This document shows, in pieces, positions 1 to 64,000 of a stretch of 64,000 nucleotides of DNA; within the stretch, counting starts at the first letter, position 1; each line of letters opens with the position of its first letter. This stretch comes from Pegea sp. RAD2-039. Lineage: Eukaryota; Chordata; Thaliacea; Salpida; Salpidae. A program made the position numbers and the translations under genes. Below the pieces are notes generated by a model that saw nothing but the letters and a program-made list of their open reading frames with translations, was not told the origin of the DNA and did not search any database. Location of the stretch: NCBI GenBank assembly GCA_034620365.1, contig JAQGEQ010000273.1, forward strand, positions 50,597-114,596, in the 5' to 3' direction.

Positions 1-3000
1 AGTTAAAAATGAAAATCAATTTATGTGAAAAAAAAGCTTTAAAAAATTAGAATTAATGATAAAAGACTTAAAATTTAAAATTGAAATATTTTATTTCTAT
101 GAATTTCCTAAATGATGACTTCAAAAAAATTTTGTTTAATTATTTACAAATTTTTATTTATTTATTCTCAATTAATTTACAAAGAATAAATTTAAAGAGT
201 TAACTAAAACATTTATACAACTTTACAAATGATCAAATTATTAAAATATTAAAGATAAAAACCATAAACTTAATACTTAACTATTCTAAGTATTTATGAC
301 TTTAAAATAATATAAATTAATTTAATCAGAACATCACAAGCAAAGTTACTTAAAAATCTATAAGCTGAAATACTTTATAAGCTGTAGTGATAGATTAGTA
401 GGAAAAACACCATCAAGTTATATAGTAATAAGAAAATATCATTAAATTGAAAAACAAACTTTTTATGAATATGAAAATAAGCTTTTATTTCTAAAAGTAA
501 AAATATTATTTAAAAATCAAAAGTTGTTCCTCCAAAAACCTTTTTATCTTATAATAGTTCAAATAGAATAATAATTTCAAAACATAAGATTGAAAGTAAC
601 TTATTATTTAGTATTCAAACTTTTGTTAAAAATATTATTTATCAGAAATTATAAAAGAAATAAAATTAAATATTTAAACAGGTTTTCATTCATAAATTTT
701 TATAAGAATTTCCTGTAGTCATAAATACTTGAAATAATAATCATAATATATATTATAAACATTGAAAATATAGATTAGAAATATTAATTAATATTATGAA
801 TTAATCTTTTATAATATCAACTTACAAAATATAAAATTTTGAATTAATTAGGTTTTAGTTCAGTGAATTGATATATAGAGAAAATAGTTTTTTAAAAAAT
901 GTCATTCCAACTCACTTCCATTGGATTTTATCATCTAATGATTTGTTTGAATCCATTATCATAGATGCAAAGATGACCAAAATATTATCATTATTTTAAA
1001 AATGTTGAACTTGACACATTTACAATGTTCTAAAATATATAAATGATTGAAAATAAAAAGTTGATACAAAAAAATTGAACAACTTTATTGTTTATATTTG
1101 AACACAAGTTTGACTTTTTTTTATCAATTATTGTGCTATAGTTTGAGAACAATCAGATAAAAGATATATTTTTATTGATAAGAAACATTTGTTATAAAAA
1201 AGAGATTAACAAATGATAAAAAAAGTTATTAAAAAAACATAATAAAATAATAAATAAATAATACACAAGGTTTGTTTATGCATAAAATTTTAAACATATA
1301 CAAATAAAATATTTCTTATATATAATAATCAAGTTTGTTTAAAGTTTATTGAAAAAACATAAATAATAGAAATCTTTCCATTCATAAAACCAACTTTTAT
1401 AGTTTTTATACAAAAATATTTTGTTCATTTTGATGTTAGAATAGAATTTAACTTTTAATAAAAAAAATATAAACTAATAACATATATTAAAGTTAATATA
1501 TATATACCTAATATTTCATCTACTTTTAAAATGATTATCTTAATTGTAACAAATATAATTATACAGATTAAATGTGATAAGTTTTTGTAATACTTAACAA
1601 TAACATAAACAAAATATTATAATAATAACAAATTAAACATTTATATAAATAAAACTTTAAAATAAACATAAATGAAGCTAATTTATATAATTATTAAAAC
1701 AAAGACAGAAAATTATAAATTTACAACTTTTATTTTAATGTTATATTAAACATTAAAACATTTTTTCTATGAATAAATTCAAATTACAGAATGAAATAGA
1801 AAAATAGTAAGTTGAAGATATAAACTTGAACAAAAAATTTTTAATTTAAACTTAATTTCTAATTTAATATTGATCAAAATAAACTAAAACATTCCAACAA
1901 TAAATCAGAAAGAAATTAACAAGGTATACTACTAAATGAAATTAATTATAAAACTTTTAATTCAATCTAAATTTATTAGCAAAAAATTCTGATATAAAAT
2001 CAAACTAAATAATGTTTAATTTCAGTAAAGCAAAAGTTTTCACAATTAATTACAATCAAGTACCATTGACTTTTAAATGACCTTAACTTATTTTTACTTC
2101 AAAATTGTAAAAATTTTAGTCAAAGATTATTAAAAACATTTGCTTTATAATCAAACTCTTTTCTGGCTATCAAGTAAAAACTTTACTCTGTATAAAGTTA
2201 CTTCATGCTAACTCACACACAAAAAAAATAAGAACACTGTATTCATTTTGAGTTAATTTCAAAGAAAAACAGTTTTTACAAACACCCGTTAAACAATAGA
2301 ATGTACAAATAGTTTAATTTCAATATATCTAAAAAATGTAGAAATTTTATTTCATGCTTTCGTTCAGAAAAGACCCAGCGACATTTTATAAGGCTCGTCA
2401 TTCATAAAAACCTAACTCGTTCTGCATGAATGCTTCAAAAAAGAAAAAGACAAGTCGAAGAAAAAGAGAATAGTTTTGAACAAAGCCAGCAGCATAATTA
2501 TGTTAACATACTGCAGACTTTCAAGCTTGAGCCTTGAATTAAATTTTTGTGAAGTTATTATATTTACGTTAAAAAGCGTTTCAAAATATCATTTAATTGT
2601 CAATTTTTTTATATCAGCTTATACAGAGTATTTTAACTATAAAATTCATCATATTACAATTCTTAAATTTTAATTAAATTTTAACCAAGTCTTTAAACTT
2701 TTTATTTTTTAAATAATTACTCTTAATATTTACCAGCAACTTAAGATTTATTTCATTACTTATCTTGAAATACTCTGTATACTTTTATTTATTTGTTAAA
2801 TGGTCACAAAAAACAACTTTTTTGCTAGAATAATAGCAAAATCCTAAAACTACAAAACACATTTTGTTTACAACCATTTCTTTCTATTATAAAACTTTTG
2901 ATTTTTTCTCATTATATAAAACTCTTTTAATACAAAAGAAGAAAAAAAACGTTTTAATAAGAAATAAAAAAACTACAAAATGTAATCTTTAAATTACTTT

Positions 3001-6000
3001 TTGCTGTCACTTTTGTATAATCATTTTATAATTAGGCCAAAAAACTTTTTGTAATGTTGAAAGATTGCGTTTGCCAATAAGTTTCTATTTTTAGTAAAAC
3101 TTTTGGAGTTTAAATTACTTTCATTTACTTGTTTATAGAAGTTCAATAAAAATACAATTTTATATTTTTACGGAGAAACTAAAGAATCAAAAAAATTGTT
3201 TAAAAATTTATTCTAAACTGAAATAATTGGTAAAAGTAACAGCTTAAATATAATTGTTAATTTGGAATGATATAAAACGATTCTCAGAAAAACTGAAATA
3301 TTTATCAGCTTTTTATAACTAATTTTAAATAAAGCTTTCAAACTTATTTTTTTAACAATTAACTGTTTTATATAAAACAAAATCAAATAAGCTTTTAACT
3401 AAAAAGGTATTTGAACTAAAATTTGTTGAAAAATAACGTAATAGACAAATAGAAATTAAAATAATTTATTTCTAAAAACTTCAGTTATATATTTGTATAT
3501 TTTTTATCATCTGATAATTATATAACTATATAGCAATAATTTGATATCTCTTTTAGAATTGCTCATTTGAATATTTATGTGATCTTGGTTTATTCTAGAA
3601 AATCTAATGTTCTATAAATTGAAACAGACTACTGACCTAAAATGATTCCTATTTTATTTAAAAAGTACTTTTCTTCATCTACAATCTAAATATCATTTAC
3701 TATTAAACAAATTAAAAGACTTTAATCAAAATCTTTTTTGTCAAATTCAAAAATTACAATAGATAATTGTTTAATTCACTACAAATAATTCAAAACAATA
3801 AATAACAGATGAGAATAAAACCACCTACTTACTCATTCAAATATTTATATTTTTTCTCTTTTCTGTCTCTCGTTCATCTTTAAGTTTTGTAATAGAAAAA
3901 CAGCTGTCAAAATCGTACCAACAGAAGCCTTTCTTCCGGCTTAGCTTATTTCGTCTTTTAACAAAATAATTCTTCTAAATTATACTTTGGCTTATTTAAT
4001 GATTCTCTAAGGAAAGATTAGATCTGCTTTGTATTGATTACACTGTTCATCTGTTTAATAACTGAGCTTCCTGCTCTATAGTATAAAAAAACTTTGTCTA
4101 AATTTTCAATAAAAACATTTTTACATATTTTTTAAATTTTGATATTTTATTAGTTGATTGATTTGATAAACTTTCAGTCTTTTTTTAATTCTTAAAAATC
4201 GAAAACAATATATCTATTTAAAATAAATTTTATAAAAATGAATAATTTCTAAATAAATAAAAGATTTTATTCCAAATTTAACCTGAAAAACAAGATATTT
4301 GAAAATTTAAAATTATCAAAGTTATTGATAAGAAGTTGAATATGTTTTATCTAATTTATAGTTAAGTTATTGACTAATACTTATCAAGTCACCGAAAATC
4401 TTCAGGAGTTTAAAACACAAATCTAAAGATTACAAATAAATTTGTTATCTTGCAATAAACCTCGAATATCAAAACCTCAGTGGTTTTAAAAACTTTTTGA
4501 TAAATTGTCAATTTAAAGTATATCTTAAACTTGCAACAATAACTTATCAATTTAATTTCAAAATTAAAGCTTCAGTAAAAGTAATTCTTAATTAGAGTAA
4601 ATTTATTAGAATTCAATTTGTTTATCTAATTTTAGATTTAATTTAATTTTTTGGTCATCAACTAATTCTGCAAATTATTTGAATTGTTTAAGCAGAATTT
4701 CATCCACTAAAGATTATCATATGTTGTTTTTGAACTTTACCAATTAATTTTTGTATACTGTTATCACACAAAAACTTTCATCAGCTTAAATCGGTCCAAT
4801 CTTTTGTTAAAAAAATTGATTTTTTAAAGCTTTGGTGGCTATAAACTGCAGACTATTAGTAACCACAAAAGATTTCTTTCAAGTAGAATATCTAAATCAT
4901 TCAGCTGGTTTTGTAAGAATAGTTTTTAACTGTATCTTCTACAATACTAAAATTCCTTGAAATAAAAAGATATATGTTCAAAATTACAGATCTAGTTTGT
5001 TCAATATCAAGTTTGCTTTACACAACTTTTTGACTTTAAAGTCCACTAAACAATCTTTGTAATCTCTTCTAAAAATTCAAAAAGAAAATAATCTGATAGT
5101 TTTATAATTAAGCTTTTTATTAATTTATAAACTCTCAGCGTTCTTTACTAGGGTAAGAAATATATTAATATAAACTGAAGAATTCTGTTAATCGCTTGAA
5201 ATATTTGCTCGTTTATAAAGTGAACAAATTCTTTATTTTAAAAATAGAGAAGTTGGTATATTCCTTGTGTGAAGTTTGAATATTTATCTAACAGTTTGTT
5301 GAGATGCTTTTCTACAAATTGTTTGCTTTTTTGTTGAAGGTTATTGTCAGTTAACAGTAAAAACCTGTATAGATAGTTGCAGAATTTTTTTTTAATAATT
5401 CTTTTATTTTTATTGATTACATTTTAAAAATTGATTGAAATATTTTTTAAAGAGTTCACACAAACATTAGGATACTTTGATTTTTGGCAAAAAGTTTTTA
5501 CTTTTTTTCATTCAAAGTCTTTTAGAGCAAAAGTGATACCGACAAAAATTTGAAAATCAATATTCAAGAAAATTATTTTCACTTATCAATAAAGTGTTAC
5601 AAAGACCAAATTGAGAACATTTAAAAACCTAAGATTAAAATTAAGTGAAAAAAAATCAATTTTTAACATTTTTTTTTTGATAAAAGATAAAAAAAATCAT
5701 TTTTTATTCTGCTCACTGATTGGCTCAATGATATTTTCAATTTTTTTTTGTTTGTCTTTACACATGACAGCTTAAAAAAATATTACTAACTTTATGAACT
5801 AAAGTCATTATATATAACTCCAAATTCTTTATTGGTTTTATGATTCATGAATAAAAAATAAAACAAATTTCAGATATACTTTATGTAACTTATAAAAAAA
5901 GGATGAACAAATTTAGGGAATTTAATTCCGAAAAAAAGACAGTTTCCGAAACAACATGAGTCATTTTAAAGATATCTCAGCGTCTTTAATTAGTTTTCAA

Positions 6001-7250
6001 TCTTTCATCCAACAAATTTTATTATATGTCTTAATGACGCACCGAAAATTACTTCATCATCACCAAATTAAAGAACAATTTTTTGCTAAGCCTCTGAAAA
6101 TAATCAATAATTTTTGTGAATATTTTGATAAAAGTAACTTCAAAACTACCTTTTGCTCTTTCTAAGGTTTCAATTGGTTAAAACTGGCCAATCTTTAACT
6201 AATCTTTCTTCTTTAATTAGAAAAGTTTTATGATATTTTAGTGAACAAAGTACCAATGTGTAGATTGTTTTATAAAAATTCTAATATTTAATAATTCTTG
6301 ATGAAAAGGTTTTTTATTCCTAAAAAACGTTTGAATCAAAAATAATTTTAAATTTAATTTATAACATTTTAACAAACCAATAAAATTACTTGTCAATAAA
6401 TTTTTGTTAATTTCACTGAATAGTTCATCTGGCAAATTTTTTTTTAGTCGCTTCCTTGCATCATAAATAAAAGAGCTATTTTAAGAAATTGAATAAAGAT
6501 ATCATAACAATGCTTTCAAGCTTTACAATTTCGTAAAACAGCTAATATTAGTATATTCAAATTTAAGATTATTATCAAGAAAATGATCAGATTATATTTT
6601 CCAGATTTTACTGACAATGACTTTAGATTGATAAAAAAACTAATTCTAAAAATGGTAAATTTGGTAAAAACCAAATTGTTAGCTGCGGATATATTTTATT
6701 AAAAAGGTTATAAATGCAAATATTCAAATATTTGATAATGCTTTAAAAATAAGAGGTCAAAATATATTGATAATATATATTTATACCATATTTATATTAT
6801 ATATTTAGATGTTTTGTATTTGTATTTATTAATTAGATTAATGATGAGATGATAATAATAATTATTATAAATTTTATTTCTTGGTTTATAGAATCACAAA
6901 CCAAATAAAAAAACGGTTTTAGTGTTCTTCGCTTTTTAAAAACCTCTAAACAAAACTTGTAGTCTTTAAAAAGAATATGAAACAGGATGTAACGATTTTC
7001 AAACGAAAGTAGATAAAAGACAAATTGTCTTTTGTATTCTTTGGTAAAATCGTTTAATGTTGAAAGTAAAACTAATTCTTCAAATAACCGACAAAAGATT
7101 TACGAGAAAGAAAAAAGTTCTTCTGAATTCAACTTAAAAGATACAAAGTTTAGATTTACTAAATCAACAATTTTACACCCTGAAGTTGACTGAATTTTGA
7201 AACAGTCTTTCATCAGATTAATAAAAGAAAAATTAGGTTGAAGCTAAAAG
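1..7250. other. AT-rich DNA with no recognisable gene
   Basis: I read this stretch on both strands and found no convincing coding exon, RNA gene or recognisable mobile element. It is dominated by A/T runs. The open frames present are short, low in complexity and without family motifs. Two slightly GC-richer patches (about 2,340-2,470 and 3,900-3,960) gave no frame I could extend with splice sites. Most likely intergenic or very large-intron DNA. Confidence 0.6.
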
Positions 7251-7259
7251 CTTTTTTAA

Positions 7260-8110
7260 CAATAAAACGACGCATTAAACGAAATCAAACTGAAGCTTGA
7301 AAAAGTTGAAGAAATTGCTACTTGATAGCATCTCTACGAATACAGAAGACTTTCTGTGAGTAAAAAACTCCGTGAGTTTCAGGACGCTATCAGACTTTTT
7401 AATGAGCAGTAGAAGGAAGAAATCTTGATTTACTGACATCAAGTGTTGCTCAGGATGTATCAAATCTTGATAAGAGAAGACAAATGTCTTCCTGATTTGG
7501 CATTGATAATCATTTTCATCTGTTTCAACTTCTTACAAAGATAAGCTTTGTGTTTGCTTTTGTAGGCCGACGTATTAGATAGAAGACAAACGCTTACTTG
7601 TGATTACAGCAGTAGGAGTGTGTCCCTGTTTCTTCCAGTTTCTGAGCAGCATAAGATCATTGACAAGGAAGATAATAGAATAGCAAAAAAAGCTTTAGAT
7701 ACTCTATAAAAGCGTTTGTACAAAGACATCAAAATTGAGATAAAGACCATCTTATAAAGAGCTTACCACACTGTACAGATCCAAATGTTGGGTCTTTAGT
7801 CTATTACTACGTTTAGTCATTAGTCAAATCACTAGTGGTGTTCCTCAGGGTTCTGTTCTGGGTCCCCTTCTCTTTCTAATTTTCATTGAAGACCTCATCA
7901 GAAGACTATTACTTTTAGTTCAGCACTTTAAATATTCGTCATCTTGATGTCATTTGACGTAAACATCGATAGACAACAGAACAGAACCTTTGCTTGACTC
8001 TAAAAGACAAAGACATCAAAATCGAGATGAAGATCAACTTGTAAAGAGCTTACCACACTTCTGTACCAAATGTTGGGTCTTTAGTTGTGACTTCTTGAAG
8101 GTCTCCACTA
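7260..8110 (+). mobile_element. Decayed non-LTR retrotransposon (LINE) with reverse-transcriptase box
   Basis: Around 7,826-7,900 the plus strand encodes SGVPQGSVLGPLLFLIF, the hallmark reverse-transcriptase block of LINEs. The surrounding frames are broken by stops and shifts, so this is a dead fragment. A segment just upstream (about 7,723-7,800) recurs, diverged, just downstream (about 8,009-8,080), flanking the RT box. The stretch from 7,270 to 7,450 gives a broken Lys/Glu-rich plus-strand frame that may belong to the same element, but I cannot assign it. Edges are approximate. Confidence 0.7.
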
Positions 8111-8489
8111 ATGCCGCCTTCGAAAAATTGTAAATATCAAATGATGAGATTTCATCTCTGATAGTGGGTGCTTTCTACAGACACTTGTTACAGGTTTATT
8201 TGTTTATTAAGAAATTTACTAAATGTTGTTGGAAGTAACAGCTGAAGTTTATAAATACTTTGTAGTTGTCTACTATTCTGTAAAAGATTATATTTTGGGA
8301 TTAATTGTTTTCCTTTACGAATGCTACTAACAGGGCTAATGATTTTAATAAAAACATTATATAGTTTTTAAAAACAGTTTCAATAAATTGTAAAACATTC
8401 AGATTAAACGGAAATTTAGGAAGTTTAGGTTCATAATCAAAGTAAATATATCTTAAATTAAGCTAAGATAGCAATCAGACAAAATTAGG

Positions 8490-8790
8490 AAAATGTTTGA
8501 TTTATGGTTAGGGTGAACACAACGACAAGGAAAAGTCAATAAAAACCAGGGTAGAAGGGCTTTGTTAGTCTGGTTAATGACAGAGCTTCTAGAAGACGCA
8601 AAGCCATACTGTATCAAGTTAGATTTTATAAACATTAAAAGTGAAAAATTGAATTTACTGTTTCAAGTATTTTTATAAAATCTTATTTTTTCAAGATTAA
8701 AAAATATTTTTTATTTTGAAAACTTTTAATCTTAAAGTTTAATTTAAAAAAGTATTTCAAAACTTATTTCGTTTTTATTAATTCTTACAA
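8490..8790 (+). mobile_element. SINE copy 1 (body and AT-rich tail, head lost)
   Basis: The stretch 8,505-8,605 matches, base for base over long blocks, the middle of the SINE copy at 55,640-56,015 (opposite strand). Shared words include AGAAGGGC, GTTAGTCTGGT and TTCTAGAAGACGCAAA. The following roughly 180 bases (from TATCAAGTTAG near 8,614) match the tail downstream of the third copy (from about 59,290). The tRNA-like head seen in the other copies is missing or unrecognisable here. Another fragment of the family, in antisense, may lie at about 8,905-8,950. Confidence 0.65.
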
Positions 8791-9179
8791 GTGAGTAAAA
8801 GTATTTAGATATCTTTTAGGAGATTTGAATGTCTTTATTTTGTAAATTAAAAAAAATATTTGGCTGGTAATAATAATAAGCTTAAACAAAAACCACCTAT
8901 AATAATCGAGCCAGCTTCGGCCGAGAACTGCCATTTGGAATGTACTCTGAGTGATGCTGTTAAAAAAACCAAAGCAAGACACACAGTGAAATATGGAGCA
9001 AATGTACGAGTAAGACACAGTGGAATGGAACAAACAAAGCAAATTGGTTACCAACTGGTTACATGGTTGGAAGGAATGAGGATTTATTTGATTCTGATTG
9101 TGATATTGAAATCGGTAATTTACTTTTTAAGGTTTTGAAACTCTGTTAGTTTTTAAGAAGATTCTATTAGTAAGACTTG

Positions 9180-9440
9180 CTTCGGTTCAAAACTGGATGT
9201 TGTCATGATGATCTTAAAAACAAAGTAAGACACAGTGAGATGCTTTTTAGGGGTTCTTCCTCTTCTTTGAAGCTGTTTATCCTTCAGTTGTTTGTGGAGT
9301 AGAGAGCGCTATTCGGAGCGATCCGATATCTTCCCAGTTGCTAGTATTGATGTTGAGCAATTTGCAAGTATCTTTGAAAAGTAGGCAGGGACGGCTGATG
9401 TTGCGTTTGCCTTTAGATAGCTGAATGAGAACCTATCTTA
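9180..9440 (-). mobile_element. LINE fragment, C-terminal end of ORF2, antisense
   Basis: On the minus strand this reads with few breaks as a protein resembling the C-terminal region that follows reverse transcriptase in many LINEs: Gly-Lys-Arg, then a Pro-Cys-Leu-Leu-Phe-Lys-Asp block, then a Leu-Leu-Asn-Ile-Asn-Thr/Trp-Glu-Asp block. Stops occur before any full-length protein, so it is a relic. It is oriented opposite to the neighbouring LINE pieces at 7,260 and 9,715 and is therefore a separate insertion. Confidence 0.6.
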
Positions 9441-9714
9441 GTTTTATGTAAACTACAAAAATAATTTTTTAATAATTTAATTTTTAATGTTGATTTTATA
9501 TATTATCTAAATATTTTGACTTCTACGAAATTGTTCTTATATATTTTTAAACTTTAACAAACGTGTTACTTTTAAAACAAAATCTTTTATGAAGGTAGTT
9601 AGCTATCGAACAGTTTTAAGTTTTTTATTTGAAAGCTAAAACTAACTTACCTTTTTTATATTCAACGGATTAAATACGACTTAATTATTATCTTTAAAAT
9701 TATCCACAATTTAA

Positions 9715-10160
9715 TTGACATTCAATTTGATAATTTCTTTTCCATTAGTCCTTCCCTCAAGTTATATCGACTCAGACAACACACATTACATCTTAATAAG
9801 CCCATATCACCTGGTACATTGGTCAAAGCAAATTTTTTCTCATACCACACAATTAGTACTTGGAACCAGCTGCCATCAGACATTGTCATGTCAGAATCAC
9901 TCGCGTTGTTCAAGCAGAAGTTGAACCGTTATAATATTGCCAACATTGCCATTTCTAAGCTGTGATTGTATTATATTATTAACATTCTATGTAATTGTTC
10001 ACTGTTATATGTTTTGAGGACCACTGAAATGTCATGTGTTACATCTTTTACTTTCTATATTTTTGACTAAATAGATGTTATTTGTGAGAATGTGTGTTAG
10101 CGAGAGGTGCTCTCTTCAGGCACCCTCCTTCACATTTATTGAAATAAATAAATAAATAAT
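9715..10160 (+). mobile_element. LINE 3' end with AATA-repeat tail
   Basis: The plus strand from about 9,765 to 9,960 encodes the typical end of CR1/Jockey-type ORF2 proteins: a Phe-Phe-(Ser)-Tyr segment, then TWNQLPSDIV, then SLALFKQKLNRY, then a stop. About 170 bases of 3' UTR follow, ending in a run of AATA units at about 10,140-10,158, a usual LINE tail. The upstream reverse transcriptase is absent, so this looks like a 5'-truncated insertion. The first codons of the frame are degenerate. Confidence 0.75.
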
Positions 10161-10439
10161 TAACTTTCTTTAAAAGTTTGGAAACACAAGTTAAATTAAA
10201 TGCTAATGACACTAGCATCCATTAGATACTGCTAAAAAATAATATTATTACTTTGATCAACCAGACAAAAATTTAAAAGATTAATTTGACTTTATTTTCT
10301 TTATTAGATATCTAGTGTAAAAAAAGTTTGATATCTTTTAAAATTAACAAACTTTTTTAATTCTTAAATTCTATATTAGAAGAATTGTTTCTGTCATAAG
10401 GACATTTATATTTTTACTAATATTTATTTATAAAAGCCT

Positions 10440-11480
10440 CCTAAAAAACTGTGGCAGGGAATCTATAATAATAATTTCGATATTAACTTCTGTTATTCAG
10501 TTTTGTGTTCCGCAGAGGCAGCCGTATTTCGAGATGCTGTCCTTTTTACTACATTGTCTATCCTTGGAGGTGTATAGATAGTATATGAGCTGAATTACAA
10601 GATTATTTAACGGCATACGTAAATGTCATTCGAAGGCAAATCACAGTCGATAACTTATTCATAGTTTTTTTCTGTTTACTGACAGTTCAGTTTTTAATTT
10701 AGGTAAATTTTGATATAAATAAAGCCTTCATAAGCATAAAATAAAAGAAAGTACGATACAAAGAAGGGTTAGGAACTAAAGAGTTTTCCCTTTATCAGTG
10801 AATAAACAAACCAATTGCAGAAGACTGCGTTTTTCAGGAGTGTGATTGAATGCTGAGGAGATGCCCTCATCTTCTTTTTCTACAACTCGAAAGATGTTGG
10901 CGCTCTTTTGGACCAATACGATCCGCTACAAGCTAAGACAACTGAACCAAGTTCCATCCTTACTTCTTCTTCAAGTAACTGATATCTCAGTGATCTTGAA
11001 AAGCTGAACTTCGAAACGTTTTCAAGCAGCCAAAGGTTCCAGAAAAATTATTCTCAAAAAGTATACTCTTATAGATGACCTTGTCATCATTGAATTGGAC
11101 ATTTTCACTGCCGTCCACAACATCGAGGACACATTAACTCGTACACCTATAAATATTCCTTCTTATTTCATTAAAAGTTTCAATTCTTCATTACTACATC
11201 CTTTCATAATTCATCATTAATTCAGTTTATCAAAAAAGAGGCAGAAATAAAAATATCTATAAATGATCAACTGGTCGCCTCTGTCGAGTATTTGAACGAA
11301 TTTCAAAGAAAATACTGACATCTTCTCAACAACAATTTAATTTCTGAATATCAAATCTTTCTCAAAGATCCTCCAGTGATAAGCTGTTGTTCTGTCTTCA
11401 CCAGTGGAAGATTCCTCAGCAAATAATCTACTAAAACCATCTATAGGCAGTCATCTTGTTTGCTATAAAAGCTGTTTTTG
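10440..11480. other. GC-richer island, probably decayed mobile DNA
   Basis: Base composition rises clearly above the flanks, and several medium-length broken frames appear on both strands. Near 10,505 a plus-strand frame has a VPQ-type block that could be a ruined reverse-transcriptase motif. I could not align the rest (10,760-11,460) to any family. It is most likely an old transposon remnant; a host pseudogene is possible. Confidence 0.35.
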
Positions 11481-13107
11481 TCATTTTCAGGCATTTGTTG
11501 AATAAAATAAATTAATCTTTTATACTTTAAGGTTCATCCTGTAATTTTGCTTCTAAAATTTTGTGGTTTGTGGTTTGTCATAAAAAGACTGCTTATATTA
11601 TTATCCTAATATGAAAGATATCATGATACAGTAAAGCCTTATACTTTAAAAAAACGAAATTATTGTTGGTGACTATTGTTTAAATTAATTGTTTTTATAA
11701 ATATTCTGTTTTTTAATTCTTTTTGGATATTGAAGAAAATTAACTGTATCGATTTCTTTTCAATATTATATATTTAAAATATTTTAATAATATTTTATGT
11801 ATTTATAAATAGGTATTTTATAATATATTGGTCTTTTATCGATTCTTTGATAGTTTCTTTATTAAATTAAAAGGAATTTCTTCATAATGATTTATTTGAA
11901 AACTTTTCTCATTTCAAATTCTTGAAAATATAAAATGAGAAAAGGAAAAAAAATGTTGAATTAGGAAGTAAAGAACTTTTACCATGAGAAAAATTGATTG
12001 TTTACATTTGAATTAATAATTTTCTCATTTAAATTAATCTAAATATTTAAAGCCAAAAATAAAATATAATTTTAGATGTATTTTGTTTCCAAATTTCATT
12101 TTTATCTAAATTTTTATACATGTAAATCAAGTTGATAAAATTCTACTTTTTTTAAAGAACTTTTATAAAAAAATGTTCAGAAAACTTTAAGAAACAACAA
12201 ATTATATAATGTTAAACACAAATAGTTTTTTTTCTGTTTGACATTCTTATTTATTTAACAACTTTACAGTCACTGAGTTTTTGTTAAAATTTATTCTACC
12301 TTGAAAACTGCATTTAACAAAAATTAATTTTCTTGATTTTATAAACCTCAAACTTTTTAGTATTTAATATTTCTAAATAAGTTTTTTAAAGTTTATTTTT
12401 TAACATTTCAATTAAATTATTTTTATTTAAAACCTTCTGGAAAAACCTCAACAGAAATTTACCATCTCGTGAAATACCAAGTTGGTTTATAGGAAAATTT
12501 GCTCATGGTTAATAATTAAGATAAATATTTGTTTAAAATTTTTGTTCTGCTTGAAAATAAGGAAGTAAATAATCTGAAATTTTATTGATTACGATTTAAC
12601 ACCTTAAAATAACTTCGTTTACATAAAAAGTTAAAAATCTACTTTTTAATGAGCAAAATATTTGTTTTAAAAATAATTCATCACAGTTTGAGTTTTTGCA
12701 AAATTAATTCGTCATTTATTTAAACAAATCAGACTTTTAAAAGATATTCAAGGACTTTTTAGCTTCCTAAAAATATTACTTCCAAGATATTTATTCATTA
12801 ACATGAAAGAAACATTTGAATTATCGATTTTAGATAAGTTAAAAATAAACAAAATATAAGATTTGATTTTAAGAAATATTTCAACATTTGTTGTTTAGTA
12901 GAAATTGGTTTGGAAACACATCTCTATATGAGGTTTGGAAATTGAAGATGAATATCTATAGATACATAAAGATAAAAATAATAAAAAGGAATTACACCAG
13001 CGGTAAAATACTTGATTTCTTTGTTACAGAAGCAGACAATTGATTTTGGGAATCAAAAAGAAATATGAAATTAAAAGTTTACAAAAAGCAGTTACTGGTT
13101 AAAGGCA
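11481..13107. other. AT-rich DNA downstream of the myosin gene
   Basis: No gene seen. The right-hand few hundred bases presumably contain the 3' UTR and polyadenylation region of the minus-strand myosin gene that ends at 13,108. The remainder is simple A/T-rich sequence. Confidence 0.5.
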
Positions 13108-16100
13108 CTAAGCGCTTGGTACATAGACTAAGAAGGTGTTGTTGGTCTTTTTCACTATTGGTGACTCATCAGCCATTTCTTGCTGCGAAAAAGTGAGATG
13201 TCGTAGACTGAGGCACTTTACATCCACTCTGAGGAGGAGTCATGAAAATAAGGTCTTTGTGATGAAGATCAACTTACTTTTCAGAGGTGGTACATTTGAC
13301 CTTATGCTGAAGTTTACGAGAAGTTCGAATCATTTTGGTAACCAGCTCTATAGGATGACGGATATTTAAGATCAAGTCTCCTTTGCTCTTTTGATTCTAA
13401 ATAATTTTGTTGATGAAGAAATTGAAAGATGAGGAAATTGAAGTTACATCAGTTGGTTTAAGATGAATGATTATCATCGCATCATTGTAAGGTGATAAGG
13501 ATATCCCGATCACATCTGATAGATTCAATTCCTGCTTCGGTTTAAGAGTCTTTGGATTGATGAGGAAGAAAGAAGAGTCAGTGATGATGACGATCATGCT
13601 GACAAACTAAAACAAGTCACGTGATCAGCTTGTGAATTTATCAAGTTTTAAATAATTAATGAAAAGTTATGAATAAAATTGAAGTTTAAAAACCTTCCCA
13701 CTACTTCGATGGATTTTAAAACCATCATCAGCAAATCTGATCTTGATATTACCATTAGAATTCATCTTCTTCCATTTCAGATTATTCTCTAATCTTAGGT
13801 GATCCCCGACAAAGACCTTCGCAACTGAAGCTTCATATGAAGCTTTTTTACCTTTAAAATCATCAATGAGTCTTTGATGAAGACACCGGAGTGGAAACAA
13901 ACCTTTAAAAAGATCCGAAGCAAACAACTTCTCCGATAAAATTTCTTTACGTTGAGGACTTAGACTCAAGCGGTATTTTCTGCACTAATATTTAAATTAT
14001 TCATAAAAAGCGATTTAAGTAAAAAGTGAAAAGAACAAACTCTGTTTTGATGATGGTAAGTGTGGAGTAGTTGATGACATGTCTTCAGTGAAGATACTTT
14101 GCATTGAGACCATCTTTTATCAGTTGGTGAATTAGATGGAAGGGAGTCTTTAACACTCATCAAGTACTTGTAAGTCTGATAATCAAAGATCAGTTGATGT
14201 TTAATCTTCATCTTTAACTCACGATATATTTCTCCAAAAATGAAACAATTAATTTTCCGGCGTGTGCTCGAAAGAACTTCCGATACTCAATTCTGGTTTT
14301 GTGACCTTTCCAGTAAGCAGAGATGGTCGTGACCGCCGAGTTTTTTCGTTTTTCAAGTTTTAATCTTCTCAACACTTTCCTCGCCTAGATTTAAAAATGA
14401 TTAAATCTTCTTTAAGATCATCAAAGAGTAAAGAACCTTCATCCCACGAACATAACATTGAAGAGTAATTGCAGAGAGTTTCATCTTCTTATATTTTGCT
14501 TGAGCCTGTGAAGACACAGATGAAATCTTCATCTTTAAGATCAAATCATCACCTGATATCTCTTCACATATTTACTGATCACAATCTCAGCTTTCTTCAT
14601 CTCCTGGAACTTCTTCCACACCGAAAAACCTCTCCAGCTTTTCTGGATGATTGTCGAAAGATCATGAAGAGCTTTTAATCTTTGCTCCTCCAGGAAAAAC
14701 AACTAAAATATCCAAATGAGTCGAGATCTTTAAAGACCTTCTACTCACAGTCTTCGGATTTCGGATGAAGATTTTTGTGTTTCCGAACTGATACTCATCG
14801 GATGGGATTTTGGTCGCTATGATGATATGTTCCACACCCTTTTGTAGTGGACCAGACCAGCTTGGCCAGGTCTCTTTGGACAGCATTTTGTATCTCCGTA
14901 TGCAGTCCTCGTATGACTGGCGGTAGGCGAAACCGGCCCGTTTTACGCGGACATTTTCAATCAGGCCCAGGTAGCGGACTTGATGGCGGACCAGGTCACT
15001 ACTGAAGATTCCACTTCTTTTCACTTCGTTCGGTTTGATACAACTGAAAGTAGCGCGCGTTGATGACGTCATCATAATCGAAGAGGTTTTATTTGCGTCT
15101 CGTGAATGACTCACCGGATGTAATTGGGATTTTTGATGAGTAGGTTCTTCATGAGAGCTGACATCGAAGATTTGAACATGGTTCCTGTAGTGGGGGGTCT
15201 TCGGAGGTTGTTGGAGTTGGTTTTAGGATTGCCTTCTGGGAATAATCCTTCTTCTCCTCCAAGAAGAAGATTATTGGATGAAAATGCGGCTGCGGAAAGA
15301 GTCCTGTAGAGAGAGTTGTTGTTTTTGTCGATGAAATTCTCCACGAAATAGGTGACCTGAAAAGTAATATCGAAAAAAAGTTAAACATTGCGTGCTCAGT
15401 GAAGCAGAACAAGTGGGTATAAAAATAAGAAGTCATTGAGGCGTGAAATAATCAAAGATTGCGTCATTAAGAGGTTAGAAAGATAATTGAGAAGCTTTTT
15501 GAGGTACTTTTCCGGCATAATGTTGAATTCTGAACGCTTCACGAGGTAGAGTTTTATCACTTTTAAATTTGTTGTCTCCTCTACTTTCAAAATGATTATG
15601 ATGTCCACAAGTTGAGATGAACTTCTCTAGAAGAGTTGAATCATTTACATCACCAGGTCTTAAACACTCTTCATCCAACATAGCAAGGATCCCACTATGA
15701 GACTGAAAAAGAGATTATGTCTTGGAGGTAGAAGTGATGATTGAAACTTACATCTTCAATAAGCTCACAAATGATAGAATTATTAAAAAACTCGATATGT
15801 TTCCATTCTACCCCTTCACGGACATACTCTTCTTGTTCTTCTTTCAACGTCAACTCAATAAAGACTTGCTGAAGTTTCTCATTACAATAGTTGATCATGA
15901 ATTGTTCAAATCCATTTTTCTGATCAAAAAATTTGATTTAAACGAAAAAAATCCCCGAAATTGAAACTGATTCACCTCAAAGATCTCGAATCCGTAAATA
16001 TCCAAAACTCCCATCACCTTACGCTTCTTCTCTCTCATCTTAGGGACTTTTATACTTCTATTTATTCGAACAACTAACCAAGTAAACAAACGATCATAAA

Positions 16101-17864
16101 CTTCTTTACATAAAGCTTCACGACTATATGATGCCTAAAAAACAACATTTTCAACTTTTATCAGCAAATAATAAAAAGTATGAAGACATATGTGACGAGG
16201 AAGTAGTTGATCTTACTTCATTAGGAGACAGATGGCAAGTGACTGTTTCATTTCTTGCGTTAACTGTTCTCTCGGTCAAAGCTTTCATCAAAACACTCGA
16301 TTTGATAGAAAGTAAATCGCACAAATTTTCAACATCTACAATAGAAGTGTTTACAGTCACTATTTACATTAGCTAGCCTCAAAAATACACAAAGCAGTTG
16401 AGAAATTTTATGTAAATGAGCTGATGCCCAAATATGGAACTAACCTTCGATATTGGCGATGCTGCATCCTTGCATACCTCCTAGAGTGGAACGAGAATTA
16501 AATTTGATGTTTCCAAGTTGTAAGACAGCTGCTACAAGTTGAAAAACATGGTCGACTTCCTCGCATGTAATTCCGATCACGTCAAACGCATTCTACAAGT
16601 AAACTTGTTGCTAAGACTTGTTGCTAAGCAACGCGACGCGCGTCTTCCTCACCAACACTTCTTTAAAGCGGTCTTTATCTTCGGAAGTGACGTCATCAGG
16701 TGATAAATAGTTGTAAGTTTTTTTGGAGTCAAGATGAAGTTTTTCTGGATAAAAAGTCTTTTAAGATGAAGATCAAGTGATGGATGCAGGGACATACTAA
16801 GAGTGATTGAAGGAGCTCCCGCGAGAAGTAGATAGAAAACGTGGAAGTTTCTTTCACCTTCGTTTTGTCGAACTACTCGAGATTTTTCGAGTAAATCTAA
16901 AATTAGAAACGGAAATATTAAGGTGAGAAATAAAAGTTGAAACTCACAATTTGAAATAACTCCTCCTAAAGGATCTCCTTTAAAATCAAATTCGATGTCC
17001 ATATATTTACCCTGAAAGACATAAAAGTGTTTATTTGATGTATTTAAAGATGTATAAAAAATTTTATTAATATTTGTTTATTGATAAACAAAATAGAAAT
17101 AAAAATTTCAAAGCTTTCAACTAAATTTCCAGCTGATATTTCAAAAGTTTCAAAAAGTAACAAAAAAAACTTTGAAACTCACAAATCTACTGGAGTTATC
17201 ATTCCTGTTTGTTTTAGCATTTCCAAAAGCTGAAACAAACCACACCAACTAAATAAAAGCTCCAAAAAAAAAACTAAATAAAAACCTTCAAGAACAGGAT
17301 TTGATTGTAAAAGTTGTTCCTTGATAGCATTCACTTCAGACGTTTGACTGCTAACAGCAGCAACATATTTCATAACAAGTTTACTAGCTTCAGTTTTACC
17401 GGCTCCTGATTCCCCGGTGATGAGGATACATTGATCTTTTCCATAATTCTTCATGGACAGATATGCCAGGTTTGAAACAGCGAATCTAAAAACGAAATTA
17501 TTTCAACAATTTTCAAATAAATCAACTTTTTACAGACATATGTGGAGGTAGCTCATAAAAATTTCTTCCTCTATATCTTTCGATTGTCGCTTCATCATAT
17601 ATATCCAACTTTTTATAAGGATTGACTGATACAGCAACATTACCAATATAAGTCTGAAAAAAAGCAAAGTTTAAATGTTTTTAAACTATTAGTAGAATAT
17701 CTAATTAACTATTATAAAAGTATAAATATATTTACATATATATTATCACTTTTGAAACGTTCATCTAAATTCTTAACAAATGAATCTTCACTAAGAGGTT
17801 CTAAAAGAACAGCATCACCAATTCCAACCATATTATCCAAAAAACTTTCTCCAGTTTTAGACAT
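13108..17864 (-). CDS. MYO1B: Class I unconventional myosin, Myo1b-like (multi-exon)
   Basis: A single-headed actin motor that links membranes to actin. Exon 1 starts at the ATG at 17,864 and ends at 17,736; exon 2 begins at 17,653. Reading on, there are the N-terminal [11 protein letters not shown] block, the P-loop GESGAGKTE (17,389-17,415), the [15 protein letters not shown] block (about 16,960-17,000), the switch II/relay segment [11 protein letters not shown] (about 16,000) and the actin-binding half (about 14,750-15,900). A lever with about three IQ-like motifs follows (14,280-14,670), then a TH1 membrane-binding tail (13,400-13,970). The last two coding exons are about 13,240-13,372 and 13,108-13,210, ending in TAG. 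Near-identity to Myo1b blocks such as [10 protein letters not shown] and [11 protein letters not shown] supports the subclass. Vertebrate Myo1b has up to six IQ motifs, so this lever is shorter. Many introns are about 50 bp. No break in the frame was seen. Confidence 0.93.
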
Positions 17865-20115
17865 AATGCAAGTTCTTTGTGAGCTATCAGTTAAAAAAAT
17901 GCCTAGCGAAAAGCTAGATATAAAAACAAAGTTTAAAATAAAAAGACTGAAATATATTTATATTGATTTTAAATATAAAAATACTTGTCTTAGTCATATT
18001 TATAAATTATTTATCTAAAAGTTTGTCATTTACTGAGTCAAAACTAACACAATACACCAAGATTGACTTTCAAAAACAATTTTGAAACAAAATAAATGAA
18101 AAACAAGTTTTATCTGTAAGATGTTTATATTATGAAATGGAGATATTATTAAATATAATTTCAAAGTTATTAAAAATAAATTACAAATAATAAATTTTAT
18201 CATGAAAATAAGTTTTGACTTTAATATTTTTAACTTTTGGTCAAAGTCTTAATAACACTTTTTCTTAAATGAAACCAAATATAAAAAAATCTTTCAGTTT
18301 ATAATTAATCAGTAAATTGACGCTTTTAAAAAATAAATACTTAAATAAAAATTGTTTATTTATAAAATGTAAACATTTTTCAAATGTTGTTAATACATAT
18401 TTAAACAATCTGAGACGATTTATTAATAATTATAAGAATAAAGTGAATTATTTCACTTTTATTATCATCCAAGAATTTTTATAGCCTTAGTAAAATTGTT
18501 TGTTTAATATCATTTACCTAAACTAATACCTGTATCAATATAAGATTGATATTATTTGAAATCTTAATATTTTATTACATAAAACTTACATCATAAATTA
18601 CAAAAAATATAAAAAGATTAAAAAAAATGACCTTCAATTCAAATAAGTCAAAAAATTGACATTAAAAACTGAAAATTAAACTTCTTGATTCTAAAACTTT
18701 TAAATTTGTTTATATTTAGGTTTCAGAAAAAACAAAAGACCATTTCAAAGGGTTATAAGACATCTATAAATAGAATTTAGATGAAAAAGTAGAATTTTTC
18801 TGTCTCAAACGTGCTGACTTAACAAATATAAATGAATGAAAGTACACGAGGCATTGAAACAATAATTTGAAAATTGATAAATCTTTGGCGCAGCTAGCGA
18901 TAACTGCTATAAACCATAAATGGAAAGAATCTTTACTAAAATGTAATCAAGCACAACAGATTAGATCTACTAGTGGTGGCTAACTTATCATCAAAATCAT
19001 GATTTTACTGATATAACTTTCAAATCATTCAATCTTCAAGTAAATTTAAAGTTTTAAAGTCAAGAATATTTAAATTGAAAAACTTAAATTAATATTTTAT
19101 ATTAAATATCTTGTAAAAAAGCTTTAATACCGCTACAAGGCATTTGTAAATTTACAACTTCTAACTATCTGGAAACGAAGCTACTGATGTATATTTTAAC
19201 ATAAAATAACTTACTGTTACACTAGTTTCAAAATGCTCAGCTAGTAAACTGTTCTATAAATTTCTAATATTCAATTCCCTTTTTTTACTATCTTGAGTAA
19301 AAGCCAAATTAGCTCATTTTTATGTCACAAGGTTTTCTGTTAATGATACATGAATTATATATAGACTTATAAATTTTCTTTTATGATAATATACAACTTT
19401 TAAAATCTTTTTTATTGTAAAAGTTTCTAAAAATATGATAAACTAAACAGATGAAAATAGTTTAATCTATTTATAACATATTCAAATTATTCCTAAAAAT
19501 TCTTACTGACGTAACCTGTAGCTTATTAACAAATACAGTTTTAGTTTTAATAAATTTAATTTTATAGAATTTTATCGTAAACTTCAAGTTCTATGACAAT
19601 TTATAAAAGTAAAATAAATACTATTTTCTAAAAAACTTTTTCCCAAAATTACATTTATTGAAAACATTTGCAATAAACAGAAAAACTAAAGAATAAAATT
19701 GATACAAAAAACATTTCGTTGATATCAGACAGATTTATAAAAGTTAAGAAAAACTCTCTAACAAAATTAGATGAAATATATAAAATAATCAGTCAGAAAA
19801 TAACTTGTAGGTAGCTAATAAAAAGGATTGACGATTTGTGTAAAAAATTCATCTGTCAGTTTAATATAGAAACTAAAATAATATTGAAAGTTGAGGAACA
19901 GGTAGCAACTGTTTAATTCTCTTACAAGACTTCATCATCTTCAACTGATTTTACAGATTTTGATCTGCGAGGAAAGAAGGATTTTTAATATTGAAGAGAG
20001 ATGTTGATAAGAAGATCAAATCACTTTTGTTGGTTGTTTGTTGAAATCAAAATCTCACTCAGAAGATTACCTGACGGTGAGACCTAAATATTAAAAAAAA
20101 TTAAACTTCAAATAA
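17865..20115. other. AT-rich intergenic DNA between dynein and myosin
   Basis: No gene is evident. It should hold the myosin promoter (just right of 17,864) and the dynein 3' UTR (left of 20,116). One candidate coding bit is the minus-strand frame ending in TAA at 19,922, about 19,922-19,965, which reads RSKSVKSVEDDEVL. It could be an alternative last exon of the dynein gene, because it follows a plausible acceptor and is acidic like the end of that gene. I could not make the splice phases agree with certainty. Confidence 0.45.
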
Positions 20116-23100
20116 TTAAAAAGTTGTAAAAACCTCTTCAGAATCCGAATTCTGCTGATCAGTAAATAAAGATTGATCTTCATCTTCTGAGATTACAGCA
20201 GAGATACTGCCAGGAGTTGTGATGATCGCTTCACTGACATTTCCACTCAGTGAATTGATTTCAGTATCAAAGGAAGTTTGAGGATTTGAAGATAATCGAG
20301 GAAGACTTTCTTCATCAATTTCCAACGCTTCCGAAGAAGAGAAAGCATCTTTGGATTGATCCACAATAATCTCTATATTAACTTCATCAGCTTCTTCTTC
20401 TTCTTCTTCTTTAACGGACTCTTTTTCTATATCTTTCGGTTGTTCATCTTCTTCTTCTTCTTTTTCTTCTTTTTCTTCTTCTTCATCTTCTTCAGATTTC
20501 TGCACATCTGAAGTTGATCCCATCGTAGTATCACTTGTGTCTTCACTTCCGGTCACTACATCTAAAGAAGATCTTTTAACTGCTTCATTTTTTTCGGCAT
20601 CTTGATGAAGAGCAAATTCTTCAGCTAATAAAAGATCAAAGATCAGAAAAATCTTTTCACTTGAAGACATACAAACCGGATGCTTTTAAGATCCTTGCTC
20701 CGAATGTTGAAGATGAAAGTCTTGTATAGTTTGTGATCCAATCAAGATCTTTAATTGGTTTGTACCCCAGCATCTTACGACTGATCTTAACAACAGGATC
20801 AAGAGATTTTTGAAGAGTTATAAAAGTCTTGCAAGCAACATCCAATCCATTTAAAGAGCAAACAGGGATTTGGGAAGATGCTGGGATTTGAACGATGCAG
20901 ATGAGATCACGCTTAAACTGAAAACCAAATTAATATTTTGAAAGGAAATAATTTCAACCAACTAAATTGTTGTAGATTGAAATGTTGACTCTGTGACACT
21001 CATAACTATCTTCATCTCCAATAAAATAAGGATAGAGATATATTGGAGGTAGCTCTTCTTGTAATCCTGATAACTCTGTCATCACTAACTCACCTTTGAT
21101 AGGATTAAAGATATTTTAGAGGTGGAAGTTAAAAGATCTTTCAACCTGAGTCTTTATCAAATCTTCCATTAGTGATAAATGATTGGTTGATGTATATACC
21201 AGCTTCTTGTTCAATGATCTCACTTCTTTTGCATCCAACAACACATCGAAGTTGTATCTGTGTTCGAGAGTTGGAGGTTGTTCTTATTTTAAAGACTTAA
21301 ATTACTTGATCAATATTGATGTCATGTAAAACAGCTTTTTCTTGACACAAAGCAATTATCAAAGAAGCCGGATTCGATAAACCACCGAGCCAAATACCTT
21401 CCAAGTTCCCCTTTAAACAAATAAATTCGATCAAAAACTTCACTTATCTAAAAGTTTGTGAAAAAAAACCGAGAAAATTGAGTAGCTACCATAGGTGTGT
21501 TGTTTAGTGATGGTACCATTCCAGTTTTAATCCATTTTTGTCGTTGCTTGTATCTATTATTTACATCATTTAACCAACTTGTAAGATTGAGATTTGATGG
21601 ATAATCAAATGTGTGGCTCCTAAACAAATTGATTTAAAAACGAATCAAAAGTAAACGTGTCTCACCATTTCAATGGGACTTCATCTTCAATTAAACACTC
21701 AGCAATTTCAAGAAGATCTGAACTTAGATTAAAGTTTTGATAAGTAAATAATCTCTTCTTTAATTCAAATATGTCTTGTTTAGCTTTACAAATGCGTCGA
21801 TTGTATAAAATACATTCTTGCAACAAAACAAACCTTAAAAAAATGGAATTATGTTTTGATTGTGAGTTGAAGTTCACTTACCCAAGTGATTCTGGCATAT
21901 GTAGCTTGTCAGGGCGATTCACACTACACACAGAAGGTGCGTGGTACGGGAAGTTGAATCTAGCAATCTCTTGATCATGTAATCCAATCTCAAGGATTGG
22001 AGGAAGTAAGTCGGAGCAAAGATCAAGTGAAGATTGAATTGATGATAAAGTTATTGTAACTTTATGAGAGGTTGATCTCAATTTTGTTTCTAATTCTAAA
22101 AAATAATTTCAGAAAATTTCAGATTTATTTTTTGATGCCTGCCTGGTTTCTGGATGACGTCAAATAGAGTCTTTAAATCTTCCGAAGACTTTTTACTATT
22201 TCCTTGTATCTTCCAGTTAGTAGAAGAAGAAGGAAGACACAAGACATCATCAAACTGATCTTCACTCATTGATCTTTTAACCCAAAGAGCAACATCTGAG
22301 ACATAAATTTGAAAAAAAGATTTTAGGGATCAACTAGAAGAAGACCTTTTGATTCAACATCCAGAGGAGGAAGCAGGACACAAAGATCATTCATGACGAT
22401 GGATTGATCTTTATCTGATGATATTTGATCCCAAACTTCATTGAAGCATCTTTCAATAAAAATCTTCAAAAAAAAAGTCTTTTAAATCTTTAAAAACTTC
22501 ATCTTTTTTGGGATCAGATCTTTAAATGATCTTCAAGAGATCTTTACCTTATCAAACGTACTGGATGCAAAAGTGATGTAGACATCTTTCAAGACACTCA
22601 GCAAGTTTATATCAGAAGCTAAAAGAAGATTTTTAGAAAGATATGAAAGATTGAAAGAACCAACCAATAGTGATGAAGTAACCAGCATGTCTTAGTAACA
22701 AATCACTGATTGGATAGAACTCGACGTTTCCATGCCAACTGGCGTGTTGTCGTGAGTTCACGATTGAATGACAGAAACATAAAGCAAAGAAAGATCTTCG
22801 ACAAAAAGAGTCATCAAAATAAGGAAGATAGAATTGCGTCATCTAGTGATGAAGATCTTGTAGAAGATGAGTTTAGAAGTTGAGATGAACTTACTAAATT
22901 TACAGCTGATGCAAGATAGTTGTTGAAAAAGAATAAAGTTGGTTTGCTCTCAGCTAGATGACTTTCAGGACCAATCTAAAAGAAAAGAAGATTAAAATCA
23001 ATCTTTAAAAGAGTCTTTCCACCTCTTTTGTTATAATTTGGATCAAAGAGTCTGCAGATATCTTATAAAAGTTTCGAGTTAGACTTCTAGGGACTTTTTC

Positions 23101-26100
23101 ATCACATACAGATGTAAACCAAATCATAAAATTCTCTTTTTTTAATTTTTCTTCTTTAAAATTTCTCTCAATAAATTCCAATTCAGTTTGGATGATGTCA
23201 TAAAACTTGCTGAGATGAGGAAGACACTTTAAAGATGTTCAAGATCACTATAAGACTCACGTGTTAGATGCAAAATGAAGTCCTGAGATTAGGAGCCAGT
23301 TATCTTCATCAAATGCTTTTCGGATCAACTTACAAACATCATTTGGTTGAAAATCAGAAAAATTAATTTCTTCAATTTCAACTTTTTCTCTGAAAAAATC
23401 CCAAAATTGAAATCTTCAAATTTCTCTTCTTGATGACGTCACCTCTCAGAAAGTCTTCGGATGAGTTGAAGGACTTTTATGGGAGCTTGTGGGAACGAAT
23501 CAGGATCATTTGAATCCGGAAGTAAGACTAAAGCTCCGGAGGTCAATCTGATGTCTTTTAATAACAGATCAACATCCATAAGATCAGATCCTGTGACGAT
23601 CTGATCAATAAAAGAAGAGATGAAAGATCAGATAAGATTTGATGAGTCTACAAACATGATGAAGACACGTTTTTGGGAGCTGCCGATCAATGTAGATTTG
23701 AAGAGCAACATCCAAACGATCTGATCTTAGAATCTTGATGAGGAGCAATTGATGAAAATCTGAAACTTCTTCTAAATCATCTTGAAGATCAGGAGTTGGA
23801 AGGAGCTGAAAATCAACATCAGATGAAGATCAAGAAAGATGATGACTTTTTCAACCTCAGGTCTTTCTGTACTCATCCACTGTTTCCAAGGATCAGGACT
23901 CTCTGAGATCCTAGATGCTAAATTTGTGAGTCTCCCTGGAAACGTTGAAAGTCTTTTTATGATCTTCCATCTCTCTTCAGATAACCACGGAGGACATTCA
24001 GGATCGTTTCCATGGTGATCTTCTTCATCAATCTTTTCATGAATCAGTATCAGAAGCTCTTCAAACGTGAACGGCTGAGACTCCAACTGAAACTCCGATT
24101 GAAGACTTAATAAGCTTAGAATGGTCACTAGGTGGCGATGTTTTGGTTGAACACTAAGAAGAAGAAGATTTGAGAAGATCAAGTGATGAAGATCTCAAAC
24201 CTATGATATAAATATTGAAAGACTCTTTTTGTCAAATTCTTTAAAATCTCTTTTAAATTAACAAATTGATAAGAAAGATCTTCAATTGAAATTGATTTAA
24301 TTTGAGGGATGATGACGTCATTTCCGGTGGGAACAAAATCTGCAAGCAAGTTAGTTAGTTGAAGATGTGGACCTTGAGGTGGTTGGGGACCTGTAGATTT
24401 GTCCACTTCTATTCGTGGACTTGAAAGAAAATCTAAAAATTGAAAGATGATGATGAGTTTCAACTTCTGTAAATTTCACCTTTTCGTAAGTTCCCGGATG
24501 TACTTCCTAATCTTAAATCCTCTCTTGTAGATGAAGATCTCTCTTCTGTTTGATCTCTACTTATCTTCTCGTCTCTTTCACTCTCCAAGATCACATCTTG
24601 TAAAGGAGCAAGGTCTTCAAGATTGATCTTTTCGACTTGATCACAAAACACCACAGTATCAAAAAGACGACCAAAAAAATTCAAAGTGATCTGTAGATGA
24701 AGATCATAAAGACTCTACAAAGAGATCCACGTCATCACCTGATAGTGGATGCTCAGAACAGCAACTGATTTGCATATAGAGTATAAAAGAGTTGATCTCA
24801 GCGCAATAGGGAAGAGTTCTTCGACTTCTTCATTTAATTTATTCAAAGAAACTTGAGTGGCGATCAAATCATCAGCAGTCTGGAAAGATCGGATCAAAAC
24901 TCATCTTCCTGATACCTGATCTCATCCTTACTTTGTTCTTCTTATCTACGATGTTCTTCAAAAAGCTAATCGAGTCTTCCAGCTTCTCTGCTGTCTTCTG
25001 GAGTCTTAGATGTTTACAGAGAATCACGTTGAGTCTTGAGATGATGAAACGAGTTTGCCGATAATTAGAAGCAATCAATTTGCGATCATTAAAAAGCTTA
25101 GGACGTAATCTTATCAAAGATCTTTTCAGGAAGTCCTCCTGTTGGATGCAAGTGATTAGTGGGACTCTAATGATGTTGATCTTTACTTGTAATGTTTCAA
25201 ATGTAGAAGAAAAATTTATTAAATTTGTTGATGAGATCATTTCTGGATGAAGAAGACTTGCATCTGATCTTTGTGTCTTTAGAATCAATCTGAAAGAAGA
25301 TTTAGATGATTTGAAATGAAATATTTTAGAATCAATTTACCGGAAGGAGTTCGGACACAAAATCCGTCGTTCTGAGAAGCGAATTATTGTCGAATCTTCA
25401 TCCGACAAGATCGAGTTACAGTGATGAAGAAGAGGATCTAAAAGACTCTTTGATGGAAGATCACAATTTCCAATCATCAAATTTCCCCCTGCAATCTCAT
25501 TTGTGGCAACCTCCGATACAAACAGATCTTCTACCTCTCATGATCTCTTGCTCAATCTCAGAAATCAGATTTTGATCAAGATCTTTCTCAAACTGAACAA
25601 ACGCAAACTTCTTCATCTCTCCCGCACACCAATCAAGTCCTACATCATCCTCATCTAGAAGAAGATTAGGTCTTTGCCATGATGACGTCATAATCGCCCC
25701 GTTTTGCAGCTGTTCGAGATGAAGTTGAAGTTAGTAGAAGTATGAATCAGGGTCACCTGGTAATGGGACACCCCCTTAGTGATCCACTGTTGGAAATTCG
25801 AGTTCGTCACTAGGAGCTTGATGATGCAGTTGACGTAGTCCTGATGACGTCATCAACGTTTGGTTAGTGGTTTGCTGATGTGGTTTGATGTACCTGGTAT
25901 CCATACATGTCAATATAAGGTAAGTTTGAAAGAGTGTAAGCGCGCGTTGATGTAGTCGAAGCATCTTCGTTCAGATCTTCATTAATTGACTCTTCTACGA
26001 TCAGAGAAAGGTCTGGATGCTGGTGATCTTGTGAAGATGCTGGATGCTGCTGATCTTGTGAAGATGCTGGATGCTGATTGATCATATGAAGATGCTGGGT

Positions 26101-29100
26101 GCTGATGATCATGTGAAGATATTGGATGTTGATCATCATGTGATGATGTTGGACTGATGACGTCTTTTACTAATGATTCATTAAGATCAGCTGGAAGAAG
26201 AAATGACGTCATGAAGGTAATCCACTGTTGGAAATTCGAGTTCGTCACTAGGAGCTTGATGATGCAGTTGACGTAGTCCTGATGACGTCATCAACATTTG
26301 GTTAGTGGTTTGCTGAGGTGGTTTGATTTACCTGGTATCCATACATGTCAATATAAGGTAAGTTTGAAAGAGTGTAAGCGCGCGTTGATGTAGTCGAAGC
26401 ATCTTCGTTCAGATCTTCATTAATTGACTCTTCTACGATCAGAGAAAGGTCTGCATGCTGATGATCTTGTGAAGATGCTGGATGTTGATGATCTTGTAAA
26501 GATGCTGGATGCTGATGATCATGTGAAGATGCTGGGTGCTGATGATCATGTGAAGATATTGGATGTTGATCATCATGTGATGATGTTGGACTAATGACGT
26601 CTTTTACTAATGATTCATTAAGATCAGCTGGAAGAAGAAATGACGTCATGAAGGTAAAACGCGATTCGCGTCATCTGACTCACTCGAATTTGCTTCTAGA
26701 ATGAAATTGATCAGGTGACCATGAACAGGATCAATCTCATCAAAGATGAGAGAGAAACCGCGATCTAAGATACATCGAGGCCATTCTAGAGTCAACATCA
26801 ACCTCCGGAATATCAAAGGATAAGCTCCAAGATAAGTTGAAAAAGCTGCGGCAATTGATGAAGATCCAATCAACCTTTCAAGTCGATCGTTGTAGCAATC
26901 TGACGAAATATTAAAGTTGGCGGGAATAGAGTGCGTGAAAGCCGGCAGAAGTACCAAGAATCATCCGATATCGTTCGTGTTCTTTGTAAAGAATTTTACG
27001 GAAATTTGCAGTAATATGAAGTCGATCTTCCATCTCAACAATCTTTTCTTCTTGAAGATTTTTGTCGGAAGTAGCAGCTTCAAATCCATCTGACATCTCT
27101 TTTAATCTTTTTTCTAAAGATTGCTTTTTACTCTCCAAAGTCTGAAGCTTTTCTTCAGCATCAACTGAACAGATTGAAAATAGTTAACCACCTAGCAACC
27201 GGTTAACCACCTAGCAACTAGTTAACCACCTAGCAACTAGCTAACCACCTAGCAACCGGTTAACCACCTAGCAACCAGTTAACCACCTAGCAACTAGTTA
27301 ACCACCTAGCAACTAGCTAACCACCTAGCAACCGGTTAACCACCTAGCAACCAGTTAACCACCTAGCAACCAGTTAACCACCTAGCAACCAGTTAACCAC
27401 CTAGCAACCGGTTAACCACCTAGCAACCAATTAACCAACTAGCAACCAGTTAACCACCTAGCAACCAGTTAACCACCTAGCAACCAGTTAACCACCCAGC
27501 AACCAGTTAATCACCTAGCAACCAGTTGACCACCTAGCAACCAGTTAACCACCCAGCAACCAGTTAATCACCTAGCAACCAGTTGACCACCTAGCAACCA
27601 GTCAACTACCTAGCAACCAGTTGATCACTTAGCAACTAGTTAACCACCTAGCAACCAGTTAACCACCTAGCAACCAGTTAACCACCTAGCAACCGGTTAA
27701 CCACCTAGCAACCAGTTAACCACCTAGCAACCAGTTAACCACTTAGCAACTATTTTTCAACAAACCGATTGAAATGGAAGTTTGTTTAACTTTGTTCTTG
27801 AGAGGATTAACTTTTTGTTGGAGAGTTTGATGATATTTCAAGACTCCTTCAACCCATTCAAATAACGCTCCTTAAAACATAAAGATCAAAAAGATGAAGA
27901 TCACAGAAGAAACTCTTTTACCAGCAGCTTCATTATTTCCAGATTTTTCTACCATCATCTTTTTCGAATGATTCTTATTTACAAAAGATTCTGAATTCTC
28001 AAAAGTAATCTGAAACAAATTAGTCCAGTCAGAAAGAAGTAGTTTCATCTCAACTACTTGATGAAATGGAAGTTCATCAAACGAAGATAACTCGTCGAGA
28101 AATCGTTCTATATTCGCCATTTGACGTTTACCGCCTTTATTCCACGTCAAATCTGTGTTGCTATTGGATGATTTTAAGATCAAAATCACCGAAGACATCA
28201 AATCTTCAATTTCTTTTTGAGGTCGTTGGATTGAACGAAATTCGATGATATCCTAAAAAATAATTTCATTCATAAAAATGATCGAGTCACGTGTTCACTG
28301 ATTTCATTTACAGTTTCATTCATAAAAACTATAGAGTCACGTGTTCACTGATTTCATTTACAGTTTCATTCATAAAAACTATAGAGTCACGTGTTCACTG
28401 ATTTAATTTACAGTTTCATTCATAAAAACTATAGAGTCACGTGTTTACTTATTTCATTTACAATTTCATTCATAAAAATGATCGAGTCACGTGTTCACTG
28501 ATTTCATTTACAATTTCATTCATAAAAGTTATCAAATTACTTGTTCACTGATTTCTTTCACAATTTTCTTCGTATCGGCGACGATAGCGGCTTTTTTAAA
28601 AAGAGCTTTTTCATAAGCGAGCTCATATTTAGGGAGGGACTTTTTCAAATAGTAAATCGTTTTTATTTGCTTGTTCACCGCCGACACCTATATCAATAAA
28701 ACCGAAAAAATAAATAAATTTTGATGAAGTATCACAAGAAACCTGTTTTTCTAAGATCACCATGTCCTGTCCAATTTGAGAGAGAAGTTTACAAATTCCA
28801 ATTTTATGTTCTTTTAAGACCTGTAGTAAAAATATTTTCAAATTTTTGTCAACTTTAGTAGATTTTTTTTCAAACTTTTTTTTCTTTATTTAAATCTTTA
28901 TAAAGTTTTTCTGCAATCAAATTTTCTCCTTCGATATTTTCAAAAGCATCTTTAATTTTTTCATGAGTGGATTTAATGACTTTTTCATGATGACAGTAAA
29001 TATTCGTAAAAGAAATAACATATTTTTCAAAAGTTTGATTTGTCACATATCCATTGACACTGTAATCAATTCACAAAACTATTTGATTTGTAAAAATCAC

Positions 29101-32100
29101 TTTCCAAACCTAAAATGTTGATTCTCTTGTTTCATTCTGATAGAAAGATGCATATCAGCTAGCAAATGTGAAATGTTCTTCCATTTTGTCATCTCTTCTT
29201 CAGATGAATGTTTTTTTGTTTTATATTTGAGGATGAGATACAAAGCATTATTAACAAGTTGGTCATGTGACCAATCGTTTATCATGATGACATTGACTCT
29301 TGCAAATAATGAAGAAAATTGAAAACTGTTTTCAACAAATGGTGCCCCTAAAATTTGATGATTGTTTTAAATAAAGAAGAATTTATATTCCTGATAAGGA
29401 CCTGTTTTAGAGAATAATAAAACTATTCTGATGTTCTTGACGACAGTTTTTAAAAAGAAGTCCCAAGCAACCTCTTTTGAATAGATTAATCCTGAAGAGT
29501 TCACATCACTTCTGAATGAATTTGAGATTGTGGTTTTTTCATCGGAAGTAAAAAGATGAGAAATCCTTTTCTGCTTCACAATCTCTTCTAATAAGATCAA
29601 GCAATCTTCAGAAAGATCACTAAATTTTCAGATCAGTTAGATATCAGCAAAATTAACAATTTAAATCACCTTGTATCTGGTAACAGTAAAATGATTTTTT
29701 GTTTTTTGATTCCAACTTTCATATAAGATTGAACAATAAATTTCTTGAAATGTAAAAATTTACTTTCATCTTCATCATCTTTATCAAGATTCGAAGGTGG
29801 AAGAGTAGATACCCGAAAACTAATCAAATGACCAACTAACAACAGATACAAGTAAAAAAAAACCCGAAAAAATTAAACTTTAAATCTTTCACCTAACTTA
29901 ACAATCAAAGATGATGAAACAGGGACCCCAGCTCCAGCTAAGATCACATGTGAGATCATATGAGGTCCTTGAAGAACTTTAGTTAATCTACAAGTCAACT
30001 TGATGACGTCATCAGTTAAATTTAAAGTCATTTGTGTTTCTATTTTGTTGTATTCCTGTAAATATTCAATGATGACGTAAATGATGAAGAAGTCATTTTC
30101 TTTTTACTCTTGTTGCTTCTTCTAATAATCTTCGGACTTTTTCAATCTTTACTGGTTTGTAGTTTAAATCATTTTCAGTAAACTTTGAATCAGATGCTTG
30201 AGTATCTCTACAAATCAAAGAGTGTCTTTGAATCTAAGATCTTCATCTGTAACTACATAAAAGAAACTTACTTCACAGAAGACACTAATCCACTTTCCAT
30301 CTCTTCAATACTACTAAAGATCGGTTGATGATGACTCATCACAATCTCCAAGTGTTTGTTATCAGTCAGATATTTACGAATAGAGGATGTTAGCTCTTGT
30401 AAGTATCTTTCCTTATCAACAGATGTTCCCTAGAAACTCAATTAGTTTCAATTGATCTTTAGTTTAGACTCACCATCCGTTTTCCATAAATCCAATCACA
30501 TTCATGCCTCCACAACATCAACAACTGCTCTTCCTCAATCTTTGGTGATCCCTTGAAACGAGTCAGAAGTCTTCGGAAGACTTTATCAAGATCATCTATT
30601 GCAAAGATGTAATGAGATCTCTCATATGTCTCTAAGTAGATTTTTCGGAGCCGTTCTTGAATTTGAATTGTTGTCTTCATCAAATTGTTCATCAAAATCT
30701 GGAGAAAATAAAAGATCAAAGACATTATAGGGATCAGATCCTCACCTCAAAAGACTTCTTCTCATTTTCAGGAAGATTTGAAGACATCTGGTTGGAAAAG
30801 AGACTCCTAAAAATTAAAAGAAGATCAGATAAATACTTTACAAGGAGCTCAATCAACCTAATGATCCTTAATTGACTCCTTTTAGAGGGATAGGGACACA
30901 TAAAAACAGCAAATTGCCGAAGAAAGTTCGCGCGTAATGACGTCATATCCGGTTTTGTAGTCGCCACATAAGTGACGTTCTTGATCTTTTGAAATTGATG
31001 ATTAATAGGATTGAGAACTCTTCCAGAATCCAGATGTTGCCGGATCAGTTCGGAGCAAGAGTTGGAGTCATCTACTCGACAAATATCTTTATCAAAGATT
31101 TTTTTCATCACGTGACTCACCTGAGCTTCGCGGCGCGCTGACGTCATCGATGATACAAAGAAGTCGTTTGTTAGCTGGAGGAGTAAAGACATCTGAGTGT
31201 CTCCATTCAATCTTCTTCTCGATCCTCTTCCAAAGATCACTCGCTCTCATCATCTTGTGACAATTGATGATGGCGCGCGGTAGACCTGTGACGTCATCAC
31301 CACTCAAAGCGTCCACACAGTTGCGGACCAGTCCACTTTTGCCACAACCCAATTCACCGACCACTAAACACGAATGACCGCCGCCCATCAAAGTGGTCAC
31401 GATGTGAGCCAGTTGACAAGTAGCTGTGGTTGGCACAAAACAGTCCTGGTCCGCATCCACAACACCAGAGACCTTAGGAAGACTTTGCTCCCAGCTGACA
31501 AAACAGCGTGTCTCAGGATTAATATATTGGCCCCAAATGTCCCCTTGATCCTCCGGGAAGACATCAGGCCACGTTTTCGACCACCAGGTGGCGAATGAAG
31601 CGCGCGACTCATCACTTAAGGTGCCGCCAAACGCCCAAAAAGCGGCAAAAGCCACGTAGCGCTGTTTTTCGTCATCAGTGACGTCATCAGGCACTGTCAG
31701 TTGCAGCAGACGACAGAAGGTGGTCGTCATGGCAACCACATCGACGTCAACAGCTTGTGTGAGTGGTTGGTGATTGGAATCACGTGATAGATGAGATGGA
31801 GTGAAAGATTGTTGGAAGTAAGCGATGAGGACTTCGAGGAAAGAGCTGGAAGATGATCCGATGCAGATCCGAAGATCTTCATTGATTGAATTCAACCAGT
31901 GATTAAAGATCAACCTCCACGTGATCTCTGCAAAGAATCATTAGAGGTGATGACGTGATATGACGTCATAATCACCTGATCCAGTGAAGTTGACGACTCC
32001 TAGATCAGCGACACTAGATGGAGTTAAAGAGGAAAGATCAGGAAGCTCCCAAATGATGCGGAGGTTCGTAGGGAGACGAATCCGGTGGTTGTTAGGGAAG

Positions 32101-35100
32101 CAGAACAATTGATCTGCATCATTATTGCTGTTGTGACGTAATAGACGCGCGATTAATGAGATGTTGTCGCTAGAAGCTTCTCCATCAAGTTGAAGTATGT
32201 TGATGATCGGTTTCTAGGGATTTAAAGATTTAAAGAAGAAGATGAGGTCAAAGATGAACCTCTAATTGATCTTCCTGCTCACAAAGATCTTCAAAAAGTC
32301 CTTGAAGAATTCCGCTCTTCCATCCCTGATTGAAAGAGTCGAAACATCCGAAAAGGTCCGAAGATGAAGAGTCAAGAGCGTTTAAATAAATCTACATCAA
32401 ATGAGTTAGAAGTTGGGATCAGATCATGGATGCAAGGAACCTTTTTGTGATTGACTTTGTATCCGAGTTGACGGATTGTTTGGAGGTAGAGACGGATGCA
32501 AGTTGACTTTCCACTCCCACAAGGTCCCACAACTACAACTGATCTCATGGATTCAGCGATCTATCAACCAATCAGAGATGAAAAGATGAGAAGAGATCAG
32601 ATGAAGGACTCACTTGGAGCAATTGAGCTGTTTTTGCCTGGAAGCTTTCAGATGCACTCAATTGACAGATCGATGTCGCGATCGCGATAGCAGCTTCTAC
32701 GTCATCAGTCTCGTTGACATCCGGGAGAAGTTTTGCTTCAAAAGGTCGGACATCCGGTTCATGAATAGGAATACTCACCTAGAAAATTAAAAAAAAAGTT
32801 TTTGGAAACACTTTTTTACGCATCAACAAACATGAGTGTTCATCATGTTGACACTGGATGTTGCTTGATTCACAGATGACTCCTCTGATTGATGATTGAT
32901 CCCAAAATCCACATCAGAGTCTGTAAAAAGATCCATAACAAGAGTGGAGATCATACTCTTTTCATCTTGATCTTTAATCCTCGGAGCAAGGATGTTTCTT
33001 AGAGATTGGGCAAGAGCTAGCTCCTCAACTTTCTTCACATCTTCTAAAGACTCACTGCAACATCCAATCTTAAAGAAGATCTTTAAAAGATCTTAAACTC
33101 ATCACTTGTTGATTTTATCTCTTAAATGTTCACTGATCATTGCATCCAAACCAATCCCTGCGCATTCAACCACGTGCTGAAGAAGTCTCGGGGACAATAG
33201 GGAGCTAACTTGCCCATATACGGTTGGAAGAGCTTTTAGATCAATTGAATTGAGGTCTAAAGATGTTGAGTTTAATATCAAAACTTTGAAGTGAAGATCA
33301 CTTGCTTTCAAGATACTTTTGTGTCTTACATGAAGACACAGTGGAATTTATCGTGTCAGAAAGTTGTTTGAGTATCCCAAGTTTATTTGCAAGCTCCTTG
33401 GCATTAGTGAAGCCTTGAGATAATAACTGAACCTCCAAAACTACTTTTGTATCTGGATTTAAAGGAGCTACAACCCTACAAAAAGATTTTATAAATAATT
33501 GAAGAATTTAAATCAAACAAACCTGAATTGTGATAAACATTCTCTACTTAGTTTTGTACCAATAGCCGGTGTCGGTAAGATGTTGCAATCAGAACGTTTG
33601 TTGATAGTGATGAAGCAAGCAAAGGAGGGATTAATTGAGATATCTTCTCCTAAAAGTGCCACTGATTCTTCTTTAGTACTAACCGCTTTTTGAACAACTG
33701 ACATAAGTTGAGTGACTACAGATATCAAACTAAAATGTAAAGAATCAAAGTTTTCTAAACAAATCCAACAACCACTTTCAATCAAACCAGTGAAAATATC
33801 ACCTAAATTCAAAAAGAGTTGAAAATATTAAAAAGTTTTCAAGATATTTCAAACTAACTGATGATTGATAAGTTAGTGGACTTGATACAAGGAATATTAT
33901 ATAAACATTTTCCAAATTGTAAGGACACTTCATCAATTATTTCAGGTCTTTTGATATTATTACTCATCAAAGCAATCCCATTATTAAAATAAATCGTTTG
34001 ACAAATTGCTAAAATATTTCGATCACAGTTTAAGCTTAGTGTATGTCTATAAACAGAAATAAGATTAGATGAAGTTGAAAGTGTTTGAATGAATCACCTG
34101 GTAGCTGAGCCTTGATATTCATAACCATAATTGAAATTAAAATTTAGGATATTTAACTTAACTAACATTTCTTCACAATCATAAATATGTTTCAACTTTG
34201 ATTTCCATTCAAATAAATCCTAGAAAAAAAATTGTAGAAAAAAATTTGAAGTTGAATAAAAGAAATTATTTCTAACATTTTCTAATCCTCTAGATTTTAT
34301 AATTTCTTGAATTTCATCACAAATGTCTCTCTGTTGGGCTAGAAGTGAGATTAAACCTGACAGTTTCTTTATTTGAGAAGGGAATAAAAGTATCTTTTCA
34401 CTTTCATCACTCTAAATAAGTTTTGATTACAAAGATTTCTCGTCAAGATTTCCTAATAGCTCAAACCTTATTATCTTCATATGAATTTATAGAAGAGACA
34501 GAAGTTTGAGGTCTTTCTTCCGGAGGAGCTAATGGAGTCTTGTATCTTTCTCTACTTATATTTTGAGACATAATTCTGTATGTGTCTGAAGAAACAACTA
34601 AATTTATGAAACTTTTTATTCATTTTCATTTTACCTTTTGTATCTTCATTCAAAATTGAAATATTTGAATTCAAAGACCTAAAAATTTTTTTGTAGAATT
34701 CAGTTATTAAATCAAAGACTTTTTGAAATCAGTGAAATTATTTTTGAATTATTTTTAATTATTTGTCAGCTTCAAATTTGTTCTTTCAATTTTCATGCAG
34801 ATCTTGGAGTAAATATTTTGAAGTATTTTTATCTTTATACCGATTTTTGTTAGAAATAAAAGTCCTTGTTTTTCTTCTTTTCAAATTCTTTATCTTTCCA
34901 TAAAAATTATTATTCCTTAAAGTATTTGTGAGTTAAGAAATTAAAGATTTCAAATTTTAAGATTAAATTTCAGATTTGTAACAAACTACCAACTTTATTG
35001 ATAAAGAAGAAGCAGTTCGCGATTCCGTAAATGAATAATCTTCCTCGGATTTTCCATTCTTCCTGAATTCTTGAGAATTTTTTTCATCTTCAATTCCCTT

Positions 35101-38100
35101 CGACAACAAAATCAATAATTTCAAACATTTTCTCGAACATCTGAACCTTTAACATCTTCACAGCAGCATCCAATGAATCTTCGATTATTTTGAAAACGTT
35201 TTCAATTTGTAATTGACAATCAGAAGCTTTCAACGCGTTCTCAACCAAGATATTCATCTAGAAGCTTTGATTTAATCACTTCAAACCGACTTTGTCACTT
35301 ACTTTTATTTTTGTAGCGAGTAAAACAATCTGCATCGGATTATGCAGCATCCACGATATGTCTTTGTTAGAAATAGAGCTCCCAATTGATTGAAATAAAT
35401 CTTTAGCGATCTCAGAAGACACCTGTGAGTAGATGATGTTAAAGAGATGAGATAGACGCAAGAGATGTACATTATCTTCTTTAGGACTAGATCTTGCTTC
35501 TGATGAAGATGCTCTTTGAGATGCAGCACTTGATGGTCTACTGATCCGAATCCTAGATGCTCCCGCACTCCGGAACTCTTGTTCAACTTGAGCAGGTCTT
35601 GGAGGATTTCCAAGAGCAACATGAAGAGTTTCCTGAAGACATAAAATTATCAGATGGATTTTAAAGATGTCTTTTTACCTGGATGCTAGTCTGAATTGAG
35701 ATGCTCAGTTTAGAGAGCCAATGAACAAGAGGAAGATCATATGGAAGAGGTTGATTGAAGACTGTTAGCTCCCCACAAGGACTCCTGATCCCGATCACTT
35801 CAAATCTCTTCTTCTTTTGGGATGTTTTTCCACTCCCTGAATTAGGAGTAACTTCTTGGAGTTCCAACTTGCCAAGATTCAGAAATATTTTCCATAAAAA
35901 TCTAGAAAATGAAAAAAAGTTGAAAATTTCTAAAAAATTTTTCATTTTTCTGATTACTCGTTGACTTTAGAAAGATCAGACTCAAAAGAGATCACTGTAA
36001 AAAGATCTTCATCTGAGAGGAAGTAGAAACGCGAGAACTGACGTCGATAACGCTCCAAATTACTCAACAACTTCTTATGACACCTTTTCAATTTGATCTC
36101 CATCTTTTCAAGGACTTGAAGTAATCCTTAGAAATGATCATTTGAAATTGGGATCACTTTAGATGAAGATGAAGACCTTTTCTGGAGCAGTTTTGGAGCA
36201 CATTATTGTTCTTTTCAGCCATCTTCATCAAGACACGAAAGTCTTTACTGACTACAGCGAACGTATTTGCTTCATTTGGTAATGAGACTCGAATATCTGA
36301 ATCTTTAAAACGATCCAAAGTTGAAGATGAAGATCAGGAAGATACTTACTTGAATAAATTTCATTTAATTGAATCCAATGAAGCTGAACCTTATTCCACA
36401 GCTTCAGAACAATCTCTACGAGCTGTAAACTCTTCTGCCACTTATTTACTTCATCTTGGAACGATCCCACTGAATTACTACCTCTGATCCGAGTCAGCTC
36501 CATCTAATGAGAAGACACAATAATCGATTATCCAATCAGAAATCGATATTTTACTTGATGATGTTCTAAATCATTAAGGATCTGTGGGACATTATGAAGG
36601 AGGAAGATCGGACTTGCATCATCTACAAGATTCTTTAAACTGACTGGAAGAGAGAAAGAAGAAGTTCTTCCACCTCTTGAGATTGATCCAGATGATTTGC
36701 TTCCATTAGTGAGTCTGCAGATGAAGAGTCAGATCTGTTTTGAACTTTGACCCTTACTTACTTATCAGTTACAGGTTTTGAGATGCTAGTTGCAAATCCA
36801 AGATCGTTACTTGTGATTCCACTTTCTACATCTTCTTCTTCTTCCTTCTTAACAGATTTTAAATCCAAATAGATCTTCATCTCAAAGACTTTTCCTAACC
36901 ACACCTCCTCACAAGTCTTCAGTGAGTTCTCAATCGTCAAATCTGATCAATACTTCTTGATGAGGATCAGAATCTCTTGAGGAGTCTTTACCTTTCACTG
37001 CTCGCTGCACAATCATCTTCACCTCTTCTTGGTTCCTCTGAAGACCTAAATCCATGATCTCCTTAAGAGTCATCTTCTCTAGATTCTCTTTTTCTGGTTG
37101 TATTCCTTCTGAATCTCAAAGTTAGATGAAAAAGAAGACACAAAGAAGATCACCTGAGACACGAGCAACTTGCTTCCAGTGTCGAGTCCTCATCGCATCA
37201 TGATTTAGGTCTTTAAGAAGAGGGATGTTCTCTTCAATGCAATTTACGGAAGAGATGATCTCATCATAAACGTCCCAATCATCCACCTTAAAAGATGAAG
37301 ATATGATCTTTGAAAGAAGATCAAAAGTATCTTACTCCGGGAGGTAGAAGCCGGATCATCTCTCGCTGCTTCTGAAGAGATCTTTGGAGAGGATGTATTT
37401 CAATTTCTCGCCATTTCTTGCTCTTCCATAACTCTTGATCTTCATCTATAATCTCTTTTTGATGCCAAATAATCTTAAGATTCTTAAGATCATGTTGATA
37501 TAGAGATAAGATGTGAAAGTTCACAACTGAAGATTGTAGAAGATCCTGAAGATGAAATTGATGAGATTAAGGTCTCTAGATGAAGATTCAAGGACTTGAA
37601 GTTGGATTAAGTCTTGAGCTTCTTCTTGAATATCTTTTAGTCGATCTTCAAATATCTCAATGAGTCTCAAAGCTTCTTCCTTTATACAATCTCTAGAAAA
37701 GACCTTTGAAGATCTTAAATCTTCATCTAGAAGATTAACTCGGACACTAAAGCTGTTCAGATCACAAGTGATACTCTCTGCTTCCTCCTGAAGATTTCTG
37801 ATGATCAGAAGATGCAGTAAACAGAAGATTCTTACCTGAATCCGGGGTCCAAGTCTTTGCTTTGCCAACGAAACTTTTGTCTTCAATTGACTCCATCGAT
37901 TCGGAGAAGACACAAAAAGATCCCTGATCTCATCAGATGGATGCTCCCCGTACTTCTCCAACATCTCAAGAGTCTTCTTCATCACCACAAATCTGTGAAT
38001 CAATCAAGTCACAAAGATCATCCAAAGATGACTCCCAAACCTCGCATCCATGTCTTCCTGCTCCACTGAGATCTGATTGAAGAGTCTCATCATCTTCATA

Positions 38101-41100
38101 AATGAGATCGTGTCTTTCTCTTCTCCCGTGATCGAATCAATTTCCGGTTCCATCCGATCCAGAAAACTCCCAATCTTCCTCAGACTCGATGTCAACTTTT
38201 CAAACAAAATCATCATCACGTGATCATCTGATCTTAAGACTTACTTGATTGATGAGGAAGTTAGTGAAGATCCAAATCCACTTCCCAGCAAACGTCATCA
38301 CAACCTTCGAATTAAATCTTTTCAATCTGAATCAAATCGGATCTAGGGAACCTCTTTAATAGGGCGGAAGTTCAACAGAATCCATCCAACTTCAACAACA
38401 TCCGGGAAGTTCTTCATTTTGTCATAAGATTGTTTAAAAGTTGAAATTTCTTGATCGAAATCACTTAAGGCGGGAAATGCAGCGTTTTGATTGGACGATT
38501 TCTTTTCACGATTCTGATTCGGTGACAGAAAGATCTTTTCTGTATTTTCAAGGATCATTTGATCAGGAGGAAGAAGATGGGACCTAAAATTCAAAGATGT
38601 AGAGATTGGAGATGATCCGACTCAAAAATCACTTTGAATTGTGTTTGGAGTTAATTGGAGATGACTGTAATGAGTCTGGAAAAGGTTTGGCTCTCAGAAA
38701 GTCTTCAAAAAACTCCTCAGCATCCCGCATCCACATAAATCTAAACAACAAAGATGATGTCATGATGTGATGACGTCATCATCTACAAACCTGTAGTCAT
38801 CAAAAAATTGGATTTTTTCTTTACATTTTCTTAAACTTTTTTTTAAATCATTTTTTATTGTTTTGATTACTTCCCAGATTTCATCATCATCTTCAAAGAC
38901 CTCTTTGTAGTTACAAGTCGGTTTCTAGAGATCATATCAATCAGTAAGATCAACATTTGATGAATTGACTGACTGTGAGTTGAACGACGAATGTTGAACG
39001 ATCAACAAATTGACCCAACCAATCCAAAACACATCTTTCAACACTCTCAAGTGATGAGGTACAATACAGAGGAGGATTAAACTCTACATCTTCACCGATA
39101 AGTTCTACTCTTACCTCCAACATACATCTCTACAGTTTGAGATTTTTTAATCTTAAAAATTCTGGTCCCAACTAACCTCAGGGGCACCCTGCCAACATTC
39201 ACTTATACAACTCAACATGGTGTCCAAGCTCTTTAAGATGGTCCGTTTCAGTCCTGATGAAACAACGCTGTTCATCTTGTTGATGTAGAGCATCCAAGCT
39301 GGAGATGATGAATTAATCTCAAGTTTCTGAAGAAGATAATCTCAAAGATTTTTTAAAGATACTTTAAACTTTTTATACCTCAAATGATTGACTCAATAAT
39401 TGATGAATTCTTCTCGAATTTGGGATCAATTTGCTTTTTAATTGATTGCTAAAAAAATTTTGACGCTCCTGTAAATCTTCAAGAGTTTGAATTTGATGAT
39501 TGAGACGATATTCAGTGAAAATATCAAAAGAATCTAAAAAATAATTAAAATTGAAACTGAAACAAAGAAATTTGAAAATTTACCTTCAAACCAGCGAGTG
39601 GTCAACATTTCAACTTCACACCAGTTGTGATGAATAATTGACAAAACATCATAAACATCATCTATTACTATCGAATGAAAATCTTCAATAAAATCATCTA
39701 TATGAGGAGCTAGCCAATTAATTTCTTCAGCTCCATAACTAACTAAATCATCAACCTAAAATTTGATCCTTTTACTGATTAGTAATTCTTAAATTGGATT
39801 ATTACCTGCTTCAATTTACTCTCAAATAACAAACTCTCATGATTTTGAATTGAGTTAATTATTTCATTATACTTGGTAACTATAAGATGAAGACGAATTG
39901 AGTTTTTTATCAGAGATTTACTATCCACAGCTCGAAGTAAAGCTCTTATAGACGCAGGAATATGAATCTATTTTGAAACAGTTTTAAAATTAGTGATTTG
40001 AAAAGATTAAAGTTACTTTGAAATGATGTTTTTTGAAATAATGAGCTTCACGAAGTGTTTCCAAAAGTTTTTTGTTTAAATTAACTTGAAGTTGTTTATA
40101 TTTTGAGGAATTAATTTTGTCATCTTCATAATTTTGATCCCAGCAAAGTAAGGATTGTTTAAGATTCGATCTGAAGATAGATAAAGATGAAGAAGATGTA
40201 GGAATCTTTTTTCTCTACCTCAAATCGAGAACAGAATCCTGACTCCAATCACGAAGCAGATCTTGATGACGTTTATCTAAATCCTTCATCAGATCTTCAT
40301 GAAGACTACGAAGTCTCCAACCAAGATCACTCTCCAGCAAATAAGAAGAGACTTTTTTTAACTTCTTCATCGGGAAGTTGATCCGATCTTTCAAGGACAT
40401 CACCTGATTCAAAGACTCGAATCTGTCATCTAGAAGATGAAAGAGTCCTCACCCATATCACTGATCCGACAATCCACGGAAGATTAGGATGATTCGGAGG
40501 ATTTAAAGATTGATCTTGAAAGATTTTTTGAACAGATTTTAATTCTGAGATGAAATTTTGGAGCATTTTCATATTTTCATCAAAAAGTTGATTTTGAAGA
40601 GCTTCTCGTGAAGCTATTCCTTCAAATACCTCCAATATTCTACATTCAAATCAAGATCATTTTAAAGATCTACAAATTTCCTGATTTACTTCAACTGTGA
40701 CATCATTTCCGGACAGAACTGAATCGAAGTCTTGATGACGTCAGCAAGACGCTTCTCGAGGTCTTTGATGATCGTTCGAAACGTGAAAAAAGATTTTTCA
40801 AAACTTGATGATTCATCAGTAGAGATGACGTCATGATTTTCTTCAGTGAAATCTTCGATAGTTTGAAGATAAATCTGAAGATCAGAGGCTTTTAAGAAGA
40901 GTTTGAAAGATTTTGTTCTTCACTTTGTGGATTTCCACAACTTCCAAATTCAAAGTCTTGTTTCCGGCTCCTCCGATACGAGCTGCTTCAGCTAAACTTG
41001 TAAAATGTTGAGTTGTTTCAACTAGATCTAAAAGATCATTGCATCTTTCAACAAATCGGTTCAAATGATTGAAACAAGATTGATTACGAGCTGGCCACTG

Positions 41101-42950
41101 ACATCCACTCCAACCATCATCCACCACTAATTTCAATAAATCAAGCAATCATCACCAACTAGTCACTATTTCACCTTGTATATGGTGTTTTTGAACCATC
41201 CACTGGTCGAATCGACTTGTTTCGTACATCTTTGTCAACGGAATTGATTTCTCGATGACTTTGAATGACTTTGATGACTTATTTTTCTTCTTTTCGTATA
41301 AATCTGCTTTTTCCTACAAAAATTTCAACTAATATTTGCTTCTGTAGTGAAGTTTGAATACTTTAAAGTCAAGATAAGTTCCCCTAAAAGCCGCACAAAG
41401 TCTCAGCGCATCTTTCAAATCTTTATAAGATTTTAAAGGATCTTCAAAAGGGTCCTGATCCACTAGAACACGAGCCCTAGCCACGACCTTAAAGATCAAA
41501 GTTTAGAAGATGCAGATGAAATATTTAGTTTTACTTCATTTGAAACCATTTCTAAAAGATGAATAAATGTTTGAAGTTGGTGGTAATGACTTGAGTGTTG
41601 CCAAACTAATAAAATTGTTTGTAATAAAGGTGGAAACGCTGCAAAAAATGATTATTATTTTCATTTTATTTTCAATAATTTATTTTACTTTTCAATATTT
41701 CATCAACATCAGCATATAAATGGAAATCTTCTAGCCAAATGGTGACAGTTTTAAATGTCGTCAAAATCATTTTTGATTTTTGTAGTTCAACTTCCACTTC
41801 AGTTTTAACTTCTTTAAATGTTTGGTAATAAGGACTATTTGCCAGAAACAGTTTTTCGATTACTTCTACTGTGATTGGTTCTAAAAAATTGTTTTAATGA
41901 TTTTGTAAAAGTTTATAAAAGTTTTTATTACCTTCAAGTTGTTTGTTTACATATTCTAATTGGTAAATATAATCATTCCATTTTTGTAACTCGTGTTCAG
42001 GACGAACCAACTCCTTATCAATTTGTCGAATATCTCTATTAGTTGAAAAAAATTGTTTAAATTTCTATTAACCAATCAAAACTGTTCAAAATTTTCTATA
42101 AAATTGGAATAAAATTTATTAAACTAACTGAGTGAACTTGACTTGTAGCAACATTCGAATCTGTTTTGTCCAACTAATCACAACTGATTCCAAAGTATTT
42201 ACAACTGAAATTTGTCTGTTTTTGTTCTGGGATATTTCAACTAAAACATCCATACAAGGAGATGCAAGTTTTACCTGAAAATTTGATTCAATTTAAACTG
42301 AAGAAATACTTTTTAAAAACTTAATTTAAACATTTATAAGTTAGACAGTTTGTAATTTACAATCACAAACTTTTCCTCTTGTAAGTCCTTCTACAGATTC
42401 AAGATTATTAATCAGCTTCTGAAGTATATCCATCAATTTATCAGCAGTCATCCCATCTTCTGTATTTTGAACCAAGCTTTCATCAGTACAGAGTAAAGGA
42501 AGATACAAGTCCCTAAAATTTGAAATAAGTTGAATTGAAAAGTATCTTTTGTGTAAACCTGATATATCTATTGCTAGAATCTACTGAAGGTTTCCAATCA
42601 ATACATGATATTGCTTCTGAAAAATCACTTGAATGAAGCTGTGGTCCAGTTTTTAGAAAGCATAGACACTTGGTGAAATTCTAAAGAGTAAATAGTAATA
42701 AATTTCCGTTTTTATATTTGTGAATAATAGAAACCTTATGAGGCATTGAAAGTGAAACATTTAGACTAGATGTTTGTTTCTTTTGAAAGGAATAAACAAA
42801 TAAATTTTGGAGGTTCTCATTTGAAAAGAATTCTAAAAAGATTAATCTCGTTTCTTCCTCACTAAAAAGTAGTTTTAATTCATCTGCTCGTGGTCGTAAT
42901 GAGGTTGAAACTCTAGTTGAAATCCATTTTAATTTATCTTCAGTTTCCAT
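20116..42950 (-). CDS. Divergent dynein heavy chain with degenerate AAA1 and AAA4 (many exons)
   Basis: A microtubule-motor heavy chain. ATG at 42,950; the first exon resembles the N-terminus of axonemal beta-type heavy chains. Order on the minus strand: tail (42.9-38.6 kb), linker (about 38.6-35.0 kb), AAA1 (about 34.15-33.5 kb, with YGYEYQG and NPSFACFITIN), AAA2 with P-loop GPCGSGKST (32,501-32,527), AAA3 with P-loop GELGCGKS (31,332-31,358) and Walker B CIIDDVSAP, AAA4 (about 30.1-29.4 kb), stalk coiled coil 1 (29.3-28.5 kb), microtubule-binding domain (28.25-27.9 kb), coiled coil 2 (27.85-27.0 kb), AAA5 (26.96-25.5 kb), AAA6 (25.3-22.6 kb) and C-terminal domain (22.3-20.65 kb). A Glu-rich extension ends at the stop at 20,116. 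AAA1 lacks both Walker motifs and AAA4 lacks Walker A. Introns are mostly 45-60 bp. The family is uncertain: a DNHD1-type heavy chain or a lineage-specific axonemal paralogue. Exon edges were read by eye. Confidence 0.9.
20380..20510 (-). repeat. GAA/GAG-rich low-complexity coding repeat
   Basis: The plus strand is nearly pure TTC/CTT triplets. On the coding (minus) strand this gives two runs of Glu with some Lys, inside the C-terminal extension of the dynein gene. The frame stays open throughout. Confidence 0.85.
25782..26657 (-). repeat. Tandem duplication of about 438 bp inside dynein AAA5 coding region
   Basis: Two near-identical copies lie head to tail: A (about 25,782-26,219) and B (about 26,220-26,657). 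Each holds an exon encoding a His/Gln-rich repetitive loop ending in YIDMYGYQ, a short intron, and the start of the next exon (DYVNCIIKLLV through FQQWIT). In copy A the second exon continues into the conserved AAA5 sequence; in copy B it is cut off at the duplication edge. Copy A carries one extra base near 26,080 (GATTGATCATATG against GATGATCATGTG), which breaks the loop exon. Confidence 0.85.
26440..26590 (-). repeat. Coding minisatellite, His/Gln/Pro-rich (copy B; shorter version in copy A)
   Basis: Imperfect repeats of about 27-30 bases based on GATGCTGGATGCTGATGATC. The coding strand reads as repeated QHPASSHDH-like units. A matching but rearranged array occurs in the duplicated copy at about 26,010-26,150. 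Repeat number and phrasing differ between copies, as expected from slippage. Confidence 0.8.
27180..27752. repeat. 19-bp tandem array (about 30 copies) in an intron of the dynein stalk
   Basis: The unit is close to GTTAACCACCTAGCAACCA, repeated about 30 times with scattered substitutions (GG, TAG, CAG at the joint; later copies with TTGACC or TTAATC). It fills the intron separating two exons of stalk coiled coil 2: the exon reading LFEWVEGVLKYHQ ends just right of it, and the exon starting DAEEKLQTLESKK begins just left of it. Confidence 0.95.
28255..28560. repeat. 50-bp tandem array (about 6 copies) overlapping a dynein exon-intron junction
   Basis: CACGTGTTCACTGATTT recurs at a 50-base period (CACGTG at 28,288, 28,338, 28,388, 28,438 and 28,488). 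The rightmost, most diverged unit (28,505-28,560) is the real junction: the exon's last bases GAAATCAGTGAACAA (exon end at 28,541) and its donor GTAATT. The array lies in the intron just before the microtubule-binding-domain exon. Confidence 0.9.
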
Positions 42951-43922
42951 TTCAGGAATATTTCATTTTAAATTTTGTTAAAGTTTTTGAAAACCGGTTA
43001 TATATTCAAACTAGAAATAGAAAATACAAATTAACTATTAGGAACTGAACAAATTAGCTATCAGCTGATATTTCTAAAAATTTTAGAATTTTTTTTTATA
43101 AAATGATTATTATCATTAATGAAATTACTATAAGCTTCTTTCAAGTTAAATTTAATCTTAAAAAATTTAGTTAAAAAAAAACGTTTTGAAATAAATTAGG
43201 AAATTAATTTAATAAATTCAAATTATTGTTGGAAATAGTTAAAGAACTCAATTCAACTTTTAGAAAATTACTAAATCTAAGTTTTTAAATAATTTTCTAA
43301 ATATTTACTTATCAATAAAAACTTCATAAATTTTAAAGATCAATAATTTTCAGATTAATGATGCTAGAAACATCGAAAGCTTCTGATATCACAAAAACCG
43401 CTTCTCCTGTTGCTACAGGTTACCGCGTTTTCGAAGCTCGCTTCTAATGACGAAAATGGATTTTTAACAATTCGAAAAACGAATTTAATTTCAGGAAATT
43501 TTACTGAAAATTTTTTAGGAAATTTAAAAAGTTGAAAATTGTTTTCTAAAACTTTTTTAAAATCGATTTTTATTTTTATTCTAATTTCTTGCTTCTATAT
43601 ATCAGAAAATTGATAAATTTTTAGATATTTGTTGAAATTTATTTAATAATTTTACATCATTTGTTTAAAACTGAAATTATTTCAACATTTAAATAAAAAT
43701 TAATGAAATTTGAGATGAATTTTATGAATTTTCAAATTTGTATTGAAATTGAAATTAGTTCAACTAAACTAAAGAAAAATTCAAAGTTGAAAAAAAAACT
43801 ACTAAAATGTCATCACCACAAGATGAAAAGACTACAAAATATATACAACAGATGGCAGCAGCAGCTTCATCTTCATCTCTTCTTGCTTCCACGTGCCGAA
43901 ATGACGTCATCAACGCGAGAAT
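42951..43922. other. Intergenic spacer between LARP7 and dynein
   Basis: About 970 bases of AT-rich DNA separating the LARP7 stop (43,923) from the dynein start (42,950); both genes run on the minus strand. A tiny upstream open frame (ATG with three codons before the stop) precedes the dynein ATG. It presumably contains the LARP7 3' end and the dynein promoter. No other gene seen; short plus-strand frames here lack motifs. Confidence 0.5.
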
Positions 43923-46900
43923 TCAAATGAAATCGACGGTGAATTTGATATGTTGTTTACTAGAACCATCTAGCAACTTATTAGCGCGCGCAATCAACTT
44001 CTTTCTTCCACGGATCTTCACCGGATCGCGTCCCAACTTCGTCTCGCGCGACGTCTGCAGCTTGCTCCAATAATCTTCCTCACGATCCTCTGTGAACGGA
44101 AGATCAAATATTTGGTTGTCATGGCAACCGATAACAACTCACTCATCAGAAGAGAGACTTTATATTTGGATTCATCGAGAATAGCGCTTTGAGCGCCTTT
44201 CGCGTTTTCAAATCTACAACAAGTAGGTTAGCAACGACGCGCGACATTCAGCGCCTAGCAACGCACCTAACAACGGCACTCAAGCCATCTTTTTCGACGT
44301 CGACAAACTCAACTTGTCCATATTTGGAGAAACGTTGTTTGAGGACCTGGTACTTTGGTAGAGGTGGTTGTTTGGGCCATTTGAAGTCGGTTTGATGGTC
44401 CACATCTCTTTGTTTCACCTTGGACGTTACTTTGACCAGGACATTGGGCACGAACGGGATGGATTGGATCTTGTTGTCGGCGAGAGGTGTAGCGGAAGTA
44501 GATGACTTGATAGTTGAGGTGAAGTGATGTTGATCTTCATCTTCATCATCAGAAGTCAGATTTCCGTCGTTAGGTGGCGCGATATCAACATCCAGACTAG
44601 CAGCATCTGTGATTGGATCAAGATACGCTTCCTGATGTAGTACATTGTCGATGACGTCATCTTCTTCATCGTCTTCTTCTCGATCGGAAGCGCAGACGTT
44701 GAGAGCGAGATGATGCTTGATGAAACCGGAAGTGGAAGTTGAAGGAACTGAAGATGAAGATTGAGAGGAAGTCAGAAGCGGAAGTTGGATTTACCTGGAA
44801 GATCTAAGGATCTCATGATGCTCTTCAATTTGCCCATATTCGCGCGCTGTCGCGATAGAAACTCCTTTTTCACTTTCCTCCATTCAGACTAAGACACAAG
44901 AGATCAGATCTGGGATCATGATGAAGATTCAGGGACTTACTTTCATCAAAGCGCGAAGTTTAGGGGCGGATGTTTGGGGCGGATGTTTCCTGGCTAGAAG
45001 CCGATTTTTGCGGACGCGTTTCCGCTTCTTTTTTTCGGTTGGCACGACAACTGCTGATTGCAACTTCCGGGAACTCCCCTCTTCGGCAGAATCTTCATCT
45101 ATAGGACCTTTTTCCTCTTTCCCATTCTGCAAATGATATTCATTGCCGCCCTCTTCTCCGACTCCAATTTCAACTTTTGACTTTTTCTCAATCGGTTCTT
45201 CCTCTTTTTCAGATGTGTCTTTGATTTTATCTCGGCTTCTTTTTACGCCACGCTTTTTAACTGAGTCTTTGCAGCTTTTTTTACAAGATTTTGTCGCTTT
45301 TCCACAATTGCTTCTTGGCTTATTCCCTGGTTTTTTTGTTTGTAGAAAATTAAAATCAAATTGAGAAGAAGTACAACGAAGACAACGACAAATTTGTGGA
45401 CCAGACCACGTGGTTTGACTTGTGGACCAGGCCACATAGCTTCATTTGTGGACCAGACCACGTGGTTTCATTTGTGGACCAGACCACGTGTTTTCATTTG
45501 TGGACCAGACCACGTGGCTTTATTTGTGGACCAGACCACGTGGCTTCATTTGTGAACCAGACCACGTGGTTTCACTTGTGGACCAGGTCACGTGGCTTCA
45601 TTTATGGATCAGACCACGTGGTTTAATTTGTGGACCAGACCACGTGGTTTAATTTGTGGACCAGGTCACGTGGTTTAATTTGTGGACCAGACCACGTGGT
45701 TTAATTTGTGGACCAGACCACGTGGTTTAATTTGTGGACCAGACCACGTGGTTTAATTTGTGGAGATTTTAATTTCACAGAAATTTATCGAAAATCAAAA
45801 CATCTGAATATTTGAAATAAGAAATGAAGAATTTAGAGAAAGAACCACAAGTCGAGAAAACTGAACAACAATTTGATGTTTTATCACAAATCAAACAGAG
45901 GGAATAAACTAATCATTTGGTACTTGTTGTTGGTTTGTAGACAAAGTAATAAGAAATAGAAACAAAACTGTTTGGCAAAAATTAAAGTTTTTAAATTGTA
46001 TATTCAAAAAAGTCATTGTTCCAACTTTGATAAGTTCCAATTTTTAAGGCTTTGTAAGACTATCAAAGAATTTCATATCAAAAATCTTACTTAAGGGAGA
46101 TAAAAGAATAGAAAATAAAAAGTTTAAATAAACTTACTGTTAAAATAAATGTTTTTTATTGCTGCTATCTCTGTTGATGAATATCTAGGGAATAAATGAG
46201 ATTAAAAAGATGAAATGTGAATCAATTTCTAATTCACCTTTTTCCTGATCTTCTTATGAATTCTAAAAATTTGAATTTGTTTGTTGGGCGATTGTCTTTT
46301 GTCTTCGAAAATCTTTTTAAGACTTTCTCAACAATCTAAAAGTAGATAGGTCAGAGTAAAAGTGAAGATTATTGGGAAGATTACCTTGTTTAATCTCAGG
46401 TTTGTTGGTTGAGCAAGTTGACAACAATGACGGTTGATTACATGAACAAAATTTTGGGATGGATTATTTATCAAAGCACAAGCTCTAAATGCATCACTTT
46501 CTTGATAGAATTCAACAAATGCAAAGCCTTTACTTTGATCTTTAAAAATAGAAATCAATAAAATCATGAAATAAATTTGTAAGAATGAATAATACATGCT
46601 GGTAGCTTATTTCTTCTATTTATTGGAACTTGTACATTTGCAACAGGTGCAATTTTACTACATAGTTGTCGAACCCATGTTGTATCTGCTCTTAGAGGTA
46701 AATTGTGCTGTAATTCAGACACACATTTGAGTATGGCATTGAGAAGAAGAAAGAAGCTTACCAAGTAGATTATACAGGAGTCAGGGTCATAATTGGTTGA
46801 TAAAGCAATCTTTCTTTTCACATAACACTTTGAGTTCCTCTTTAATAACTAAAAAAATATTTATGTCAAATGTAAGTTGTATAAAATATTTAAAACAAAT

Positions 46901-47785
46901 ACATAAGGAAGCAATGGAGATAGTTTTCTGTAAAGATATCAAGTTTAAAAGACAGGTGTTGTGGTTTTGTGAAAGTTTTATTATTAGTGGTCAAAGTTTG
47001 AAAATAGAATCTATTAAAATTTATTCAAGTTCCCAAGAGGTCTTAACTTGAACTTTAGTCTTATAAACTAAAGATTTAGATATGAGAATAAAGTAGAAAA
47101 TGTTTTTGTCTAATAAATTATTTAAATTTGTAAATCAAATATAAAAATAATTAATTTAGAGTCTTAATATAAAAGTTTAGTAAGATTTTTACTTCTAAAT
47201 CTGTAGAATTTTCTAAAGCTCTACAGATCAATCTTTCAGAAGCTTCGAGTGCCTTCATCTTATTAAAACTTAAAATAGTTTCCACAGGAACTTCTACAAA
47301 TAAATAATTACAAATAAATTAGTAATAAGATTAGATATTATAAAAACTTTTTACAGAAAATTGAATAAAAGAAAAATTGAAAAAAGTTTTTTAAATTGTG
47401 GTAATAATTAAACAAGAATTTTTGTCACCTTTTGTTCCATCTGGCCCAACACAATCAGATAAAAATTTGTCTTTTTTCAAATTAGACTGACTAAAATAAA
47501 ATTCCAACTAAAAAATTAAAGAAATTTTATAGATACAAGGTCAAAAAAATTAGATATTTTATAAAAATGAAATTATATTTTAAGAAAATCAGATTAGATT
47601 ACAAATAGGAAAGTTTTAAAACAACAAATTGAATCCAATGGAAATAGAAAAGTCAAGATTACTTGCTCTTTGATGTTCTTCACTATAGCCTTCAATCTTT
47701 TCCGTTTTTTTGGAACATTTCCAGTTTTGACATGAATATCTTCAACTTTTTGTAAACTAGATGACGAGATGTCTCTTTCAAACAT
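43923..47785 (-). CDS. LARP7: La-related protein 7 (LARP7), multi-exon
   Basis: LARP7 binds and protects the 3' end of 7SK RNA in the nucleus, helping hold P-TEFb inactive. The ATG at 47,785 opens exon 1 (47,663-47,785). Exon 2 (47,429-47,507) reads LEFYFSQSNLKKDKFL and the next (about 47,203-47,293) VPVETILSFNKMKAL; together these are the La motif. RRM1 follows (about 46,840-46,400, with KGFAFVEF), then a Lys/Glu-rich linker (44,930-45,330). A helix near 44,810-44,890 reads EWRKVKKEFL, matching human LARP7. A C-terminal xRRM (44,470-43,923) has VLVKV, the exon 44,143-44,213, and the last exon 43,923-44,089 with EEDYWSKL. The stop is TGA. The La motif, RRM1, linker and xRRM order is diagnostic of LARP7. 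A large intron holds the 26-bp repeat array. Confidence 0.92.
45395..45762. repeat. 26-bp tandem array (about 14 copies) with CACGTG cores, in a LARP7 intron
   Basis: The unit runs TTTGTGGACCAGACCACGTGG plus five or so further bases. CACGTG recurs at a strict 26-base spacing from about 45,458 to 45,744, with degenerate units at the left. Two units carry GTCACGTGG instead. Each unit holds an inverted repeat (GTGG...CCAC) and an E-box palindrome. The array lies in the intron upstream of the Lys-rich LARP7 exon starting near 45,330. Confidence 0.95.
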
Positions 47786-49580
47786 TTTATTAAATATTTA
47801 AGTTGTTAATCATTTAAAAAAGCTAAAAAAGAGTTTCTAAATTCAAAATTTCAGATATAAATTATATAAATATAATTTTTATTAAACTATATTTGATATT
47901 TACTAAAGATTAATAAATATAAAGTAAATAAATATATTCAAAATTAATAAATATTATCTATTGTTAGAATTTTATCATTTATAAAATCATAAAAATAACA
48001 AAAAGCTAAAATAAAGATTTTTTAAATTTATTTCTTAATTGCAAAATATTACTTATTTTGCAAAATACTTTTAAAATAAACATAGTCTCTGCAAATAAAA
48101 TGGAAAAATATTTCTATAATAAATGTGAAAAAATAAGAAATCATTTACTATTCAATAAGAAAGACAAAAATAAAAAGGATAAAAAATATAAATTACAAAA
48201 TTAAAACAATTTCTAAAACACATATTTTGTAAAAGTGTTAAAAATGCAAGAAAAAAATATAAATAAAATATTTCTATCAATTTATTTACAGAATATTAAA
48301 TAATATATATAAAAAATTATTTAAAAACAAACTTTTTGAAAGTTTCTTCAATATAAGAGTAATTTGCAAACGACAAACTACTAGTAGAGTTAGTAGTTGA
48401 TAAAAACTAATAGCAAAAACTTGACAGTAAAAAAATACAACGACAAAAATGGTTGATTCCATTTACAGAAAAAATAATTTAGACCAAAATCGTCGAAGTT
48501 AGTAGTAAGTTATTATATTTATAAAATATAAATATAAGATTTATTACTAAACTTATAAACATTTATTTTTTAAAAGTTGTTATAAATTAAATTTTAAATA
48601 GTTTTTTCTACTAAAAATAAAATTTCAGTAAAAAACTTTTTTTTAGTTTTAACTGAAAATAAAAATTTATTTATTTATCAAGGTTAGAAGCAACAAGATA
48701 ATGTCAAAGTGAATTCAAAAATATTATCATGTCAAGACAAATATGTTTATATTTACAAAAATATAAATTAATATATTATCTTTTAGAGCTTAACACAGTA
48801 TACAGCCTAAGCTGTTATTAAATGAATTTAAAGAATTTTCCAGAATTTAAAAAATGAAAGATAAATAGAAAAAAAAAGTTACAAGAAAAACTGGAACAAC
48901 AGTTATTAAAAATTCAATCTGCTTTAAACATAAGTTAGAACGTTAAAATAAACCTAAGAAAGTTTATTTACAAAAAGTTATTTTGTAAAAAATGTAATTT
49001 GTTTTACTTAAAAGTTTATTTACAACTGATAGATATGTAAATAATATAAACATTTAACATTATCAGTTTTATTCCATTACAAAGTAATATTCAAATTATT
49101 TATGTTCCACAAAATTCTTAACTCAATGACCTTGAATAAAATAAAACTTATAATAAATTATTTTTTAGTGTAATCAAATATATTACAGAGAATAAATAAT
49201 TAAGAAAAAACCTGTTGATCATAAAAATAAACTTTGCTAATGAAACTATTATTATTATGATTAGTATATACCTTCAAAAATAATAAGATAAATATATATC
49301 AATGTGTGATCATTCTATATTATCTTATATTTTACTGCTATGAATTAAAACCAAAATTTACATTTTACACAAAAAATGTAAAAATACTTTTTCAACATTA
49401 TTTTTATTTGATTGATTATCTAATGTCAACCATAAGTCTAGGAAGATATATCTGTATATACATCATTAAACACTTCTACACAAAAACAAATTTACACAAC
49501 TTTAAATACTTTATTTTTTTAATACTTTACACAAAATTACATAAAAACGCAAATTAAGTTAAAAGAAACATTCTATTCAA
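47786..49580. other. AT-rich intergenic DNA
   Basis: Upstream of LARP7. Extremely A/T-rich with runs of T and A; no coding exon, RNA gene or mobile element recognised. The longest open frame (about 49,306-49,557, plus) is Ile/Phe/Tyr/Lys-rich, as expected from composition alone. Confidence 0.55.
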
Positions 49581-49589
49581 TGTTCAAAT

Positions 49590-50420
49590 CAAACTTTTTA
49601 TCGTTTACGGAGTCTTGACCAGCAAGAGGTGTCTCTTGAAGGGCGGCATTATTATCTAAGCCTCAACGTCACAACCTTAATCATCTTTGGATTGATTTTC
49701 ATTCCAAAGTATTTGAAGGCTGACGAAAATCGATCCTTTATTATTTGTAGGTATTTTGTTGAATGTGCAATAATTGCTGTCAGCAAAAAGCAGGTTTGGT
49801 GATCATCAGATGTGATGCATTAAAAATCCTCCGTCAGATCTTTAATAAAAGTAAATTTCTCCAGAAGAATATATTTGAAACATTTTTTTAAACAAATTTG
49901 AGAAGAAGACCTGATGGAGCGTTGGGGCACATCCCTGTTCTACTCCTTTTGTGTAGTTTAGAGCAGCTTCCATCATACTGGACTTAGTGTTCTGAATGAA
50001 ATGATTTCACTTAAAGAGGTTTGGTGGAAAGCTAATCTTGAACAGAATCAAAACAGATCCCTACTAACGCGGTCAAAAGCTTTATTAAAGACGATGAACG
50101 CGATATACAAAGACGGTTCCTGTAAATCATGATCCGAAACTGCTTTGTGATTCAGGACATATAGGTGAGTAAGTAGTACACGAGCAAATACTTTACCCAC
50201 GATGTCACTCTATAAGTATTGCAGTCAGACCTTCTGTATCTATTCGAAACTCTTCTCAAAGCCTCCCGAAACTTTTTCTTCCCTCTAACACTTAACTAAA
50301 GTATTGTGAAGAAGAAGCAGAAGGCAAGTTTTCAGTTGGTCTGCTGGTACACCATCGCTACCTGGTACTTCCCCAGAACTCATTGCTCAAAAGGATTTGC
50401 TATTTTCTTCTAGGTTCACA
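49590..50420 (-). mobile_element. Decayed LINE reverse transcriptase
   Basis: Read on the minus strand from about 50,390 down, the reverse-transcriptase blocks appear in the right order, with stops and shifts between them: PGSDGVPADQLK, then a CN-Y/IVGKVFARVLL block, then LYIAFIVFNKAFDRVSRDL (about 50,050-50,110), then TKGVEQGCAPTL (about 49,930), then an LLFAD-like active-site block (about 49,790). The catalytic region is ruined. It is distinct from the LINE pieces at 7,260-10,160 because its box is GVEQGC rather than GVPQGS, a different clade. Confidence 0.8.
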
Positions 50421-51660
50421 ATTTAGATCTAATAATTATAATTATAAATATAATCTTTATAAATTATAAATATATTATTATAAATAATAATTATAATAAT
50501 AATTAAAAATTACACAATTATTTACATCACGCATGTCTTCATCATACAATTAATTTAGTCTTAATGACGTCACCGTTGGCATTTGGTTAAAATATATAAA
50601 TATTAGATAACAACAACAATAAGTTACAATTTAATCTTTAGCAGCTATTTTAATGATGCTCTACTTTTCAAACTGATAATTAAATTTCTTGTATTTAATT
50701 ACATTGAATCTCCTTTTTATCAATTTGTTTATTTATTGAATTTTTATAAACTACATTTTTCTTCTAATTTGATCTAAAGCATTTTAGCTAGTACCTGAAA
50801 AACGAGGCATTAAATAGGTCCATTTAGTCCATAAAAACTGTATTCACCAGTACATAAAAATATAATAAGTTAGCCGTATACAATAAATTAGAAAAAAGCA
50901 TAAGATATTTTATCAAGAAAATTAAATGTTATTTAATTAGAAACTAATAAGAGTTGATTATTAAGCAAAATATTTTTTATTTAAATCGAATTTGGCTGAA
51001 GGACGAATATAAAATATATTTTGCGCGAATTATTAAGAGGTAATATTTGTGGTACAAATTTATATTTTGATAACAAATTGTTAAAATAAATCTATTGTAA
51101 AATATAATGAAGCAGTATTGCTATTGTTTGAATATTTTAGTTTTAATACTTTTTAATTTTCTTTATGTAAAATATATAGTCCTGTAAAATTATTAAGATA
51201 TTTGTAAAATGTATCAAAATTATTTTTTATATTTAGAAATAAATTAGTTTGTAGAATTTGTTATTTTATGTTTTTATGCAATTTTTACTTGTGTTGAAAT
51301 TGTTTTTTTTAAATCAAGTGGTTATCTCTTTTTGATTAGTTTAATATTTCTCTAAGTTAATTCTATTTTATATTATATAAGAATTTATATTATAATTATT
51401 ATTATTAGAAAGCATAAATCAATTTATTAAAGTTCTAATTTGAAATACTTTTTCTCGGTCTTTTAAGCTAACTTTTTTGTTTGTTTCAATTCTTTTTTGT
51501 TTTTATTAAAGTTTTTGTTTAGTAAATTTTTTGAAAGACCTAAAGATAGAAAAAATTTATTAAAAATTGAATTATTATTTTTTCTCTAAAGTTTTTTTTT
51601 CATAATTTTTAAACATCAGTTTAACAATTGAAAGTTTTTTATTATAGAATTCTACAAATA
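50421..51660. other. AT-rich spacer upstream of the zinc-finger gene
   Basis: No gene seen. A possible splice acceptor (TTATTATAG, ending near 51,646) lies just before the zinc-finger start codon, suggesting a 5' UTR intron and an untranslated first exon somewhere in this stretch. Confidence 0.45.
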
Positions 51661-52459
51661 ATGGATTTAAGTACAGTTGATGAGTTGAAAGCTTTTACTC
51701 AAAATTTAAATTCGAAAATATTATTACCAACTTTAGATATAGATGATAAGACATCAACAACAAAACTTGCCGAAAAAACAAGCAAAAATAAACTGAAAAA
51801 CAAGAAGTACTTTTAATTTATAATTTGATATAAATTAAGCTATTAATTTTGCTACTAATATTTTAACTACTTAATTTGATATGTTTTTTATTTTCAGGAA
51901 AAATTTACCAGTTCTATGCAAGCAATGTAATAAAACATTCTCATCAAAAAAATCTCTTTCAACTCATCTGATTTTGCATAAAAAAGTTCGACCTTTTAAA
52001 TGTGACATTTGTTCAAAACAATTTCAAACTAAACAAAATCTTCAAAACCATCAAAATATTCATTTAGGTTATTTACTTTTTATATTAAATAAAAACTTTC
52101 AAACGTCAAACTTTTGTAGGACTTAAACCGTATGGATGTCCACATTGCATTAAAAGGTTTACTGAAAAATCTACATTATCTAAACACTTGTTAACTCATT
52201 CTAGAAAGAAACCACATTTCTGTATTCATTGTAATAAGAGATTTACTCAGGTGACATTTAACTGCTTCCACAATCATCTTTATTTTCAAGTTTTGCAACA
52301 AAATATTTTATGTCTTTTATCTTCAACTTTTAGAGCCGATCTCTTCAAAAACATTTGAACACTTTTCATATGGATGAAAATCTTGTGTTTCCTTGGATTG
52401 GAGAAGAGCTTGTTCTTAAGGAGCTTCAGGAAGAAGATTTTAGTTTATGTAAGCCATGA
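51661..52459 (+). CDS. Small four-finger C2H2 zinc-finger protein (4 coding exons)
   Basis: A likely sequence-specific DNA-binding protein in the nucleus; target unknown. Exons 51,661-51,806, 51,898-52,067, 52,120-52,250 and 52,334-52,459 join in phase to give 190 residues. An N-terminal stretch of about 50 residues, Lys-rich at its end, precedes four C2H2 fingers: CKQC...HLILH, CDIC...HQNIH, CPHC...HLLTH and CIHC...HLNTFH. The linkers are short and include RPF and KPYG, as in tandem classical fingers. A 30-residue acidic tail (WIGEELVLKELQEEDF) ends at TGA. I chose the ATG at 51,661 rather than the in-frame one at 51,628 because a splice acceptor lies between them. It is head to head with LARP7. 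I cannot assign orthology; the fingers are generic. Confidence 0.88.
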
Positions 52460-52997
52460 TGGATTCAATTATCTTGAAAAATGATTTCTTTTATAATTTC
52501 AAATTTTTGTAAAATCAATTTAATGAAATTAAAAAACTTTTGAAAAGTTTATTTAGCTTTTATCAATTAAATCTGAATTTGCTCAAATAGTTTCTTGATA
52601 ATTTAATTTATTTCTTTGTATGATCGTTTAATTTTATCTAATTATTTAATTTAAGAGATTTCAGTAATAAACGTAAATGTTGAAAAAAAGTTGTTGATGA
52701 TAATTTTATGAAACAATTTGTTAATTGATTTTTAAACAGTTTTCAATTCCAAATCAAACTTTTTGAAGTAAATCTTTTCTAATCGCTTCTATAGAGTTTT
52801 GGCAAATCAAACTTTGTTTGAATCTGTTTAAAATTATTTGTTCAAAAAACTAAATCTTAGCTTTTAAATCATTCAATTAAATATCAAACAAAAAACGATG
52901 AAAAGTTATTTCTCGATTGACACTTTAAAAATCCCAAACTGTTGTTTACTTTCAGTAGATTGAATCAAGAGTCGTAAAAACTTTGTAAAAAGTTAAC

Positions 52998-53099
52998 GTG
53001 GAAATTATAGAGTTACCAAAAGCGTTTGGTGGTCGAAGGTGTTTAGAAGATGTACGATCAGACCCATCATTTATAGAAGCTCTTAAAAAGTGTTTTTAA
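52998..53099 (+). other. Isolated coding-like frame of 33 codons, possible terminal exon
   Basis: In otherwise A/T-rich DNA, 52,998-53,099 is GC-richer and reads openly as VEIIELPKAFGGRRCLEDVR followed by SDPSFIEALKKCF and a stop. The residue mix looks like real protein, unlike neighbouring frames. An upstream AG could be an acceptor. I could not connect it to the zinc-finger gene or any other exon and do not recognise the family. It may be a last exon, a pseudogene fragment or chance. Confidence 0.3.
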
Positions 53100-55338
53100 G
53101 ATTGTTACTTAATTAAGTTTAGAGTTTCAAATCAAACTAAATGTATCTTTGCATCTTTAAGAAAGTTTAAAAAGGTTTTTAAAAATTTAACAAACAACAA
53201 ATATTAATTTTTTAGTTTTTATTTTCACATAACGCGTTATCAAGGTCTTTAAATTTCAGAAATTAATATTTAAGCGAAATCTTGAAAGATAAAAGTATCT
53301 GAAAACTAAAAGAGTATCGTCTCAATGCTATAAAAAGCTGATAATTTAAATATTTCAGATATATTTATTCGATTCGGGAATTTTCAAGAATTAAAGTTAC
53401 AATGTAATGATTGATATCAGATTATCTAAACTAATAATAAATTTCTCAAATTATTTGTGGTTTTTGACATAGTTTAGTTGGAAATATTGTCTAATTTAAT
53501 AAAAGTGAAAAATATTCCAAATAAAACGTTTTTGTATCAAAACATCTAGTTAATAAAATTGTAATTCTTGCAATAAAGAAGAAAGCAATTTACAAAATTG
53601 TTAATTTTAGATGTCATTTTTATGATTGAAATCTACCAAAAAATAATTTGGAACTAATTAAATTTTCAACTGGTCTTTTTTCGAAATTGTTCTCATTTTT
53701 AGTAATTTTATTTTTCTTCGTAAATCTTTTTTTTTAAATTTAGCCAAAAGCATTTATTTGGCTTTTTTTAATTTTGCGAAAAAATTTTAATCTTTTAAAA
53801 TCTCCTCAAACTGTTAAAATCACAAACTTCATAACTTAAGATATTTTGTCTCTAAAAGTTTTTTTATTTGATGATAATTCAATTTATAATAATAATATTT
53901 TAATCGCAGAATAAATTTATAATCAAAAATTTTGATTACTTTAACAGATCATTTTACTAAAATAATAATTTAAATAAATTTCAAAATAAGTTTTTTCTGT
54001 TTATTTCAAGATTATTGTTAATATTGTAAAACAATTGAACAAAAATTTGCTTTATGTAATGTAAATATTAGCTTATCCATCAAAGTTGTATACAAATCTT
54101 AGAGCTGTCGGTTTTGGAGCTTTATTATTTACAAAAAACTTGTCTTTTATTGAAAAAACAAATAAAGAAAACTTAATGAAAGTTTTTTTTCAATTTATTT
54201 AAGATATTTTTGCCTTACTTTTAACAGACGATTATTAACAATAAGAAAAAAAAATCATTTTTCTAAGCAAATAAAAGATAATAATTAACTAATTTTGTTA
54301 ATGAACTAGGCTATCGTAACTAGTTCAAGTTATTATCAAAATTGTTTTCAAAAAAGATTAATTTTTACGCTACAAAGTTGAAGAATGTTTTTAAATATTT
54401 ACGAAATAAACTAAAAATATTCTGACAACTGTTTTCATAATTAAGAAACTTTTGAGTTTCATCAATAAAGTGGGAAAAAAATTAAAGATTTGTTTCAAGA
54501 ATTGAAAACTTAAAAAATTTCAGAAATATAAAACTAAAAAATGTTTAGTAGAAAATTATGAGAACTTTATCAACTATTAAATATAAATTATCTAAATAGA
54601 ATAGAGTATTTCAACATCTCTCATCTACAAATCAATTCTGAAATCCTAATTTAGATGAGGAACTAAATAGATCTTTAATATTAGAGATGATTTGAACAAA
54701 CCCAATTCTTAATCAGAGATTCGATCTTCTGCTGCTGATACTTAAAGACTCTTTTAAAAGAACAGCAAATAATAGATAAGTCACGTGACTTGAATTCTGA
54801 TGCAACATGTTGAAAAATCTACTTACTAAACACCTCATACTAACAAGAGATGAAATTCTAATTAAATATCCACCTAGCTAAAAACACTTCAAAAAACTTC
54901 ACAGATGGTAAAACAGAAAATTTATTTGTTTATTAGATTTGTTCATAACAATAAACAAAAAAAAGTGAAAACTGGAACGGTGATAATAACTGTCTTTTCT
55001 CTACTAGCTAAATAATAAACCAAATATGAGCTTCACTGCTGCGTACAAATCAATTTCTTTAAATTTTTGTTAAAGCCAAAGTTTTTAAATTATATACAAC
55101 AGAAAGATATAAGCCACCAAAAACCGTGGCTAAAATAAAAGTCTTTAACAAAAAGAGCCTAATATTTAAGGGAGATACAGCAAGACATTCACAGATGTGT
55201 AAACGTCAAGCAAATAGTTGACAAAATTATTACATTAAACTATATAGTATGACTTCAACTCTAAGCGAATAGAACTCATATTTTAAAGAGCTAAAAGTTC
55301 CTAAATGTAAAATTATGGTTTATTATGTCTGGTTATCA
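53100..55338. other. AT-rich intergenic DNA
   Basis: Lies between the zinc-finger gene and the 3' end of DPY30. No coding exon or RNA gene recognised. The stretch 54,600-54,900 is slightly less A/T-rich but gave no supported frame. Confidence 0.5.
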
Positions 55339-58093
55339 CTATTCTTTAGGGGCACCATTCTTGAATTCCTCTTTATGCTTCAAAAGATAAGAAGCTAGAA
55401 ACTCTATAGGCTGAGGGGGCCTGTAGACAAGTCAGTTTAGATAATTTTCTAGTTTTGAGTAAACCCACCTTTCTTTAGCTAATGTAGACATGCCTCCGAG
55501 GAGTATTGGCACAACTGTTTGATCCAAATAAGCACGAGTTGGAAGCGATTGTAGAGCAACAACTTTAGGAGCTTTTGCGGCATTCTCTTTCTCATTCTTC
55601 ACTACATCCTATTAAAAATTTAAGAAAAGTTAGAACTTTAGTAGATAAGATTTCAAATAATTAAAGACAAGTAGAAAAGGTCTGCTCCAGCCGAGAACGG
55701 CCATGAATGTAGCCAGGACAGAAGTTGTGAAGATCCAGTTGTTGCCTATGCAGCAGGATTCCACGCCAACAAGATTACGCAGCGGAACAGAAGGACTGAT
55801 GCAGCTGCACCCAGCTGGCGTCACTGAGTAGTGACAAGCTGCCTACGAGGCTCCAACTTTAAATTCAGAGTTTTGCGTCTTCTAGAAGTTTTGTGATTGA
55901 CCAGACTAACGAGGCCCTTCTATCCAGGTTTTTATGGAATCATCTAGGTCGCAATGTGTCCACTTGGGCTCGAACACGGGACCACCCGGGTGCGGTAACC
56001 ACACAGAGTAGTAAAAACTTGAAGATACATCAATTATAAATATTAAATCAACAATTAACCTGAATTTGACAGATCTTAGCGTCTCCTTCAAGAGCAGGAG
56101 CTTCAGGTGGGACATTAGTATCCTGCAAAGTTTAAATGAAGGTGAAGAAAAGAAGATGTCAACAGATTGAAGAGTTTTAATAATTAATTATCTTTTATCA
56201 GCTGTGTTCTTATAAAAATAAATATTATTAAAAAGTCAGAAATATTTTTTTAGAAAATTCAAATTTGAACAAAAATCGAAATAAGATTGCAACATATAAA
56301 ACGGAAATAGGTTTTTGGTAGAGACAAAGTTATCAATTTATAAAACAGATAGTATTTGGATTTATTTCAAACTATTTACATATAATCTTTTCAACTTTGA
56401 TAGAGTTAAACTAGTATCAAAAAAATTATATCAAAAGTCAATTAAGTAGTTATCTAGAAAAACGGGAAACTTAATAATAAGTTCCTTTGTAATGATTTCA
56501 TCAAGAACTACTTACAGTAACTTGAGCAGCTACTACTGGTTCTGCAGCTACAGGAGCTGCAACAGGAGCTGCAGCAGGAGTTTCTGCTGGAGGACTTTGA
56601 GCTGGTACAGGAGTAGCAACTACAGTAGGAGCATCTGCAGCAACTTCAGCAGCGTTTGTTTCCATTGGCTGTTCTGTATTTGGAGCAGCAGTAGGGGTAG
56701 TGCCTTCAACTGGAAAAAGCATTTTTTTGTCACCAGAGTTCACTGATTGTAAGTTGGTAAAAAATTAAATTTAAAAAACTTTTTTGACATAAATGTTTGA
56801 GAAATTAGATCAAATAATTTTTTAAATTGTAAATAGTTGGAATAAAGGAAATTACATTTTGATGATTCAAATTATAAGCATTGAATTTTAGAAAAAAAAT
56901 AAATTCAAAATTCAGAGTTTTAAAACAAAAAAGAATAAATTTGATCTAAATAAATTATCTAAATTAATAATATTTTCAAATTAAAATACTTTTTTAGAAA
57001 TAACTAATTTCTAATAAGTAAAATAAACTAGTTTATAACTTTAAGTATTATAAAATAAATTGATGAAAACAAAATAAAAAATTTCTTTTAAAAATATATC
57101 TTTATACTTTAATAAAATTCAAATCAAATTTTTTTATAAAAATGTAAAAATATTAATTATTTATAAATATTCTTATAACATTTATACTAAATCACACATA
57201 ATAATATAAATTTTACTATAAAATTAATTTTTCATAAAATTTAAAATAAAATTTATCAAATTTTAGTAATAATGTTGAGATTAAAAACAAATTCTGTTTT
57301 GATTAAAATTAAAATAAACAAATAATTATTTATAAAAATTTTGATTTTAAAAAAAACTTAATTATAAAAATAAAACCAAAACAAACTTTAAAATTTCAGT
57401 TATCTTTAAAATAATTTATATAAAAGAAATAAAAATTAATAGTATGACTAAATGTTACATCATATTGCACTAAAATTGAGACATAATAAAAAATATATAT
57501 CAAATAAAAAAATAATTTAAATTTCTATCAATAGTAACCATTAAAACTTATAAATAACATTTATAAATTTTGTTGAAAAATTACTTTTATATATATATAC
57601 TAAAAACTTAAATTTAAAAGAAAATTTCAAAGCAAAAAATATAGCTCAAATCATAACATTAATTAAATTTATATTTTAAAATAACTTAAATGGCTAAAAG
57701 TATTAGTTTAAATTCAGATAATTTTAAATTAAAAAAAAATATTGTTAGTATCTTTGAAATAAAATTAAGAAAGCTTTATTAACATACTTTTATATAAAAG
57801 TTAAAAAAAGTTAAATAGAAAAATAACAATAAAATAACTTCAGTGAAAAAATAAAGAATAAATAAATAAATATTAAAAAACATAATTTTCTTAGAGATAA
57901 TAAAAAGTAGAAAATACAATTTACGAAATACTAACTAGAAACAGTTTTTTTCAATATTGAAAAAAATAGGAAGTACACATTTATTTCTTAAAATATTATT
58001 ATCAAAACGAAAAAAATTAAACAAAAATATTTTAAATTATATAAATTTGATTAATTATTTAAAATCTTCAAAGAAAACCTTACCGTCTGCCAT
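55339..58093 (-). CDS. DPY30: DPY30, core subunit of SET1/MLL (COMPASS) complexes
   Basis: DPY30 dimerises and binds ASH2L, supporting H3K4 methylation in the nucleus. Five exons join in phase: 58,084-58,093 (only ten coding bases), 56,516-56,709, 56,060-56,122, 55,469-55,608 and 55,339-55,420, giving 162 residues and a TAG stop. The C-terminal half carries the family signature [16 protein letters not shown] followed by [16 protein letters not shown], nearly identical to human DPY30. The human protein is 99 residues; the extra length is an N-terminal Ala/Pro/Val-rich region of about 70 residues. The first intron is about 1.4 kb and very A/T-rich. The third intron carries a SINE whose tail ends close to the exon 4 acceptor. 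It is divergent from eIF2D. Confidence 0.95.
55640..56015 (-). mobile_element. SINE copy 2, most complete, in a DPY30 intron
   Basis: On the minus strand the element opens with a tRNA-like head near 56,010-55,955. This includes a B-box-like GTGTTCGAGCCC and ends GTGGACA. A body of about 250 bases follows, including GCCAGCTGGGTGCAGCTGC and CAACAAGATTACGC (plus-strand form), and then CCGTTCTCGGCTGGAGC near the 3' end. Long blocks match the copies at 8,490 and 59,025. The 3' end falls in the last 80 bases or so of intron 3, close to the exon 4 acceptor at 55,608. Confidence 0.8.
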
Positions 58094-59020
58094 AGCGACC
58101 AAAAGTTATCTTGTAAAGTGGGCTTAGATAATATAACTCGCGCGAGGTAAGGACTAGATACACAACGATTCAAGTAATTCGTTGTATACAAAATCGGTTA
58201 ATATGTAAGAAAACAAAATTTGTAATTTTTTATAATTAATTATGTGTATTGACGATTAGATGAAAAAATTCTGTTAAAATTGATTTATAGAGATTAATAT
58301 ATTTTGAAATATTTTAAGAAAATACTTGAAGCACATTTAAAATTATAAATTATATTACGAGTTATAGAAAAAACTTTAGTTTTCTTTTTATTCATTTTCA
58401 GTGTATAAAAATTAAAGAAACAAATACATTAATTTTTTTATCAGATCTAAAGAATAATATTTTTAATATAGCAACTTCTATTTATTTAATTTACTTTATT
58501 ATAATTGAATCCAAGTAATAAAATTTATAGATTGTTGATTAGTTTAAATTATTTTATCAAAAGAATCTTTCCTGGTTAACTTTTGTTGTAAATGTTTATA
58601 ATTAGATCTTATTTCTATGAAATGTATCTTAGTGGCTAATTAAGATGTCGTACTATAACATTTTTCAAGGAAACAGACGTATCATTTGTAGCCTATCTTT
58701 TGTATCAACCTTCTGTCGATCTTTCTCTAGTTTAGCGATTGTTGCTTTTATCACAGAGTGTCCCAGCAGATTTTCAGGAGTCAGATTCAACTAGATTACT
58801 TATTTAGCTGTGGTACATTGGAAAGCTTCAAACGAACTTTATTCTATCTAGCTGCTAGGTAAGAACATTACAGTGACCAACAATTCGTCTAAAATGGATT
58901 TATTATTATCACCAGTTTGTTTTTATCACCTTAATTTTTTAGAACCTTAAAAAATAAAGTTCTCTATAATAACTCTTTCAATTAAAAGTTTTAAAAATCA
59001 TATATATTCTAATACTATAC
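58094..59020. other. Intergenic DNA upstream of DPY30
   Basis: Contains the presumed DPY30 promoter. Mostly A/T-rich; 58,620-58,880 is GC-richer and may be a mobile-element relic, but I recognise no motif in it. Confidence 0.4.
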
Positions 59021-59024
59021 GGTG

Positions 59025-59500
59025 TCCGTCTCCGTAGTGCTATCACACCCGCCTAACACGCGAGAGGTCCAGGGTTCGAGCCCACGCGGACAAATAATTG
59101 CAACCTGGAATATTGTTCTTCTAGCAGCTCCTGCGACGCCAGCTGGGCGCAGCTGCATCAGTCCTTCTGTTCTGTAGCATAACCTTGTTGGCGTGGAGAG
59201 TGGAATCCTGCTGCATGGGCAACAACTGGATCTGTATAGCTTCTGCCCAGGCTTACAGCTTGGCCGTTTTCGGTTGAAGCGGGCCATATTATATCAAGTT
59301 AGTTTTTATGAACATTAAAAATGAAAAATTGAATTTACTGTTACAAAATTTCATTCTTTGATATTTTTCAAGATTAAAATATTAAAATGTATTTATTATT
59401 TCAAAAACTTTTAAACTAAATAACAAAAAACAAATCTTAAATTTTATTATTCAAAAAGTATTTAAAAACTTTTCTCGTTTTTATTAGAATAGTTTACAGG
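59025..59500 (+). mobile_element. SINE copy 3 with tRNA-Val-like head and AT-rich tail
   Basis: The head (59,027-59,093) resembles tRNA-Val. The body (59,130-59,290) matches copy 2 in opposite orientation over blocks such as ACGCCAGCTGGGCGCAGCTG and CATCAGTCCTTCTGTTC. The tail from about 59,290 to 59,500 matches the tail of copy 1 (from about 8,614). Part of the middle segment present in copies 1 and 2 is absent here, so the family has internal length variants. Confidence 0.8.
59027..59093 (+). pseudogene. tRNA-Val(AAC)-like sequence, head of SINE copy 3
   Basis: GTCCGT at the start pairs with GCGGAC at the end. The anticodon arm has CCTAACAC (anticodon AAC) flanked by CCCGC/GCGAG, and a B box GGGTTCGAGCCC follows. 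The D arm is about seven bases too short against tRNA-Val, and two T-stem pairs and one anticodon-stem pair are mismatched. It is therefore a tRNA-derived Pol III promoter rather than a working tRNA. Confidence 0.7.
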
Positions 59501-60613
59501 CTAAAGACTAAAGTTTTTTGGTTAGATTTACTTTTACTGATCTCAAGTTATACTTTTTCAATAAAAGTTTGATTTTTGTGAATTTGATTTACAAATTAAA
59601 TTATTTTTATAATTTTTACTTAGTACTTAAAATATCTTTATTTAAATAATTTTCAACAATTGTAGTTGGCTTACAATATGCCCGTTCTCGGCGTACCGTT
59701 CTATACTACTACTATAGAATGTGACAGTCGAATAAAATAAACTTTGTATATACAGATCAAAATAAATTATAATTTGATTGTCGTTTTGTTGGAGAAGGTT
59801 TAACTTTACAAGTTAGAAATATTAGCTTTTTGTAAAAATAATATTCGTTATATACGACAAATTAGTGCTAATAATTTAGATCCACTGTAATTTGCCACTG
59901 TATGACTCGTGAAGGTTGTCTCCTTATCCATTGGTTTTGGTTGTAGAAGATAGAAGTCACTAAAAGTTCTCTTTAGATCCACTGCTCGGTAACACCAACT
60001 AGTCACTTGGGACAATGGCATTGAGGTCAGTGGATTATAGTTTTTCTGCTTGGGTTTACTCTTATACCTATCGTAGCCTTAAAGTAAAATATATATTCAT
60101 ATTTATAGATATGTTATATAAACTACTAATTAGAACTATTTTTTAAGTTAGAGACAATTTTCAAAGTACCCAGTTTTAAAAATGCAAAAGTTAAAAGGTT
60201 TTTTATTATAGAATTATTTTTACAGTAATTTTATAAATTTACTAAGATATTCAGATTTGGGGATTCCCCTTTTGCTATCAGCTACAACACATCCTAATAA
60301 GAATTATAGTTATGTGTAAAATACTATATAAGATTTTTCTATATTAAAATATGTTTTTAAAATATTTAATTAGATCATTTATAGTTCAAGTGGTTTTTAT
60401 TTCTCTAGTTTTTAAGTTATATTTTACAAATAGATATCAATTATTTATAAAAAATTGTTTATATTTGTTATAAGCAATAACATAAGATATAATTGAATAT
60501 TTTGAAATTTATTCTTATTTTTAATTAAAACTGTTTTACAATTGATAAAAAAATTTGATTATCTTTTATTATCAGCTATTTTTAGGATACTTTTGCTATA
60601 AACTATTACTGCT
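59501..60613. other. Intergenic DNA upstream of eIF2D, with an unidentified GC-richer patch
   Basis: Presumed eIF2D promoter region. The patch 59,877-60,080 is GC-richer than its flanks and has TTTAGATCCACTG repeated directly at 59,877 and about 59,974. I do not recognise it; mobile-element remnant is the likeliest reading. A short CCGTTCTCGGCG match near 59,680 may be another SINE end fragment. Confidence 0.4.
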
Positions 60614-62686
60614 ATGTTTGAAAAACCATTTAAAGTGAAATCTCAAGTTGTCCTTCGTGGTTCTGATAAGAAAAAGCTTCAACAAAAGATAAAGGATCAG
60701 TTTAAATGTGAAAATGTTATTATTGGAAAGGAAGAAATAAGAAAATTAAAAGTGTTTTTTAACAAGTCAGTTATTTTAATTATTATCTTAAAATGATTTT
60801 TTATAACTTGATTAGTTAGTTTGTTCTTAAAGTTAATTTGTTTATTAATTTATTGAATTTATTGATTTTGTTTCAAATCTCAATAAATAAATAAAAATAA
60901 TCTTATAATTAAATTGTTGCTAACTTTTTATTATTAACAAATTTATAAACAATTTATAGAAACTAAAGTTTAACATTTAAGTCACTTTAAGATTATAAAT
61001 TTCTCTCTTTTAGTGGTGATAGCACATTCATCTATTGTAATAAAGAAAATCCCATCTTCTTTGAAGCAGATGAAAAGCTTTATCCTTCAGTTTATCAATT
61101 GTGGCAATTTTATAATATTGTTCCAAGACTTAAAACTCAGATTTATGTGATTGAGATATTGAGAGGTGGTGCAGGATTATTTTTGCCTGGAATTATTAAA
61201 GATCAGAAGGATACAATTGAGTTTGAAAAAGGTGATGCTGTTTCAGTGACCACAAATGGCTGTAAATGGCCATTAGCTGTTGGAACTTCTCTACTTTCTT
61301 CTCATCTTATTTATTTTGGTGAAGGTTTGTATTAAAAAGTTTTATGAAATAATTTAAAGTTTATATTTGTTAAAATATTAATTTATTTTTTATCATTTTT
61401 TTTTTAATTCAATTAATTACTATTATTGTTTAGCCATTTTCAACTAATTAAATATATTTAAGTTTAATCTTTCAATTAGTAAAAGTTTGTTTCTTTATTT
61501 ATATTTTCTCTGAAAGCTTTTTAAACAGAAAGAGGTGGAAAAGCTGTTAACGTCTTGCATGTATTTGGTGACCACCTCTGGAGACTAGGACAAAAAACAT
61601 CACCACCAAAAGAAGAAATTGAAAGTTTTCAAGAATCAGAAGAAGATCCAGAAGCTAAAGTTGCTGATGTTTCAAGACTTTGTATAAAAGAAATAGATGA
61701 GAAAGAAGAAATGGACGATCTTTTATATAATTGTTTTATGACAGCTTTAAAAACAAAGTTAACTGACAAAAATGTTCCTGTGCTTACCAGTAACTTCTAC
61801 AGGTGGTTTATAACTTTCAATTTCACAGAAAACTTTTAAACTTGATTCTCTAGAAACGGAGTTCTTTCGTGTTGCCCTGAACATCAATCCCTTGATATAA
61901 AAAAAAGTAGCTACAAAAAATTTGGAATGTAAGAATAATCAGATTAACCATCAAAATATTTATTTGTTTATTTTTCAAAAGTTTCTTGAAAGCAATGATG
62001 GAGAAAGGGTTACTAGAAGTCACAGAGACATCAAAAGGTCGAGAAGAGATAGTCTCAATCAATCGAAGCCACGAGTTGTATGTAATCTTCATCACTTCTC
62101 ACTCAATTTTCAAAAATTTCTTCAGATATCGAGGCTATAAAGTTGAAGATACAAGTCAAGCTTCTTCTAGTATTCAAAGCACAGAAATTCAATTTGGAGT
62201 ACTTGTACAGAATGAGTATTGCCCACCTGAGATTAGCACGCTTTACAGAATCACTTCTGACGTTTTCGGATTATTTGAAGGATGTGGTGTCCTTAAAGTA
62301 CTCGATTTTAATAATCGGAGTTTTTAGCTAATAAGATCTTTAAATAGAACTCGAGTTTACCGATGAGTGAAGTGAGATCTCATGTCACTAAATACGTGGA
62401 AAATAACGAATTGAATAAAGGGTCAGAAGTCTGTATGGATCCAATCCTACACAGAGCAGTCTGTACCTCAAGTGAGGGACATATTGTCCGGTTACCTTGG
62501 AATGAACTTTTTAAAAGGTCTTCATCAAATGATCGACAAATTTTTTTAAATTGATAAATTTTCAGATTATTTAATCGACTGAATATTGATCATCAAATGA
62601 AATTTCCAGGAATCAAACCGATTATCGGTAAGGGGGAACCCCCTAAGATTGAAATCAACACACAGAAGAAGATCAATAACAAAAAA
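60614..62686 (+). CDS. EIF2D: Eukaryotic translation initiation factor 2D (eIF2D/ligatin), 3' end beyond the window
   Basis: eIF2D delivers tRNA to the ribosomal P site without eIF2 and recycles post-termination 40S subunits in the cytoplasm. Eight exons join in phase: 60,614-60,765, 61,014-61,324, 61,529-61,802, 61,854-61,928, 61,982-62,077, 62,126-62,297, 62,348-62,517 and 62,566-62,686, giving 457 codons. The start MFEKPFKVKSQVVLRGSD matches the human start. The N-terminal DUF1947-like and PUA domains (with VLHVFGDHLWRLGQ), the winged-helix region (CCPEHQSLDIKKSSYKK) and the SWIB/MDM2-like region (DPILHRAV, RLPWNELF) follow in order. The C-terminal SUI1 domain, about 85-100 residues, is missing: exon 8 ends at a GTGAGT donor and the next intron holds the satellite array to the window's edge. 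Several introns are about 50 bp. Confidence 0.95.
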
Positions 62687-62778
62687 GTGAGTTTTTGAAA
62701 TAAGTATTTTACTTTTGGTGACTATTTTAAGCTTGTTGTAGTCTACTTTCAGCTAGATATTTTTATATCTATTAATTC

Positions 62779-64000
62779 TAGCACCTTGACTTGTAAAAAC
62801 TCCTCAACCACCAACAACACCAAGTCAATAATAACTTGTCTTACAAACAAATCTTGTGCTTGGTGGTTGAAGGTGCTGAAGACTCATTTGCTTCTAACAC
62901 CTTGACTTGTAAAAACTCCTCGACCAACAACACCAAGTCAATAATAACTTGTCTAACAAACAAATCTTGTGGTTGAAGGTGCTGAAGACTCACTTGCTTC
63001 TAGCAACTTGACTTGTAAAAACTCCTCGACCAACAACACCAAGTCAATAATAACTTGACTTACAAACAAATCTTGTGTTTGGTGGTTGAAGGTGCTGAAG
63101 ACTCACTTGCTTCTAACACCTTGACTTGTAAAAACTCCTCGACCACCAACACCAAGTCAACAACAACTTGTCTTACAAACAAATCTTGTGCTTGGTTGTT
63201 GAAGGTGCTGAAGACTCACTTGCTTCTAGCACCTTGACTTGTAAAAAATTCTCGACCAACAACACCAAGTCAATAATAACTTGTCTTACAAACAAATCTT
63301 GTGCTTGGTGGTTGAAGGTGCTGAAGACTCACTTGCTTCTAACACCTTGACTTGTAAAAACTCCTCGACCACCAACACCAAGTCAATAATAACTTGTCTT
63401 ACAAACAAATCTTGTGCTTGGTTGTTGAAGGTGCTGAAGACTCACTTGCTTCTAGCACCTTGACTTGTAAAAACTCCTCGACCAACAACACCAAGTCAAT
63501 AATAACTTGACTTACAAACAAATCTTGTGTTTGGTGGTTGAAGGTGCTGAAGACTCACTTGCTTCTAACACCTTGACTTGTAAAAACTCCTCGACCACCA
63601 ACACCAAGTCAATAATGACTTGTCTTACAAACAAATCTTGTGTTTGGTGGTTGAAGGTGTTGAAGACTCACTTGCTTCTAACACCTTGACTTGTAAAAAC
63701 TCCTCGACCACCAACACCAAGTCAACAGCAACTTGTCTTACAAACAAATCTTGTGCTTGGTGGTTGAAGGTGCTGAAGACTCACTTGCTTCTAACACCTT
63801 GACTTATAAAAACTCCTCAACCAACAACACCAAGTCAATAATAACTTGTCTTACAAACAAATCTTGTGGTTGAAGGTGCTGAAGACTCACTTGCTTCTAG
63901 CAACTTGACTTGTAAAAACTCCTCGACCACCAACACCAAGTCAACAACAACTTGTCTTACAAACAAATCTTGTGCTTGGTTGTTGAAGGTGCTGAAGACT
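62779..64000. repeat. 113-bp satellite array in an eIF2D intron, continuing past the window edge
   Basis: About eleven units. GACTTGTAAAAACTCCTCGA recurs, with the unit start (the caccttg word) at about 63,116, 63,229 and 63,342, so the main period is 113 bases. At least two units (near 62,960 and 63,865) are about 8 bases shorter, lacking part of CTTGGTGG, and both are followed by the same variant TAGCAACTTG. Two variant types (GCTTGGTTG and GTTTGGTGG or GCTTGGTGG) are interleaved, suggesting block-wise amplification. The open frames seen in it start at TTG codons and shift with each unit, so it is not coding. Confidence 0.97.

Follow-up and report, generated by a model that had tools for sequence, protein, structure and literature searches.

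A dynein heavy chain gene of the salp Pegea sp. with an outer-arm beta-like tail and no Walker motifs in AAA1

Hydrolysis of ATP at AAA1 is regarded as the step that drives dynein, and a heavy chain gene from which this site is missing raises the questions of which dynein class it belongs to and what its product could do. Such a gene lies in a stretch of 64,000 nucleotides (the window; G000:C370:50597-114596, contig JAQGEQ010000273.1, positions 50,597 to 114,596 of the forward strand) in the genome assembly of Pegea sp. RAD2-039 (GCA_034620365.1; 105.7 Mb in 387 contigs). The first-pass annotation of the window, made from the letters alone, described a full-length dynein with AAA1 stripped of both Walker motifs and named DNHD1 as the obvious candidate for its relative.

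The gene extends over positions 20071..42663 of the minus strand, with both ends uncertain; all features given below are on the same strand. It was modelled ab initio with a purpose-written splice-aware finder, for which ten dynein paralogues from the assembly served as the training set; introns in this genome are very short (median 53 nt for 660 predicted introns of the ten paralogues). The working model was edited by hand twice, at missed exons revealed by homology, namely a linker-end exon that is in frame (34277..34411) and an AAA4 exon (29402..29619). It comprises 89 exons, 88 introns and 4,864 codons (about 4,800), the final tiny exon at 19501-19515 not being trusted. At one setting the finder fused neighbouring genes into the dynein model. 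As GT-AG ends and a stop-free path are imposed by the finder, they are weak proof alone, and hence the score was controlled: the gene strand gave 448, the plus strand and the reversed and complemented sequence gave 0, and the shuffled sequences gave 0 in seven cases out of eight and 10 in the eighth. Minisatellites and a tandem copy of one exon lie within the gene.

The predicted protein includes a tail, linker, AAA ring, stalk and C-terminal domain in the order that identifies a dynein heavy chain. Hence, the description of a full-length dynein with tail, stalk and C-terminal domain holds and extends to the linker and ring, as judged by Pfam and by alignment to the paralogues. Pfam matches in the protein as it stood before the two hand edits were, in order, DHC_N1 (5.4e-64), DHC_N2 (1.3e-53), AAA_6 (1.5e-39), AAA_7 (4.8e-25), MT (3.9e-09) and Dynein_C (7.9e-31); Dynein_AAA_lid and AAA_lid_1 were also above the cut-off, and DYN_lid was just under it (26.9 versus 27). 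The approximate coordinates are 39737..42200 for the tail with the DHC_N1 dimerisation and docking region, 35900..36612 for the best DHC_N2 (linker) stretch, 26781..28784 for the stalk with its diverged microtubule-binding tip, and 20963..21917 for the C-terminal domain. None of the Pfam models for AAA4, AAA5 and AAA6 matched in the gene, and these domains were recognised by alignment to the paralogues.

A search of the genome with AAA_6 gave at least 79 matches, which were grouped into at least 18 loci, and searches with AAA_7, Dynein_C and DHC_N1 recovered a further dynein locus, C245; locus counts from these profile searches are lower bounds. A search for copies of the window gene gave 13 matches, nine in the gene itself and the other four at 30 to 33% identity. 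As far as this search goes, the gene appears to be single-copy, with no second copy or allele found. The viral contigs were also searched for relatives, with one pattern match and no relative confirmed.

In the spliced model, AAA1 starts at the landmark YGYEYQG (34109..34129). The position occupied by GPAGTGKTE (Walker A) in canonical dyneins reads MSNNIKRPE (33941..33967), and that of CFDEFN (Walker B) reads CLENFD (33744..33761). The sensor-I strand NPSFACFITIN (33600..33632) retains its asparagine, and the subsequent GYAGR is lost. Both motif positions are close to where the first-pass annotation had placed them, and the loss itself was verified against the same genome, where GPAGTGK[T/S]E and CFDEFN are present in 16 of 16 canonical dynein loci (sets of 10 and 6), one of them, C40, having S for T in Walker A. 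AAA1 of the window gene aligns to the canonical dyneins of the genome almost without gaps, including the segment in which MSNNIKRPE replaces GPAGTGKTE. The Walker A and B motifs expected in AAA1 of a force-producing dynein are therefore absent.

Of 62 AAA1 residues that are invariant in 13 aligned canonical sequences, 28 are retained, comprising 7 of the 26 within the named nucleotide motifs versus 21 of the 36 elsewhere (nominal Fisher p 0.02). Another divergent dynein of the genome, at C262:154-170 kb, retains the AAA1 Walker A motif as GCSGIGKTT, reads CFDHAE at the Walker B position and has a long insertion in AAA1. It shows the same bias (9 of 26 invariants in the motifs and 24 of 36 outside) with its P-loop lysine intact; hence the motif-biased loss is not special to the window gene. 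Identity to the paralogue C83 is 26.8% in AAA1, 25.8% in AAA2, 25.9% in AAA3 and 23.2% in the tail, which makes AAA1 narrowly the best-kept of these domains.

An alternative exon carrying a normal Walker A motif was looked for and not found. The Walker A exon sits between introns of 51 and 56 nt, and a six-frame regex scan of positions 32601-36000 for G-(2-5 residues)-GK[STR] or [DE]E[FLIV]N gave no match. A hidden exon is thus unlikely, given the small size of both introns and the empty scan. An SGSGKTS segment in a linker exon (35840-35820) escapes the regex pattern; it is without the first Walker A glycine and lies outside AAA1.

The loss goes further than first described, as AAA2 has lost an arginine and AAA4 its P-loop, and the second gene, C245, is similar (see below). 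In AAA2, the P-loop is kept (GPCGSGKST, 32501..32527), whereas SSVADLGVVN (31989..32018) replaces the canonical ATVSRCGMVY or similar. The SR pair in this segment is common to 12 of the 13 aligned canonical sequences, the 13th having a model gap there, and is AD in the window gene. The replaced arginine is presumably the residue turned toward the AAA1 site, and the gene accordingly lacks the AAA2-supplied arginine expected of a force-producing chain. AAA3 has kept both its P-loop (GELGCGKSG, 31332..31358) and the DD of its Walker B segment (CIIDDVSAP, 31131..31157). The AAA4 P-loop is lost, with GAGVPVSSS at its position (29909..29935), and at the aligned positions of the AAA4 loop near AAA3 the arginines, taken here to be the residues that would face AAA3, are replaced.

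The class of the dynein was approached through the tail, which was searched against all PDB chains with a cut-off at E 1e-10. The best nine of the 14 matches obtained are outer-arm beta chains with scores of 217 to 108 bits, and the next match has 78.6 bits. They include Chlamydomonas beta (217 bits), Tetrahymena (152.5 bits; four near-identical entries), DNAH17 (139 bits) and DNAH9 (108 bits); seven of the nine are labelled beta or DNAH17/DNAH9, and two are labelled putative and were grouped with beta by another PDB comparison. By this search the tail is of the beta type. A match in the tail to DYH2-5-8_CC, a Pfam model named for other chains, runs against the beta class (28.1 bits versus a cut-off of 27).

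Among the paralogues of the same genome, the tail scored 207 bits to the beta paralogue C83 and 124 to C57. Against the beta class, the tails of C83 and C57 score 228 to 230 to each other, an ordinary between-class value that exceeds the score of the window gene to C83. When the protein was compared by part, the tail, linker, AAA1, AAA2-3 and AAA4-stalk were each best to C83 or C6a, the preference of AAA1 for the beta paralogues being narrow (81.0 versus 78.1); the AAA5-6-C part scored best to C10, weakly (22.8 bits). The classes of C83 (DNAH9/DNAH17) and C10 (DNAH5) were checked in the PDB, and those of the remaining paralogues are putative assignments guided by the trees.

A motor-domain tree, which the first-pass annotation had proposed as a check, was built with the same-genome paralogues and gave a weak signal on the class. 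In the tree without C262, the beta placement was best (SH-aLRT 95.7, bootstrap 66). In the AU test, gamma, inner-arm and C57 placements were rejected at 0.05, and the cytoplasmic (p 0.39) and DNAH10 (p 0.11) placements were not. When C262 was included, it joined the window gene, both being long branches (99.1/72), and all three divergent genes together (the window gene, C262 and C245) clustered next to the cytoplasmic dyneins (96.2/96). This grouping is probably due to long-branch attraction; alternatively, it may be a real clade.

Exact intron positions shared with the window gene number 4 of 54 for C8, 3 of 74 for C83 and 0 of 53 for C6a. Elsewhere, C83 and C57, which belong to different classes, share five, and the beta pairs C83-C6a and C83-C8 share 29 and 21, respectively. 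Within two alignment columns, C8, C83 and C6a share 5, 5 and 3 introns with the window gene, the means of the shifted null being 1.0, 1.7 and 1.4 and its maxima 4, 6 and 5, respectively. Sharing at this level, no higher than between classes, indicates that the split is old or that introns have turned over extensively. Together with the lack of a close copy in the search above, it makes it unlikely that the gene was duplicated recently from any of the three beta genes.

The second gene, at C245:396-417 kb, seems to have lost the AAA1 site as well, with the AAA2 and AAA3 P-loops kept. The alignment has GFAVIGQGEETISCLA at the AAA1 Walker A position, with a gap of four residues, and GCWASLEKLD at the Walker B position. 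The P-loops of AAA2 (GSVGKGKTS) and AAA3 (GERGSGKSC) are intact, the latter when one splice is set by hand. The extent read was 5.0 kb plus 1.8 kb. The AAA1-AAA3 reading, whose exons were chosen for being open, contains 0 stops, and the two remaining frames have 70 and 71; the finder at its strictest setting skips the Walker A exon.

Both DHC_N1 and Dynein_C of Pfam were matched in C245. For a 215-residue piece of its tail, on which the gamma-type assignment rests, the best nine of the 30 PDB matches listed are of the gamma/DNAH5 class (120 to 86 bits), with Chlamydomonas gamma at 120 bits and DNAH5 at 96; the next match after the gamma class has 69 bits, and beta chains reach at most 53. The nine include four near-identical entries, two labelled only putative, and one labelled CFAP57 that nevertheless ranks second among the PDB matches of C10. 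For the motor of C245, DNAH5 was the best PDB match (138), barely above DNAH2 (133). Among the paralogues of the genome, the longer piece scored best to C249 (170.8), with C10 at 159.9, and the AAA1-AAA3 segment scored 162 to C10 and 150 to C1a. The motor tree of C245 favours the cytoplasmic class, and the gamma placement is not rejected (AU p 0.27). C245 is treated here as a putative gamma-type chain.

A shared subfamily of dyneins with a dead AAA1, comprising the window gene and C245, was considered and set aside, as their mutual segment score is 66 to 68 bits versus 162 for C245 with C10 and 175 for the window gene with C83. They may still have a joint origin, as the Walker B position has GCW..LE..D in each of them and they fall together in the tree that includes the three divergent genes.

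The animal outer arm consists of one beta and one gamma chain. Multi-chain dyneins are described as sharing a two-chain core whose interface involves DHC_N1, and outer arms as requiring the tails of both the beta and the gamma chain (PMC12338079). According to the same source, the Chlamydomonas mutants oda4-s7 and oda2-t, without the beta and gamma motor domain, respectively, still assemble arms because their tails are retained; both mutants are also treated in PMC11496786. As motorless beta and gamma mutants still assemble arms, a docking tail joined to a non-stroking ring is workable. In known dyneins, ATP at AAA1 is reported to close the AAA1-AAA2 gap, bend the linker and release the stalk tip, with AAA2-4 in a regulatory role (PMC7215579).

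The window gene combines a tail of beta-type likeness with a ring from which the AAA1 and AAA4 motifs and the AAA2 arginine are gone and in which the P-loops of AAA2 and AAA3 stay. The explanation preferred here, tentatively and with a little less than even confidence, is that it is related to the outer-arm beta chains (DNAH9/11/17) by an old split followed by fast divergence, and that its product docks or tethers with no power stroke from AAA1, the likely partner being the product of C245. From the features above we infer docking, pairing and function as follows. The tail would still dimerise and dock on the doublet microtubule, like the tails of the motorless beta and gamma mutants. The AAA1-AAA2 gap would no longer be opened and closed by ATP, and without this cycling there would be neither a power stroke nor ATP-driven release. 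The ring and stalk could then serve as a spacer or as a cross-bridge that is either fixed or gated by AAA3, and a chain without ATP at AAA1 would be expected to hold, space or brake, perhaps under the control of AAA3. The C245 product is the likely partner in view of its gamma-type, DNAH5-like tail piece and similar AAA1 loss; alternatively, an active gamma-type chain may take this place. Ordinary outer-arm chains are present in the genome too, three of the beta and three of the gamma type, the gamma chains C23 and C6:3.31 Mb having been classed by eye from AAA1.

A fuller form of this explanation, which is doubtful, is that the window gene (beta-type) and C245 (gamma-type) make up a complete outer-arm-like heterodimer, each member of which has kept AAA2 and AAA3 and lost AAA1, whether in separate events or in a common one. 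Such a pair would form a dedicated arm without a stroke, serving certain doublets or zones of the axoneme as a cross-bridge (static or gated by AAA3), a brake or a placeholder, alongside the ordinary outer-arm chains.

Compared with known systems, the window gene shares the tail type, the domain order and the best part scores with outer-arm beta chains (DNAH9, DNAH11, DNAH17 and Chlamydomonas beta). Unlike them, it is without the AAA1 Walker A and B motifs, the AAA2 arginine and the AAA4 P-loop, is only 16 to 27% identical to C83 by domain and shares few introns with the beta genes. The tail type of outer-arm gamma chains (DNAH5, DNAH8 and Chlamydomonas gamma) is shared by the C245 piece and not by the window gene. 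The chain proposed here would resemble the products of oda4-s7 and oda2-t, described as docking by the tail without a working motor (PMC12338079), with the difference that these lack the motor domain, whereas the window gene keeps it with the main site disabled.

The very long branch of the window gene (2.7 to 3.1 substitutions per site), the lost catalytic motifs and the presence of minisatellites and a tandem exon copy inside the gene would also suit a decaying paralogue that is under relaxed selection and, translated or not, has no function. This is fairly unlikely, as a stop-free spliced path over ~4,800 codons has persisted at such divergence, shuffles and the other strands giving none, and as the AAA2 and AAA3 P-loops and 21 of the 36 AAA1 invariants outside the motifs are retained.

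That the gene is instead the orthologue, in this lineage, of DNHD1, a dynein linked to sperm-flagellum phenotypes and termed a ghost gene, is unlikely. DNHD1 was compared by its published descriptions, no chain of that name being among the PDB matches listed. The window gene is likewise an orphan, strongly diverged and full-length, and the scarcity of shared introns points to an ancient split; its tail, however, is nearest to outer-arm beta chains, and C262 would suit DNHD1 no less well. DHC_N1 gave no match in C262, in which the AAA1 Walker A motif is intact; a tree from which the window gene was left out places C262 with the inner-arm dyneins (87.6/71). The insertion in AAA1 of C262 and its residues following Walker B may resemble DNHD1, which it would then fit better than the window gene does. 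DNHD1 has been called an orphan that is perhaps turning into a pseudogene (PMC8754002). It is given as 4,753 residues long, near the length of the window gene product, and as predominant in the sperm flagellum, but it is also credited with a hydrolytic ATP binding site (PMC9916431). These comparisons do not support DNHD1 as the obvious relative proposed in the first-pass annotation and favour an outer-arm beta affinity.

It is improbable that the product is still a motor in which ATP turnover has shifted to AAA3. The AAA2 and AAA3 motifs, including the AAA3 P-loop and Walker B DD, are intact, and both P-loops are present in C245 too. Nevertheless, the aligned AAA4-loop arginines, which would face AAA3, are replaced, the AAA4 P-loop is gone, and AAA1 is described as the principal hydrolysis site in known dyneins (PMC7215579). 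An assembly, splicing or alignment artefact that conceals a normal AAA1, for which the ab initio model with its two hand edits leaves some room, is highly improbable in view of the small flanking introns (51 and 56 nt), the empty six-frame pattern scan of 32601-36000, the near-ungapped alignment through the lost motif and the lack of a second copy or allele among the 13 matches.

Motor-dead arms are known from mutants. A search of the open-licence literature found no report of an AAA1-dead dynein or outer-arm chain. Should the preferred explanation be borne out, a full-length AAA1-less chain that has been retained, perhaps as one of a beta/gamma pair, would be a natural counterpart of these mutant arms. 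It would allow the non-force role of an arm in spacing, drag, docking or gating to be addressed. Orphan dyneins such as DNHD1 may also not form one group.

Past the C-terminal domain lies an acidic, serine-rich exon (20134..20624), which would be a C-terminal extension if spliced on and otherwise lies outside the gene; an unspliced reading into this region meets a stop shortly after 20677.

The genome containing the window (G000) includes a second dynein heavy chain gene in which the AAA1 motifs are lost, located at G000:C245:396428-417210 (stretches L043, L044 and L045). The P-loops of AAA2 and AAA3 are retained in this gene, and its tail piece is of the outer-arm gamma type. A third divergent dynein, at G000:C262:154000-169999 (L029, L037 and L041), retains Walker A in AAA1, which also carries a long insertion, and a DHC_N1 match is absent from this gene. 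We take the C262 dynein to be a candidate DNHD1, the orphan dynein first proposed as a relative of the window gene. In the canonical dynein of contig C40 (G000:C40; L025 and L026), the AAA1 Walker A is GPAGTGKSE; its AAA3 Walker B aligns poorly, perhaps through a fault of the gene model.

Inside the window dynein gene, a segment some hundreds of bases long is duplicated in tandem at window:25894-26670. The duplication takes in one exon and a 27-bp minisatellite, and perhaps just one of the copies is used. Minisatellites of 19 bp (window:27182-27750) and 50 bp (window:28262-28566) are located inside introns of the modelled dynein gene or on their borders. A further minisatellite, of 26 bp, is found at window:45391-45764, and a 113-bp unit in ~11 tandem copies (window:62776-64000) reaches the end of the window.

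The palindrome TGACGTCA was counted 259 times in 337 kb (the window and dynein loci L009-L045), ~65 times a first-order Markov expectation, with a few occurrences counted twice as some sampled loci overlap.

Downstream of the dynein gene and on the same strand, a myosin gene was recognised by eye at window:14214-17902.
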